This document shows, piece after piece, positions 1 to 64,000 of a stretch of DNA of 64,000 nt (the stretch's first letter is position 1; each line of letters begins with the position of its first letter). A model generated the notes under the pieces. It was not told the DNA's origin. It made no database searches and worked only from the letters and a program-made list of their open reading frames with translations. Made by a program: the position numbers and the translations under genes. This DNA comes from an uncultured Chlorobiota bacterium (GTDB lineage Bacteria > Bacteroidota > Ignavibacteria > UBA10030 > UBA6906): positions 62,001 through 126,000 of the forward strand of contig CAADGV010000005.1 in the NCBI GenBank assembly GCA_900696645.1, in the 5' to 3' direction.

Positions 1-207
1 TGTCAGATTGGCGGCATTATCGGGGTGTTTGTCGGAATTCTCGCCGGCAACGGCATCAGCGTCTGGCTCGAAACACCGCCGTACATGCCGTGGGATTGGA
101 CGGCCATCGGACTCGGAGTCTGCTCGCTCGTCGGCATTCTGTTTGGTGTATATCCTGCATGGAAAGCCTCAACGCTCGACCCGATCGAAGCGTTGAGATA
201 CGAATAG
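1..207 (+). CDS. ABC transporter permease (MacB/FtsX-type), C-terminal fragment truncated by window start
   Basis: Open frame from window start; C-terminus GVYPAWKASTLDPIEALRYE is nearly identical to that of the next permease. Confidence 0.85.
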   Translation, partial: CQIGGIIGVFVGILAGNGISVWLETPPYMPWDWTAIGLGVCSLVGILFGVYPAWKASTLDPIEALRYE

Positions 208-224
208 AATCTCCTTATCATATA

Positions 225-245
225 GAGGCCGGAACATCCGGCCTC
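225..245 (+). terminator. Hairpin gaggccgga-aca-tccggcctc downstream of permease gene
   Basis: 9-bp perfect stem with 3-nt loop, 18 nt after the stop; only a weak T-rich tail. Confidence 0.55.
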
Positions 246-349
246 CTTCCGTTCTTGCATTAACTCCCTGTTCTTTCTTAATTCCTGATGCGTTCACCGC
301 CGTCGGCGGAGAATGTCATTTTCTTTACCAAACGAAAGGATGATGTTCC

Positions 350-1606
350 GTGTTTCCGGCATTCCGGTTGTCACAATTCAAAGAAAGTGTACTCATGGCG
401 TTGGCCGCAATTCGCGCAAACAAGCTGCGTTCGATATTGACGCTGCTCGGAATTGTTGTGGGAGTGTTTTCGATTGTGAGCGTCATGACGGCAATGGGCG
501 TGCTGCGTACGAGCATCGAGCAGGGACTCGCAGGACTCGGGGCGAATACGTTCCGCATCCAGAAATCCGATATTGTCATCAACAGCACGCCGGAGCAACG
601 GCGCAAATGGCGAATGAGAAAAGACATTACGCTTGAACAAGCGCAGTATGTAAGCAAGCGGCTGACACTTGCTGAAGCAGTAGGGATTGAAAGCTGGGTT
701 GGAGGGAAGATTGTGTATTGGAAAGGGCAGAAGACCAATCCGAACACCAGCGTTGGCGGCGAGAGTGCGGACGGTTACATCACAAACGATATGTCGATAG
801 GAATCGGGCGGAGTTTTTCCGATCAGGAAATTGCCGACGGACGCAACGTAACGCTTCTCGGACAAACGGTCGCGGAAAAACTTTTCCCGCCGTGGCAAAA
901 TCCGGTTGGCGAAGAAGTCCGCATCGACGGTGCGCTGTACAAGGTTGTCGGCGTGTTTGATTTGGAGGGCGGTGTTCTCGGGCAGGACAAGAACACATTC
1001 GTTATCATCCCCATTACGACCTTCTTCAAGAAATACGGAAGGGAAGGTCGAAGCGTCAACATCCTTGTGAAAGCCCGCAGCCGTGAGGTGTTCGAGGATT
1101 GCATCGAAGAAGCACGATCAGCGCTGCGGACAGCACGGCGTGTTCCGCCCGGCGCGGATGACGACTTCGGGTACTTCTCCAACGATTCGCTGATCTCGCA
1201 GTTCAACTCATTCACGCTGTATGTCCGTCTCGGCGTATTGCTTATCAGTTCGATTGCGTTGCTTGCTGCCGGAGTCGGCATTATGAACATTATGCTCGTC
1301 TCCGTTACCGAGCGGACACGCGAAATCGGAATCCGAAAAGCCGTCGGCGCGCAGAAGAAAGACATTCTTGCGCAGTTCATCGTTGAGGCGATTATTCTCT
1401 GTGAGATAGGCGGCGTTTTAGGCGTGCTGCTTGGTATTCTTGCAGGCAACGGCATCGGGTGGTGGCTGGAATGGCCCGCCGTGATTCCCTGGGATTGGGC
1501 GATGGTCGGGCTGATTGTGTGTTCGCTTGTCGGGATGGTGTTCGGCGTGTACCCTGCGTGGAAGGCGTCAACGCTTGATCCGATTGAAGCGTTGAGGTAT
1601 GAATGA
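350..1606 (+). CDS. ABC transporter permease, MacB/FtsX family
   Basis: 418 aa; N-terminal MacB_PCD-like region and FtsX C-terminal domain (VGIMNIMLVSVTERTREIGIRKAVGA). Confidence 0.93.
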   Translation: MFPAFRLSQFKESVLMALAAIRANKLRSILTLLGIVVGVFSIVSVMTAMGVLRTSIEQGLAGLGANTFRIQKSDIVINSTPEQRRKWRMRKDITLEQAQYVSKRLTLAEAVGIESWVGGKIVYWKGQKTNPNTSVGGESADGYITNDMSIGIGRSFSDQEIADGRNVTLLGQTVAEKLFPPWQNPVGEEVRIDGALYKVVGVFDLEGGVLGQDKNTFVIIPITTFFKKYGREGRSVNILVKARSREVFEDCIEEARSALRTARRVPPGADDDFGYFSNDSLISQFNSFTLYVRLGVLLISSIALLAAGVGIMNIMLVSVTERTREIGIRKAVGAQKKDILAQFIVEAIILCEIGGVLGVLLGILAGNGIGWWLEWPAVIPWDWAMVGLIVCSLVGMVFGVYPAWKASTLDPIEALRYE

Positions 1607-1832
1607 AGCACGTTGCCGGGTCGTCATGGTTCGTTGATTGTCATGGCACCGTAACGACTGGTTCAGGAAACCGTGACAGCAGAGTCATAGAAAAGCCCGA
1701 CTCGCGCCAGGCTTCTTGATTGTTTGATGATGGTCATGTTCTACTTCGTCAACACCAACTTACTCACCTTGTTCAGGCCCCCTTTTTTCCATTAGCGTTC
1801 ACGTCCGAACTTTCGTACATTCTTGTCGTATT

Positions 1833-2879
1833 GTGTACCATATTTTGTTGACCCGAAGGGAGAATGAAAGTTTGGCACGAGTGACTCCGGTTGAGCGAAC
1901 CACTGATGTAGATACCGCCCGTCAGTTGAAGGATGCGTACGACACCCTCCGCAAAGAAATCGCCAAGGTCATCGTCGGGCAGGATAAGATTGTCGAGCAG
2001 TTGCTGATTTCCCTGCTCGCCCGCGGGCACTGCCTGCTCGTCGGTGTGCCGGGCCTTGCGAAAACGCTTCTCATCCGGACGCTTGCACAGGTTCTCGACC
2101 TTTCATTTAACCGCATTCAATTCACTCCCGACCTGATGCCGAGCGACATCACCGGCACGGAGATCATTGAAGAAAACACCTCAACGGGCGGCAAAACGTT
2201 CAAGTTCATTCAGGGACCCGTGTTCGCCAACATCGTCCTCGCCGACGAAATCAACCGCACGCCGCCAAAAACACAGGCCGCGTTGCTTGAAGCTATGCAG
2301 GAACATCGCGTAACAGCCGGAGGCAAAACCTACACGCTGCAAGAGCCGTTCTTCGTTCTCGCGACGCAAAATCCCATCGAACAGGAAGGAACATATCCGC
2401 TTCCCGAAGCTCAACTCGACCGGTTCATGTTCAATTTGTGGCTGGATTATCCCTCGCAGAACGAGGAAGTTCAGATTGTGAAAACCACGACGAGCCAGGC
2501 AACAGCCACGTTGAATCATGTTCTTTCAGGAGCCGAGATTTCAGCGTATCAGGATTTGGTGAGGAAGGTACCGGTTGCCGACAACGTCATTGAATTTGCC
2601 GTGCGGCTCGCAACACGAACCCGCCCGAAAACAGATGACGCGCCGAAGTTCATCAGGGATTGGCTCAGTTGGGGCGCAGGGCCGCGGGCGTCGCAGTACA
2701 TGATTCTCGGCGCAAAAACACGCGCCATCATTTCCGGGAAGCACACGCCGGATATCGACGACGTGAGGGTAATGGCGGCTCCGGTTCTGCGCCATCGCAT
2801 TGTGCCGAACTTCAACGCGGAAGCCGACGGCGTTTCGACGATCGATATTGTTGACCGTCTTGTCAAGGAAACGACCTAA
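1833..2879 (+). CDS. MoxR family AAA+ ATPase
   Basis: Walker A-like GVPGLAKT, Walker B LADEINRTPPKTQAALLEAMQE, NPIEQEGTYPLPEAQLDRF motif; true start may be slightly downstream of the ORF start. Confidence 0.93.
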   Translation: MYHILLTRRENESLARVTPVERTTDVDTARQLKDAYDTLRKEIAKVIVGQDKIVEQLLISLLARGHCLLVGVPGLAKTLLIRTLAQVLDLSFNRIQFTPDLMPSDITGTEIIEENTSTGGKTFKFIQGPVFANIVLADEINRTPPKTQAALLEAMQEHRVTAGGKTYTLQEPFFVLATQNPIEQEGTYPLPEAQLDRFMFNLWLDYPSQNEEVQIVKTTTSQATATLNHVLSGAEISAYQDLVRKVPVADNVIEFAVRLATRTRPKTDDAPKFIRDWLSWGAGPRASQYMILGAKTRAIISGKHTPDIDDVRVMAAPVLRHRIVPNFNAEADGVSTIDIVDRLVKETT

Positions 2880-2940
2880 TCAACGATTACCGGTTACGGA
2901 TTACAGACGTTCCGTAATCCCGCATCAGTAATCAGACATC

Positions 2941-5100
2941 ATGCCCGATATCAGCCTCAGCTTTACAACGTCCGCAATTCTTGTAGCCCTTCTCGTTCTC
3001 GTTGCTGCGGCGATTTCCGTCTTCTTCTACCGTCAGACTGTTCCCCCGGTTCCTCCTGCAAAACGATATCTGCTTATCACGCTTCGGGCGGCAGCGCTTT
3101 CGTTGCTGCTGATATTTCTGTTCGAGCCGCTGCTTCGTCTCATCTCCACATCCACCCAAAAACCGGTTCTCGCCGTTCTCGTTGACAACAGCAAGAGCAT
3201 GACGATCAGCGACAACGCCGGAGACAGGTTGGCGCAGGCACGAAGTGTTCTCTCAAGCAATGCCATCAGTGAAGCAGGCGGGAAAGGGGAAATCCGCTAC
3301 TACGCATTCGGAAGCAAAACGCGGCGCATTTCAGTTGTGGACTCTCTTCTGTTTGACGATGACGCAACGGATATGATCTCCGCGTTGCGCACGATAGCGG
3401 AAGAAAAGGAACGACTCAACATCGGAGCGGCGGTACTGATTACCGACGGCAGCTACAATCTTGGCCAGAATCCCGTCTATGAAGCCGAACATCCCGGTAT
3501 TCCGCTTTATACAATCGGCATCGGCGATTCGACGGAGCAGAAGGATGTTCTGATCACGAAAGTTCTCACCAACGATCTTGTGTACAACGAAACCGAAGTG
3601 CCGGTTGATGTGACGATCAAGAGTTCGGGGTATGCGAACGAGAAGGTGGAAGTGATTCTTGCCGACGGATCGCGGGAGTTGGCAAGAACGCAGATTGTGC
3701 TGCAAGAAGGAACCCGCGAGTACAGCGTGCGGCTTACCTACGTTCCCGAAGGTGAGGGGGTGAAACGATACACGGTACGGATCTCGCAGCTTCCCGGCGA
3801 ACTTACGACGGCCAACAATCAACGGACGTTTCTTGCCCGCATACTGAAAAGCAAACTGCGTGTACTTCTGCTTGCAGGCGTACCCTCACCTGACGTTTCC
3901 ATCATCAGGCAAACGTTGAGCGAAGACAAAAACATTCACGTCACCTCACTCATACAAAAATCGCCCGGTGCATTCTACGAGCGAACGCCAACAACGCCGC
4001 TGCTCGATTCAGCGGATTGCCTCGTGCTGATCGGATTTCCGACGGCGAATGCGTCCGATGCGACGATCGAGATGATCAGGGAATCAGTTGCAAGGAAAGC
4101 GACACCGATCCTTTTTGTCAACGGCAGGTCGGTTGACAGCAGAAAGCTTGCTCCGCTCAGTCCGCTTCTTCCGCACATCGAAGGCGGGGCATCTGCCAAC
4201 GAGCAGTTGGTGTTCGTCGAGCCCTCGCCTGCACAAAGAAATCATCCCATTCTTGCAACGAACACCGAAGAGGGCACTGCAAGCTGGAGCCGACTCCCCC
4301 CCGTTTACCGATTGCAAACAGCGTATCGAATGAAGGCGGAAGCGACCGTGCTTGCGACCGTCAAGATCAACAACATTGTTCTGAACGAGCCGTTCATCGC
4401 AATCCGGAATGTGAACCGGCAGAAGTCGATGGCAATACTCGGCTACGGCATCTGGCGCTGGCGCTTGATGGCGCAGGGAAATCCGCAAACGGAAAAACTT
4501 CTTGCGACATTCCTCTCCAACAGCATCCGCTGGCTGACAACGCGTGACGACAGTCGCCCGGTGAAAGTAACGCCTGCGAAACCTGAATTCTCCCAAGGCG
4601 AGCCGGTTGAGTTTGTCGGACAAGTGTACGATGCAAGCGCCAATCCCGTTGAGAGTGCACAGTTGAGAATCGTCGCCGAGCATGAGGGAAAGCAGTTCGA
4701 AACAATTCTCCGCCCGATCGGCAACGGGCGATATGAAGGCACGCTTGAGGGACTCGCCAAAGGCGACTACGCTTTCCGCTCCTCGGCGCAATTGAACGGC
4801 CAATCGCTCGGAGAGGATCGCGGACGGTTCAGCGTCGGCGAGCTTGATCTGGAATTTCAGGATACGCGCATGAACGTTCAGCTGTTGCGCCAGCTTGCTG
4901 CGCGAACGGGCGGCGAATTTCTTCTTCCCTCACAAATATCCGAACTTCCCTCCCGCATCAACTCGCTCGCAGCATTTGTTCCGCGGGAAGTGCATGATGC
5001 GCGTGAGTTCGAGTTGTGGAACTGGAAGTACATGCTTGCGCTTGTTGTGCTGCTGTTTGCGGTTGAATGGTTTGTGAGAAAAAGAAGCGGGATGTTGTAG
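2941..5100 (+). CDS. Membrane-anchored VWA-domain-like protein (BatA/DUF4159-type layout)
   Basis: 719 aa; N-terminal TM segments, MIDAS-like VDNSKSM, ITDGSYN, C-terminal TM (YMLALVVLLFAVEWFVRKR). Confidence 0.75.
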   Translation: MPDISLSFTTSAILVALLVLVAAAISVFFYRQTVPPVPPAKRYLLITLRAAALSLLLIFLFEPLLRLISTSTQKPVLAVLVDNSKSMTISDNAGDRLAQARSVLSSNAISEAGGKGEIRYYAFGSKTRRISVVDSLLFDDDATDMISALRTIAEEKERLNIGAAVLITDGSYNLGQNPVYEAEHPGIPLYTIGIGDSTEQKDVLITKVLTNDLVYNETEVPVDVTIKSSGYANEKVEVILADGSRELARTQIVLQEGTREYSVRLTYVPEGEGVKRYTVRISQLPGELTTANNQRTFLARILKSKLRVLLLAGVPSPDVSIIRQTLSEDKNIHVTSLIQKSPGAFYERTPTTPLLDSADCLVLIGFPTANASDATIEMIRESVARKATPILFVNGRSVDSRKLAPLSPLLPHIEGGASANEQLVFVEPSPAQRNHPILATNTEEGTASWSRLPPVYRLQTAYRMKAEATVLATVKINNIVLNEPFIAIRNVNRQKSMAILGYGIWRWRLMAQGNPQTEKLLATFLSNSIRWLTTRDDSRPVKVTPAKPEFSQGEPVEFVGQVYDASANPVESAQLRIVAEHEGKQFETILRPIGNGRYEGTLEGLAKGDYAFRSSAQLNGQSLGEDRGRFSVGELDLEFQDTRMNVQLLRQLAARTGGEFLLPSQISELPSRINSLAAFVPREVHDAREFELWNWKYMLALVVLLFAVEWFVRKRSGML

Positions 5101-5149
5101 TTGATACTGCGGGGGAGTTTTTCTACTTTCTTCCTCAGAGGAGAATTCT

Positions 5150-5467
5150 ATGAGAAACTTCGGCAAACTGGTTCGGGCATGGCTGAGCGGCAGGTACAGG
5201 GTATTTCCCTGGCGAAGCCTGTTTGTGTTCATCCTCGTCGCAATCTACGCCATCAATCCGTTTGATATTATTCCCGATTTTATTCCGTTCGTTGGCGTTA
5301 TCGATGATGCAGCCATGCTGGCCTTTCTCGTCCGCTCGTTGATGAAGGATGTGGAGAAGTTCATGGAGTGGGAGAATGCATTGAGATCCGGCAAGGATGT
5401 GGTCGACGCGGAATTCGAAGTAGTAAGTGAAGATGGCGGGACAGTCAAAGGAAAGCTGAAATCATAA
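5150..5467 (+). CDS. YkvA/DUF1232 family small membrane protein
   Basis: AIYAINPFDIIPDFIPFVGVIDDAAMLAFLVRSL is the DUF1232 signature. Confidence 0.88.
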   Translation: MRNFGKLVRAWLSGRYRVFPWRSLFVFILVAIYAINPFDIIPDFIPFVGVIDDAAMLAFLVRSLMKDVEKFMEWENALRSGKDVVDAEFEVVSEDGGTVKGKLKS

Positions 5468-5494
5468 CTCCTGAGTGATGCACTGAAGGCAAAA

Positions 5495-5520
5495 AGCCCG
5501 CTCCATTTCTGAAGCGGGCT
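5495..5520. terminator. Bidirectional intrinsic terminator between convergent genes
   Basis: aaaaagcccgct...agcgggctttgtgtttt: 8-bp stem with A/T-rich flanks on both sides. Confidence 0.85.
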
Positions 5521-5540
5521 TTGTGTTTTCCACTTTGCAG

Positions 5541-7856
5541 TTATTCGTACACCGTCTCAAGTTGGGGTGATACCTTTCCCAACCTTGCAGCCCCCTCTTC
5601 GCCGGGTTCCTGCGCATCGCGCACAGCCATTGCTGTCACGTTCACAATGTCCGCTACTTCATTGCCGGGAATAAGGAGATAAACGGGTTTCCGCATGCCG
5701 ATCAACATCGGGCCGTAGAGTTCAGCTCCGCCTAACTTCGCCAGCAGCTTGTACGCAATGTTCGCCGATTCGAGGTTAGGCATAACCAGCAAGTTGGCTC
5801 CGCCCTTCAGCGTGCTGAAGGGATACAACGATTCGATGATCTCAGGAGAAACGGCGGTATCCGCCATCATCTCACCATCCACCATCAATTCCGGCGCACG
5901 CTTCTTCACAAGCTCGGTGGCCTTCGCCATTTTCAGGGCTGAAGGATGCTGCGTACTGCCGAAGTTGCTGAACGAAAGCATCGCAATGCGCGGAACAATA
6001 TCGAAACTGCGAACCTTCTCCGCCGCAAGAATGGCAATCTCCGCGAGCTGTTCCGCTGTCGGATCGAAATTCACCGTTGCATCGGCAATGAACCGTACAT
6101 CGTTCTTGAAGATGAGCATGTACATGCCTGCAATGGTGCTGATACCGGCTTTAGGCTTGATAATCTGCAACGCGGGCCGGATGGTTTCAGGATAATGTTG
6201 CGTCAATCCGGCAACAAGGCCGTCTGCATCGCCGGTGTTCACCATCATCATGCCATAATCAATCGGGCGCAGGAGATGGTTGCGTGCGTCCTTCAGCGTC
6301 ATGCCTTTGCGTTTACGCATGTCATAGAACTTGCTCACGTACTCATCGAATTTCTGCGCGTGCAACGGATCGACAACTTCCACGCCTTCCAGATCGAGAT
6401 CGAGCATTTTGATTTTCTCGGCTATCGTTTCTTTGTTTCCGAGAAGAATGGGCTTCGCAATTTCCTCGTCGAGAATGATCTGGCTTGCGCGCAGAACTTT
6501 CTCTTCCATCCCTTCGGGGAATACGATGCGCTTCGGCGCTTTCTGCGCCTTGTGAATTGTAGCGCGCATGATTTCCTTGCCCCGTCCGAAGCGGCTTTCC
6601 AGTGAATCACGATACGCGTCGAGGTTCTCGATCGGTTTGCGGGCGACGCCGGTTTCCATTGCCGCTTTCGCAACAGCGGGGGCCTCCCACAACAGAACAC
6701 GCGGATCGAGCGGCTTGGGAATAATATAGTCGCGTCCGAACTTGATCGGCTTGCCGCCGTACGCTTTAATAACGGAATCAGGGACGTCTTCTTTTGCAAG
6801 AGACGCCAATGCATGTGCCGCCGCAAGCTTCATCTCGTCGTTGATGGCGCTTGCCATGCAGTCGAGCGCTCCGCGGAAGATGAACGGGAATCCGAGAACG
6901 TTGTTGACTTGATTGGGATAGTCGGAACGGCCGGTCGCCATGAGAACATCGCTGCGTGCAGCAAGCGCATCTTCAGGTGAGATCTCGGGATCAGGGTTTG
7001 CCATGGCGAAGATGATGGGATTATCCGCCATGCTTTTCACCATTTCCTTGGTGACAACGCCTTTCACGGAAACACCTGCAAACACGTCGGCCCCTTTCAT
7101 CGCATCTGCCAGCGTCCGCGCATTGGTTTCGATTGCAAAGAATTCCTTGTAGGGATTCATCCCTTCCTTGCGTCCTTTGTACACCACACCCTTCGTATCG
7201 ACGAGAATCAGATTCTCCCGTTTCACGCCCAGTGTTACATAGAACTTTGCGCAGGCAATTCCTGCCGCGCCCGCGCCGCTGAACACCACCTTCACGTCTT
7301 CGAGCTTCTTGCCGACAAGTTCCAATGCGTTCAGTAATCCGGCTCCGGAGATGATCGCCGTTCCGTGTTGATCATCGTGGAACACGGGAATGTTCATCTG
7401 CTTCTTCAGTTCTTCTTCAATGCGGAAACACTCCGGCGCTTTGATATCTTCAAGATTGATGCCACCGAACGTCGGCTCGAGGGCCTTCACGATCTTGATG
7501 ATCTCTTCCGGGTCATGCGTATCGAGTTCGATATCGAATACATCAATGTCGGCAAATCTCTTGAACAGAACTCCCTTGCCTTCCATAACCGGTTTGCCTG
7601 CTGCGGGTCCGATATCGCCGAGACCCAGCACGGCCGTGCCGTTGGAAACAACTGCGACGAGATTTCCCTTTGCGGTGTACTTGTACACGTCTGCCGGATT
7701 TGCTGCGATCTCGCGGCACGGCTCGGCAACACCGGGTGTGTAGGCAAGCGAGAGGTCACGTTGCGTCGCGCACGACTTCGTGATCGTAACCTCGATTTTG
7801 CCTTTGCGCCCCTGGCTGTGGTAGTCAAGCGCGTCTTGTTTTCGTATCATGGCCAT
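5541..7856 (-). CDS. maeB: NADP-dependent malic enzyme with C-terminal phosphotransacetylase-like domain
   Basis: 771 aa; [36 protein letters not shown]-type C-terminus. Confidence 0.95.
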
Positions 7857-8065
7857 GATGTAGCCTCCTTGTGAAAGTTCCTCAAAGCCAATCCGGCAAT
7901 CTCAGTGGGATAGAGCGAGATGCGGGGCTGGGTATTGGCTCGTGACGATTGGTTGAATGAGAGATAGACATACTAATTCGTCTATATTTAGGTCAAAGCC
8001 TGTGCCACCAAGAAACAACGAATGGAAATGAATTTCAACCTGTCGGATGGCTCCGTTTCCCACTT

Positions 8066-8096
8066 TTGACAATCAAAAATGCAGTTTTCCTACAAT
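8066..8096 (+). promoter_or_regulatory. Possible sigma70-like promoter upstream of M48 peptidase gene
   Basis: TTGACA (8066-8071) and TACAAT (8091-8096), spacer 19 nt (longer than optimal). Confidence 0.3.
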
Positions 8097-8161
8097 TGAT
8101 TTTCCTGCGTGATTTGCGTAGAATTTATGTTGAATAACGTCAAAAGTTCAAGAGCTACTTC

Positions 8162-9283
8162 ATGGGAAACAGAGTATTGGCATCTGCGGATCCGGCGAAG
8201 GCCAAACAGTACAGCCGCACAAAACTCGGGCTGGGAATTGCCTCATCCGCGTTCTCGTTTGCACTCGTGCTCGTCATCGTCCTGTCGGGCATTTCGGTAG
8301 AGTTGAGAAATTGGACACTTTCGCTCGCCTCGAACGAGTACGCTGCGGTGGTTCTCTTCCTGCTGGCGGTCGGCATCATACAATCGTTTGTCACGTTGCC
8401 GATAGGTTTCTATTCAGGATTTATTGTTGAACATCGCTACAATCTCTCCAACCAGACATTCGGTCGTTGGGTGTGGGAACGAGTCAAGGGACTACTTGTT
8501 GGAGCCCCGCTCATGCTGGCGGTTGTTCTGGTTCTCTACTATTGCCTGAGAACGTATGCCGACTGGTGGTGGCTTCCGGTGAGCATTGTGCTTACCTTTT
8601 TCTCGATTGTTCTGGCACGCATTGTCCCGACGTTCATCATGCCGCTCTTCTACAAGTTCACGCCGATAGAGAACGGTTCACTCAAGGAACGCATCTCGAA
8701 TCTCTGCAACAACGCCGGAGTTCACATCGAAGGAATTTTCTCATTCAACATGAGTAAGAATACAAAGAAAGCAAATGCAGGCTTCACGGGAATCGGGAAA
8801 TCGAAGAGGATTATCCTCGGCGACACACTGGTTCAGGAATTTTCGGAAGAAGAGATTGAAACCGTGTTCGCCCATGAACTGGGACATTACAAGCACAAGC
8901 ATATCCTCGTCGGTATTGCAGTCGGCATTCTTTCAACATTTGTCGGACTGTATGTGACGTCGAAGCTGTATTCCCTTTCGTTGGGATGGTTTGGATTTGA
9001 ATCGATCTCTGATTTGGCCGCATTGCCGTTGTTAGGATTGTGGCTTTCGGTTTTCGGGCTTGTCACGTCGCCGCTCGGCAATGTTCTTTCGCGAAAGCAT
9101 GAACGCGAAGCCGACAGATATGCCGTCACAACGACAAAGAACAAGGGGGCGTTCATCTCGGCTTTGCGCAAGCTGGCCGATACTAATCTTGCCGACCCGG
9201 AGCCGCATCCGCTGGTCGAGTTCCTGTTCTACAGCCATCCGTCGATTGCGCGGCGTATTGCATTGGTGGAATCGTTGAATTGA
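8162..9283 (+). CDS. M48 family metallopeptidase (Ste24/CAAX-protease type)
   Basis: HELGHYKH zinc motif, multiple TM segments, KHEREADRYAV. Confidence 0.93.
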   Translation: MGNRVLASADPAKAKQYSRTKLGLGIASSAFSFALVLVIVLSGISVELRNWTLSLASNEYAAVVLFLLAVGIIQSFVTLPIGFYSGFIVEHRYNLSNQTFGRWVWERVKGLLVGAPLMLAVVLVLYYCLRTYADWWWLPVSIVLTFFSIVLARIVPTFIMPLFYKFTPIENGSLKERISNLCNNAGVHIEGIFSFNMSKNTKKANAGFTGIGKSKRIILGDTLVQEFSEEEIETVFAHELGHYKHKHILVGIAVGILSTFVGLYVTSKLYSLSLGWFGFESISDLAALPLLGLWLSVFGLVTSPLGNVLSRKHEREADRYAVTTTKNKGAFISALRKLADTNLADPEPHPLVEFLFYSHPSIARRIALVESLN

Positions 9284-9284
9284 G

Positions 9285-9998
9285 ATGAAGAAGATCGTCG
9301 GTACGCTCAGGTTCGTGGGTTTGTTCTCGCTTTCGATGTTCTTTGCAAGCATTATTCTGCTTACACTCATTGTTACACGGAGTTCGCGGGTGTTTCATGG
9401 ATATTGCAGAATGTGGGCGAGAAGCGTATTGTTTGTGTGCGGAGTGAAGGTCACTGTTCGGGGCATTGAACATCTCAAGAACGGAACCGGCTTCGTGTAC
9501 GTTTCAAATCATGCGGGAATGTTCGATATTCCTTCGGTGATTGCGGGCATTCCCGATCAGATCCGAATTGTGTATAAAAAAGAGTTGGAGAAGATACCGA
9601 TCTTCGGCTGGGGATTGAAATTCGGCAGTTACATTGCCATTGATCGGGGACGCGGCGTGCAGGCACAAAAAAGCCTGGAAGAGGCAATCAGCAGAATCCG
9701 CAACGGCGAATCGGTATTGCTGTTTGCCGAAGGAACGCGGACGCTCGACGGCAAGTTGCAACAGTTCAAACGCGGGGCGTTTCACATTGCGGTACAGGCG
9801 GGCGTTCCGGTTGTTCCGCTGACCATAAACGGGAGTTTCACAATTCTCCCGAAACATTCAATCAGCATTAATCCGGGACATGTCGAGCTGATTCTCGACT
9901 CACCGATTCCTCTGACCGGACAACAGGGCAAGGAATCCGAACTCACACTCATGGAGGAAGTTCATGCGGCAATTGAAAAGCACTATATCAACCAGTAG
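9285..9998 (+). CDS. 1-acyl-sn-glycerol-3-phosphate acyltransferase family
   Basis: NHAGMFD (NHX4D-type) and FAEGTRT motifs. Confidence 0.93.
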   Translation: MKKIVGTLRFVGLFSLSMFFASIILLTLIVTRSSRVFHGYCRMWARSVLFVCGVKVTVRGIEHLKNGTGFVYVSNHAGMFDIPSVIAGIPDQIRIVYKKELEKIPIFGWGLKFGSYIAIDRGRGVQAQKSLEEAISRIRNGESVLLFAEGTRTLDGKLQQFKRGAFHIAVQAGVPVVPLTINGSFTILPKHSISINPGHVELILDSPIPLTGQQGKESELTLMEEVHAAIEKHYINQ

Positions 9999-10701
9999 TC
10001 GTTTTGTGTTTCTGCTCGTTCTCCCGACTCTTGCCTTCGTGTCATGCACGAAGGAGACGCTTGAACCGCAGTCGGAGCGGTCGACACTGGGACTCATACA
10101 CGTCGGGGTGGTGTCAACGCTTCCCAACGCAACCGATTTTCAGTTCCGCGGCCGGGTTGTTGATTTCGACCGACGTGACACACTGTTCAACGTTCCGGGA
10201 ATCGGAACATTCAACCACGTTACGGTGCTTCGTGACACACTCACCGGCGACACATCGTGGGTGTACTACACACTGCCTCCCGGCGAGATTCTGAAAGTCG
10301 ATACCACCTCCCGAACAGTTCTGATTTACAAGAAAACCGACGCAGGCTTCGCGTTGATTCTCAAAAGCAAAAACGATAGCTTGATTGCGATGGTGAACAC
10401 GCTGCCGCCGTCGGAACTTGACACCATCTTCACGAAAGCCGGCGACCAGGGCTTTCGCGCTGTCGTAGGCACCGAGTTGCACGCTTCACGCAACACGCCG
10501 TGCGGGCGTGAAGGGGATTACAATATCATGTTTTCCGCGGCAGATGGCACCGCAAACATACCCCCGGGACGCCGCGGGTTTCTCCAAAGCGGCGACAAGA
10601 TCTACAACGTATCGAACGTTCTTAACACGCAGATTATCAAAGACTTGGGAAGCTGTTCGAACTTCCGGTCTGCGTTCCATTTTATGATTCTCCAGCAGTA
10701 A
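9964..10701 (+). CDS. Putative lipoprotein of unknown function
   Basis: Signal peptide with lipobox LAFVSC; overlaps end of acyltransferase gene. Confidence 0.7.
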   Translation: MRQLKSTISTSSRFVFLLVLPTLAFVSCTKETLEPQSERSTLGLIHVGVVSTLPNATDFQFRGRVVDFDRRDTLFNVPGIGTFNHVTVLRDTLTGDTSWVYYTLPPGEILKVDTTSRTVLIYKKTDAGFALILKSKNDSLIAMVNTLPPSELDTIFTKAGDQGFRAVVGTELHASRNTPCGREGDYNIMFSAADGTANIPPGRRGFLQSGDKIYNVSNVLNTQIIKDLGSCSNFRSAFHFMILQQ

Positions 10702-10711
10702 TTGGCAACCG

Positions 10712-11005
10712 ATGGCAGTAACACTGATCGACGTTGAGTATGTTGCAAAGCTTGCCCGTCTTTCTTTTTCGGAGGATGAGAAGGAACAACTGACGCATCA
10801 ACTGAACGACATTCTCAAATACATGGAACAGCTCAACTCTCTTGATACAACGAACGTCGAACCGCTGGCGCATGTGATCGAGCTGAAGAATGTTTTTCGT
10901 GAGGATGAAGTCAGGAACGGAGTTTCACAGGAAGAGGCATTGAAGAACGCCCCTGCAGCAAGCGGAGAATTTTTCAAGGTGCCGAAAGTCATCGGCCCGC
11001 GATGA
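10712..11005 (+). CDS. gatC: Asp-tRNA(Asn)/Glu-tRNA(Gln) amidotransferase subunit GatC
   Basis: 97 aa; VEYVAKLARLSFSEDEKEQLTHQLNDILKYMEQL...FKVPKVIG. Confidence 0.94.
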   Translation: MAVTLIDVEYVAKLARLSFSEDEKEQLTHQLNDILKYMEQLNSLDTTNVEPLAHVIELKNVFREDEVRNGVSQEEALKNAPAASGEFFKVPKVIGPR

Positions 11006-11760
11006 TGAACGCCGTTGCCATCATCCCTGCCCGGTATGCATCACAGCGGCTTCCGGCAAAACCGCTTGCCGATATCGGCGGCAAGCCGATGATTCAGCAT
11101 GTGTATGAGAAGGCGGCACAAGCAACTCTCGCGGGCAGGGTTCTCGTTGCCACCGATGATCGCCGCATTGTTGAAGCCGTTGAGGCGTTCGGCGGAACTG
11201 CCGTGATGACACCGGCTGATCTGCAAAGCGGCACAGACAGGATTGCATTTGCTGCACGGAGCATTTCGGATGCCGACATTGTTGTGAACGTGCAGGGCGA
11301 TGAACCGCTGATCGCCCCCGAGATGATCGACGAAGGGATTCGCGTCGTTGCCGAAAGCGATGCATTGGTCGGAACTCTGGTCAGGAAAATCGAGCAAGAG
11401 GCGGAGCTGTTCAATCCCAATGTAGTCAAGGTCGCCCTCCGAAAAGACGGCACATGCCTCTATTTCTCCCGATCACCAATTCCGTTCGGCAGGGATTTGG
11501 CGCAACACGATTGGCTGAAGCATACACCTTACTACAAGCATATCGGGCTGTATGTGTTCAGGCGGGATTTCCTGCTCCGGTATCCGTCACTCCCGCAAAC
11601 GCCGCTTGAACTTGCCGAGAAGCTTGAGCAGTTGCGGATTCTCGAACATGGTTTTGCGATCCGGGCCGCTGTTACAGAATACGACAGCGTCCCCGTTGAT
11701 ACGGAGGACGATCTGAAACGTATCCGGCAAATCTATCAACAACAATATGAACGACGCTGA
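11002..11760 (+). CDS. kdsB: 3-deoxy-manno-octulosonate cytidylyltransferase
   Basis: IIPARYASQRLPAKPLADIGGKPMIQHVYE, VNVQGDEPLI; ATGA overlap with gatC. Confidence 0.95.
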   Translation: MMNAVAIIPARYASQRLPAKPLADIGGKPMIQHVYEKAAQATLAGRVLVATDDRRIVEAVEAFGGTAVMTPADLQSGTDRIAFAARSISDADIVVNVQGDEPLIAPEMIDEGIRVVAESDALVGTLVRKIEQEAELFNPNVVKVALRKDGTCLYFSRSPIPFGRDLAQHDWLKHTPYYKHIGLYVFRRDFLLRYPSLPQTPLELAEKLEQLRILEHGFAIRAAVTEYDSVPVDTEDDLKRIRQIYQQQYERR

Positions 11761-12382
11761 CATCAAGAAAGGATTCTGGGCGGAAGTGCGCACGACGTTC
11801 TTCCGCGGCGTTGTCGTCATCATACCTCTCGGGCTTACCTACTGGTTCTTCAGCTCACTGCTGAACGCCATCGACGGAATTTTCTCCCCCATTCTTGAAG
11901 ACTGGTTGGGCCGCAGCATTCCCGGGCTCGGTTTCATGACAATGGTCGTGCTCGTATTCCTTATTGGTCTGCTGACAAGAAATCTCGTCGGAAGAGTTCT
12001 GTTCAACGGCTTTGAAAATCTCCTCAAACAAATTCCGTTTGTTCGATCGGTGTACAGTGCCATCAAGGATCTTGTCGGGGCATTCACAATCGGTGGCAAA
12101 GGAAAGACTTTCCGTGAAGTGGTGATGATTCAGTATCCGCGACCCGGATTGAATACGCTTGCGTTCGTAACGAATGAAATGTCTTTCTTTACGGCGGACA
12201 ATACAAAGGTTGAGTTCTACAATGTCTATATCCCGAATCCCCCAAACCCGACATCGGGATTGTTGATTCTCGTTCCAAAAGAACAAGCCGTAAAACTGAA
12301 CCTGACCATCGAGCAGGGATTGAAACTTGTCCTTTCAGGCGGGATTGTTTTGCCGGAACGGCTTGAAGAACGGAAGAGATGA
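11747..12382 (+). CDS. DUF502 family membrane protein
   Basis: FFRGVVVIIPLGLTYWFF..., GLGFMTMVVLVFLIGLLTRN, IPFVRSVYSAIKDLVGAF. Confidence 0.88.
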   Translation: MNDADIKKGFWAEVRTTFFRGVVVIIPLGLTYWFFSSLLNAIDGIFSPILEDWLGRSIPGLGFMTMVVLVFLIGLLTRNLVGRVLFNGFENLLKQIPFVRSVYSAIKDLVGAFTIGGKGKTFREVVMIQYPRPGLNTLAFVTNEMSFFTADNTKVEFYNVYIPNPPNPTSGLLILVPKEQAVKLNLTIEQGLKLVLSGGIVLPERLEERKR

Positions 12383-12484
12383 TCTGCGGATACTCTTCGG
12401 AACGTTCCTGGTTTTGTTTTGATTGACAACTAATCCCTTTGTGAAACCCTCGTGCCTTCGATTCTTCGTGGCATATTATTGTAG

Positions 12485-14107
<1,623 letters not shown>

Positions 14108-14182
14108 TAATAGAAAGTAGTGAACTTTGTCCGGTTATCGATTTCCTTTGACTAACATCTCTCATGACCTAATATTCAATTC

Positions 14183-15121
14183 TTGCATGATCACAGTAGA
14201 CGGTTTCTGAACATGTCACTCTTGCAACACCCATTGAGAACATTGGACCAGATAGAATGGTATCTGAGTTCGCGCGACAAGGAGCTGTTTCCCGGTGCTT
14301 TTCTCTTGTCTGCAGGTAATCTCGCCCGGCAGTTGCTTGAACAGATTCTCTTTATTCTTGCTTTCTACAGTGGAATGCCGCGAACCAGATTCCTTAAGTC
14401 ATCTAATCGTTTACGAACTGCGGATTCTATTTTGAAAGCGCTGAAGGAAGTGGACCCGGCCACCGGACATACATACATTGAACGTGCCCGCAAGAGAGGC
14501 CCATGCATTCAGAAACTAGCAAGGTTCCCAAGATCATTGAATCGATATAGAAGAATTTTCAATGAAACATCTCATTTCTCTAATCCTGGCGCTGGCCGGA
14601 AGTTCAAGGAAGACCATATTCGGCAATTTGTGAGCAGGTTTAGACACATTCTGGAGGAGGTTGACGCACACCTAATAACAGCTGCTGTAAACGACATTCG
14701 GTCAAACGGGTTCATCAGGGCTGTTCTCAGTAAAGATTCTTCAAACATTCCCGGCATCGAATACAAGGTGGTAGTAACACCAAACCTGATTACATACAAG
14801 GATGGTAAATTTTCCATGCGAACGCCAAGGATTCCGATACAAGTTGTTCCGAATTCTAAAGAAGTGCCGTATCGTTGGCGAAAGAGAGTAGTTGTTGTTC
14901 AACATTCAATCGGCATGGCATTATATTGTCAGATGTTGACAGAGTCAGGCGAGCCAATAAATATCTCGAATTTCCAGTCAGTAGTCGACGCTTTCGTGAA
15001 TAACTTGAGGGATCGCAAACGGCTGATCCGTCGGATGAAGAGGTTCGGAATAGCCGTTGAATTGGCTGAGCACCCTCTCAAACGAAAACTCTCTCATTCG
15101 GAGACAAGTAAAGGAGACTAA
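14183..15121 (+). CDS. Hypothetical protein; N-terminal region weakly HEPN-like
   Basis: 312 aa intact ORF; alpha-helical N-terminus with ETSHFSNPG segment; no confident family. Confidence 0.65.
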   Translation: MHDHSRRFLNMSLLQHPLRTLDQIEWYLSSRDKELFPGAFLLSAGNLARQLLEQILFILAFYSGMPRTRFLKSSNRLRTADSILKALKEVDPATGHTYIERARKRGPCIQKLARFPRSLNRYRRIFNETSHFSNPGAGRKFKEDHIRQFVSRFRHILEEVDAHLITAAVNDIRSNGFIRAVLSKDSSNIPGIEYKVVVTPNLITYKDGKFSMRTPRIPIQVVPNSKEVPYRWRKRVVVVQHSIGMALYCQMLTESGEPINISNFQSVVDAFVNNLRDRKRLIRRMKRFGIAVELAEHPLKRKLSHSETSKGD

Positions 15122-15124
15122 AAG

Positions 15125-15688
15125 ATGAAACCTCTTGCAATAAGTCTAGCCTTCCTTCTTCTGGCGTGCTCAGACCAACATCCTAATCAAACTAAGCCCC
15201 CAAAAGCGCTGTTTGATTTCTCAACCCCCGACAATACAATCAAATCAACGTGGAGAGTGAGCACTTGGAAAGATACGACTCAACTTGATACATCTGATTT
15301 CGAATTCTTTACATCGTCGCGTTTAGCGAGCGAACGCGAGAACAAGAAACAAATGATGAATACTTTACGCACCAAGCATCCGCAGAATGACAATTCGATC
15401 ACAGATGTTCAAATCAAGAGTGATTCCTATGCGGTTGTTGAGGCAAAGGAGTACTTTACGATTGCACAGAAAGATCCGTCCGAGCGAAGATACATTCTAT
15501 CAAAAGAGAATGGCAAATGGAAGATTGATGATTCACAGTATAAATGTTTCACATGCAAGGGTTCTGGTTTTGAAGAAGATTTTGACCAAAAACTCAGTGA
15601 TATAAAGCAGGGCCTTTATCGAACTGAACCAAAAAGGAAATGTACTAAGTGCAATCAGACAGGATGGGTGAGCCTGTACAAACATTAA
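15125..15688 (+). CDS. Putative lipoprotein with NTF2/DUF4878-like region and C-terminal DnaJ-type zinc motif
   Basis: Lipobox LLLACS; CFTCKGSGF...CTKCNQTGW cysteine pairs. Confidence 0.65.
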   Translation: MKPLAISLAFLLLACSDQHPNQTKPPKALFDFSTPDNTIKSTWRVSTWKDTTQLDTSDFEFFTSSRLASERENKKQMMNTLRTKHPQNDNSITDVQIKSDSYAVVEAKEYFTIAQKDPSERRYILSKENGKWKIDDSQYKCFTCKGSGFEEDFDQKLSDIKQGLYRTEPKRKCTKCNQTGWVSLYKH

Positions 15689-15813
15689 GCGAACCGGCCC
15701 CTTGCATAGTAACTTCGGCAAGAGGTGCCACGTCCTATTGCAACCGACCCATTGCAGAAGCAACAGCTTACCGATAGTTTTGATCTTTTAAGCATTCTTA
15801 CAATCTCACGTTC

Positions 15814-16557
15814 ATGTTCCTCCGCAAAGTCACGCCCGGCTCAACCAGCAGACTGACGATCGTCGATCACGGCGAAACGTACGGGCGGCACATTCTCAAA
15901 AAAGCCATCAACGGCTTGCGCATTGAAACATGCGTCGATCTGGGCTGCGGCGGCGGTGATGATCTGATGGTTGTTGCAGAACAAAACCCCCAGGCCGTTC
16001 TATACGGCATTGACTTCGGAGAGTGGAATTTTGAGAAACTCAAGGCACGGAACATCCACCCCCTCTCCGTTAACGTCGAGAAGGAGAAACTTCCCTTCGA
16101 GGACAACTCAATCGATCTCATCATTGCAAACCAGTTTTTCGAACATACAAAAGAGATTTTCTGGATCAACCACGAAGTCTTCCGCTGCCTGAAACCGGGC
16201 GGGCATCTCTTCTTCGGAACGCCCAACATCCTATCGCTGCACAACCGGATATTGATGCTATTCGGTTTTCATCCAACCCAACACAAACTCACCTCTGCAC
16301 ACGTCCGGCCGTTTTCGAAACGGGACGTGAGGGCACTCTATCATGATGTCGGCTCCGTCTTCTGCCGCATCCGGGGCTTCTGGGGCTCGCAGTTTTATCC
16401 TTTTCCCGGTAAGCTTGCGCTGCTTTTCTCATGGCTGCTACCAAGCATGTCGTTCTCCATCTTCTTTCTCATACAAAAGACGGGAGACTATCAACGCGAG
16501 TTTCTTGGCTGGCCGGGCAAGGCACAGTTGGAGACGAACTTCTTCATCGGAAGCTGA
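15814..16557 (+). CDS. Class I SAM-dependent methyltransferase
   Basis: CVDLGCGGGDD motif I, LPFEDNSIDLIIANQFFEH, LKPGGHLFFGTPN. Confidence 0.92.
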   Translation: MFLRKVTPGSTSRLTIVDHGETYGRHILKKAINGLRIETCVDLGCGGGDDLMVVAEQNPQAVLYGIDFGEWNFEKLKARNIHPLSVNVEKEKLPFEDNSIDLIIANQFFEHTKEIFWINHEVFRCLKPGGHLFFGTPNILSLHNRILMLFGFHPTQHKLTSAHVRPFSKRDVRALYHDVGSVFCRIRGFWGSQFYPFPGKLALLFSWLLPSMSFSIFFLIQKTGDYQREFLGWPGKAQLETNFFIGS

Positions 16558-16643
16558 GTCCCGCTAAAGCTGTATCCTTCCCTTTGAATTCCCCGTTGCT
16601 TCTTTCTATATTGAATTGAATTTCATATTCCAATCTCTGACTC

Positions 16644-18155
16644 ATGCCAACACTTGCTGCAATTGATGTCGGTTCCAACGGCATCCGCCTCATCGTCGGG
16701 AAGGTGAACGGCGACCGCAACATGCAGATCCTTGAAAACATCCGTGAAGCCGTGCGGCTCGGGCAGGATGTGTTCACAAAATCCGTCATTGCAGAAGAAA
16801 CAATCGACAAGGCGGCGGAGGCGTTCGCCCGATTCAAGTCAGTGATTGCCGTGCATGACGTGAAGTGGACGAAAGCCATTGCCACCAGTGCCGTGCGTGA
16901 AGCACAGAACAAGGATCTGTTTATTGACAGGATGGAGCAGGCAAGCGGCATCACGATCAATGTCGTTGACGGGGAAGAAGAGGCCGTTCTCATTCATCTT
17001 GCTGTTGCGTCGAAGATCAATCTGAAAAACAAACGCGCCATTCTCGTCGATATAGGCGGCGGAAGTACGGAGGTAACGCTTGTTGCCAACGGACAGATTC
17101 TCTCGACAGAAAGCTACAGGATGGGCACGGTACGCCTGCTGCAATTGCTTGAGGAGAAAAAACACGGCGAGAAGAAATTCAGTCAGCTTGTGCGCGAGTA
17201 CGTCGACGCGACGCAGAAGAGGATGAAGAAAGAACTCGGTGCAGAGAAAATCGACTTGTGCGTGGGAACGGGTGGAAACATCGAAGCACTCGGCGCGTTG
17301 CGTGTGCAACTCTTCGGCAAGGAACGGAATGATATTCTACAGGCGGATGAGCTCGATGCCCTCGTCAGGAAGTTGCAAAGCATGACGTATGAAGAGCGCA
17401 TCCGGCAATTGCTGCTTCGTCCCGACCGTGCCGACGTGATTGTTCCCGCGTCGATTGTTATCCAGAAGCTGGTAAAACGGGCCGGCGTGGATGAATTGCA
17501 CATCCCTTCCGTCGGGTTGAAAGACGGCCTGCTGATTGACATGGTGCAGGAGTTGTACGGAGAGAAGAAGACATCGTCACGCGATCAGGTGTTGACATCA
17601 GCGCTGCAACTCGGACGGAAATTTTCATTCGACGAGCAGCATGGACTTGCCGTAGCCCGGTATGCGATTCGTCTCTTTGACGAAACGCGAAGCCTCCACA
17701 ACCTCCCGATGGAATACCGTTTGCTGCTTGAGGTTGCCGCCCTGCTGCACGACATAGGCCACTTCATCAACATGATCGACCATCACAAGCATACCCTCTA
17801 TCTCCTTACAAAATCACCGGTTATCGGGCTCTCGAAGGCGCAGATAGCAATTGTGGCGAACGTCGCACGCTACCACCGGAAATCACTGCCGAAGCCGCAG
17901 CATGAGGCGTACAGTGTGCTCTCGTCGAAAGAGCGTGTAATCGTCTCGAAGCTTGCCGCTATTCTTCGTCTTGCAGATGCAATGGATAACGAGCATGCGA
18001 CGAAGGTCGAGGATTTTACTGTCGAGTACAAGAAACCGAGGTTCATCCTCACATTGAAAGGCGAAGGCGATTTGCTGCTTGAGAAGTGGGCGTTGATGAA
18101 GAAAGCAGCAATGTTCGAGGAAGTGTACAGCGTGAAGCTTTCCATAAATGACTAA
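16644..18155 (+). CDS. Ppx/GppA family phosphatase with C-terminal HD domain
   Basis: AAIDVGSNGIRLIVG, VDIGGGSTEV, LLHDIGHFINMIDHHKHTLYLL. Confidence 0.94.
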   Translation: MPTLAAIDVGSNGIRLIVGKVNGDRNMQILENIREAVRLGQDVFTKSVIAEETIDKAAEAFARFKSVIAVHDVKWTKAIATSAVREAQNKDLFIDRMEQASGITINVVDGEEEAVLIHLAVASKINLKNKRAILVDIGGGSTEVTLVANGQILSTESYRMGTVRLLQLLEEKKHGEKKFSQLVREYVDATQKRMKKELGAEKIDLCVGTGGNIEALGALRVQLFGKERNDILQADELDALVRKLQSMTYEERIRQLLLRPDRADVIVPASIVIQKLVKRAGVDELHIPSVGLKDGLLIDMVQELYGEKKTSSRDQVLTSALQLGRKFSFDEQHGLAVARYAIRLFDETRSLHNLPMEYRLLLEVAALLHDIGHFINMIDHHKHTLYLLTKSPVIGLSKAQIAIVANVARYHRKSLPKPQHEAYSVLSSKERVIVSKLAAILRLADAMDNEHATKVEDFTVEYKKPRFILTLKGEGDLLLEKWALMKKAAMFEEVYSVKLSIND

Positions 18156-19092
18156 GCGAGGCAAACAATCGGGATCGGGCAAAAAACCAAATCCGCGAAA
18201 TACTCCTTTGCGTCGCACACCGCGGATCGGCACAATTCTGATCAACTCGCTCGAACAGCGGTGGCGAAAGTACTTGAAAGAACTCCGCCGATGCAAGCGG
18301 GTGTTTTCGGAGGAGGCCGTTCACGACGTACGTGTGGCAACGCGACGGCTGATCTCAACGTTGATGATTATCGAGATTGTCTATCCTGACCGGAATGTGC
18401 GGAAAATCGAGCGCAGATTGAAGCGGCTATTCGATTCGATGAGCCCCTTGCGGGATACACAGGTACAACTTCTCACACTGCAAGAAAAGGTGATCGAGTA
18501 TCCTGAGTTGGAGACCTTGCAGACTGTTCTTAAAGTCCGCGAGCGAAACCTGATGAATTCCATCTCGCGAAGAATTTCAAAAATCGATACGCTCTCAATG
18601 GGAAGATCGCTTCGCGGATTGAAGGAAGGGCTTCGCCGGCATTTCTCACGCCCGATGATGGGGGAGATCGGGTGGAATGCCGTGCTCGGCTCGGCGCTGG
18701 GACGTTTCAATGCAGCCGTGTGGGCGAAGGAACGCATTCTTCCCTCCCGGCCCGCAACAATTCACCGGGCACGCATTGCATTCAAGAAATTCCGCTACAC
18801 GCTGGAAGCGATCGCGCCTATGCTGCCTGCCGCGGACAAACGCATCTTGAAAGCGATGGATGAGTATCAGACACGCATGGGAAACATACAGGATGCTCGA
18901 GTCCTTGCCAACCTCGTCATCCGCTTCGCACAGCAACGTCCGCCGGCATTGCGCAGAAGACTTGCCGGCTTCCGCCGTGAGCTGGTTGCCCGGCAGAAGG
19001 AATTGATCTCATTCTACGAACAATCGGCAGACGACTTGTACAATCTCCGCAAGCCGATGTTGAATTCGAAGCAGCAAGGAAGAATACAATGA
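18148..19092 (+). CDS. CHAD domain-containing protein
   Basis: VHDVRVATRRLISTL, IHRARIAFKKFRYTLE; conserved basic/histidine helices. Confidence 0.92.
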   Translation: MTKRGKQSGSGKKPNPRNTPLRRTPRIGTILINSLEQRWRKYLKELRRCKRVFSEEAVHDVRVATRRLISTLMIIEIVYPDRNVRKIERRLKRLFDSMSPLRDTQVQLLTLQEKVIEYPELETLQTVLKVRERNLMNSISRRISKIDTLSMGRSLRGLKEGLRRHFSRPMMGEIGWNAVLGSALGRFNAAVWAKERILPSRPATIHRARIAFKKFRYTLEAIAPMLPAADKRILKAMDEYQTRMGNIQDARVLANLVIRFAQQRPPALRRRLAGFRRELVARQKELISFYEQSADDLYNLRKPMLNSKQQGRIQ

Positions 19093-19598
19093 ATCTCTAC
19101 ATACTTCGTCATGCAATCGCCGAGGAGCGCAGCCGTGAAAAGTGGCCCGACGACTCTCTCCGTCCCCTCACGACAAAAGGGAAGAAGCGCATGCGTCACA
19201 TTGCGGAGGGTATGCAGGTTCTCCGCCTTTCGTTCGATGTTATCTACACAAGCCCGTACACGCGGGCGCGGGAAACCGCCGACATCGTTGTTGAAGTATT
19301 CAACGCCGCAAAGAAGCTTCGCGAAACCGATACACTGGCGGTTGACGGCGATCCTGAAGAACTCATTCGTCTCATCAACAGCGCGAAGAATGAGTTCTGT
19401 AATGTGTTGCTTGTCGGACATGAACCGTACCTCAGCGAATTGATCTCCACTTTGCTTGTCGGCGATTCGAGCCTGCCGCTGACAATGAAGAAGGGTGGAA
19501 TCTGCAAACTCAGCGTCGGCAATCTGAAATACGGTGCCTGTGCATCACTGGATTGGCTTCTGCCGCCATCTGTTTCAATGCAGATCGGGCATTCATGA
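19089..19598 (+). CDS. sixA: Phosphohistidine phosphatase SixA family
   Basis: LRHAIAEE RHG motif, TSPYTRARETADIV, VGHEPYLSELIS. Confidence 0.92.
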   Translation: MNLYILRHAIAEERSREKWPDDSLRPLTTKGKKRMRHIAEGMQVLRLSFDVIYTSPYTRARETADIVVEVFNAAKKLRETDTLAVDGDPEELIRLINSAKNEFCNVLLVGHEPYLSELISTLLVGDSSLPLTMKKGGICKLSVGNLKYGACASLDWLLPPSVSMQIGHS

Positions 19599-20434
19599 TG
19601 AAGGTTCTCGCCATGGCCTTTCTCGCTCTCCCGCTTCTCATACATACGGAGCAGAAGCCGGAAGCCAAAGCGGCTCTCTCCGATTATGATCTCTCCGACA
19701 AGAAGCCGCAACAATTCATTCTGCCCCACAAACTCGGAGAAGCGTCGGGATTGGCAATGACGGACGACGGACGGCTGTTCTGTCACGATGACGAGCGTGC
19801 CGTGGTGTATCAGATTGACTATTCGAACGGCGTGATTGTCAAACAATTCTCGCTCGGCAGATTTGGTGTGAGGGGAGATTTTGAGGATATCGCTGTGGCG
19901 GGAAAGTTGTTCTATCTTGTCGAAAGCAACGGCACGATCTATGAATTCCCGGAAGCCGGAAACGGGCAAACGGTTGAGTTTAGAATGTACAAGACGCCAT
20001 TGACAACACAGAACGACGTTGAAGGACTTGAGTACGATCCCGAAACACATTCTCTGCTGCTTGCGTGCAAAGAATTTCCCGGCAAGGGATATGAAGGGAA
20101 CAGGGCAGTATATTCCTTCTCTCTCAAAACAAAACAACTTTCTGCAACGCCACGCTTTCTCATCTCTCTCAAGGAAATCCGCGCAAAGGAGTTCAGACCT
20201 TCGGGCATTGCGCGCCATCCGAAAACGGGAACGTTCTTCATCATCGCAGCTCGTGGCAGCACCATTATCGAGATTTCCAAAGAGGGAAAAATTCTCGACC
20301 GGCAGTCTATCAACAAAAACGTGAATACGCATCCCGAAGGAATCACCTTTGCGCCGGATCTCACACTCATACTTTGCAACGACGGACAAGGAAAGCGCGG
20401 CACATTGACACTGTACCCGAGAACGAAGCGGTGA
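19595..20434 (+). CDS. SdiA-regulated-like beta-propeller protein, secreted
   Basis: Signal peptide; EASGLAMTDDGRLFCHDDERAVVYQID, FEDIAV, VEGLEYDP; internal ATG start overlapping sixA stop. Confidence 0.72.
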   Translation: MMKVLAMAFLALPLLIHTEQKPEAKAALSDYDLSDKKPQQFILPHKLGEASGLAMTDDGRLFCHDDERAVVYQIDYSNGVIVKQFSLGRFGVRGDFEDIAVAGKLFYLVESNGTIYEFPEAGNGQTVEFRMYKTPLTTQNDVEGLEYDPETHSLLLACKEFPGKGYEGNRAVYSFSLKTKQLSATPRFLISLKEIRAKEFRPSGIARHPKTGTFFIIAARGSTIIEISKEGKILDRQSINKNVNTHPEGITFAPDLTLILCNDGQGKRGTLTLYPRTKR

Positions 20435-20439
20435 AGCCC

Positions 20440-21114
20440 ATGACTCAAGCCGAAGACTTCAACAACAACGCTTCCATCATTGCCGCAACGGCAGAACGCG
20501 TCAAAGCAAGACTCTCGGGCGAAGGTTCGGGGCATGATTGGTTTCACGTTGAGCGTGTTTGGAGGAATGCGCGGCGCATCGGAGCGGGAGAACAGGTTGA
20601 CATGTTCGTTGTCGAACTTGCCGCGCTACTCCACGACATTGCCGACTGGAAGTTTGCCGGAGGAGATGATTCCGCCGGTCCGCGGGAGGCCCGGGCATGG
20701 CTCGAGAGTTTGCACGTTGATGAGGGGACGATTGCGCATGTTTGCGACATTATCAAGAATTTGTCGTTCAAAGGGGCCAGAGTGAAAAGCGAAATGAAGA
20801 CCCGCGAAGGCATGGTGGTTCAGGATGCTGACAGACTCGACGCACTCGGCGCCATCGGCATTGCGCGGGCATTTGCTTACGGCGGACACAAGGGGAGCGA
20901 GCTCTACAACCCGGACGTAAAGCCTGAGTTTCATGCATCGTTTGAAGATTACAAGCGCAGCAGGGGAAACACCATCAACCATTTTTATGAGAAATTGCTG
21001 CTCCTGAAAGAGTTGATGAATACTGAGACGGCAATACAGATTGCAGAACAGCGGCACAAGGTTATGGAAAATTTTCTTGAGCAGTTTCTTGCCGAATGGA
21101 ACGGCACACGCTGA
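20440..21114 (+). CDS. HD domain-containing phosphohydrolase (YedJ-like)
   Basis: GHDWFHVERVWRNARRI, LAALLHDIADWKF, VVQDADRLDALGAIGIARAF; GTG at 20431 is an alternative start. Confidence 0.9.
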   Translation: MTQAEDFNNNASIIAATAERVKARLSGEGSGHDWFHVERVWRNARRIGAGEQVDMFVVELAALLHDIADWKFAGGDDSAGPREARAWLESLHVDEGTIAHVCDIIKNLSFKGARVKSEMKTREGMVVQDADRLDALGAIGIARAFAYGGHKGSELYNPDVKPEFHASFEDYKRSRGNTINHFYEKLLLLKELMNTETAIQIAEQRHKVMENFLEQFLAEWNGTR

Positions 21115-21134
21115 TGTAACGTGGAGTACTAACA

Positions 21135-23144
21135 ATGAAGAATCTCTCAATTATCTTTATGGCAATTTCCGCTACTGTGTGGGCGCAACAACCTGCGCGC
21201 GATTATCCGGTAACAGCGGTTCCGTTTACGCAGGTTCGTGTCTCCGATTCATTCTGGGCGCCGCGCATTGAAATGAACCGCAGCGTTACCATTCCTGCCT
21301 CATTCGATCAATGCAGAACAACCGGACGCATCAGGAATTTTGAAATGGCGGCTGAACGAAAAGGAAAATTCCTTACAAAATATTCGTTCGACGATACCGA
21401 CATCTATAAAACGCTTGAAGGCGCATCGTACACCCTCAGTACACATCCCGACATGGAACTTGACGCATATCTCGACAGTCTCATCCACTTGATCGAGCGG
21501 GCGCAGGAACCGGACGGCTATCTCTTCACCGAACGAACCATTGATCCCGTAAACACAAGCAAACGCATCGGACCGGAGCGTTGGGTGAATGAACGGCTGC
21601 ACAGTCACGAGTTGTACAACGCGGGGCATTTGTACGAAGCCGCAGCGGCACATTTCCTCGCTACCCGCAAACGATCCCTGCTGAACATCGCCCTGAGGAA
21701 CGCTGATCTTATTGACAGTACATTCGGACCCGATAAGCGGCGCGTTGCGCCGGGTCATCAGGTAATTGAAATGGGCCTCGTCAAACTCTATCGCATTACC
21801 GGAGACGAAAAGTATCTTCGTCTCGCCAAATTCTTTCTCGACGAGAGAGGGCGGATCCCGTATGACACGACCAGCGAAGATGTTTTCCGGAACGGCAAAT
21901 ACTGGCAGGATCACAAGCCGGTCGTCGAGCAAAAGGAAGCGGTCGGGCATGCCGTTCGCGCCATGTACATGTACAGCGCCATGGCGGACATCGCCGCATT
22001 GACGGGCGACGCAACGTACACAAGGGCAATCGACACACTTTGGGGAAATGTTGCGGGTAAGAAAATGTACGTACACGGCGGCATCGGCGCGGCAGGCGAC
22101 GGCGAGCGCTTTGGCGAGAACTGCGAATTGCCGAATCATGATGCATACTGCGAAACCTGTGCTGCTATCGGCAATGTGTTCTGGAATCATCGCATGTTCC
22201 TGCTTCACGGCAATGCGAGGTACATCGACGTGCTGGAGCGGATTCTCTACAACGGGTTGATTTCGGGTTTCGGACTGGACGGCAAGACATTCTTCTACAC
22301 CAACGCAATGCAAATCAGCAAACACTACCGCCATCCCGATATTGAACTCTCGCGCTCAACGTGGTTTCCCTGCTCATGTTGCCCCACAAACATCACACGC
22401 TTCGTCCCATCGATTCCGGGATACATTCTTGCACAAAAGGAAAAGAACATCTTCATTAATTTGTTCGTGTCGAGCGAAACGGATATCTCCCTCCCGAACG
22501 GCATTCAGGTTGCACTGAAGCAAGAGACGAACTATCCGTGGGACGGAAAGGTGAGAATTGCAGTCGATCCCAAGAAGTCGGCGCGGTTTTCCGTGAACAT
22601 CCGTATTCCCGGCTGGCTTTCTCAGCCCGTTCCGTCTGATCTGTACAGTTATCAATCAAAACGGACAGGTTCATATTCGCTGACAATTAACGGTTCAAAG
22701 GTAGCAGTGCAAGTCAAGAACGGGTACGCAGTTCTTGACCGTGAATGGAGGGAGAATGATGTGGTGGAAATTGAATTTCCGATGAACATCGAGCGCGTAC
22801 TATCCAACCCGAATCTCAGAGAAAATTCCGGGAAAGTTGCTCTGCAACGGGGACCGCTGGTGTATTGCGCAGAATGGATCGACAACGGCGGATTGACAAG
22901 CAATTTGTTGTTACCTGATGAGACACTGTTGAAGGCAGAATTTCGCCAGGACTTACTTAACGGCGTAATGACACTTTCCGGTGAAGTCCCGGCTATTGTT
23001 ATCGGGAAAGATGGCAGAAGCGCAGCAACGGTTCGGCAACAGTTTGTCGCAATTCCCTACTATGCATGGGCGCACCGGGGAGAGGGAGAAATGAACATCT
23101 GGCTGCCGCGAGCCCTCGCCGGAATAGAAATCATAAGTCACTAA
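21135..23144 (+). CDS. Glycoside hydrolase family 127 / DUF1680 (beta-L-arabinofuranosidase-like)
   Basis: 669 aa with signal peptide; ENCELPNHDAYCETCAAIGNVFWNHRM and SCCPTNITRF. Confidence 0.92.
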   Translation: MKNLSIIFMAISATVWAQQPARDYPVTAVPFTQVRVSDSFWAPRIEMNRSVTIPASFDQCRTTGRIRNFEMAAERKGKFLTKYSFDDTDIYKTLEGASYTLSTHPDMELDAYLDSLIHLIERAQEPDGYLFTERTIDPVNTSKRIGPERWVNERLHSHELYNAGHLYEAAAAHFLATRKRSLLNIALRNADLIDSTFGPDKRRVAPGHQVIEMGLVKLYRITGDEKYLRLAKFFLDERGRIPYDTTSEDVFRNGKYWQDHKPVVEQKEAVGHAVRAMYMYSAMADIAALTGDATYTRAIDTLWGNVAGKKMYVHGGIGAAGDGERFGENCELPNHDAYCETCAAIGNVFWNHRMFLLHGNARYIDVLERILYNGLISGFGLDGKTFFYTNAMQISKHYRHPDIELSRSTWFPCSCCPTNITRFVPSIPGYILAQKEKNIFINLFVSSETDISLPNGIQVALKQETNYPWDGKVRIAVDPKKSARFSVNIRIPGWLSQPVPSDLYSYQSKRTGSYSLTINGSKVAVQVKNGYAVLDREWRENDVVEIEFPMNIERVLSNPNLRENSGKVALQRGPLVYCAEWIDNGGLTSNLLLPDETLLKAEFRQDLLNGVMTLSGEVPAIVIGKDGRSAATVRQQFVAIPYYAWAHRGEGEMNIWLPRALAGIEIISH

Positions 23145-23162
23145 TCAGAGTGTGAGGCGAGC

Positions 23163-23867
23163 GTGACACCGGAGATACTTGCCAACGGACTTGCGTGGTA
23201 CGTCGTGTTTTTGTTTTCAATAACAGTGCACGAAGCGGCTCACGCATTTGCTGCAATGAAAATGGGAGACGACACGGCATACAATGGCGGACAAGTAACG
23301 CTCAATCCCGTACCCCATGTGAGGCGCGAGCCGTTCGGCACCGTTATCGTTCCCATTCTCTCCTACTTCTTTGCGGGATGGATGATGGGATGGGCAAGCG
23401 CGCCGTACAATCCCCATTGGGCGTTGCAATACCCGAAGCGCTCGGCGATTATGTCGCTTGCCGGCCCGGCATCGAATCTGTTGCTTGTGTTCGGGGCAGC
23501 GATCATCATTCGGCTGGGAGTTGAGTTCGGCTTCTTTGTTCCGCCCGACAAAATCTCCTTTACGCATCTCACAGAGGCTGTCGATGGGGGTATGGGGTCA
23601 AGTGTTGCAACAATGCTCAGTATCCTCTTCTCTCTGAACTTGTTACTGTTTGCATTCAACCTGATACCGGTGCCGCCGCTGGACGGAAGCGGAGCGTTGC
23701 CGCTTCTGATGAGTGAACAAGTCGGACAGAAGTATATGAGTCTTTTGCACAGATCCGGCTTTGCCATTTTCGGCATTTTTCTCGCCTGGCAATTGTTCAC
23801 GTATGTTTATCCGCCGATTCATTTGGCGGCGATTAACTTGCTGTATCCGGGGATGGAATATAGATGA
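23163..23867 (+). CDS. Site-2 protease (M50) family membrane metallopeptidase
   Basis: VHEAAHAFAA HExxH motif, AGPASNLLL, NLIPVPPLDGSG. Confidence 0.92.
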   Translation: MTPEILANGLAWYVVFLFSITVHEAAHAFAAMKMGDDTAYNGGQVTLNPVPHVRREPFGTVIVPILSYFFAGWMMGWASAPYNPHWALQYPKRSAIMSLAGPASNLLLVFGAAIIIRLGVEFGFFVPPDKISFTHLTEAVDGGMGSSVATMLSILFSLNLLLFAFNLIPVPPLDGSGALPLLMSEQVGQKYMSLLHRSGFAIFGIFLAWQLFTYVYPPIHLAAINLLYPGMEYR

Positions 23868-23965
23868 GAAAACCAAACTATAGACTTGATATTTCGACGC
23901 TTCTTTTTGAGATTCATACAGGTTGTTGATTTTTTCGGGGAAAAAGTTAAGTTGAGTACAAAGAA

Positions 23966-24214
23966 ATGAGTGAAATCAGCAATACGCCAATGGAGGAGTT
24001 GCTCCACAAGTTTAACCTTCTGGATTCTGCCTCGAAGAAAGAGTTGGGGGATTACCTCGATTTTCTTCTTTCTCGAACCAGTCGCCCGGGAAATGGCAAC
24101 ATGAAATCATACAAGAGAAAGATCCTGACTGTATCCACGTGGACAGACGAGGATATCAAGGCATTTCATGATGTAGCACAACTCTTCAGCCAATGGAAGC
24201 CCGCAAACTGGTAA
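23966..24214 (+). CDS. Putative VapB-like antitoxin
   Basis: 82 aa; directly upstream of and overlapping a PIN toxin gene; SKKELGDYLDFLLSR resembles small antitoxins. Confidence 0.7.
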   Translation: MSEISNTPMEELLHKFNLLDSASKKELGDYLDFLLSRTSRPGNGNMKSYKRKILTVSTWTDEDIKAFHDVAQLFSQWKPANW

Positions 24215-24579
24215 TCGATAGCACGCTCTTCATCGAGCATCTCCGCGCTAAAGACAAATCTGCAACAACCCTTTCCCAACTGTCGGAAGAGACAGTTCTT
24301 TTTGTTTCGGCTGTTACTCTGTTCGAGTTATTCACGGGGGCGTCGACGGAAGAGAAGAAAAGAGATGTACACATTCTTACGGACGATCTTACTGTCATTC
24401 CATTCGATAAGGAAACCGCCTTTGAAGCCGTAACAATCTATCGGGTGCTTCGGTCGCAGAACAAGATGATTGAGTTCAGGGATTTATTTATAGCTGCGTC
24501 AGCAATCAGGCACAACCTGGAGCTGAAAACGTTGAACCGAAAGCACTTTGAAAGAATAGACAACCTTCGGCTTGCTTGA
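24193..24579 (+). CDS. PIN domain toxin, VapC-like
   Basis: LVIDSTLFIEHLR, SAVTLFELFTGA, IEFRDLFIAASAI. Confidence 0.88.
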   Translation: MEARKLVIDSTLFIEHLRAKDKSATTLSQLSEETVLFVSAVTLFELFTGASTEEKKRDVHILTDDLTVIPFDKETAFEAVTIYRVLRSQNKMIEFRDLFIAASAIRHNLELKTLNRKHFERIDNLRLA

Positions 24580-24615
24580 GTCAGAAGCAGAACTTCTGCA
24601 GCGAGTCAGCATTTC

Positions 24616-25134
24616 ATGCATCTCGATTCCGAAATCCTCAAAGAACACTCCAAACACAACACCGTCCGCATTGCGCGATGGATTGGCAATGACAAGAAGC
24701 GATTCAAGCAGTTGATGGATCTGTTTCTGAAGGGAGAATATCGCGTCACGCAGCGTTCAGCGTGGATTGTCTCGCATTGCGCAGATGAACATCCGGCTCT
24801 TATTCTTCCCTATCTCAACAAGATGATCGACCGGATGATGGAACCGGATGTGCATACTGCTGTGAGGAGAAATGTCGTCAGGCTGTTGCAGAATATTGAA
24901 ATCCCGCCCAGTCTTGCAGGCAAAGTGGCAACAATCTGTTTCGAGTTGCTGGCATCTCAGAAAGAGCCGGTTGCCGTAAAATGCTTCTCAATGACAGTTC
25001 TCGCAAACATCGCAAAACAAGAGCCGGATCTCAAAAATGAAATCCGGCTCATGATTGAACAACAAATGCCCTGGGGTACAGGAGGTTTTCAGTCCCGCGG
25101 AAAGAAGATATTAAGAGAACTGCACCACCCGTAA
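24616..25134 (+). CDS. HEAT-repeat-like protein
   Basis: 172 aa, all-helical repeats (YRVTQRSAWIVSHCADEHPALILPYL, VRRNVVRLLQNIEIP). Confidence 0.6.
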   Translation: MHLDSEILKEHSKHNTVRIARWIGNDKKRFKQLMDLFLKGEYRVTQRSAWIVSHCADEHPALILPYLNKMIDRMMEPDVHTAVRRNVVRLLQNIEIPPSLAGKVATICFELLASQKEPVAVKCFSMTVLANIAKQEPDLKNEIRLMIEQQMPWGTGGFQSRGKKILRELHHP

Positions 25135-25150
25135 CCCCCTTGCCGCGTAT

Positions 25151-26950
25151 TCAGTTGATTGTTGCTTTTCTACCGGCGTTCACCTTTTTGAGATAGTCTG
25201 TCAGTGGTTGATAGTATTCAAGCATTGCGCGTGCGCTCAAGTCTTCGCCCGTTTTTTCTTTCAGCACTTCACGCCAATCGCGGCTTGCGCCCGGACGCAT
25301 GATGCTGCGCAGAAAATCTCCCACCTCTTTGTTGCCATAGTAGTTGCAGACATTCGGACTCTGTTTCAGGATGTTCTTTGCGATATAGTCATGGAGCTGG
25401 AATTTCAGCACGCACGAGATGGCATAATCATAATACTGCGCGGGATCGTCGATGATGTGGGTTTTTGTCGCAGCATCGCAATATTCAGAAAGACGGGGCG
25501 TCGGGGGAACAATTCCCTGAAATCTCTCCACATACTCCCACCAGCGTTTGTTGTACTCATCCTTCGTCAGGTTCTGCTCGTACAGGTCATGCTCGAAATG
25601 CGACATCGTACCGGCGGCGAACGGGATGAACACAATGGAACTGCTGGAGAGGGCTTCGTTCAACAGCCACTGCGTCTGGTCAATCTTCCCTGAAGGAAGA
25701 AGGCCAAGAGCCTGCAGGTACGGCTGTTGCATCGACGCTATTGCCATCAAATCGCCGATACCTTCATGGTAACCGCGGTTCGCCCCGTCGCGCAGAACAA
25801 TGGGCACATCCGGATTTGAGTATTCTATGAAGTAGTAGATGTGTCCCAGTTCATGATGCGATGTTCTGAACCATTCCGCCATCGGTTCGATACTCATCAA
25901 TGAACGATAGTCATCGGCAAGATTGATGTGCCACGCTGAGGCGTGATTGTTCTTCTTGCGTGCCGAGCCTGCTTCCACAGGATAGAGATCGGATTTTTCC
26001 CAGAACGTCTTGTTCATCTCGGGGAAACCGAGGCTCACGTAGAACTTCTCCGACTGTTCAACAATCCACTCCTTCGTCTTTGTCTTGAAAGGCTCGTTCA
26101 AATCAACGGCCTTGATAAGTCCGGGCCAGTTTTGCCCCCAACGGTTCGGCAACCAGTGAGCCGGAAGTTTGTCGGGCACGGGTTGCTTGTATCGTTTGGC
26201 GAGTTCATATCGTGCGTATGTATGAAGTTCCCTGTACAGAGGCCGAAGTTCGTGCACCAGTTTTGCCATCAACACCATCATCTCCGATGTAGACATACCG
26301 TAATCGGCAACTTCAAGGTCGAAATAGGAGTTGTATCCCATTTCCCGGGCAACTCTGTTCCGCAGGTACTGAAGCTCTTCCAGTCCGTTTCGGAGTTCTA
26401 CGCCAACTCCTTTGCTGGTTTCCCACGCGAAGAGCCGCTCCTTGACATTATTTGATTCAACCAGAGTCCGATCGATTTCGTTCGTTGTGACTTTCTTCGG
26501 CTTTCCGTCCGACCCCGTCATCATGTACTCATAACCGTAGAGCACGCTTGTCTGCTTTGTTGTGGCACTGATCAGCGAATCGACAACGGCAGGAATTGTC
26601 CCGGGAGCGTGGGCTGCGAAAAGCCGAATCTTCTCGAGCTGGCGGACTTGCAAGGGATCAAGGTTGTCCCGTTGTACAAGCAGGTTCTTCGTCTTCTCAA
26701 TAACCTCCTTGCTTCCCTGAAACCTTGCCAGCACTTTTGTTGCCTCTGTGGCGAGACTGTCGTTCGCGTCGCTGATGTCGGTGTTAGCAAGCCACTGCGC
26801 TTCATTTGCAGCAGTTAACAGCTTTTGGAACTGCGTGTTGTAGCGTTGGAGAAATTCATCTGCCTCTTGCTTCGGCTCTTTTGCGCATGAAGTCAGAAGC
26901 AACGCTGTTGTGAGGAACAGCATCAGGGTAACGCTATGTTTCATTGTCAT
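25151..26950 (-). CDS. M2 family metallopeptidase (ACE-like peptidyl-dipeptidase), lipoprotein
   Basis: 599 aa; lipobox LLTSCA, HHELGHIYYFIEY zinc motif and downstream GANRGYHEGIGDLM. Confidence 0.92.
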   Translation of the reverse strand: MTMKHSVTLMLFLTTALLLTSCAKEPKQEADEFLQRYNTQFQKLLTAANEAQWLANTDISDANDSLATEATKVLARFQGSKEVIEKTKNLLVQRDNLDPLQVRQLEKIRLFAAHAPGTIPAVVDSLISATTKQTSVLYGYEYMMTGSDGKPKKVTTNEIDRTLVESNNVKERLFAWETSKGVGVELRNGLEELQYLRNRVAREMGYNSYFDLEVADYGMSTSEMMVLMAKLVHELRPLYRELHTYARYELAKRYKQPVPDKLPAHWLPNRWGQNWPGLIKAVDLNEPFKTKTKEWIVEQSEKFYVSLGFPEMNKTFWEKSDLYPVEAGSARKKNNHASAWHINLADDYRSLMSIEPMAEWFRTSHHELGHIYYFIEYSNPDVPIVLRDGANRGYHEGIGDLMAIASMQQPYLQALGLLPSGKIDQTQWLLNEALSSSSIVFIPFAAGTMSHFEHDLYEQNLTKDEYNKRWWEYVERFQGIVPPTPRLSEYCDAATKTHIIDDPAQYYDYAISCVLKFQLHDYIAKNILKQSPNVCNYYGNKEVGDFLRSIMRPGASRDWREVLKEKTGEDLSARAMLEYYQPLTDYLKKVNAGRKATIN

Positions 26951-27112
26951 GTCTCCGATGGTTATGTTGCTGGAATGATTCTGCCGTACCCGGCCACGTG
27001 TCTTCTACTGAAACGAAAACTCCTGAGTGAGTTTGATCTTGAGGAAATGAATGGCCAATTCAATGTAGGGAAGTCCCGCGCTGATGTCAAGGCAAAGTGG
27101 GATGGGACTCTG

Positions 27113-28072
27113 CTACTGCTTATTAGGAGTGTGTCTCTGTTTGTTGCGCAACAGGGAGAGGATAACTGAGACAGTCAACACAACAGCAATGACACCCAGA
27201 GAAATACCTATCGAAATGTGAACAACATCTTCCAACATCATCTTCACACCGATGAATATGAGGATGAGAGAAAGACCGTGCTTCAAATAGTAGAAGGACT
27301 TCATGACTCCCGCGAGCAAAAAGTACAAAGCGCGCAAACCGAGGATGGCGAAAACGTTCGACGAGTAGACGATAAACGGGTCTCTTGTAACTCCGAACAC
27401 CGCCGGAATGGAATCGACAGCAAAGACGATGTCCGTGGTTTCAATCGTCAGCAAAACAAGAAACAATGTCGTGACATGCAGCTTTCCGCCGATACGGGTA
27501 AAGAAGTTGTGTGAATCATACCCGGTATGAACCGGGAAAACACGCTTTGCGAATCGAATGATAGGGTTCTTGTCAGGATGGACTTTGACTTCATCCTCAC
27601 GCAACATCTTCCAGCCGCTGTAGATGAGTATTGCGCCGAAGATGTAGAGAATCCAGTCAAACCTTGCAATGAGCAATGCTCCCGCCGCAATAAATATCGC
27701 CCGAAACACCAGCGCGCCAAGCACGCCCCAGAACAAAACCCTATGTTGATATTTGGGCGGAACGCCAAAATAGTTGAAGATGAGGATGAAGACAAAAATG
27801 TTGTCAACCGAAAGGGATTTCTCAAGCAGATAGCCGGTGAGGAATTCCAGACTGACCCTCGTTGCCACTTCACTGCCGCTATTCTCCTTTACCCAGAAGT
27901 ACAATCCGACATTGAAGACAAGCGAGAGTGCAATCCACACGACGCTCCACCAGGCCGCTTCCTTGAGAGTGACCGGCTCATCTTTTCTGTGAAACACTCC
28001 AAGATCAAGCGCCAACAAGAGGAGGATGAAGAGATTGAAGCCTATGAAGAGATAGAGTTCGTTTTCCGGCAT
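27113..28072 (-). CDS. TerC/Alx family integral membrane protein
   Basis: FLTGYLLEKSLSVDNIFVFILIF, TTDIVFAVDSIPAVFGVTRDPFIVYSSNVFAILGLRALYF. Confidence 0.94.
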   Translation of the reverse strand: MPENELYLFIGFNLFILLLLALDLGVFHRKDEPVTLKEAAWWSVVWIALSLVFNVGLYFWVKENSGSEVATRVSLEFLTGYLLEKSLSVDNIFVFILIFNYFGVPPKYQHRVLFWGVLGALVFRAIFIAAGALLIARFDWILYIFGAILIYSGWKMLREDEVKVHPDKNPIIRFAKRVFPVHTGYDSHNFFTRIGGKLHVTTLFLVLLTIETTDIVFAVDSIPAVFGVTRDPFIVYSSNVFAILGLRALYFLLAGVMKSFYYLKHGLSLILIFIGVKMMLEDVVHISIGISLGVIAVVLTVSVILSLLRNKQRHTPNKQ

Positions 28073-28074
28073 GA

Positions 28075-28743
28075 CTACATACTCTTGGCGCCATCAATCT
28101 GCTGCGAAAGCCACCGAGCCATGTCGCTCAGACTTTGCTGACCGATTTCGTGCGCCATCGGGTATTCATGATAATCAACGCGGGCTTTCGCCGCATCAAG
28201 CTTTTCCTTGATGATGCGGCTTGCCTGAACGGGAATCACCTGATCATAAAGCCCGTGTGCCACGAAAAAGCCGAGGGCGTTCACTTCGTTCCAGCGGTAT
28301 TCGAGATGCGTGTTCTCGGCGAGATAGCCGCTGTTGGCAACAACGCCGCGAAATCTCTGAGGGGCGCTTAGCGCCATAGCAAGTGACATCACTGTTCCCA
28401 TGCTGAAGCCCAAAAGGTAGAGTTGTCGTTGATCGACAGGATAGTGTAGCGACACATCATCGACAAAATCGGAGAGCTTGTCGCAACTCTCTTTGAACAT
28501 GCGCGGCTCGGGTTTTCCCATCTCCAGAAAATCATACCACTTGTATCCGCCCCACTCCAACGTATACGGAGCCCGCACGGCAATGGTGAGCAGTCGGGAG
28601 TCGAGATATTGCGCGAGTCCGGCAAGATCATGCTCATCCGCCCCGAGGCCGTGCAACATGATGACTGTAGGATGGTTCCCACCGGTGGGCGCTTCCGGTT
28701 CGATCAAAATATGATGGAGAGATGACGATATTGTCTTTATCAA
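28075..28743 (-). CDS. Phospholipase/carboxylesterase family alpha/beta hydrolase
   Basis: MLHGLGADEHD, GFSMGTVMSLAMAL, VAHGLYDQVIP. Confidence 0.9.
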   Translation of the reverse strand: MIKTISSSLHHILIEPEAPTGGNHPTVIMLHGLGADEHDLAGLAQYLDSRLLTIAVRAPYTLEWGGYKWYDFLEMGKPEPRMFKESCDKLSDFVDDVSLHYPVDQRQLYLLGFSMGTVMSLAMALSAPQRFRGVVANSGYLAENTHLEYRWNEVNALGFFVAHGLYDQVIPVQASRIIKEKLDAAKARVDYHEYPMAHEIGQQSLSDMARWLSQQIDGAKSM

Positions 28744-30062
28744 TTACTCCGCGTCCTTCGATATTTCTCCTTGTACTTTTCATACAACATTGTGTGGCGG
28801 CTGGTGAGGTCGACTTTTCTACCCTGAATGAATTGCATCTCAACCTGAGTCATGATTTCAAGGGGGTCGCCGTCTGTTACAATGAGTGTTGCATCCTTGC
28901 CAAGTTCGAGTGAACCGATCCTGTCTGCAACCCCGAAGATCTGCGCCGGGTACAGCGTGATTGCTTTCAGGGCTTCATCCTTCGGGAGGCCATACGCAGC
29001 GGCATGTGCGGCCTGATAGGGCAGGTTGCGCTCATGCGGTGCCTCATCCTCGCTGATGATTGCAAAACGCATCCCAGCTTCGTGAAGTTTCTTTGGCAGA
29101 GCGAACGGCTCATCATACTTGTCAAATCTTCGCGACGGAAGGCGGTGGATTCCTCCTGTCAGAACAGGTATGTCGTACTTCTTCAGCAGATCCGTCACCC
29201 GCCACGCATCGTGCCCGCCCCTGATGATGAGCTTGATGTTTTCCGGCGTTGCCCAAGCAACCGCGGACTGAATTTGCTGCACGTCGTTGGCAACAACCAT
29301 CACCGGCACTTTCCCTTCAAGCACAGGAATCATCGCTTCCCAGCGCATATCAACATTGTGATAGGGGATTCCCTTCTGTTGTTCTGCTTTCTTGGCCGTC
29401 ATGTACGCCCGCGCATCGCGGAAAGCGTCGTATAGTTCCTTCAACTGCTTCTCGCGATCCTTGATCTGATCGGCCTCCGATCGCATCTGCCTCCTTCCCC
29501 TGTTGATGGTCATCGACGGCCACTGCACAACCAACGCGGCTGGAGCCTTCAGCGTCATCTCCTCCCACGTCCAGCCATCCGACATCAATACCGCCGACAT
29601 ACCGGAGATGAGTCCTCCCTGGGGTGCCGTAACGAACGTTGTAATGCCGTTTGCCCGTGTGACCGGTATGATCTCCGATTCCGGATTCACCGCGACTTCA
29701 GCGCGAACATTTGGATTGATGCGGCCGGTTTCTACATAGTCGCGTGAAGCACGAACTGCCCCAATCTCCGTCAGGCCGATGTAGGTGTCGGGACTCATCA
29801 AGCCGGGATAGACATGCTTGCCGGTTGCGTCGATCACGTCGGCGCCTCGCGGCGTTGTGAGTTGAGTTTCGATTGCAGTAATTTTCCCGTCCTCGAAAAT
29901 GATGGTCCCCTTCTCAATCACCGGCCCGCTGACTGTATGTATTGTCGCATTCACAATTGCAATCGTCTTTTCCTGCTTCTTCCCCGGAATTTGATTTGAT
30001 GTGGCAGAAGTCGTTGCAAGAATTCCGACAGCAAGAATCCAACAGCTGATTGCCTTTTTCAT
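28740..30062 (-). CDS. Secreted amidohydrolase-like protein lacking the HxH motif
   Basis: Internal start MKKAISCWILAVGILATTSA gives a signal peptide; IVNATIHTVSGPVIEKGTIIFEDGKI; expected DxHxH position reads PGLMSPDTYIGL. Confidence 0.82.
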   Translation of the reverse strand: MKKAISCWILAVGILATTSATSNQIPGKKQEKTIAIVNATIHTVSGPVIEKGTIIFEDGKITAIETQLTTPRGADVIDATGKHVYPGLMSPDTYIGLTEIGAVRASRDYVETGRINPNVRAEVAVNPESEIIPVTRANGITTFVTAPQGGLISGMSAVLMSDGWTWEEMTLKAPAALVVQWPSMTINRGRRQMRSEADQIKDREKQLKELYDAFRDARAYMTAKKAEQQKGIPYHNVDMRWEAMIPVLEGKVPVMVVANDVQQIQSAVAWATPENIKLIIRGGHDAWRVTDLLKKYDIPVLTGGIHRLPSRRFDKYDEPFALPKKLHEAGMRFAIISEDEAPHERNLPYQAAHAAAYGLPKDEALKAITLYPAQIFGVADRIGSLELGKDATLIVTDGDPLEIMTQVEMQFIQGRKVDLTSRHTMLYEKYKEKYRRTRSN

Positions 30063-30063
30063 A

Positions 30064-33000
30064 TCAAAACCCTCCTTGTTCATCATCATGCTTGGGATGG
30101 TCAAACTCATCGCCGCGTTTTTGCGGTCTCGGTGTTTGTTCCGAGCCTCCCGCTTTTTTCTGCACCAAAGCCTTCTGCACCAGAACGGCGCGTTGTTTCT
30201 GCACTTCTTCATGCATCTTCTTGTCTTCCTCCATATCAAAGTACTTTCGTCCGTCGACCCACGTTTGCTCGCAGCGTGAGTATGTTGAAAGCGGACTGCC
30301 GTTCCAGATAACGAAATCGGCATCCTTGCCCGGTTCCAGCGAACCGACACGATTGTCAACCTTCAGTTGTTTTGCAGGATTGATTGTCACAAACTTCAGC
30401 GCCTCCGTCTCGGGCACGCCGCCGTACTTGACAGCCTTTGCCGCTTCAAGATTCATGCGTCGTGCAAGCTCATCGCTGTCGGAATTGAAGGAAACAAGCA
30501 CGCCCTGCTCGTGCATCAGCGCGCCGTTGTGCGGAATAGCGTCGTACACTTCGAGTTTGTATGCCCACCAATCGGTGAACGACGATGCACCCGCGCCATG
30601 TTTTGCCATAATATCAGCAACCTTATACCCTTCCAGAATATGCTGGAAGACCTGAATCCTGAATCCAAAATCTTCCGCCACTCTCATCAGCATCAGAATC
30701 TCACTCTGCACGTACGAATGACAATGAATGAACCGCTTGCCCCGAAGTATTTCGAGAATCGCGTCAAGCTCAAGATCGCGGCGCGGAGGAGTGCCCGCCT
30801 TCTCCTTCTCCCACTTCTGCCAGGCCTTTTCATAGTCAAGAGCCGCCTGAAACTCATCGCGAATAATCTGCTCGACGCCCATCCGCGTCTGCGGATAGCG
30901 CGTAGTGAAGCGATCTCCCCAATTCGATTGCTTGACGTTCTCGCCAAGTGCGAACTTTATTGTGGGCGGCGCGCCTTCGAACTTCAATTCATCCGGCAAC
31001 AATCCCCAACGCAACTTGATAAGCTGTGCTTGCCCCCCAATCGGATTGGCCGAGCCGTGAAGAATGTGGGCGGAAGTCAACCCTCCTGCCAATGCGCGAT
31101 AGATGTCGATGTCATCGCTTTGCACCACATCGCCAATGCGTACTTCGGCGGAGACTGCCTGTTGTGCTTCATTCACGCTTCCGGCTGCCGCCATGTGCGA
31201 ATGCGCGTCAATGAGACCGGCTGTTATGTGTTTTCCTTTTCCATCAATCACCACCGCGCCTGCAGGCGTGGCGAGATTTCTTCCCACATTTACAATCTTT
31301 CCTTTCTGAACAACAACGTCGGCATCTTCAAGCTTGCCCTGCGGCCCGCTTGTCCAGACGGTCGCGCCTTTCACGATCACCGCCGCAGGCTGATCGGGAA
31401 TCTTCGCCCTGCCGAATTCTCCATACGGATACACAGGGGAAAACGAGGCCATCTTCACTTCTTTCGGTTTTGCCGTGTCAGGATCGGGAGTGTAGGGCGC
31501 AACCCTCGGCGCGTACCATGTAAAGCCCGACCCATCGGCCCACTCGCCGCTGCCGGTCAGCATGTCCGGCTTTACTGTTGCCGTCATGCGAATAATGCCA
31601 CCGAAACCGATGGAATCTCCGGCAAACGAGAACGAAAGTCGTGAAGCGGAATATGAAACTGTCGCGAGCTTCACTTCTTTCTTTGCTCCATGCGGTGATG
31701 TCTTGGTTACGGTCCCTTGCAGCGACTCAGGTTCTCCTTTGAGAGCGAGGGTGATGGTATCGTTGGATGATTTTTCTCCTTTAATTGTCCACTTTCCCCG
31801 CGGATCCACTTCCGGCAGCGGCTTGATTTCGTAGCGTGTGCCGTCAATCCAGCTTTCTCTGACAATCGTCTTCTCGGCAAACAAATCTCCACTGGTCACA
31901 ATGAAGTTCGCCGTCTTGCCCACTTCGAGTGTGCCAAGTTGCTTCTCGACGCCGAACAGTCGGGCTGGCGTCGTGGTGAGGGCGGCAAGTGCCGCGTCGG
32001 CTGAGAGACCGCGTTCAACGGCTGTCCGGACTGTTGTGAGAAATGTTCCCGGATCATCGAGTGTTGCGGATGTGAATGCAAAGGGAATTCCCGCATCTTG
32101 CAGGCGCTTCGGATTCTCGGGCGCTTCATCCCAGTGGCGCAGTTCTTCGAGCGTGTACTGCAATGCCTCTTCCGGCGAATCCACTTTTGGAGTTTCAGGA
32201 AAATTGACGGGAAGAATAACGGAACGGCGCGTTTGCTTGATTGTGTTCAGTGTTTTGTACTCGCGTCCGCTTCCCCGTACCATCAGGTTCAAGCCGAATT
32301 CCTTCGCAATACTCTCTGCGCGCAGAAAACTCAGCTCATCGTTCACTTCGATAACGAAGGGAATGGCCTTCACATCACGCAACGCAGCAAGCGCCTCGTT
32401 CGCTTCGGGACGGGGAAGGGAGTGATTTTTTGTGTACGCTTCCTGCGCCTTCGCATACCAATCAGCATCATACATCGCCTGGCGAATCAACGCGATGATG
32501 CCCATGAGTGATCCCGGATATTCATCGTAGCCCCACTCGCCGCCGAGATGCGCGTGATGCGCGATGCCGGCGCGGACGAGAACGTCGTTCGGTTTTCCAT
32601 CGCCTAAATTCACGACGGCACTTCTGCCCTTGATGATTCCCCGCTGCGGGACAATCAACGCCGAGGTGAATCCCTGACTGCGGAGTTTTTCCGCTGCCTT
32701 TTGATCGGGAGAGAAGAGTCTTGCAGCGTCATTTTGTGGAACGACCATGCGATTCCAATAGTCCGCTCCTGTGGAAGGTTCCTGCGTCACGACGGGACGC
32801 TGTCGCCGCTGCTCTCCGTCGGCTTCGGGCGTCGGTTTTGGCGCTTTGGGCAGGCCGTAATCCGAGTAGGAATCGATCAAGCCGGGATAAATGAACTGCC
32901 CCTTCATATCCCACACGCGGGCGTCGGCAGGGATTGCGGCATTCGCCCCGACAGCGACGACGATGCCGTCGCGAATCACAAGCGTTCCCTTCTCAATCAC

Positions 33001-33159
33001 TTTGCCGGGAGATTGGATGATGCGGGCGTTTGTGAACGCATGAACGGTCGGCGTGTTCTTGCGGATGCCTTCGGGGGGAGTGGTTTGCGCGTTGCCTGTG
33101 TGCAGAAGAACAAACAGCGCAAGCAACACTATTCCCCGTCGCAACAGCGTATCAATCAT
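30064..33159 (-). CDS. Secreted double amidohydrolase-domain protein
   Basis: 1031 aa; signal peptide; first domain PGLIDSYSDYG (degenerate), second domain AGLIDAHSHMAAAG (intact HxH). Confidence 0.88.
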   Translation of the reverse strand: MIDTLLRRGIVLLALFVLLHTGNAQTTPPEGIRKNTPTVHAFTNARIIQSPGKVIEKGTLVIRDGIVVAVGANAAIPADARVWDMKGQFIYPGLIDSYSDYGLPKAPKPTPEADGEQRRQRPVVTQEPSTGADYWNRMVVPQNDAARLFSPDQKAAEKLRSQGFTSALIVPQRGIIKGRSAVVNLGDGKPNDVLVRAGIAHHAHLGGEWGYDEYPGSLMGIIALIRQAMYDADWYAKAQEAYTKNHSLPRPEANEALAALRDVKAIPFVIEVNDELSFLRAESIAKEFGLNLMVRGSGREYKTLNTIKQTRRSVILPVNFPETPKVDSPEEALQYTLEELRHWDEAPENPKRLQDAGIPFAFTSATLDDPGTFLTTVRTAVERGLSADAALAALTTTPARLFGVEKQLGTLEVGKTANFIVTSGDLFAEKTIVRESWIDGTRYEIKPLPEVDPRGKWTIKGEKSSNDTITLALKGEPESLQGTVTKTSPHGAKKEVKLATVSYSASRLSFSFAGDSIGFGGIIRMTATVKPDMLTGSGEWADGSGFTWYAPRVAPYTPDPDTAKPKEVKMASFSPVYPYGEFGRAKIPDQPAAVIVKGATVWTSGPQGKLEDADVVVQKGKIVNVGRNLATPAGAVVIDGKGKHITAGLIDAHSHMAAAGSVNEAQQAVSAEVRIGDVVQSDDIDIYRALAGGLTSAHILHGSANPIGGQAQLIKLRWGLLPDELKFEGAPPTIKFALGENVKQSNWGDRFTTRYPQTRMGVEQIIRDEFQAALDYEKAWQKWEKEKAGTPPRRDLELDAILEILRGKRFIHCHSYVQSEILMLMRVAEDFGFRIQVFQHILEGYKVADIMAKHGAGASSFTDWWAYKLEVYDAIPHNGALMHEQGVLVSFNSDSDELARRMNLEAAKAVKYGGVPETEALKFVTINPAKQLKVDNRVGSLEPGKDADFVIWNGSPLSTYSRCEQTWVDGRKYFDMEEDKKMHEEVQKQRAVLVQKALVQKKAGGSEQTPRPQKRGDEFDHPKHDDEQGGF

Positions 33160-33187
33160 GAGTACTCCTGAAAGAATGATTGGAAGA

Positions 33188-33724
33188 TCAAGATGTGAGC
33201 AATTTTTGGTAGATGTCGTAATCCGATTGGCTGAATGTCACGAAGCGAACTTCTGTGAGAGATCTATTCTTCCCGACAAAATTCTTCACTGTATCGACTG
33301 CAATCTTCGCCGCCCGGTCGATCGGGAAGCCGTAGATGCCCGTACTGATTGACGGAAACGCAATTGTCTTGATGCCGTTCTCGACCGCGACCTTCAGCGA
33401 GTTGTGGTATGCATTCGATAACAATTCCTCTTCACGATTTCCGCCACCGTGCCATACCGGCCCGACCGTATGAATAACATACTTCGCCTTCATTCGTCCG
33501 CCCGACGTTATCATCGCTTCGCCGGTTGGCAACTGGCCATGTTGAGCGACGTACACTTTGCATTCCTCAAGAATTTGCGGCCCGCCTGCCCGATGAATCG
33601 CGCCGTCACCTCCGCCCCCGCCCATCAGGCTCGAGTTGGCCGCGTTGACGATGGCGTCAACCTCTTGCTGGGTGATGTCGCCCTGAACAAGAGTAAGCGC
33701 GGTCGAGCCAATGCGGATGGTCAT
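33188..33724 (-). CDS. Macro domain protein (O-acetyl-ADP-ribose deacetylase-like)
   Basis: GDITQQEVDAIVNAANSSLMGGGGGDGAIHRAGG, FPSISTGIYGFP. Confidence 0.95.
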   Translation of the reverse strand: MTIRIGSTALTLVQGDITQQEVDAIVNAANSSLMGGGGGDGAIHRAGGPQILEECKVYVAQHGQLPTGEAMITSGGRMKAKYVIHTVGPVWHGGGNREEELLSNAYHNSLKVAVENGIKTIAFPSISTGIYGFPIDRAAKIAVDTVKNFVGKNRSLTEVRFVTFSQSDYDIYQKLLTS

Positions 33725-33795
33725 TCGTGATGAGTATTGCCGGAATGCTGCGAATTGTGCTTCAATCTAAGGAATGATGGAGGTTGAATCAACAA

Positions 33796-34959
33796 CTAAT
33801 CCTCCGGCCTCTCCCCGGCAGGCGCCATCTTCACCAGCCGCGGCATGAACTTGGCAATTGGCTTTGCCAAATCCAGTTGCGCGTTCATCACGTCGTGAAT
33901 GTTCTTGTATGCCCACGGCACCTCATCGAGTCCGGCGGAGAGGAGTTTCACGCCCTGCTTGTCGAGAAATTCTTTTGTGTCTTTCCAATTGTAGGTCTTC
34001 GAGGCTTGCTTGCGCGACATGCGGCGTCCGGCGCCGTGTGAGGTCGAGGCAAGTGATTCTTCGCTACCCAATCCCTCTACTAAGAAGCCGGGCGTTGCCA
34101 TTGAACCGGGAATGATGCCGAGAACACCTTTGCCTGCGGGTGTTGCGCCTTTACGGTGCACAATCACATTGCGCCCGCCATGCTTCTCGCGCCATGCGAA
34201 GTTGTGGTGATTCTCAACCTGCTTTAACACATCATGCTTGAGGAATTTGATGACTGCTTCGTGAATGAGATGATGATTGGCGGAGGCGTATTTTCCCATC
34301 AACTCCATTGCAGCCCAATACTCGGCTCCTTCCTCGTCCACATCGAGCCAGGCAAGATTGCGCGCCGCGCCGATGAGTTCGGGATGCTTCTGCTTTGCAA
34401 TGCGTGTGTAGTAGTCGGCAACCTGCGCTCCGGTGCCTCGGCTGCCGCTGTGCGAGAGCAGGGCAAGATATGATCCGGCGGGAATACCAAGCGCCTCTTC
34501 CTCGAATGTAATCTCGCCAAACTCCACAAAGTGATTGCCCGACCCCGACGTGCCGAGCTGGCGGTGGGCTTTGTCCTTCATCTCTCGCGTCACGGGCGAA
34601 ATGCTCCAATCTTCATCCATCACGTCGTGCTGCTTTTTGACCTTCCACTCCGCCCCGACGCCGAAGCGGGTGTTCTCTTCGATGGCTTTCTTGTACAGTT
34701 CCTCCTGCGTGCGGACGAACTTCGGCGGAACGTCGAAAATTGTCATCATCATCCGGCAGGCAATATCAACCCCGACGCCGTAGGGAATCACCGCGTTGTC
34801 CGTTGCCAACACGCCGCCAATCGGCAGGCCGTAGCCGACGTGGGCATCGGGCATCAACGCGCCCGCAACGGAGATGGGAAGCGACGCTGCGGCTTCCATC
34901 TGCGCCATTGCCTCAGGGTCAATGTCGGTGCCCCAGATTTTGTACTTGAGTTTAGTCAT
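33796..34959 (-). CDS. rtcB: RtcB family RNA-splicing ligase, short form
   Basis: 387 aa; MPDAHVGYGLPIGGVLAT, GVGVDIACRM, LGTSGSGNHFVEFGE, SHGAGRRMSR. Confidence 0.93.
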   Translation of the reverse strand: MTKLKYKIWGTDIDPEAMAQMEAAASLPISVAGALMPDAHVGYGLPIGGVLATDNAVIPYGVGVDIACRMMMTIFDVPPKFVRTQEELYKKAIEENTRFGVGAEWKVKKQHDVMDEDWSISPVTREMKDKAHRQLGTSGSGNHFVEFGEITFEEEALGIPAGSYLALLSHSGSRGTGAQVADYYTRIAKQKHPELIGAARNLAWLDVDEEGAEYWAAMELMGKYASANHHLIHEAVIKFLKHDVLKQVENHHNFAWREKHGGRNVIVHRKGATPAGKGVLGIIPGSMATPGFLVEGLGSEESLASTSHGAGRRMSRKQASKTYNWKDTKEFLDKQGVKLLSAGLDEVPWAYKNIHDVMNAQLDLAKPIAKFMPRLVKMAPAGERPED

Positions 34960-34971
34960 GGTGAAAGATTA

Positions 34972-35062
34972 TCAACACAAAGGCACGAAGCTACACGAAG
35001 GTACACAAAGGAAAAATCAAAACCTTTGTGATGCTTTGTGTTACTTTGTGCCTTTGTGTTGA
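34972..35062. repeat. Intergenic inverted repeat, CACAAAGG/CACGAAGG family
   Basis: Arms tcaacacaaaggcacgaagctacacgaaggtacacaaagg (34972-35011) and cctttgtgatgctttgtgttactttgtgcctttgtgttga (35023-35062). Confidence 0.88.
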
Positions 35063-35082
35063 AAGGAACGAAGCCCTTCGCC

Positions 35083-36669
35083 CTACCGCGGCCCTGCGTT
35101 GCGAACTTCCTCGCTTGCAGCGGCGGCAAACTGCTCGAAATTTTTCTTGAATTTCTCGGCAAGGTCTTTCGCTTTGGCATCGTAGGCCGATTTGTCTTTC
35201 CACGTATTACGCGGGTTGAGAATCTCTTCGGGAACCCCCGGACACGAAACAGGGATATTCAAGCCAAAAACGGAGTCTTGGGCTGTCTTCACATTCGCGA
35301 GCGATCCGCTAAGCGCAGCGGTCACCATCGCACGCGTGTAGCCGATTTTCATTCTCGCACCGACACCCACACCACCGCCACTCCAACCTGTATTGACAAG
35401 CCAGCAATCCGATTTGTGTTTTGCAATCTTCTCACCTAACAATTTTGCGTACACTGTCGGCGGCAAGGGCATGAACGGCGCGCCGAAGCATGTACTGAAT
35501 GTTGTTTGCGGTTCGGTTACTCCTTTTTCTGTTCCCGCAACTTTCGCTGTGTAGCCTGAAAGGAAATGATACATCGCCTGCGCCGGAGTCAGTTTCGAGA
35601 TCGGCGGCATTACGCCGTACGCGTCGCAGGTAAGCATGATGATGTTCTTCGGATGGCCGGCAATTCCTGAAGGAACAATGTTTTTGATATGTGTAAGAGG
35701 GTATGCCGCACGAGTGTTTTCTGTAAGCGTTCCGTCCTCGAGATTGACATGCCGTGAATTGGAATCGAGGATCACATTTTCCAGTACCGTACCGAACATG
35801 CGCGTGGTCTCGTAGATATCCGGCTCTGCTTCCTTCGAGAGACGAATGACTTTCGCGTAGCATCCTCCTTCAAAATTGAAGACGCCGTTGTCCGTCCAGC
35901 CGTGTTCGTCATCGCCAATCAGGCTTCGCTCGGGGTCCGCCGAGAGTGTGGTTTTTCCTGTTCCCGACAGTCCGAAGAACAACGCCGTGTCGCCATTCCT
36001 CCCGACATTCGCAGAACAGTGCATCGGCATCACGCCGTTGTCGGGAAGGAGATAGTTGAGTATCGTGAAGACGGATTTCTTGATCTCGCCCGCGTAGCTC
36101 GTCCCGCCGATAATGACCAGCTTGCGTGCAAAGTTGATGACGATGAAGACTTCCGAATTCGTTCCGTCCACTTCCGGCGAAGCGTGAAAGCGCGGCGAAT
36201 CAATAATAGTCCAGGTATCTGGTGACGTATGAATAACCGGCTCATCGGGTTGAATCAGCAGATTGCGGGCAAACAGATTATGCCATGCATAGTCTGTGAT
36301 TACCCGAACCGGAATACGATACTTCTCGTCCGCGCCGCCATAGAGATTCGCAACAAACACATCCCTGCCCTGGAAGTATGCGCACATCTTCGCATAGAGT
36401 GCATCAAACTTGCCAAGCTCCATCGGCCGGTTAACTTTTCCCCACGCAATTTTGTGCTCGCTCGATGGTTCCTTCACGATGAACTTGTCGTTCGGCGAAC
36501 GACCTGTGTGATGGCCGGTGTGCACCACCATCGGCCCGAGATGCGATATCCATCCTTCACGCCGGCGTACCACTTCTTCATACAGTCGTGGAGTTGACAG
36601 ATTTGAATACACATCGCCGAGGTTTTTGAGTCCGAGTTGAGCGAGTACGCCCTTCACTTCAGTTGGCAT
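35083..36669 (-). CDS. pckA: Phosphoenolpyruvate carboxykinase (ATP), copy 1
   Basis: 528 aa; [36 protein letters not shown]. Confidence 0.96.
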
Positions 36670-36780
36670 TAATGAATCCTTCTTGAATGAATGAGACAGT
36701 GTGAGTTAAGCCGGGGAGTGGCGCGTTTGGTGAGGGAAAAGATACGGGGAATCCGTGAAGTTTTCAAGGAGCCACAGTTT

Positions 36781-36857
36781 GTTTAGTCTGTTTGGTCCAT
36801 TTAGTCCGTTCAGTCGGCAGCAACACGACTAAACGGACTAAAACGACTAAATGGACA
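36781..36857. repeat. Intergenic inverted repeat built of ~9-nt GGACTAAA/TTTAGTCC units
   Basis: Left arm TTTAGTCTG-TTTGGTCCA-TTTAGTCCG-TTCAGTCGG; right arm CGACTAAAC-GGACTAAAA-CGACTAAAT-GGAC. Confidence 0.88.
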
Positions 36858-36861
36858 TGAT

Positions 36862-38928
36862 TTATTCCTTGGCATCTCCTATGTGTAAATACGTCTTCAG
36901 CCAATCAAACACCGTCTCATGCCACAACTTGCTGTTTGCAGGCTTCAGCACCCAATGATTTTCATCGGGGAAGTAGAGGAACTTTGAGGGAATGCCTCTC
37001 CTTTGCAGCGTCGTAAAGAGCTGGAACGCCTCGGTTTCGGGGACGCGATAATCCTTCGCGCCATGAATAACAAGATGCGGGGTCTTGAAGTTCTTGGCAT
37101 ATGTATGGGGCGAGAATTTTTCGTAACCTTTCGGGTTGTCCCATGGCGTTCCGCCGTGATCCCATTCATCAAACCAGACTTCTTCCGTTGTGCCGTACAT
37201 GCTGAAGAAGTTGTACACACCGTCATGCGTGATCAGCGCGTTGAACCGTTGCGGACAATTCCCTTGGAACCAATTGATCATATAACCACCGTACGATGCA
37301 CCGGCTGCAGCCTTGTTCGTACTGTCGACATACGGAAGCTTGCAGGCGTAATCGAGTCCTCTCATTAAATCCACATATACTTTTCCGGCCCAGTCGCCGG
37401 AGATTTCATCCATGAACTTCTGTCCGAAGCCGCTGCTGCCGCGCGGATTCGGGGCCATGACGATGTATCCCTGCGCCGCCCACAGCGCAGGATTCCACCG
37501 ATACGACCAGGAATTCATCCACGCGCCTTGCGGCCCGCCGTGTACAAGATAGACGAGCGGGTACTTCGTGTTCTCTACCATCTTCGGCGGCTTGAAAATC
37601 CACGATTGGACATTCGTGCCGCCAGCTCCTTTGAACCAGATGCTCTCCGGCTCGGGAATGTCGAGAGTCGTAAAAAGCCCGTCGTTTACACCTGTTATCT
37701 TTTTCAGATTGGATCCGTCAAGCCCGACGCTGTAGAGTTCCGCCGGGCGAATGGCGCTGACATGCGAAAAGACAATGGATGTAGAAGTGACATTCAGGCT
37801 GTTGTTCGCTGCCTTCTCGAACACTTTCTTTACATCGTTCCCTGCAATCGTAACCGACCAGATAGGCTTGCTTCCCTTCTCTTCTGCAGCAAAGTAGATG
37901 GTCTTGCTGTCCAATCCCCATACGAATTCATCGATATGCGAATCAAAGTTCGCAGTCAGGCTTTTTGTGGTGGATGTTGCACGATCGAACAACATCAGTT
38001 GCCAGCGATCGGCTTCGAAGCCGGGTCGTGATTGCGCACGATAGGCAATGTACTTCCCGTCGGGCGAGTAGCGGGGATGTCCGTCGGCGGCGGCATTAGT
38101 GGTGATTTGTCTCGGCGGTTTCCCGTCCAACGGCACAAGCCAGATGTCGTAGTTTGTTGTCCATGCCTCTTCGCGTGTCTTCATCGTGGAAGCCGTGTGG
38201 GCGATTTCTTTACTATCGGGCGAGAAGGCAAACTCGACTCCGGAGTTGAATGTCATCGAACGCGGCACGCCGTCGCGCATAATCGGCGTAATATTCACAG
38301 GGTCTCCACCTTCAATCCCCTGCACAAACACATGCTGGCGTTTGCCGTCGATCCACGTGTCCCAGTTCCGGTAGTAGAGTTGTGTGATGATCTTTGCTTT
38401 GACTTTCCCGTTCTTCAGTTCGTCAAGTCTGTTCCTGTTAAGAGAATCGCTAATCGCATAGGGATGGGCTGAATTTTCCGGAAACACATCCGACACGAAT
38501 GCGATCATCGCCCCGTCGGGCGACCAAAGAGGGGTTGAGGCTCCGGTCGAGATGAACGTCAATTGCTTCTGCTCGCTGCCGTCGGGCTTCATCAGCCAGA
38601 TTTGCGAATCGCCGGAGCGGCTTGATTCGAAGGCAATCCACCGGCCGTCCGGCGACCAGACTGCGTGCCTGTCCGACGCTGGGTCTGTCGTCAGTTGGCG
38701 TGGCGTGCTGCCCTCCGTCGAAATGATCCACAAATCGGAAAAATTTCTGTTTGCCGAAACGTCGGGCGTTGTCAGGGTAAAGGCAACCCATTTGCCGTCG
38801 GGAGAAACGGCGGGTTCGGAAACGCGTTGCATCCTGAACAAGTCGGCCAGTTCGAGGGGACGCTTCGTTTGCGCGTGAAGATGTGAAAGGAAGAGTGTTG
38901 CGATAACAAGAATCATTATTCTCTGCAT
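36862..38928 (-). CDS. S9 family peptidase (prolyl oligopeptidase/acylaminoacyl-peptidase-like), secreted
   Basis: Signal peptide MQRIMILVIATLFLSHLHAQ; WD40-like propeller; GASYGGYMINW catalytic motif. Confidence 0.94.
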   Translation of the reverse strand: MQRIMILVIATLFLSHLHAQTKRPLELADLFRMQRVSEPAVSPDGKWVAFTLTTPDVSANRNFSDLWIISTEGSTPRQLTTDPASDRHAVWSPDGRWIAFESSRSGDSQIWLMKPDGSEQKQLTFISTGASTPLWSPDGAMIAFVSDVFPENSAHPYAISDSLNRNRLDELKNGKVKAKIITQLYYRNWDTWIDGKRQHVFVQGIEGGDPVNITPIMRDGVPRSMTFNSGVEFAFSPDSKEIAHTASTMKTREEAWTTNYDIWLVPLDGKPPRQITTNAAADGHPRYSPDGKYIAYRAQSRPGFEADRWQLMLFDRATSTTKSLTANFDSHIDEFVWGLDSKTIYFAAEEKGSKPIWSVTIAGNDVKKVFEKAANNSLNVTSTSIVFSHVSAIRPAELYSVGLDGSNLKKITGVNDGLFTTLDIPEPESIWFKGAGGTNVQSWIFKPPKMVENTKYPLVYLVHGGPQGAWMNSWSYRWNPALWAAQGYIVMAPNPRGSSGFGQKFMDEISGDWAGKVYVDLMRGLDYACKLPYVDSTNKAAAGASYGGYMINWFQGNCPQRFNALITHDGVYNFFSMYGTTEEVWFDEWDHGGTPWDNPKGYEKFSPHTYAKNFKTPHLVIHGAKDYRVPETEAFQLFTTLQRRGIPSKFLYFPDENHWVLKPANSKLWHETVFDWLKTYLHIGDAKE

Positions 38929-38967
38929 AGTGTGCTCATTATTGGTTACAGATGTTGATAATACGGC

Positions 38968-39070
38968 AAAGATTTTTTCAACACAAAGCAACACGAAGCT
39001 ACACGAAGGAGAAACTCAAACCACCTTCGTGACCCTCTGTGATTCTTCGTGCCTTCGTGTTGAAATCTTT
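38968..39070. repeat. Intergenic inverted repeat, CACGAAGG family
   Basis: aaagattttttcaacacaaagcaacacgaagctacacgaagg (38968-39009) pairs with ccttcgtgaccctctgtgattcttcgtgccttcgtgttgaaatcttt (39024-39070). Confidence 0.88.
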
Positions 39071-39074
39071 TCTC

Positions 39075-39614
39075 TCACTTCAGGAAATTCTTCCACATCA
39101 TCGACTCAACCGGTTTGACTGTCCGCGTATTATACTTTGCAGACGCTTTCAACTTGTAGCTCGTCAGCACTTCGCCATCGACCTCAAAATAAATCAACTG
39201 GCCTATCGGCATCCCGTGATATATGCGGACGGGCTGTTTGACGGAAATTTCGAGCGTCCACGTATTACAGAAGCCGATGTCGCCCTTTCCTGCCGTCGCG
39301 TGAATATCAATGCCGAGTCTGCCGATGCTGCTTTTGCCTTCAAGAAATGGAACATGAGCATGTGTTTCGGTGTACTCTTCTGTCACACCGAGATACAGCC
39401 GGTGCGGGAGAAGAATCAATCCGTCATCCGGAATTTCAAAATGCTCAACCTGATTGTGGACCTTTGCATCAAGTATGTCGCTCTTATACGTGGCGAGCCA
39501 TTTGCCGAGATGCACATCATATGAGTTCGATCCCAGGTACTTCTTGTCGAAGGGAGAAATGACGATGGTCCCCTTCTCCATTTCTTCAAGGATTTTCTTG
39601 TCTGTGAGAATCAT
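39075..39614 (-). CDS. dcd: dCTP deaminase
   Basis: MILTDKKILEEMEKGTIVISPF...LGSNSYDVHLG, FLEGKSSIGRLGIDIHATAGKGDIGF. Confidence 0.94.
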   Translation of the reverse strand: MILTDKKILEEMEKGTIVISPFDKKYLGSNSYDVHLGKWLATYKSDILDAKVHNQVEHFEIPDDGLILLPHRLYLGVTEEYTETHAHVPFLEGKSSIGRLGIDIHATAGKGDIGFCNTWTLEISVKQPVRIYHGMPIGQLIYFEVDGEVLTSYKLKASAKYNTRTVKPVESMMWKNFLK

Positions 39615-39828
39615 AATCGGCTTTTTGCAGAAGGGGGCATGAATTGAGAGTAAACCTGTCGAAAATACTTGCATAATTTAGGAAAAATGGCCGGAAAAAC
39701 CATTATCAGTTTTAGGAATTTCAGCTTCGGGCGTTTTGATTTCGTGCCCGATTCAATAGCTTTTCTCTGGCATTGAATCTGCGTTCTCTTCAACGGTGAA
39801 ATCCATCCGAACTTCGAAGGAAGATATC

Positions 39829-41046
39829 ATGAGCATAAGCAAGCTTGCACGAGAAATAGCCCCGTCGCCGACGCTGGCGCTGAACGAAGAAGCGCGCATT
39901 CTTCGCGAGAAAGGCGAAGCTGTCGTTCACTTGGGGGCGGGCGAACCGAAGAACAAAGCGCCCATCAGCGCGATCCTCAGCTCGGCGGCAAAGCTGAACA
40001 CCGGCGACATCAAGTACACGCCGACCGAAGGAACAATGGGACTGCGCAAAGCCATCATCAAGTACACGGAAGAGAATTACGACCGCGTTGTTGCGCCGGA
40101 GAATGTTCTTGTCTCCGCGGGAGCGAAGCAGGCGTTGTACAACCTTCTCGTCACGCTCGTCAATCCGCAGGATGAAGTAATTGTGCTCGCACCGTATTGG
40201 GTGAGCTATCCGGAGATGATCAAGATGGTGTACGGCATTCCCGTCATCGTCACGCCGGAGGATGGCGGCTTCTATCCGCGCATGCAGGAGATCGAGCGGG
40301 CCGTCAGCTCGTACACAAAAGCAATTATCGTCAACAGTCCGAACAATCCCTCGGGCGTGATGTATCCCGAGTCGTTCATCGCGGAGATTGTCGCGTTCTG
40401 TGAACGCAAGGGTATTTATCTGATCATGGACGATATCTACCACAAGTTGGTGTTTGATGGAAAGACGAACATCTCCGCGTACAAATTCACCAACAAAGAT
40501 ACTGAGAACACGCGTGTCATCGTCATCAACGGCATTTCAAAACTCTACGGCATGACGGGCTTCCGCATCGGCTGGGCTATTGCGCCGAAGGCAATTACGG
40601 AGGTGCTCGCGAATGTGCAGTCGCAGACTGTCTCGTGCACATCACTTCTGTTGCAGGCTGCCGCGGAAGGCGCTCTCACCGGATTGCAGAGTCACGTTGA
40701 CACGCTTCGCATGACGCTTGAGAACAACCGCAACGTTATGATGCAGGAGCTGAAGTCGTTTAACGGCGTGAAGATTACAAAACCGGATGGCACATACTAC
40801 TGCCTGCCCGACTTCCGTGCATACAGCAATGATTCAGTCGGACTGTCGAAGTTCTTGCTGAAGAAAGCGCTTGTCGTGACGGTGCCGGGAAAAGAGTTTG
40901 GAATGGAAGGGCATTTGCGGCTGAGCTACGCAACGACAATCAAGGACGTGATGGAAGGCGTTGCCCGCATCAAGTGGGCACTCGACCCGACATCTCCCAA
41001 CGATATTTACATCGGCGAACGGAAACTGATACGGGATTGGCTATGA
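39829..41046 (+). CDS. Pyridoxal-phosphate aminotransferase, aspartate aminotransferase-like
   Basis: LGAGEPKNKAP, VNSPNNPSGVMYP, INGISKLYGMTGFRIGW PLP-lysine motif. Confidence 0.93.
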   Translation: MSISKLAREIAPSPTLALNEEARILREKGEAVVHLGAGEPKNKAPISAILSSAAKLNTGDIKYTPTEGTMGLRKAIIKYTEENYDRVVAPENVLVSAGAKQALYNLLVTLVNPQDEVIVLAPYWVSYPEMIKMVYGIPVIVTPEDGGFYPRMQEIERAVSSYTKAIIVNSPNNPSGVMYPESFIAEIVAFCERKGIYLIMDDIYHKLVFDGKTNISAYKFTNKDTENTRVIVINGISKLYGMTGFRIGWAIAPKAITEVLANVQSQTVSCTSLLLQAAAEGALTGLQSHVDTLRMTLENNRNVMMQELKSFNGVKITKPDGTYYCLPDFRAYSNDSVGLSKFLLKKALVVTVPGKEFGMEGHLRLSYATTIKDVMEGVARIKWALDPTSPNDIYIGERKLIRDWL

Positions 41047-42683
41047 ACAACTTACTCAATATCGTCACACCAGCGCAAGCTGAAGCATCGGCACTCAAAA
41101 GCGACTACGGACTGGAAAACCACGGTCTCACAAACCTGCGCGTCGCGTACTGGAACCTCCCGACTGAAGCACTGTACGAAGAAATCACATTCCGCAAGGA
41201 AGCGAAGATTGCGCGACAAGGCCCGATTGTCGCCAACACGGGCAAGCATACTGCCCGCTCCGCTAACGACAAGTTCGTCGTGAAAGAGCCGACCACAGAG
41301 GAGAAAATCTGGTGGGGACAGTACAACCGCCCGATGAGTCCCGACAAGTTCAATGATCTCTACAATCGCCTGCAAGGATTTTTGCAGGGTAGGGATGTGT
41401 TCGTGCAGGACTGTTACGCTGGCGCCGACCCAAACTATCGCATGCCCATCAGGATGATTACCGAGCTTGCGTGGCACAGTCATTTCGTGCGGAATATGTT
41501 CATTCTGCCGAAGACGAATGAAGAATACCGGCGGCACGTCCCGGACTTCACGGTGATTTGCGCGCCGTCGTTCAAAGGCATTCCGCAGATTGATGGAACG
41601 GCAACCAACACGTTTATCGCCCTCAACTTCGCGCAGAAGCTTTGCATCATCGGCAACACGGCGTACGCAGGCGAAATCAAGAAATCGATCTTCACCATCC
41701 TCAACTTCCTCCTGCCGCTCGATGGTGTGATGCCGATGCACTGTTCGGCAAATATGGGGAAGGATGGCGATACGGCAATCTTTTTCGGACTCTCGGGGAC
41801 GGGAAAGACGACACTCTCCGCCGATCCGAATCGCGGACTCATCGGCGACGATGAACACGGCTGGAGCGATGAAGGCGTGTTCAATTTTGAAGGGGGATGC
41901 TACGCAAAAGTCATTCAATTGTCGCCGTCCGCCGAGCCGCAAATCTACGCTACTACAAGAATGTTCGGCACGATTCTCGAAAACGTTCCGTACGATCCGG
42001 TCACCCGCGTCATCGATCTCGATGATGAGTCCATCACTGAAAACACCCGCGCTTCGTATCCATTGGAGTTCATCAGTAACGCTGTGCCGGAGAAGATGGG
42101 CGGGCATCCGAAAAACATCATCTTGCTTACCTGCGACGCGTCCGGCGTCATGCCGCCGATTGCGAAACTGACTCCTGAGCAAACGATGTATCAATTCATC
42201 TCGGGCTACACATCGAAGATTGCCGGAACGGAAGTGGGCCTGGGCAAAGAACCGGAGATGACCTTCAGTGCGTGTTTCGGCGGGCCGTTCATGGTGCATC
42301 ATCCCTCCTTCTATGCCGATTTGCTGAAGCGGAAGATCTTGCGTCACGGCGTCAACTGCTGGCTGGTGAACACCGGCTGGATCGGCGGCCCGTACGGCAT
42401 CGGTAAACGCATCAGCATCAAGTACACGCGTGCGTTGCTCAATGCCGCATTGAGCGGCGAGTTGCTGAACGTGGAATACAAAACCGATCCGATCTTCGGT
42501 TTCCAGGTTCCCCAGCGCTGCGGCGATGTGCCGGTAAGCGTCCTGAATCCGGGCGAATCGTGGAGCAACAAGGATGATTACATGCGTCGTTACAAAGATC
42601 TCGCTTCACGATTCATCGAGAACTTCAAGAAGTTCGAGGAGGGTTGTCCGCCGGAAGTGATTGCAGCGGGACCGAAGAGGTAG
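41043..42683 (+). CDS. pckA: Phosphoenolpyruvate carboxykinase (ATP), copy 2
   Basis: 546 aa; [30 protein letters not shown] overlap with aminotransferase stop. Confidence 0.95.
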   Translation: MNNLLNIVTPAQAEASALKSDYGLENHGLTNLRVAYWNLPTEALYEEITFRKEAKIARQGPIVANTGKHTARSANDKFVVKEPTTEEKIWWGQYNRPMSPDKFNDLYNRLQGFLQGRDVFVQDCYAGADPNYRMPIRMITELAWHSHFVRNMFILPKTNEEYRRHVPDFTVICAPSFKGIPQIDGTATNTFIALNFAQKLCIIGNTAYAGEIKKSIFTILNFLLPLDGVMPMHCSANMGKDGDTAIFFGLSGTGKTTLSADPNRGLIGDDEHGWSDEGVFNFEGGCYAKVIQLSPSAEPQIYATTRMFGTILENVPYDPVTRVIDLDDESITENTRASYPLEFISNAVPEKMGGHPKNIILLTCDASGVMPPIAKLTPEQTMYQFISGYTSKIAGTEVGLGKEPEMTFSACFGGPFMVHHPSFYADLLKRKILRHGVNCWLVNTGWIGGPYGIGKRISIKYTRALLNAALSGELLNVEYKTDPIFGFQVPQRCGDVPVSVLNPGESWSNKDDYMRRYKDLASRFIENFKKFEEGCPPEVIAAGPKR

Positions 42684-42782
42684 AGATGTTTTTCATCCAC
42701 AAAGGACACGAAGGCGGGGATTGTACTTCAACCGGCTTGTCACGCAGTCGGAGACGCAGCAGAAGCGCCTGAGCTTCTCACT

Positions 42783-45212
42783 CTACAATCCCCACCAATA
42801 ACTCATCTTCAACAACACGGCATTATCATGCGGCAGTTTGAAGATGCCGCGAAACCGCGGGCCGAAGTCGTTGGTGTAGTTGCCGGAATCATCCGCACGG
42901 CTTTGGGTCCAGACAAGATAAATGGTGCTGCCCGGCAGGAACTCCCAACGCAACAGCAGGTTGGCGTCAAAGATCGCGTAGTTGAAATCGTACGTATTCG
43001 GAGTTGTGTAGGGGGTAAGACTGCTGCCTCCGGTCATGAGCCGGAAGTTGTTGTAGCGCCCACGCGCTAACAGAACCTGCGTATAAAACTGCAACGATAC
43101 TGTTCGGGTGAACGTGACGATGCCGCGCAGAGCGAAATCGATCTCATCTACATCTCTATCACCAAAGAGACTGCGCCCGCCAACCGGAACAATTCTGCCG
43201 CCGCTCAGTACTCCCGTTTCCTCCGATCGGGTCTTCTCGAAATAGAAGAGGGGCGTGAGTTCGATGTTCGAGGCCGGGCGAATCGTAACACCAATGAGCG
43301 TGCTGATGCTCTTCTTCTCTTTCTCATCAAATCTGAAATCCGTTGTCATCGAAACAGAAACCGGCTGGCGCTCATCTGTTTGTATCTGCGCTTGAAGCGA
43401 GTAATCGAGGGGACGAAGATAGAGGCCGAGAATCCCCCGCTCAGAATCGCTGTATGCCCGGTCGTTGAGAACAAAGCGAAATGTTGACTTCCAGAAATTC
43501 GTCCAGTCTGCCGAGAACGACAAGTCGACCTGCGAAAGCGTACGTACGCCGTCCCAGTTCCATTTTGCTTCGGGAACAAGCGAGAACGAATAGCGACGGA
43601 ACGGCTCTTCTGCCCTGTTTTCCCGGTATAGAATCTGCACATATCCGCCGTGATACCGCGGCTGTGCAAAGAAGCCGAGATCGTTACTGTTAAAGTTGGC
43701 GCTAAAGAAATTGTACGACGCCGTGTAGTACCAGTGCCGCGCAGCGATGCGCGAAAACAGCAATCGTCCGGCGCTGCCATCGGGATTGGTACGGGTGCCG
43801 GAAGAATGCGTGCCAGCTATATATCCGTCAAGCGTGTACGAACCGTCATCGAAGCGCAGATTCCAGTCAGCGCCGCCACTGAACGCAGGTTTCATTTGAT
43901 TGCGAGCAGCAACTGTTCCGATTCCGCCTACCCATGAGTTGCTGCCGAATTCCTGTTTTACGCGTACAACATTATAGGTACCTTTCGGTTCGGTACGAAT
44001 CTTTGATTCTCTGCCTGCGCTATCCAGCACAACCGCATTCTCTTCGTCGGTGGCAGTGGCAAGAACGCCAAGCGAGAAACCGGATTCCGTGTGTCCGGTT
44101 ACTTTTGCTGCCCCGAGAATAGTTGTGATGTGAGGATTGTCTTTGATCGATCCTCCGGGCGGAGCCGCAACAAACGGAGAAAGAAAAGGCCTCTGCCCGA
44201 TCCTGCGCGAGTAGAACAACGTGAGCGGCGTATTATCCACCGAGTTGCCAAATGTAAACAGCTGCGCTCCTTCAATGAAGAAGGGACGTTTCTCGGGATA
44301 GTACGTTTCGAAGACAGTCAGATTGAGGATCGATTGATCCACCTCCACCTGCCCGAAGTCGGGATTGATTGCCGCGTCGAGCGTAAAGTTGCGGCTGAGT
44401 CCGTACTTCACGTCAAGTCCGGCATGCGCCGCTTGATCAGATCTGTACGGACGATATGACGCTTCCGTTTCGAATGAGGCCGTTGCGGAAACGTACGGGA
44501 TGATACTCAGGTTCAACGGTGGCGTGATAGCGCGGATGCCTTCCACATATCCCCATTTTGCAATCATCAGCCGTTCGGTGCTCGGTACCATAACCCATTC
44601 GATGGTTTCGCGCTTCCGGCTGATGTAACGCCGGAAGTTGATCCCCCATTTATAGTCTTCATCCTGCGGAGAAAACCGGATTGCGTTGTACGGAATCTCA
44701 AACTCCGCCGACCAGCCTTCACGATGCCGCGCCGTCCGGACGCGCCACACGGCATCGTAGTTCAAATCATACGCGTTACCATCCTGCGAAAGAAATCCGT
44801 CACTCTGCACACCTGTAACATTTGCCGAAAACACAAACGCCGTTTGCCTGTCGTTATACGAATCGATTTGCACAGTGAACCGGTCCGCCTCCGAGGTCCG
44901 GTCCCGGCGCGTCAGTTGTGATACAATCCCGTGCGGATTGCTGTCGTAGCAAATCACCCCGACATAAATTGCTTTGTCGTCGTAAAGAATGCGGACGGAG
45001 GTTCTTTCTGTTGGGGGATTGCCCTCAAGAGGATAGAATTGTGTGAAATCTTCCGCAGGTATTGCGGCGTGCCATTGACGTTCGTGCAGTAATCCGTCGA
45101 GCGTCAAAGGACTTTCAAGGCGGGCCGCCTTGATCACCTTTTCTGAGTCAGCCCACAACGCGGGTGAAACCAGAAACACATATGCAAGCAGAAATCCCCC
45201 GGCGTAACGCAT
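42783..45212 (-). CDS. DUF5916 family protein with CBM9-like N-terminus, secreted
   Basis: 809 aa; signal peptide; LTLDGLLHERQWHAAIPAEDFTQFYPLEGNPPTERTSVRILYDDKAIYVGV; beta-rich C-terminus. Confidence 0.85.
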   Translation of the reverse strand: MRYAGGFLLAYVFLVSPALWADSEKVIKAARLESPLTLDGLLHERQWHAAIPAEDFTQFYPLEGNPPTERTSVRILYDDKAIYVGVICYDSNPHGIVSQLTRRDRTSEADRFTVQIDSYNDRQTAFVFSANVTGVQSDGFLSQDGNAYDLNYDAVWRVRTARHREGWSAEFEIPYNAIRFSPQDEDYKWGINFRRYISRKRETIEWVMVPSTERLMIAKWGYVEGIRAITPPLNLSIIPYVSATASFETEASYRPYRSDQAAHAGLDVKYGLSRNFTLDAAINPDFGQVEVDQSILNLTVFETYYPEKRPFFIEGAQLFTFGNSVDNTPLTLFYSRRIGQRPFLSPFVAAPPGGSIKDNPHITTILGAAKVTGHTESGFSLGVLATATDEENAVVLDSAGRESKIRTEPKGTYNVVRVKQEFGSNSWVGGIGTVAARNQMKPAFSGGADWNLRFDDGSYTLDGYIAGTHSSGTRTNPDGSAGRLLFSRIAARHWYYTASYNFFSANFNSNDLGFFAQPRYHGGYVQILYRENRAEEPFRRYSFSLVPEAKWNWDGVRTLSQVDLSFSADWTNFWKSTFRFVLNDRAYSDSERGILGLYLRPLDYSLQAQIQTDERQPVSVSMTTDFRFDEKEKKSISTLIGVTIRPASNIELTPLFYFEKTRSEETGVLSGGRIVPVGGRSLFGDRDVDEIDFALRGIVTFTRTVSLQFYTQVLLARGRYNNFRLMTGGSSLTPYTTPNTYDFNYAIFDANLLLRWEFLPGSTIYLVWTQSRADDSGNYTNDFGPRFRGIFKLPHDNAVLLKMSYWWGL

Positions 45213-45343
45213 GCGGGTTGCAATTTGAGTGGATGGATACGATCCGGTACTCGTTCAAGATAGCCTTCCATTCGCAGAAAATCAACGAACTCCCGACTGA
45301 TATGTGACAAGGGTTACACAGGAAGTAATTGCATCGAGCGGGT

Positions 45344-46762
45344 TTACAACCTCTCCAGCCGAACAACATTCTCAATATGGTAGGTGTGAGGGAACATATC
45401 AACCGGCTGGACTTCGGTAATTCGGTAGGCGTTTGCCATCAACTTGATGTCGCGGGCTTGCGTTGTCGGATTGCAGCTAACGTAGACGATTCGTTCGGGC
45501 TTCATTGCCATCACCTCGCTCACCACTTTCTCATGCATACCTGCGCGAGGCGGATCGATAATCATCACATCGGGCAGGGAATGGTTGGTGAGCCAGGCTG
45601 CATCTTTTGTCAATCGATCTTTCAAATCCCCCAACACAAACGTACAGTTCTTGACTCCGTTGGCAACCGCGTTTCGTTTTGCATCGTCGACGGCAGTTTC
45701 GACATTCTCCACTCCAACAACTTCTTTCACGTCATCAGCAATATGCAGCGCAATCGTGCCTGTGCCTGAATACAGATCAAACACAACATCCTCGGACTTG
45801 AGACCGGCCATCCGTTTGGCGACATCATACAGTCGCCCGGCCTGCTTTGTGTTTGTCTGGAAGAATGAGTTGGCAGAGACGCGATACTTGCGTTTTCCAA
45901 TCATCTCAGTAATATAGCCGTGGCCATGATACACTTTTTCACAATCGCCGATAGCGACAAGATTCTTGCGCTGCGTGATGTTGTTGATGATGGTGGTGAT
46001 AGATGGAATCTCCTCCAGCAGCAACGAGCAAAGAGATGAGATCAACACGGGGTTGTCGTCGGAGGTGACGATATTCACCATCAACTCATTCGTGGATGCA
46101 CTTTGACGAATAACAAGATTGCGAAGATATCCGGTATGCGTAAATGTAGAATAGATGGAAAGCTGCCGCTCAATGCAGAATCGGCGGACGGCATTCACAA
46201 TACGAACGCTTTCTTCCGACTGCAGATAACATTCTTCAAGGTCGAGAACCTTTTGATACAATCCGGCGGGGTGCATACCGAGCGCGAATGCCGGAACCGT
46301 CTCAGAATGCAAGATCCTGGTCTCAAATTCGTCCTTCGGAAGCCATTTCTCTCCAAAGGAAAACTCCATTTTGTTCCGGTAGAAGTAGATATTCTCCGAA
46401 CCGATCGCAGGGTTCACAGCTATGTCTTTGAATCCGCCTATTCGCTCAAAAGCATCAACAACATGCTGTCGCTTGAACTCGAGTTGCGCCTGATAGTCAA
46501 CATGCTGCCACTTACAACCGCCGCAGATGCCGAAATATCTGCAGCGGGGCTCAACGCGCAACGGAGACTTTTTAAGAACCTCAACAACTTCAGCTTCAAG
46601 AAATTGCTTTTTGATTTTCGTCAGCTTCACGCGTACATCATCGCCCGGCACGCCGCCCTGAATAAACACCACAAGTCCGTCATGTCGGGCAATAGACTTG
46701 CCTTCGAAGGCAAAGGAATCCAACGTGAGGGTAAGTTCTTCGCCGCGCCGGAATTGACTCAA
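45344..46762 (-). CDS. 23S rRNA (uracil-5-)-methyltransferase, RlmD/RumA family
   Basis: TRAM-like N-terminus, CRYFGICGGCKWQH, VFDLYSGTGTIAL, VSCNPTTQARDI. Confidence 0.93.
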   Translation of the reverse strand: MSQFRRGEELTLTLDSFAFEGKSIARHDGLVVFIQGGVPGDDVRVKLTKIKKQFLEAEVVEVLKKSPLRVEPRCRYFGICGGCKWQHVDYQAQLEFKRQHVVDAFERIGGFKDIAVNPAIGSENIYFYRNKMEFSFGEKWLPKDEFETRILHSETVPAFALGMHPAGLYQKVLDLEECYLQSEESVRIVNAVRRFCIERQLSIYSTFTHTGYLRNLVIRQSASTNELMVNIVTSDDNPVLISSLCSLLLEEIPSITTIINNITQRKNLVAIGDCEKVYHGHGYITEMIGKRKYRVSANSFFQTNTKQAGRLYDVAKRMAGLKSEDVVFDLYSGTGTIALHIADDVKEVVGVENVETAVDDAKRNAVANGVKNCTFVLGDLKDRLTKDAAWLTNHSLPDVMIIDPPRAGMHEKVVSEVMAMKPERIVYVSCNPTTQARDIKLMANAYRITEVQPVDMFPHTYHIENVVRLERL

Positions 46763-48717
46763 ACGTTCATCTCCCCGCTCACGCGTTCCAATTCCTTCGT
46801 CAACTCACCCCACCTGAAGTAGACGCTCTGCAGTTCGGCCTCCAGATTCTTGTATTGCTCGGTCACGGCCTTCACCTTCTCGCCATCTTTGTAGAAATCG
46901 GGATGCCCCATCAGTTCTTCAATCTCACGCTTCCGCGATTCCTTTTGCTCGATTTCCTTTTCCATTTTCGCAATCTTCTCTTTAATGGGCTTTGTGATTT
47001 TGTAACGGCGTTGGCGTTGCTCAGCTTCGAGACGCTTGCGTTCTTTCTCGGAAAGCTGCGACTCTTCCTTCTTTGCGGACGCCGAAACTTTTGCCGTTGA
47101 TGCGGCAAGTTCTTTCTGCTTGGAATAGATATAGTCGCTGACGTTGCCGGAAAAAATGCGAATTCTTCCCTTCGAAAATTCCGCCACCTTATTCACAATC
47201 GGATCAAGAAAATGACGATCGTGTGAAACGATGATGTAGCTTCCTTCAAAATTCATCAACGCCTGTTGCATTACGGCTTTCGAGCGCATATCGAGATGAT
47301 TGGTCGGCTCGTCCATGACAATCAGATTACAGGGTTGCAGCAACATTTTAGCGAGTGCCAGACGGCTTTTCTCGCCGCCTGATAGAACGGCGACTTTCTT
47401 GAACACATCATCGCCGCGAAAGAGAAAACAGCCGAGCAGGTTGCGCAACGATTTTCGTATCTCGCCAACCGCAACCTCATCCACCGTTCCCAGCACATCA
47501 TTGTTCGGGTTCAATTCATCCGCCTGATGCTGGGCAAAATAGGAGAGTATAACATTGTGCCCCAGCTTTCGTTCGCCGCCTTCAAACGGTTCGACGCCGG
47601 CAATGATTCTGGAAAGAGTGGACTTTCCCGCGCCGTTCACACCCACAAATGCAATCCGGTCGCCGCGATCAATGTCGAAATCGATGCCGTCAAAAATGCG
47701 TTTATTGCCGTAGCTTTTGTGCAGATTTCTGATTTCCAGCACGGATCGTCCGCTTGACGGTGCGGGAGGAAATTTGAAATGAATGCCGCCCTCTTCATCT
47801 TCAATCTCCACCAGATCCATTTTCTCCAACATCTTGACCCGGCTCTGAACCTGCCGCGCCTTCGTTGCCTTGTAGCGGAAGCGCTCGATGAAGCGTTCTG
47901 TCTGCTTGATCTGTTGTTGCTGATTTTTGTAGGCGGCCAGCGTCAACTGCTTGCGTTCTTCCTTCTCTTCAAGATAGAAAGAGAAGTTGCCCGCGTATTC
48001 GGTAAGATTGCCAAGACTTAACTCGTACGTCTTCGTCGTCATGTTGTCGAGGAAGCGTCGATCATGCGAGACGATCATCACGGCTCCTTCGTACGATTGC
48101 AGATATTCTTCCAGCCACTGCAACGAATCGAGGTCGAGGTGGTTTGTCGGCTCGTCAAGCAGTAGTAGTGAGGGTTGTGTGAGAAGGAGTTTCGCCAGGG
48201 CGATACGCATCTGCCACCCGCCGCTGAACTCGTCCGTTTGACGATCCAGATCCTCGACGGAGAAGCCAAGGCCGAGCAGCACTTTTTCGATCTTCGCTTT
48301 CATGCGGAACGCGTCGCTGTCTTCCAGTTTGTGTTGCAGTTCGCCGTAGAGTTCCAGCAGCTCATGAAATTCTTCACTGTGATGGTCGGTCACTTCACCC
48401 ATCCGGCGATGGACTTGTTCGAGACGCTGTTGTGCCTCCAACACATCGGCGAACGCCGTTTCCGCTTCCTTGTACAGCGTGCGCCCTTCGACATGCATCC
48501 CCTCTTGCGGCAGGTAACCGACTGTCACATACTTTGCTTTCGCAATCTCGCCTTTGTCGGGCGAGGCTTGGCCGATAAACATGCGGAGCAATGTGGTTTT
48601 TCCCGTACCATTCGAACCGACAAGTCCGATCCGATCATGCGTGCCAATACGAAAAGACACATCCTTGAAGAGTATTTTGCTGCCGTATTGGAGTGATATG
48701 TTGACTGCGGAGATCAT
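46759..48717 (-). CDS. ABC-F family ATP-binding protein
   Basis: Two NBDs (GSNGTGKTTLL, GVNGAGKSTLS), two signature motifs (SGGWQMR, SGGEKSRL), linker and coiled C-terminus. Confidence 0.94.
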   Translation of the reverse strand: MISAVNISLQYGSKILFKDVSFRIGTHDRIGLVGSNGTGKTTLLRMFIGQASPDKGEIAKAKYVTVGYLPQEGMHVEGRTLYKEAETAFADVLEAQQRLEQVHRRMGEVTDHHSEEFHELLELYGELQHKLEDSDAFRMKAKIEKVLLGLGFSVEDLDRQTDEFSGGWQMRIALAKLLLTQPSLLLLDEPTNHLDLDSLQWLEEYLQSYEGAVMIVSHDRRFLDNMTTKTYELSLGNLTEYAGNFSFYLEEKEERKQLTLAAYKNQQQQIKQTERFIERFRYKATKARQVQSRVKMLEKMDLVEIEDEEGGIHFKFPPAPSSGRSVLEIRNLHKSYGNKRIFDGIDFDIDRGDRIAFVGVNGAGKSTLSRIIAGVEPFEGGERKLGHNVILSYFAQHQADELNPNNDVLGTVDEVAVGEIRKSLRNLLGCFLFRGDDVFKKVAVLSGGEKSRLALAKMLLQPCNLIVMDEPTNHLDMRSKAVMQQALMNFEGSYIIVSHDRHFLDPIVNKVAEFSKGRIRIFSGNVSDYIYSKQKELAASTAKVSASAKKEESQLSEKERKRLEAEQRQRRYKITKPIKEKIAKMEKEIEQKESRKREIEELMGHPDFYKDGEKVKAVTEQYKNLEAELQSVYFRWGELTKELERVSGEMNV

Positions 48718-48826
48718 CGGGAGGTAATATACTCAAATCGGGTGAGCGGGAGAAGCATGACCGCGTGACATGATCAGGCGATGTGAATCGCAGAAAGCGA
48801 TTCTGAAACGGAAGAAGAGACGTTTG

Positions 48827-50146
48827 TTACCGTAAATAGTACTTCAGCGGATTCGGATCAACGCGGCATTCTTCCGCAATGCGGATGTTGTCGATTTTCT
48901 TTTCGTCGCGAAGCTTGTAAAGCCGTGGTACCATCAAATCGCGAACTTCGATCGGCGTCATCGGATTAATAAAGATTCCCGTTCCACCTTCAAAGCCGGC
49001 AGGCACAGTGACGCGCCACTTGATCAGCACATGCCAGGGCATTTTGTACACAGCGTCGATGGGTGTATAGTACCACTCTTCGTTGCAGGAGATCTTGCTG
49101 CCCATTGCGGCGTGCATTGCGTGAACAAGGTTGCTCATCCCGCGAATTTCATCATCCGTGTGTTCATAGGGTCTGCCTGCCTGCGACTTCGAGTAGATTT
49201 CTATTGTGGGATGACGATGGCCGATACCGGCGTACGCAATCGCAAAATCGTTCTCTGCAAAAACCAGATTGTGGTGTGCCGCAAAATTTGCTCCGAACTG
49301 GTTGTACACATTCGGGTCTTCACGAATCATTTTAGTTTGATTTTCGATGGAAGATCCCCATTCATCGAGCGCGACAAGTTGTTTATGGAGATGATCGAAC
49401 GATGCGCCTCCGGGTCGCAGCCAATTCTGAAACACGCTGATGTAGCGAACGTAGCGGTTGGCCGCCGCCACATCACGCATTGCTTCTATTGTGAAACGAA
49501 AATACTGGAAGTGTTCCTCCAGCGTCATCTCTCCGGAAGAGTACAGGTCGGACGTATTCACAGCATTGGCGCGATAATGCCGCTTGGCAATAATCATTTC
49601 ATGCGAGCCGCCGAAGAACGAATCGGCAAGTGCCAGCCTGTCTGCCATGTGCATCTTCTCCAGCTGTTCATCAGACTTCCCCTCGCGACGTAACTTGTAT
49701 TCAATGATATCAGAAATGTGTTTCAGTCCGGCGGGATTGGCAAGATACTCTTCCTTCCACCGGGTCTGCGCACCCGTCAGTTTATACGCGTAATTCTTGC
49801 GCCAGTAGTCGAGCGTGACAATTTCGAACATGTTTCCAACACGGCGGAACTCAGCGGTGGTCTCGAAATACCTGTCCGGCGCCGTGAGAGGAATGCTTTC
49901 CCACCGGCCATCAGCATGACGGATGAGGCGGGCTTTCTCGGGGGCTGTTTCGTAGTAGCGTGACTGACAAAAACTGCAATAATCTTCCGGCGAATGAACT
50001 TCCAGGAGCCGCACATCCTCGGCTTGCTCGTTTGTGATGGGCTTTCCTTTTCGACCTGCAACAGCCCACACCTCGGTGCCTGTAAACGGATTAACCTGCT
50101 TCACCGTACCGTCAGGCATAATGGTGTAGTAAACCGTCAGTTCCAT
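48827..50146 (-). CDS. DUF4921 / GalT-like HIT-superfamily protein
   Basis: 439 aa; VKQVNPFTGTEVWAVAGRKGKP, CSFCQSRYYETAPEKARL, GGASFDHLHKQLVAL (HxHxQ-like). Confidence 0.8.
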   Translation of the reverse strand: MELTVYYTIMPDGTVKQVNPFTGTEVWAVAGRKGKPITNEQAEDVRLLEVHSPEDYCSFCQSRYYETAPEKARLIRHADGRWESIPLTAPDRYFETTAEFRRVGNMFEIVTLDYWRKNYAYKLTGAQTRWKEEYLANPAGLKHISDIIEYKLRREGKSDEQLEKMHMADRLALADSFFGGSHEMIIAKRHYRANAVNTSDLYSSGEMTLEEHFQYFRFTIEAMRDVAAANRYVRYISVFQNWLRPGGASFDHLHKQLVALDEWGSSIENQTKMIREDPNVYNQFGANFAAHHNLVFAENDFAIAYAGIGHRHPTIEIYSKSQAGRPYEHTDDEIRGMSNLVHAMHAAMGSKISCNEEWYYTPIDAVYKMPWHVLIKWRVTVPAGFEGGTGIFINPMTPIEVRDLMVPRLYKLRDEKKIDNIRIAEECRVDPNPLKYYLR

Positions 50147-50242
50147 GCTTGTCTATAGTTGTTGGAAAACCATCTCTTCAACATACACCTGCGCCGGAAG
50201 GCAGCGAGTCAACATTCTCGGCGACTCTGCGGCGATACGGGC

Positions 50243-51649
50243 CTACCCATGAATCGCAGCGGTAAGAAGCGCGTCGCATTTTGTCTGACTGTCGGACTCG
50301 GCATAGAAGCGAATGAGCGGTTCTGTTCCTGATGCGCGCACTAACACCCATCCGCCTCCTTCAACGAAGAACTTGAAGCCATCCTTATCCTGGCGATCGA
50401 TGATGTTGTAGCCCGCAATTTCCTTCACGCCCTTCTTGAACCGTTTCATAATCGCCGCTTTGCCCTGTTCCGTCGTATGATGGTCGATCCGTTTGAATTC
50501 ATGCTGCCCGTATTCGTCCATCAATTCCTGTACAAGATAACTCAGACTCTTCTGCCGGACGGCCATCATCTCGCACAATAGCAGGCCGAGAAAAATGCCG
50601 TCACGCTCGGGTAAATGGACTTTCGTTCCGAGTCCGCCGCTTTCCTCTCCACCAATCAACACATCACCTTCCACCATAAGCCTGCACACGTATTTGAAAC
50701 CGACGGGGGTTTCGTGCACGGTCAGTCCGTACTTTGCACATTGTTTGTTGACCATTTGCGTGACGGAGATGGTTTTCACAACATCACCCTTCAACCCCTT
50801 GTTCTCAACGAGATATTTGAGGAGAAGGGCAAACACGCGCTGCGAGTCAACAAAATTGCCGTGTTCATCAACCGCGCCAATACGGTCGGCATCGCCGTCG
50901 GTTGCAATGCCGATGTGAAAGCCCTCGTCCTTCACACGACGCATAAGCGTGCCGAGGTTTTGCGTGATCGGCTCCGGGTTGGTACCGCCGAACGACGGGT
51001 TGTACTCATTGCGCATCTGCGCAACGTTGGGGAGAACACCATCCAACACACCCTGACCGGCTCCGTGCATAACGTCATACAGTATTCTGATTCCCGAATT
51101 ATTGATGAGATCGAAGTTCAATTTCGTCATCAAATCATCAAGGTAGTGTTGCTTCATGCTGATGTGCAAAATCGTTCCCTTCTCAAGCAACTGCGTGAAT
51201 GTCCGTTTTAGCGGTGGGAGCTTCTTCAGTTTGAGAATCTTTGCAAGCTCTTTCTCAACGTTGTCAATAGTTTCGGGAAATGCCGGTCCGCCGAACTCGC
51301 CTTTGATTTTGAAACCGTTCCATTTATAGGGATTGTGGCTTGCGGTTATGACGATGCCCGCAGCGGCATTTTCAGTTTTTGTAAGAAGGGAAATAGCCGG
51401 TGTCGATGCGATGCTGTCCGAAAGCTTCACTTTGATGCCTGCATTGGCAACCGTTGTTGCAACGACTTCGGCAAACTCCTTCGACATAAATCGTGCGTCA
51501 TATCCGATGACGATGCCGTTGCGGATTTTCTTGTGCTTCTTGTAGTGCTTTGCGGTTGCGAGAGCGACCTTTTCGAGATTGGCAAAGGTATAATCATCGC
51601 CTATGACGGCACGCCAGCCGTCGGTTCCGAATTTAATGGGTTGGGACAT
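50243..51649 (-). CDS. Phosphoglucomutase/phosphomannomutase family
   Basis: KFGTDGWRAVIGDDYT, ITASHNPYKWNGFK phosphoserine loop, ATDGDADRIG; internal start chosen. Confidence 0.94.
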   Translation of the reverse strand: MSQPIKFGTDGWRAVIGDDYTFANLEKVALATAKHYKKHKKIRNGIVIGYDARFMSKEFAEVVATTVANAGIKVKLSDSIASTPAISLLTKTENAAAGIVITASHNPYKWNGFKIKGEFGGPAFPETIDNVEKELAKILKLKKLPPLKRTFTQLLEKGTILHISMKQHYLDDLMTKLNFDLINNSGIRILYDVMHGAGQGVLDGVLPNVAQMRNEYNPSFGGTNPEPITQNLGTLMRRVKDEGFHIGIATDGDADRIGAVDEHGNFVDSQRVFALLLKYLVENKGLKGDVVKTISVTQMVNKQCAKYGLTVHETPVGFKYVCRLMVEGDVLIGGEESGGLGTKVHLPERDGIFLGLLLCEMMAVRQKSLSYLVQELMDEYGQHEFKRIDHHTTEQGKAAIMKRFKKGVKEIAGYNIIDRQDKDGFKFFVEGGGWVLVRASGTEPLIRFYAESDSQTKCDALLTAAIHG

Positions 51650-51683
51650 GTACTTTTCTGATTTGACGTGAATTGTTGTGAAC

Positions 51684-52985
<1,302 letters not shown>

Positions 52986-53105
52986 CTACATATCACGTAA
53001 TGCACAACATCGTCAGCGAAAATGTATATCAACTTCGCCAAATCGCCGAACAAAATCAATTCATGTATCGGTGGAATGTGACGCAGCCCTGCAGGAAATG
53101 AGCGT

Positions 53106-54173
53106 CTATTCTTTCAGTCTGCGGCGGCGCATGGCATTTTCCACGCGTCCGAGAACGTCCTGCACTCCGAGCAACTTCATACATGCCATATAGTCATTCC
53201 CTTCCCTGTTGCAAAAATCGAGATGACAAGGATGGCATGGAACATCGTGCCGTAAGGCTGCATGTCCTTCTTCTGTTGAATAGGGGAACCAGATATTCTC
53301 TTCACCCGGCCCGAAGATGCCGATGGTTGGAACGTCAAGCGCGGCAGCAATATGCATTGTGCCGTTATCGTTCGCAACGTACGCCGCACAATGAGAGATG
53401 ATGGCAGCAAGCTGCCTAAGCGGCAAAGAACGCAGAACTTTGATGTTGACAAACGAGTGCTGAACAACTTGCCGGACGACATCGTCATCATTCGGGCCGG
53501 CGGTGATGATAATCTGTGCGCCGAGTTTTGCCGCAATCATGTCTGCAAGTTCCGCAAACCGTTCAGGCAGCCAGCGCTTTGCCGGCCACGTTGCGCCCGG
53601 ATGTATTCCGACGATCGGTTTTGCCGGATCAAGCGGGTTGTTTTCGTAATCCAGCCACTGGAGATATATCTTTGCTTCCCGTTTCTCATCTTCTGTCAGA
53701 AAAATTTCTGTGTGACTTGCCGTTGGTTCGACCCCGGCGGCTCGAATGAATTGATTGTGGAATTCGATTGCCGTTTTGGGTTGGCCGTCATCACGAACCT
53801 GAATTGTATAGAGCTTCCCCCGTCCCTTTCGTTCTGCTCCTACTCTGACGCTCGCCCCTGTTGCGCGGGTCAGTAATGCGCTGCGGGGATTGTTGAATAG
53901 ATCGACCGCGAGATCGAACTTCCGCCTTCGCAACAACCAGGAAACCCGCGGCTGCTCAATGAGTGTCGGTGTTGAGAAATCGAACGGAATAATCTCGTTG
54001 AGATGAGGATTGTGTTCCAGCAATGAAACAGCATTCTTCTCTCCCATATACGCAATGTATGCGTCGGGGAAGGCGTTTCGGAGCGAGCGAATAACAGGCG
54101 TCGTCAAAACCACGTCGCCGATGAACTTCATGCGGGTGAGGAGGATGCGGGAGTAGGGCCGACCGGTATTCAT
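53106..54173 (-). CDS. Glycosyltransferase family 9 (heptosyltransferase-like)
   Basis: RILLTRMKFIGDVVLTTPVIRSLRNAFP, GIHPGATWPAKRWLPERFAELAD, TIGIFGPG. Confidence 0.92.
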   Translation of the reverse strand: MNTGRPYSRILLTRMKFIGDVVLTTPVIRSLRNAFPDAYIAYMGEKNAVSLLEHNPHLNEIIPFDFSTPTLIEQPRVSWLLRRRKFDLAVDLFNNPRSALLTRATGASVRVGAERKGRGKLYTIQVRDDGQPKTAIEFHNQFIRAAGVEPTASHTEIFLTEDEKREAKIYLQWLDYENNPLDPAKPIVGIHPGATWPAKRWLPERFAELADMIAAKLGAQIIITAGPNDDDVVRQVVQHSFVNIKVLRSLPLRQLAAIISHCAAYVANDNGTMHIAAALDVPTIGIFGPGEENIWFPYSTEEGHAALRHDVPCHPCHLDFCNREGNDYMACMKLLGVQDVLGRVENAMRRRRLKE

Positions 54174-56461
54174 TGGTATCGTGCGAAGAACTCTTTCGCC
54201 CAATCAGTCCGTTCAAGCCAATCCTGCACTTCGTTTCTTGCGGCTTCGCCTGATACGAAGTTCAGCGATCTCCAGAATACGGCTTTTGATTCTTCAAACC
54301 TCTTCAGGCGGAATAGTGTGTAGCCCAGCATGCGCAAGCGCGATGATTCGAGAGTTGGGTCAACTGATTCGAGAGAGAATGACTCAAGAACTTTCTGCGC
54401 TTCATCGAATCGATGCAAGCGAAGCAACGGTTTTGCCAGCATGTACTGTGGAAGCCATGAATCCGGCGACTGCCGGACAATCAGGCGTAATGTTTCCGCA
54501 CGAATCGTATCATTCTCGTCTGAAAGAAAATACTGGTGCCAACGCTCTTCCTCTTCCATTTGTGCATGCCGCCGGAGGTGAACCGCTTCCGTGAATCCTT
54601 CCGAAAGATTTGCGCGCTCCACTCTCCTGTACAATTGCAACGCCCGGCTCGCATCACCCTTCTTCCATAACCCATCGCCGATTGTCAGGAAGAGCGGAAG
54701 ATACTGCGCAGATCGTTCATCTCTGAGAATGATCGTATCAAGCGCGGAAGCGAGAACATCGTACTTGCCAAGACGCAAGGAACTCGATAGCAAGCCGCTC
54801 AGCGACTCGTAACCCGAAGTCTCTTCGAATGATATATTGTACAGTGCGTACGCTTCGCCGTACCTTTTGTCGGAGAACATTTTCCGGGCAAGAGCATTCC
54901 GTGCGGCCACGACTCTGGCACAGACTTTCTCGAATATCGGCGGACGGCGGAACAAGACATCAACAATATCACGATCCTGATCGGTAACCGGAATGCCGTC
55001 AAGGAACATTTGCCACTCACCAACAAGCGAGTCGAGTTCTTTCCCGTAGATTCTTTCGTAATCATTCGAGCGGTACAACAACATCATGTTGCGAATGCAG
55101 TATATGTCAATCAGGTATCTGCAGAACGAGCCTGCCAGAACATAGCTGATGGATGATGATTGCGCGGCAAATCCCGTGAGCGACATGATCGACCTGATAT
55201 CCGGCCCGACGCCGAACTTGCGCATTGCGGCTGCATACTCGTGCGGTGTGCGGCTCCCCCACTCCCATTCAATCGCCATGGCAACGCCCTCGACCAACCC
55301 TGTGCTCAAACTTGCTTTGATAATCGGGAGTCCGAACGGTGCCGCGACAACATGCACAAGCTCGTGTTTTAGCGTTGCATCAAGGGATTGTTTCGTAGTG
55401 TGAATCTGTTGGCTCCACGGTTTCGCAATGTTGGTATTCCCGGCGCCCATCAATCGCTGCTTCACATCGGATGACGGATAAATGAATGATTCTATTTTTC
55501 CCTTGTAGGGCAAGTTCAACTCATCCGTAATCTGTTTCAGGCGAAACTCATGTTCAGCAGCTATCCAGCGAATCTCGGACTTGTCGTACGATTGCTTCGA
55601 ATAGTAAATGCGAAAATGCTGCGTCTCAACAGCATCGCCCAATGTTCTCCGGATGAAGTTGCTTGATGAATCAAAACCAAGCTCTCCTCGAAACCACCAT
55701 GTGACAATCACGAGAGTCGCCAGCGCGGCGGTAACAAATACTGATCGTCCCTGCATCATTGCGCCGAGCAGGGCCAGACCTTTTTCCCAGCTTGCATCAT
55801 CCGGATGTGTGCTGCGAAGAATCAGCAACGCCATCCACACGAACGCAGCGGCAAGAACCAGCGTGAAAATTCTGAACATCACTAACGATGAGCTGATCCC
55901 CAGCACTTCGTCATACGTCAAGCCGGGGAAGTAGCCGTAGAAGAAATTGTAGGAAAAGATCGCCGGTGTAAAGTAGCCTACTGCAATCACTTCGGCAAAC
56001 ATTGCCAGCACGAACAGCACAAACATTGCTCGCGGCCAATGATAATGCGCAGCACAGAAGAACCCGAATGCGCTCGAGAAAATCACACTCACAACAGGAA
56101 TCAGCACAAAGAACCCGAACCCTTCAAGCAACGAGCAGTTCTTTACGAACATCGCATTCGTGAGCATGACAACGAGCGGGATGATGAGAAGGGTGAGGTT
56201 GAATGTGAGAGCTTGTTTGAAAGAATCAAATATGCGATTGCGGATTGGAGATCGCGGATCGTCGGTTGAATCCACAAGCGATCTCTTCACAACCCGGATT
56301 GTCACGAAACCGGAAATGAACGACGCAAGCAACGCTATGACAGCAGAGAACTCGTAGCCGAGATAGTTGAGAAGAGGGAGTTGAGTGCAGACAAGAGAAA
56401 CGAGGAGATATATTGCGCCGGGAATTGCCGCGTTGCGGTTGTCAAAAAACTCACGTATCAC
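54170..56461 (-). CDS. Multipass membrane protein with MA-like peptidase domain and TPR-like C-terminus
   Basis: 763 aa; multiple TM helices, LKHELVHVVAAPFG HExxH motif, helical repeats. Confidence 0.75.
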   Translation of the reverse strand: MIREFFDNRNAAIPGAIYLLVSLVCTQLPLLNYLGYEFSAVIALLASFISGFVTIRVVKRSLVDSTDDPRSPIRNRIFDSFKQALTFNLTLLIIPLVVMLTNAMFVKNCSLLEGFGFFVLIPVVSVIFSSAFGFFCAAHYHWPRAMFVLFVLAMFAEVIAVGYFTPAIFSYNFFYGYFPGLTYDEVLGISSSLVMFRIFTLVLAAAFVWMALLILRSTHPDDASWEKGLALLGAMMQGRSVFVTAALATLVIVTWWFRGELGFDSSSNFIRRTLGDAVETQHFRIYYSKQSYDKSEIRWIAAEHEFRLKQITDELNLPYKGKIESFIYPSSDVKQRLMGAGNTNIAKPWSQQIHTTKQSLDATLKHELVHVVAAPFGLPIIKASLSTGLVEGVAMAIEWEWGSRTPHEYAAAMRKFGVGPDIRSIMSLTGFAAQSSSISYVLAGSFCRYLIDIYCIRNMMLLYRSNDYERIYGKELDSLVGEWQMFLDGIPVTDQDRDIVDVLFRRPPIFEKVCARVVAARNALARKMFSDKRYGEAYALYNISFEETSGYESLSGLLSSSLRLGKYDVLASALDTIILRDERSAQYLPLFLTIGDGLWKKGDASRALQLYRRVERANLSEGFTEAVHLRRHAQMEEEERWHQYFLSDENDTIRAETLRLIVRQSPDSWLPQYMLAKPLLRLHRFDEAQKVLESFSLESVDPTLESSRLRMLGYTLFRLKRFEESKAVFWRSLNFVSGEAARNEVQDWLERTDWAKEFFARYQ

Positions 56462-56482
56462 CGTTAACGGCTCTCGTTGTCG

Positions 56483-57745
56483 TTAGTATTCTTTGCCGGA
56501 GACTCGTTCAATATCAGCCCCGATTGCCCGCAACTTCTTCTCAATCGCCTCATACCCGCGGTCGAGATGATATACGCGCAGCACTTCTGTTTCGCCTTCG
56601 GCAACAAGTCCGGCGAGTATCAGCGACGCCGATGCGCGTAAGTCGGTGGACATGACGGTTGCGCCGGTCAGTTTCTTCACGCCGCGTACAATGGCCGCGT
56701 TCTTTTTAAGTTCGATATCAGCCCCAAGTCGCTCAAGCTCCGGCACATGCTTGAAGCGATCGGTGTAGATGGTGTCTGTGACAATCGATGTTCCATTTGC
56801 AATGGACATCAACGCAATCCACTGCGCCTGCATGTCGGTCGGGAAGCCGGGATAAATGACGGCTGTCGCGTCCACCGGCTTCAACTCCGCGGGCGCCTGC
56901 AACTCGAAGTTCGATCCTTGAACCTCGGCGATGCATCCTGCATCCTCCAACTTCGCGGTGACTGCCGAGAAATGTTCCGGGTTGACGTTCTCGAGAGTCA
57001 CGCGTCCGCCGGTTATCGCCGCGGCAGTAAGGAACGTTCCGGCTTCTATTCTATCGGGAATAGTCTCGAAATCCGCCGGATGAAGTTCATCAACGCCCTC
57101 AATCTCCAACTGATTCGTGCCGATGCCGTTGATCCTGGCTCCCATCTTCACAAGAAACTCTGCAAGCGCGGTTATTTCAGGCTCAATGGCGGCATTCGTA
57201 ATCAGCGTAGTTCCTTTTGCAAGCACGGCCGCCATCATCACATTGCCTGTTGCTCCGACGCTTGAAATGTCGAAGTGGATCTTTGCCCCGGTCAGTTGCT
57301 TTGCCTTTGCAACAATGTAGCCGCGTTCGAGCTTGATCTCTGCCCCGAGCTTTTTCAACCCTTCAATGTGGAGATTGACGGGACGAGGTCCCCACGCGCA
57401 GCCGCCGGGAAGCGAGACTTTTGCTTTTCCGTATCTCGCAATGAGCGGACCCAGAACGTAAATGGACGCGCGCATTTTCTTGACGTGAGCATACGGGGCT
57501 TCATGCTTGTTTACTCCGCGCGTGTCCAGCGTGAGAACATCACCATTCAAGTCAATCTTCATTCCCATCGTCTTCAGCAGGCTCGACATTGTGGCGACAT
57601 CCTGCAGGCCGGGAGTATTCGAGAGATGAAACGTTCCGCCGGCGAGCAACGCTGCAGGCATCAGGGCAAGTGATGCGTTTTTTGCCCCGCTAATACGAAC
57701 TCTGCCGCTCAGTTTCTTGCCGCCTCGTATGATGAATTTGTCCAA
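56483..57745 (-). CDS. murA: UDP-N-acetylglucosamine 1-carboxyvinyltransferase
   Basis: MDKFIIRGGKKLSGRVRISGAKNASLALMPAALLA, GGCAWGPRPVNLHIEGLKKLGA. Confidence 0.96.
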   Translation of the reverse strand: MDKFIIRGGKKLSGRVRISGAKNASLALMPAALLAGGTFHLSNTPGLQDVATMSSLLKTMGMKIDLNGDVLTLDTRGVNKHEAPYAHVKKMRASIYVLGPLIARYGKAKVSLPGGCAWGPRPVNLHIEGLKKLGAEIKLERGYIVAKAKQLTGAKIHFDISSVGATGNVMMAAVLAKGTTLITNAAIEPEITALAEFLVKMGARINGIGTNQLEIEGVDELHPADFETIPDRIEAGTFLTAAAITGGRVTLENVNPEHFSAVTAKLEDAGCIAEVQGSNFELQAPAELKPVDATAVIYPGFPTDMQAQWIALMSIANGTSIVTDTIYTDRFKHVPELERLGADIELKKNAAIVRGVKKLTGATVMSTDLRASASLILAGLVAEGETEVLRVYHLDRGYEAIEKKLRAIGADIERVSGKEY

Positions 57746-58001
57746 GGAGAGAACTCAATCTGTTGAATCTGACATTGTGCAGACTGCTAAAAACAGCCGA
57801 ACCAATGTCACCAAAAATGCATGGAAAATCAATCACATCACACCCTCGCTCCATCGTTGAGAAATCCAACACCTCATTGCCTGCTTCTCATTTCTGCAAC
57901 TCCCCGAGTTTGTTTTCTCAGGTTTGAGAAAATGAAATCAGACTGATCCGGTCGGTCTTCATAATTATTGGAAATAAATCTGTCAATTTGCCGAATCCTA
58001 A

Positions 58002-58024
58002 AACATGACCATTTTTGTCATGTT
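58002..58024 (+). promoter_or_regulatory. Candidate Rrf2-family operator (palindrome AACATGAC-N7-GTCATGTT)
   Basis: 8-bp perfect inverted repeat centred ~65 bp upstream of an Rrf2 regulator start. Confidence 0.6.
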
Positions 58025-58078
58025 CGGCATACGGATTGAATCTCTGAGGCTAACATTCAACAACTTCGGGGACTTCAC

Positions 58079-58534
58079 ATGCAGCTGACAATGAGCGGCG
58101 AGTATGCCGTGCGGGCGATGATACACTTGTCAGCATTGCCGTTTGGAACCGTCGTGCAAATTGCCGATGTCTCGAAAGAGTGGAACATTCCGGAGAACTT
58201 CCTGCGCAAAATCTCGGTACAGTTGGCTCGCGCAGATCTCATTGTTTCGCAGCGTGGACTGAACGGCGGAATCCGGTTGGGACAACCTGCCGAGAGAATT
58301 ACGGTTCTTGATGTGATCGAAGCTGTTGAAGGCAATATCTTTCTGAACAAATGTCTTGTGTGCGACGGCGTTTGCCCGCGTGACGAATGGTGCCAGGTAC
58401 ATACACTCTGGGCCGAAGCACAAATCAAATTGAAAGAAATCCTCACGAGCAAGTCTCTTGCTCAACTTGCGGCTGAAAGCTTCACTCGAAAAGCTGAACT
58501 CAACGAAGCAAGGCAACGGACTTCCGCCGCGTAA
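58079..58534 (+). CDS. Rrf2 family transcriptional regulator
   Basis: MQLTMSGEYAVRAMIHLSALP, SQRGLNGGIRLGQPAERITVLDVIEAVEG, CLVCDGVCPRDEWC cysteine cluster. Confidence 0.94.
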   Translation: MQLTMSGEYAVRAMIHLSALPFGTVVQIADVSKEWNIPENFLRKISVQLARADLIVSQRGLNGGIRLGQPAERITVLDVIEAVEGNIFLNKCLVCDGVCPRDEWCQVHTLWAEAQIKLKEILTSKSLAQLAAESFTRKAELNEARQRTSAA

Positions 58535-58558
58535 TACGTTCTCAACACACAATTTTCC

Positions 58559-58790
58559 ATGTCTGCAACTCAGACGTTTCGGGTTGAACTGCCCGATATT
58601 GAATACTGGCAGCGACAGATCAAAGTCAATGGGGCTGCCCCGTGCACACCGATGCGCGCGGCTACGTAATTGCCATCGCCGAAGGACTTCGACGCGTACA
58701 AGATTGCGCGTGCGCCTAATCCGTTCGCCTCCATTTGCGGACGGGCATCGACAAACCACATGACGAACCGTTGCGCGCAGCAGTCGGCAT
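58559..58790 (+). pseudogene. Remnant N-terminus of an Fe-S/FAD NAD(P) oxidoreductase (GltD-like superfamily)
   Basis: Frame-shifted pieces MSATQTFRVELPDIEYWQRQIK / CPVHTDARGYVIAIAEG / DAYKIARAPNPFASICGR occur in order in different frames; rest of the gene absent. Confidence 0.75.
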
Positions 58791-58909
58791 CGCGTCAGTC
58801 GTGTTTCTGCATTGCGACGTGCGTTACACGGCGGGATGAATTCTGGAATTCCTCTGCGAGCTTTTGTATCTTTGCGGTGAACAATCAGGCAACCTCTTCT
58901 TCACATCAG

Positions 58910-59596
58910 ATGCGGCGAGTGAAAGAACTCTCATTTCAAGCAAGCCAATCCTCAGGCATAGTCGGCGCGTTATTGCTGAAGCCTAAGAATGCAACGAGTC
59001 TCCTGCTTTTCGCCCACGGTGCAGGAGCGGGCATGCAGCACAAGTTCATGGAAGATGTCTCGCACCAATTGGCCGAGTTCGGCATCGCAACGCTGCGCTA
59101 CAACTTTCCCTACACCGAGAAAAGCCTGAAACGTCCCGACCCGAAGCCCGTTCTGCTTGCTACTGTCCGCTCGGCAGTTGAGTTCGCCGATGATCTTGCC
59201 GGCGGCCTTCCCCTTTTCGCCGGAGGCAAATCGATGGGCGGCAGAATGACGTCGCTTGCCGCATCGGAGGAGCCGCTTCCGGGCGTTAGGGGAATTGTCT
59301 TCTTCGGGTTCCCGTTGCATCCCGCGGGACAACCGTCTATCCAACGAGCCGAACATCTCTCCAAAGTTAAACTGCCGATGTTGTTCTTGCAGGGAACGCG
59401 TGATGCGCTCGCCGATCTCGCGTTGCTGAACCCTGTCTGCAAAAAACTCGGCAAGCGAGCAACGCTGTTTGTTGTGGATGAAGCAGATCATTCATTTCAT
59501 GTGCCGAAAAGAACAGGCAAAAGCGATGAAGATGTTCTCACTGTACTCGCCCGAACCGTCGCCGAATGGTCTTCCACACTTATTCCTCCCAGATGA
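58910..59596 (+). CDS. Alpha/beta hydrolase (KANL3/Tex30-type dienelactone hydrolase-like)
   Basis: LLFAHGAGAGMQHKFMEDVSHQLAEFGIATLRYNFPY, GGKSMGGRMTS, LFLQGTRDALAD; internal start at MRRVKEL. Confidence 0.88.
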   Translation: MRRVKELSFQASQSSGIVGALLLKPKNATSLLLFAHGAGAGMQHKFMEDVSHQLAEFGIATLRYNFPYTEKSLKRPDPKPVLLATVRSAVEFADDLAGGLPLFAGGKSMGGRMTSLAASEEPLPGVRGIVFFGFPLHPAGQPSIQRAEHLSKVKLPMLFLQGTRDALADLALLNPVCKKLGKRATLFVVDEADHSFHVPKRTGKSDEDVLTVLARTVAEWSSTLIPPR

Positions 59597-60495
59597 ACTT
59601 CATTCTCATCGCCCTCTGTCTCACCGCCGGGTGGCTTCTTCAGCGGTCGGGCATTCTTCCAAATGATGCGCACAAGGGAATCAACGTTTGGATTCTCTAC
59701 GTCGCGCTGCCCGCCGTTGCCCTTCTGTATGTTCCCGCCATCACCTGGACTGCAGAACTCATCATACCTGTAGCGATGCCGTTTATCGTTTGGTCCGGCG
59801 CGTGGCTTGCGCTGAAACTTGTGACACGCAGGTTCCCAATTGAGAAGTCAACGCAGGCCGCCCTGCTTCTCACCGCCGGATTGGGCAACACGTCGTTTCT
59901 CGGATTTCCGCTCACGCAAGCATACTTCGGCGATGAAGGCTTGCGCATAGCCGTCATTTGCGACCAACTCTCTTTCGTCGTTCTCTCAACACTCGGTGTC
60001 ATAACGGCAATTCACGCATCGTCCGGCGGCAAGGCCGACACAATGAAGATTGCCGGCAACGTCCTTCGGTTTCCTCCTTTTCTGGCGTTTGTTGCCGCCC
60101 TTCTCGTGCTGCGGTTTCTTGACTTCGAGCCAATACTTCCGCTGCTCGAAACGCTTGCAGGAACGCTGATTCCGCTCGCCCTTTTTTCCGTAGGATTGCA
60201 GATTCGCTTTTCGGAATGGAAGGACGATGTGCGCCACCTGTCACTCGGACTTGCATACAAGTTGATGGTTGCGCCGGCACTTGTGCTGGTTGTTGCTCTT
60301 CTTGCACAGGCGAAAGGAATCATAGCACAAACAAGCGTCTTTGAAGCAGCAACGGCTCCGATGATTACCTCGGCAATTCTCGCAACCGAATATCAACTGA
60401 ATCCGCGTCTGTCAAATCTCATGGTGAGTGTCGGCGTTCCTCTCTCGCTTTTCACGACGGCCTTTTGGTGGTTCGTTGTGAAGATGCTGCTGTAA
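59593..60495 (+). CDS. AEC family transporter (auxin efflux carrier-like permease)
   Basis: ~300 aa multi-TM; GLGNTSFLGFPLTQAYFG; ATGA overlap with upstream gene. Confidence 0.88.
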   Translation: MNFILIALCLTAGWLLQRSGILPNDAHKGINVWILYVALPAVALLYVPAITWTAELIIPVAMPFIVWSGAWLALKLVTRRFPIEKSTQAALLLTAGLGNTSFLGFPLTQAYFGDEGLRIAVICDQLSFVVLSTLGVITAIHASSGGKADTMKIAGNVLRFPPFLAFVAALLVLRFLDFEPILPLLETLAGTLIPLALFSVGLQIRFSEWKDDVRHLSLGLAYKLMVAPALVLVVALLAQAKGIIAQTSVFEAATAPMITSAILATEYQLNPRLSNLMVSVGVPLSLFTTAFWWFVVKMLL

Positions 60496-60631
60496 TCCGG
60501 GGATAATGATAACCGCGAAGGCGCTAAGACACGAAGAAAAGCCGAAGCGATGCTTCAGCTGCGAATTGCATTTCCATCAACCGATTCATAGTTTCAATCA
60601 GAATTGAAATCCCCACGCTGCGGAATATTTC

Positions 60632-61504
60632 ATGATAAAGCTGTGCCTTGCTTTCTTTCTCATTTTTTGTCCCAATCGTTCTATATCGCAGATCTCCCTT
60701 GTTGATGATCTTCAGAGAAAACTGACTCTCGACTCCCCTGCACAACGCATCGTCTCGCTGGCGCCGAGTATCACCGAAACGTTGTTCGCCATCGGCGCGG
60801 GGAATCAGGTTGTCGGCGTGACCGATTACTGCAACTACCCCAACGAGGCAAAGACGAAACAGCGCGTCGGCGGCGTTATCAACCCGAACATCGAGGCCAT
60901 TATAGGCTTGAAACCGGATTTGATCGTGCTGAGCATGGAGGGAAACGTGCGGGAGGATTTCAACAAGCTGACGAGTTTCGGCATTCCCGTATTTGTGACG
61001 AACCCGCGCAACCTCGCCGGCATCTACACATCCATCTCACAACTCGGAACGCTTACCGGCCAACCGGCACAAGCAATGACTCTTGTGCATTCTCTCAAGA
61101 TGCGCGCCGACTCGATTGTTCTCGCTGCCTTTTCTTCCAAAAGCCGCAAGACGTTGCTCTTTGTTTCTCTCCAGCCGATTATCGTTGCGGGACGGGGAAC
61201 GTTTCTCGCAGAACTGATTGAACTTGCGGGAGGGATGAACACCGCAGCGCAAACGTCGTCAACGTATCCCGCGTACAGCCGCGAGGCAGTGTTGAAGGAC
61301 AATCCGGATGTGCTTATTTTCATGTCAGGTATTCTTTCCAACCCCGCCGAGCTTTCTCAATTGTATCCCGAATGGAAAACATTGAACGCATTCCGGAGAA
61401 AGAAGATTTTTGTGATTGATTCCGATATTGTCTCACGTCCCGGACCGCGGGCGGTTGACGGACTTGAAATGCTGTATAAGGTCATCCAAGAAGGACACGA
61501 ATGA
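60632..61504 (+). CDS. Periplasmic substrate-binding protein, BtuF/FepB-like helical-backbone family
   Basis: RIVSLAPSITETLFAIGAGNQVVGVTDYCNYP, LKPDLIVL, RPGPRAVDGLEML. Confidence 0.92.
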   Translation: MIKLCLAFFLIFCPNRSISQISLVDDLQRKLTLDSPAQRIVSLAPSITETLFAIGAGNQVVGVTDYCNYPNEAKTKQRVGGVINPNIEAIIGLKPDLIVLSMEGNVREDFNKLTSFGIPVFVTNPRNLAGIYTSISQLGTLTGQPAQAMTLVHSLKMRADSIVLAAFSSKSRKTLLFVSLQPIIVAGRGTFLAELIELAGGMNTAAQTSSTYPAYSREAVLKDNPDVLIFMSGILSNPAELSQLYPEWKTLNAFRRKKIFVIDSDIVSRPGPRAVDGLEMLYKVIQEGHE

Positions 61505-62190
61505 ACAAGAAGAAAAAGTCAGTGAAGAAACGGCGCGCAAGCGCATCGAAGAAACCCCGCCGCGCGCAACGGTCGAAGCGGAAAGTATTCATTGCCGTTG
61601 CGGGGAACATCGGAGCGGGCAAATCGTCTCTCACGCAATTGCTGAGTCTGCGGTACGGATGGAAGCCGTTCTTCGAGTCGGTAGAAGACAATCCGTATCT
61701 CAACGACTTCTACGCCGATATGAAGCGATGGTCGTTCAACCTGCAGGTGTATTTCCTCTCCAACCGGTTCCGCAGCCACAAGGCAATCACCGAAGGACCG
61801 GAATCGGTGATACTCGATAGGGTGATTTACGAAGACGCCGAGATTTTTGCCCGCAACCTTTACGAGATCGGCAACATGGAGCAGCGGGACTACGAGAACT
61901 ACGTTGCGCTGTACGACGTGATGACGGAATATCTCCGTCCGCCGGACTTGCTGATTTATCTGCGTGCGAATGTTGACACGCTTGTGCAGCAGATTTTCTT
62001 GCGCGGCCGCGATTTTGAACAATCCATCAAGAAGGAATACCTCGAACAACTCAACAGACATTACGAATCATGGATTGCCCGCTACAAAAAAGGCCCGCTG
62101 CTCGTCGTCGAGTCGGACGAGCTGGACTTCGTGAACAAGCAGGAAGATTTGGAACAGTTGGTGAGGATGATTGAGGGGAAGTTGAGATAG
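61501..62190 (+). CDS. Deoxynucleoside kinase family
   Basis: VAGNIGAGKSSLTQLL, FESVEDNPYLNDFYADMKRWSFNLQVYFL, DRVIYEDAEIFA; Lys/Arg-rich N-terminal extension. Confidence 0.92.
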   Translation: MNKKKKSVKKRRASASKKPRRAQRSKRKVFIAVAGNIGAGKSSLTQLLSLRYGWKPFFESVEDNPYLNDFYADMKRWSFNLQVYFLSNRFRSHKAITEGPESVILDRVIYEDAEIFARNLYEIGNMEQRDYENYVALYDVMTEYLRPPDLLIYLRANVDTLVQQIFLRGRDFEQSIKKEYLEQLNRHYESWIARYKKGPLLVVESDELDFVNKQEDLEQLVRMIEGKLR

Positions 62191-62327
62191 TCAAGTGGCT
62201 GGGCAAGTCGTTGCGCTGTGACACCGGCACCAGTCCGGCCAAATGGACAATCATGGAGCTGGTGCGTAATATATGGAAACAGCATAACCACAGTCAGCTG
62301 CTTAATAAATCAAGGGGTCTCTAAACA

Positions 62328-62759
62328 ATGAAACTGATTGCCAAATTCGCTCTTCCGATCTTAATTGTGGCGATTTTATACTTATTGATTTCGGGAAACA
62401 TGCTTTCACCCTCACCCTTCGTAATTGCAATGCAGATATTAGCGGTGGCGTTAAGTATTTGGGCACGCAGAAGTTTTCAGGCAGGACAATTCAGTGTCGA
62501 TGCAGAACCGAAGGAAGGACCATTGTTGTCAAGTGGGCCGTATGCGTTTATTCGACACCCAATGTACACTGCGGCGTTATTATTGATTTGGTCAAGTATT
62601 TTTGGTCATTTGTCCATCTCTACCGTGATTATTGGTTTGGTCGTCACAAGTGCTGTCTCTATTCGTGTTGTGAGTGAGGAACAGGTTCTGCATGCACATT
62701 TTCCTGACTATGCGGAGTACTCACGTAAAACCAAAAGGATAATTCCATTCATAATCTAA
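62328..62759 (+). CDS. Isoprenylcysteine carboxyl methyltransferase/PEMT-like membrane methyltransferase
   Basis: GPYAFIRHPMYTAALLLIWS...SEEQVLHAHFPDYAEYSRKTKRIIPFI. Confidence 0.88.
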   Translation: MKLIAKFALPILIVAILYLLISGNMLSPSPFVIAMQILAVALSIWARRSFQAGQFSVDAEPKEGPLLSSGPYAFIRHPMYTAALLLIWSSIFGHLSISTVIIGLVVTSAVSIRVVSEEQVLHAHFPDYAEYSRKTKRIIPFII

Positions 62760-62914
62760 TAATCAAAGATAAATGCAACGCAGCCTATCCGGTTGCTCAA
62801 TCCGACGTTGCAATCGCGGGTAAAAACGGCTTCAGCCCGCAGGAACACTGCAACGAAGGTTAGCGCCAGTCCGTTACGCTGCCTGACAAGCTGAGATGAA
62901 CGCAGGAGAAGTTG

Positions 62915-63073
62915 ATGAGCGATACAACAACCTTAATAGCCGCCCTGGAAAATGCTCCCGGTATTGAAGGACTGGTAATAGCGGCAGCCGTTGAGCGCGA
63001 AGGTGGTTTTACTGAACGTCTTTACCGCGTGCGGACCGAGAATCGCTCCGGGAAATCCAACCGATCCACTTAG
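62915..63073 (+). CDS. Short ORF of unknown function, possible gene fragment
   Basis: 52 aa MSDTTTLIAALENAPGIEGLVIAAAVEREGGFTERLYRVRTENRSGKSNRST; preceded by purine-rich aggagaag RBS-like sequence. Confidence 0.3.
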   Translation: MSDTTTLIAALENAPGIEGLVIAAAVEREGGFTERLYRVRTENRSGKSNRST

Positions 63074-63092
63074 TCCACACCGTCCACAATCA

Positions 63093-63554
63093 TCACGCCT
63101 CCTCCGCCCCCAGCCTCGCCAGCTCATCCGCACGCTCGTTCAGCTCGACGCCGGCGTGGCCTTCCACTTTGTGGAACTTCACGTTCAGTCCGTCGAGCAA
63201 ATCCAGCAATCTTGACCACAAATCCTTGTTTTCCACCGGCTGCTTCTTTGCATTCTTCCATCCATTCTTCTTCCATCTCACATACCATTTCTGGTGCATG
63301 CAGTTGACGAGGTAGGCGCTGTCGGAATAAACGGTAACGGGCTTGTCTTTTGCTTTGATTGCTTCAAGGGCCTTAATGCAGGCTGTCAGTTCCATCCGCT
63401 GGTTGGAAGTGTTGCACTCGCCGCCGTGAAGTTCCTTGATGTGATCTTTGTACTTCATCACAACGCCCCAGCCGCCGGCGTTGTTCGCCGATTGATTGCC
63501 CGAACAGGCGCCGTCGCAGTAGATGATGATTGTATCGGACAATGATGCAGACAT
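63093..63554 (-). CDS. rnhA: Ribonuclease HI
   Basis: IIIYCDGACSGNQSANNAGGWGVVM, NQRMELTACIKALEAI, VYSDSAYLVNCMHQKWYVRWKKNGWK, VEGHAGVELNERADELA. Confidence 0.95.
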   Translation of the reverse strand: MSASLSDTIIIYCDGACSGNQSANNAGGWGVVMKYKDHIKELHGGECNTSNQRMELTACIKALEAIKAKDKPVTVYSDSAYLVNCMHQKWYVRWKKNGWKNAKKQPVENKDLWSRLLDLLDGLNVKFHKVEGHAGVELNERADELARLGAEEA

Positions 63555-63640
63555 TTTTTCAACACGAAGCCACATAGAACCATGAAGGTTCATAAAGAAA
63601 CTTCTTGCAGTTCCGTGTCACTTCGAGCCTTTGTGTTGAG
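63555..63640. repeat. Degenerate intergenic inverted repeat, CACGAAG/CTTTGTG family
   Basis: tttttcaacacgaagccacatagaaccatgaagg with downstream ccgtgtcacttcgagcctttgtgttgaga; arms less complementary than the other copies. Confidence 0.6.
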
Positions 63641-63653
63641 AGCATTTTCCGGG

Positions 63654-64000
63654 TCAAAAGAAGAACATTTTCACGGCAATCGCAAGCAGGAATACGGCGT
63701 AGAGTTTTCTGAGATTATCCGCATGTGTTTTGTGTGCCACCATCGCGCCGTACTTCGCCATGGGAACCGTGCCGATAATGAGAGGAATGGAGTGAACGTA
63801 ATCAACAAACCCGATAGTGAAATCGGAAATCTGCGGCGCATACACGTCGATCGTTGTCCAGCCCTTGACGATGTACCCGATTGTTGACGCAAGAGCCGTA
63901 ATCACAATACTTGCGCTCGATGTCCCCAGCGCTTTCTTGAGCGGCACGCGCAGGAAATAGTACATCATCGGAATCGCAAACACGCCGCCGCCGACTCCCG
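63654..64000 (-). CDS. Sulfite exporter TauE/SafE family protein, truncated by window end
   Basis: GVGGGVFAIPMMYYFLRVPLKKALGTSSASIVITALAS; frame open to window edge. Confidence 0.87.
   Translation of the reverse strand, partial: GVGGGVFAIPMMYYFLRVPLKKALGTSSASIVITALASTIGYIVKGWTTIDVYAPQISDFTIGFVDYVHSIPLIIGTVPMAKYGAMVAHKTHADNLRKLYAVFLLAIAVKMFFF

Follow-up and report, generated by a model that had tools for sequence, protein, structure and literature searches.

Bacterial polyphosphate metabolism is usually described as cytoplasmic. In published polyphosphate operons (PMC6537752, PMC10892726), a CHAD domain protein is encoded beside an exopolyphosphatase and a SixA phosphatase, and the passages on these operons make no mention of an exported propeller. 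The operon analyzed here begins with the same three genes and continues with a gene for a beta-propeller predicted to be exported. The operon is located in a window of 64,000 nucleotides, the whole stretch of DNA that was analyzed, which belongs to contig C5 of a 4.2-Mb Ignavibacteria-type genome. While the Ppx-CHAD-SixA triad is known, the propeller is the new part. The interpretation preferred here, with moderate confidence, is a polyphosphate-turnover unit with an envelope arm: cytoplasmic Ppx, CHAD and SixA would be coupled to an exported propeller, whose acidic face would handle phosphate or polyphosphate in the envelope, and the fifth gene of the run would be unrelated.

The preliminary description of this DNA listed five genes with four overlaps and assigned them to the Ppx/GppA-HD, CHAD, SixA, SdiA-regulated and HD families. 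Each of the five reading frames is open at its listed position on the forward strand, and Pfam and NCBIfam agree with the assignments. The overlaps between successive genes are 8, 4, 4 and 4 nt. The last of them is a GTGA at which the propeller stop and the start of the small HD gene coincide, and an in-frame ATG follows 9 nt later at 20440. The SixA/propeller overlap is retained in the nearest relative. Short overlaps are also frequent in other gene runs of the window (e.g., 11002/11005 and 11747/11760), and therefore the overlaps in the operon are unremarkable by themselves. Scans of the locus for promoters and terminators gave signals at chance level.

The first gene (16644-18155) can be assigned to the Ppx/GppA exopolyphosphatases by its Ppx-GppA domain with phosphate-binding motifs. 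The protein matches PF02541 (2.8e-50), PF21447 (Ppx-GppA_III) and, for its C-terminal HD domain, PF01966, as well as TIGR03706 below the cut-off of that family; the best PDB matches are exopolyphosphatase structures. The motifs DVGSN at residue 8, GEEEA at 110, DIGGGS at 136 and HDIG at 369 are intact. The second gene (18148-19092) encodes a CHAD protein (PF05235, 6.5e-31) with a pI of 11.4 and CHAD relatives in PDB. It has the motifs HxxRxxxR at 59, which agrees with the H/R/R polyphosphate-contact residues described in PMC6537752, and HxxRxxxK at 206, and is a predicted polyphosphate binder. The third gene (19089-19598) encodes a SixA-type histidine phosphatase, with a match to TIGR00249 above cut-off, PDB matches to 3f2i and E. 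coli SixA (1ujb), and intact RHA (at 7) and GHEP (at 110) motifs.

Of 19 loci of the family, some of them cut by contig ends, 17 have Ppx and CHAD side by side, and SixA is next in 10 of those 17; G012 has Ppx-SixA without CHAD. The Ppx-CHAD pair is kept throughout the family, usually with SixA next, and the triad has already been described (PMC6537752, PMC10892726). Family knowledge and this published context give a firm basis for cytoplasmic polyphosphate turnover by these three proteins. A MoxR-type AAA gene often follows Ppx-CHAD(-SixA) in family relatives (L037, L039, L045, L047-L051), and a MoxR homolog is present in the window at 1833-2879, 14 kb upstream of the operon. The Ppx frame is apparently split in several metagenome-assembled genomes of the family (L048, L016, L018), through assembly error or decay. 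No polyphosphate kinase gene was noticed in the window, as had been stated for it before; the genome includes two PPK1 genes (contigs C30 and C40) and one PPK2 gene (C42), none of them on C5, and a polyphosphate kinase gene linked to ppx, as in ppk-ppx operons, was not found in this genome.

The fourth gene (19595-20434) belongs to the SdiA-regulated (YjiK) family, based on a match to PF06977 above cut-off and a YjiK-like fold. The AlphaFold2 model from 61 sequences (pLDDT 94.3, pTM 0.89) has five blades by the strand pattern read from the DSSP string, with the N-terminal strand closing the last blade. Among solved structures, YjiK (3qqz; TM-score 0.72 on the target, 16% identity) is nearest in fold, and glutaminyl cyclases are among the other best-fitting folds. 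To our knowledge, no function is known for YjiK. Within the family, the propeller represents a distinct subfamily linked to polyphosphate genes, and this linkage gives a first functional lead for part of a family whose name is silent on function. The N-terminus resembles a signal peptide, judged by eye, and the protein is thus predicted to be exported. The residues invariant among the 61 sequences are mostly acidic (E49, D66, E67, D95, E97, E143 and E248), which suggests a possible metal site. Beta-propeller phytases have six blades. The identity of this protein as such a phytase was rejected, as only PF13449 was matched, below cut-off, and the model has five blades. The likeness to phytases would lie in the acidic residues at one propeller face and in the phosphate-related setting.

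When 391 genomes of the class were searched with a profile from nine relatives, approximately 60 strong members of the subfamily were found, and a pattern from a seven-row alignment revealed 72 propeller loci in named genomes. Linkage was counted within 6 kb in 120 non-redundant subfamily loci. PPK1 was found near the propeller in 34 loci (0.65 expected), SixA in 21 (1.0 expected), CHAD in 8 (0.5 expected) and Ppx in 5, and at least one of the four in 46 (2.9 expected). The expected values were derived from assumed copy numbers, and loci of the same clade do not count as independent observations. As a control, polyphosphate genes were found near none of 32 other, weaker-scoring propellers in the same class genomes (Fisher P = 2e-6, uncorrected for relatedness). 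On a quick tree of the propellers, the state of linkage changed at least 18 times, and the loci show 11 different combinations of partner, side and strand.

The linkage is observed in at least eight arrangements from Ignavibacteria, other Bacteroidota, Gemmatimonadota, Calditrichota and one gammaproteobacterium. The propeller gene directly follows SixA in G000, G001, G002 and G012, while in G006 it is distal, with a TonB-dependent receptor gene inserted after SixA. In two Gemmatimonadota loci (L170 and L203), PPK1, SixA, DUF4956, propeller and CHAD are co-directional in this order; DUF4956 was assigned by test in L170 (7823-8920) and in the Calditrichota locus L177 (2509-3603), and by size and position in L203. 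L177 and several Gemmatimonadota have propeller-PPK1, in L177 with DUF4956 next to them, a Bacteroidetes locus (L175) has propeller, CHAD and convergent PPK1-SixA, and the gammaproteobacterial locus (L213) has the propeller and convergent PPK1. Many members of the class have the propeller, an Omp85 barrel fused to a kinase-like domain, and convergent PPK1-SixA. Adjoining the PPK1-SixA-propeller-CHAD run of L203, a PPK1 with an N-terminal CYTH domain is encoded (10865-14059). Two other neighbors were recorded: a protein with HD and PycTM (Pycsar effector) domains is recurrent near SixA/PPK1 (e.g., L092:3052-4281) and lies within 6 kb of the propeller in 24 of the 120 loci, and a gene with an adenylate/guanylate cyclase domain is near the propeller in 18, often with PPK1 (L094, L095, L101, L105, L106, L111, L112).

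Since relatives of the propeller adjoin polyphosphate genes in several phyla, the propeller probably represents an envelope component that has been missing from polyphosphate metabolism. The preliminary description had proposed a dedicated polyphosphate module. This proposal is supported for Ppx-CHAD-SixA, by family-wide linkage and published context (PMC6537752, PMC10892726), and for the propeller as a partner, by its recurrent linkage with PPK1, SixA and CHAD; it is not supported for the small HD hydrolase, which is linked in the two closest genomes only. A literature search covering few subscription papers found no link of either the propeller or DUF4956 with polyphosphate.

The tie of the propeller to polyphosphate could be indirect, because polyphosphate genes are lacking within 6 kb at 48 of the 94 propeller loci that could be scored, and because the propeller is linked most tightly to the Omp85 partner, found in 61 of the 120 loci (e.g., L122:4428-7064 and L154:11043-13643) and the sole partner in many. 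In this partner, an Omp85 barrel is preceded by an N-terminal domain of 500 residues, for which no Pfam family was found. An invariant K and the motifs GDWDRHxDQW and DRDxxF are conserved in the domain, and its model (pLDDT 88.5) matches CtkA, CotH kinase, HipA and Golgi casein kinase. With TM-scores of only about 0.24-0.33 on the query, the best matches indicate a shared kinase-like fold of the CotH/Fam20/HipA sort, not close kinship. In the genome of the window, the same parts are three separate genes on contig C7 (L219:7051-11097), coding for a kinase-like protein, a metallophosphoesterase and a barrel. A metallophosphatase fusion, suggested for the Omp85 partner by single-linkage clustering, was refuted by direct comparison, and the motifs and fold are kinase-like. 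These observations raise the alternative that Ppx-CHAD-SixA alone is the functional unit, while the propeller serves an envelope system of kinase-fold Omp85 and metallophosphoesterase, whose targets would be surface glycans or lipids, with only second-hand proximity to polyphosphate. We regard this alternative as possible but rather doubtful, since the propeller stands directly with SixA, CHAD or PPK1, with no Omp85 gene between, in this family, several Gemmatimonadota and one Calditrichota locus. VTC/DUF4956/CotH clusters offer a comparison: DUF4956 and a CotH-like kinase fold are likewise recurrent beside the propeller in some phyla, whereas PPK1, once with a fused CYTH domain, stands where those clusters have a VTC protein, and the kinase fold is joined to an Omp85 barrel.

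Under the preferred reading of a turnover unit with an envelope arm, Ppx would hydrolyze polyphosphate processively, polyphosphate or pppGpp being the substrate predicted from the family. CHAD would bind the polymer and is therefore proposed to hold enzyme and granule together. SixA would remove phosphate from phosphohistidine, for which the PPK1 phosphohistidine intermediate is a plausible candidate. Outside the cytoplasm, the propeller would most likely carry a divalent metal at the invariant acidic residues of the blade starts and bind or cleave a phosphorylated ligand, either polyphosphate or the phosphate esters carried by surface polymers. Its partners may be the surface set encoded elsewhere in the genome: the CotH/Fam20-like kinase-fold protein, the metallophosphoesterase and the Omp85 barrel. 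That a conserved propeller of this kind is tied to PPK1, SixA, CHAD and Ppx in several phyla, frequently next to an Omp85-fused kinase fold, suggests that polyphosphate biology has an unrecognized envelope side, and it provides a concrete set of uncharacterized proteins open to testing. A much more speculative and improbable extension is an undescribed envelope system in which polyphosphate is made inside, exported or displayed with DUF4956 as a possible membrane partner, and used or trimmed by the outer-membrane-anchored kinase, the metallophosphoesterase and the propeller; polyphosphate might then serve as an extracellular phosphate donor in place of ATP.

The fifth gene (20431-21114) encodes an HD hydrolase (PF01966; PRK10119 below cut-off). 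In the PDB search, it aligned over nearly its full length with BH2835 (3dto), YpgQ (5dqv) and YedJ (3gw7), and its H, HD and QDAD motifs are intact; it can thus be placed in the YpgQ/YedJ type. YpgQ is a Mn-dependent NTP/dNTP pyrophosphohydrolase (PMC8177086), and nucleotide pyrophosphohydrolase activity is predicted here by likeness. The gene is linked to the operon only in the two closest genomes (G000 and G001), and in G001 a small outer-membrane barrel gene (L036:10854-11495) intervenes between propeller and HD genes. It lies on another contig in the genus-mate G002, in G006 and in G009, and a search of the family genomes did not find it in most members. The five-gene order is thus confined to the closest strains. 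It was previously suggested that all five genes form a dedicated polyphosphate/phosphate-signaling module with the small HD enzyme as a partner; here this is considered as a polyphosphate/ppGpp signaling module. The overlaps and the purifying selection common to all five genes (dN/dS 0.03-0.16 against the nearest relative) agree with such a module, but the scattered position of the HD gene, the intervening barrel gene and the pyrophosphohydrolase YpgQ among its relatives (PMC8177086) make it very unlikely. A (p)ppGpp role of the protein is not favored. The gene is best treated as a passenger, which would encode an unrelated nucleotide pyrophosphohydrolase.

A GH127 glycosidase gene (Pfam; 21135-23144, forward strand) starts 20 nt after the stop of the small HD gene and may share the operon transcript. 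An M50-like membrane protease ORF (23163-23867, forward strand), recognized by its frame and a HEAAH motif, follows 18 nt later. Thus, there is no clear end at 21114, and the five-gene boundary is not natural. Such close spacing and the frequent overlaps in the window would fit a chance operon, in which compaction joined unrelated genes; for the first four genes, this is already contradicted, since the linkage recurs across several phyla and the control was clean, and we consider it very unlikely. Downstream, at 23966-24579 of the window, lies a small gene overlapping a PIN-like gene, which together resemble a VapBC-type toxin-antitoxin pair and were not seen at the corresponding position of the closest relative (L036).
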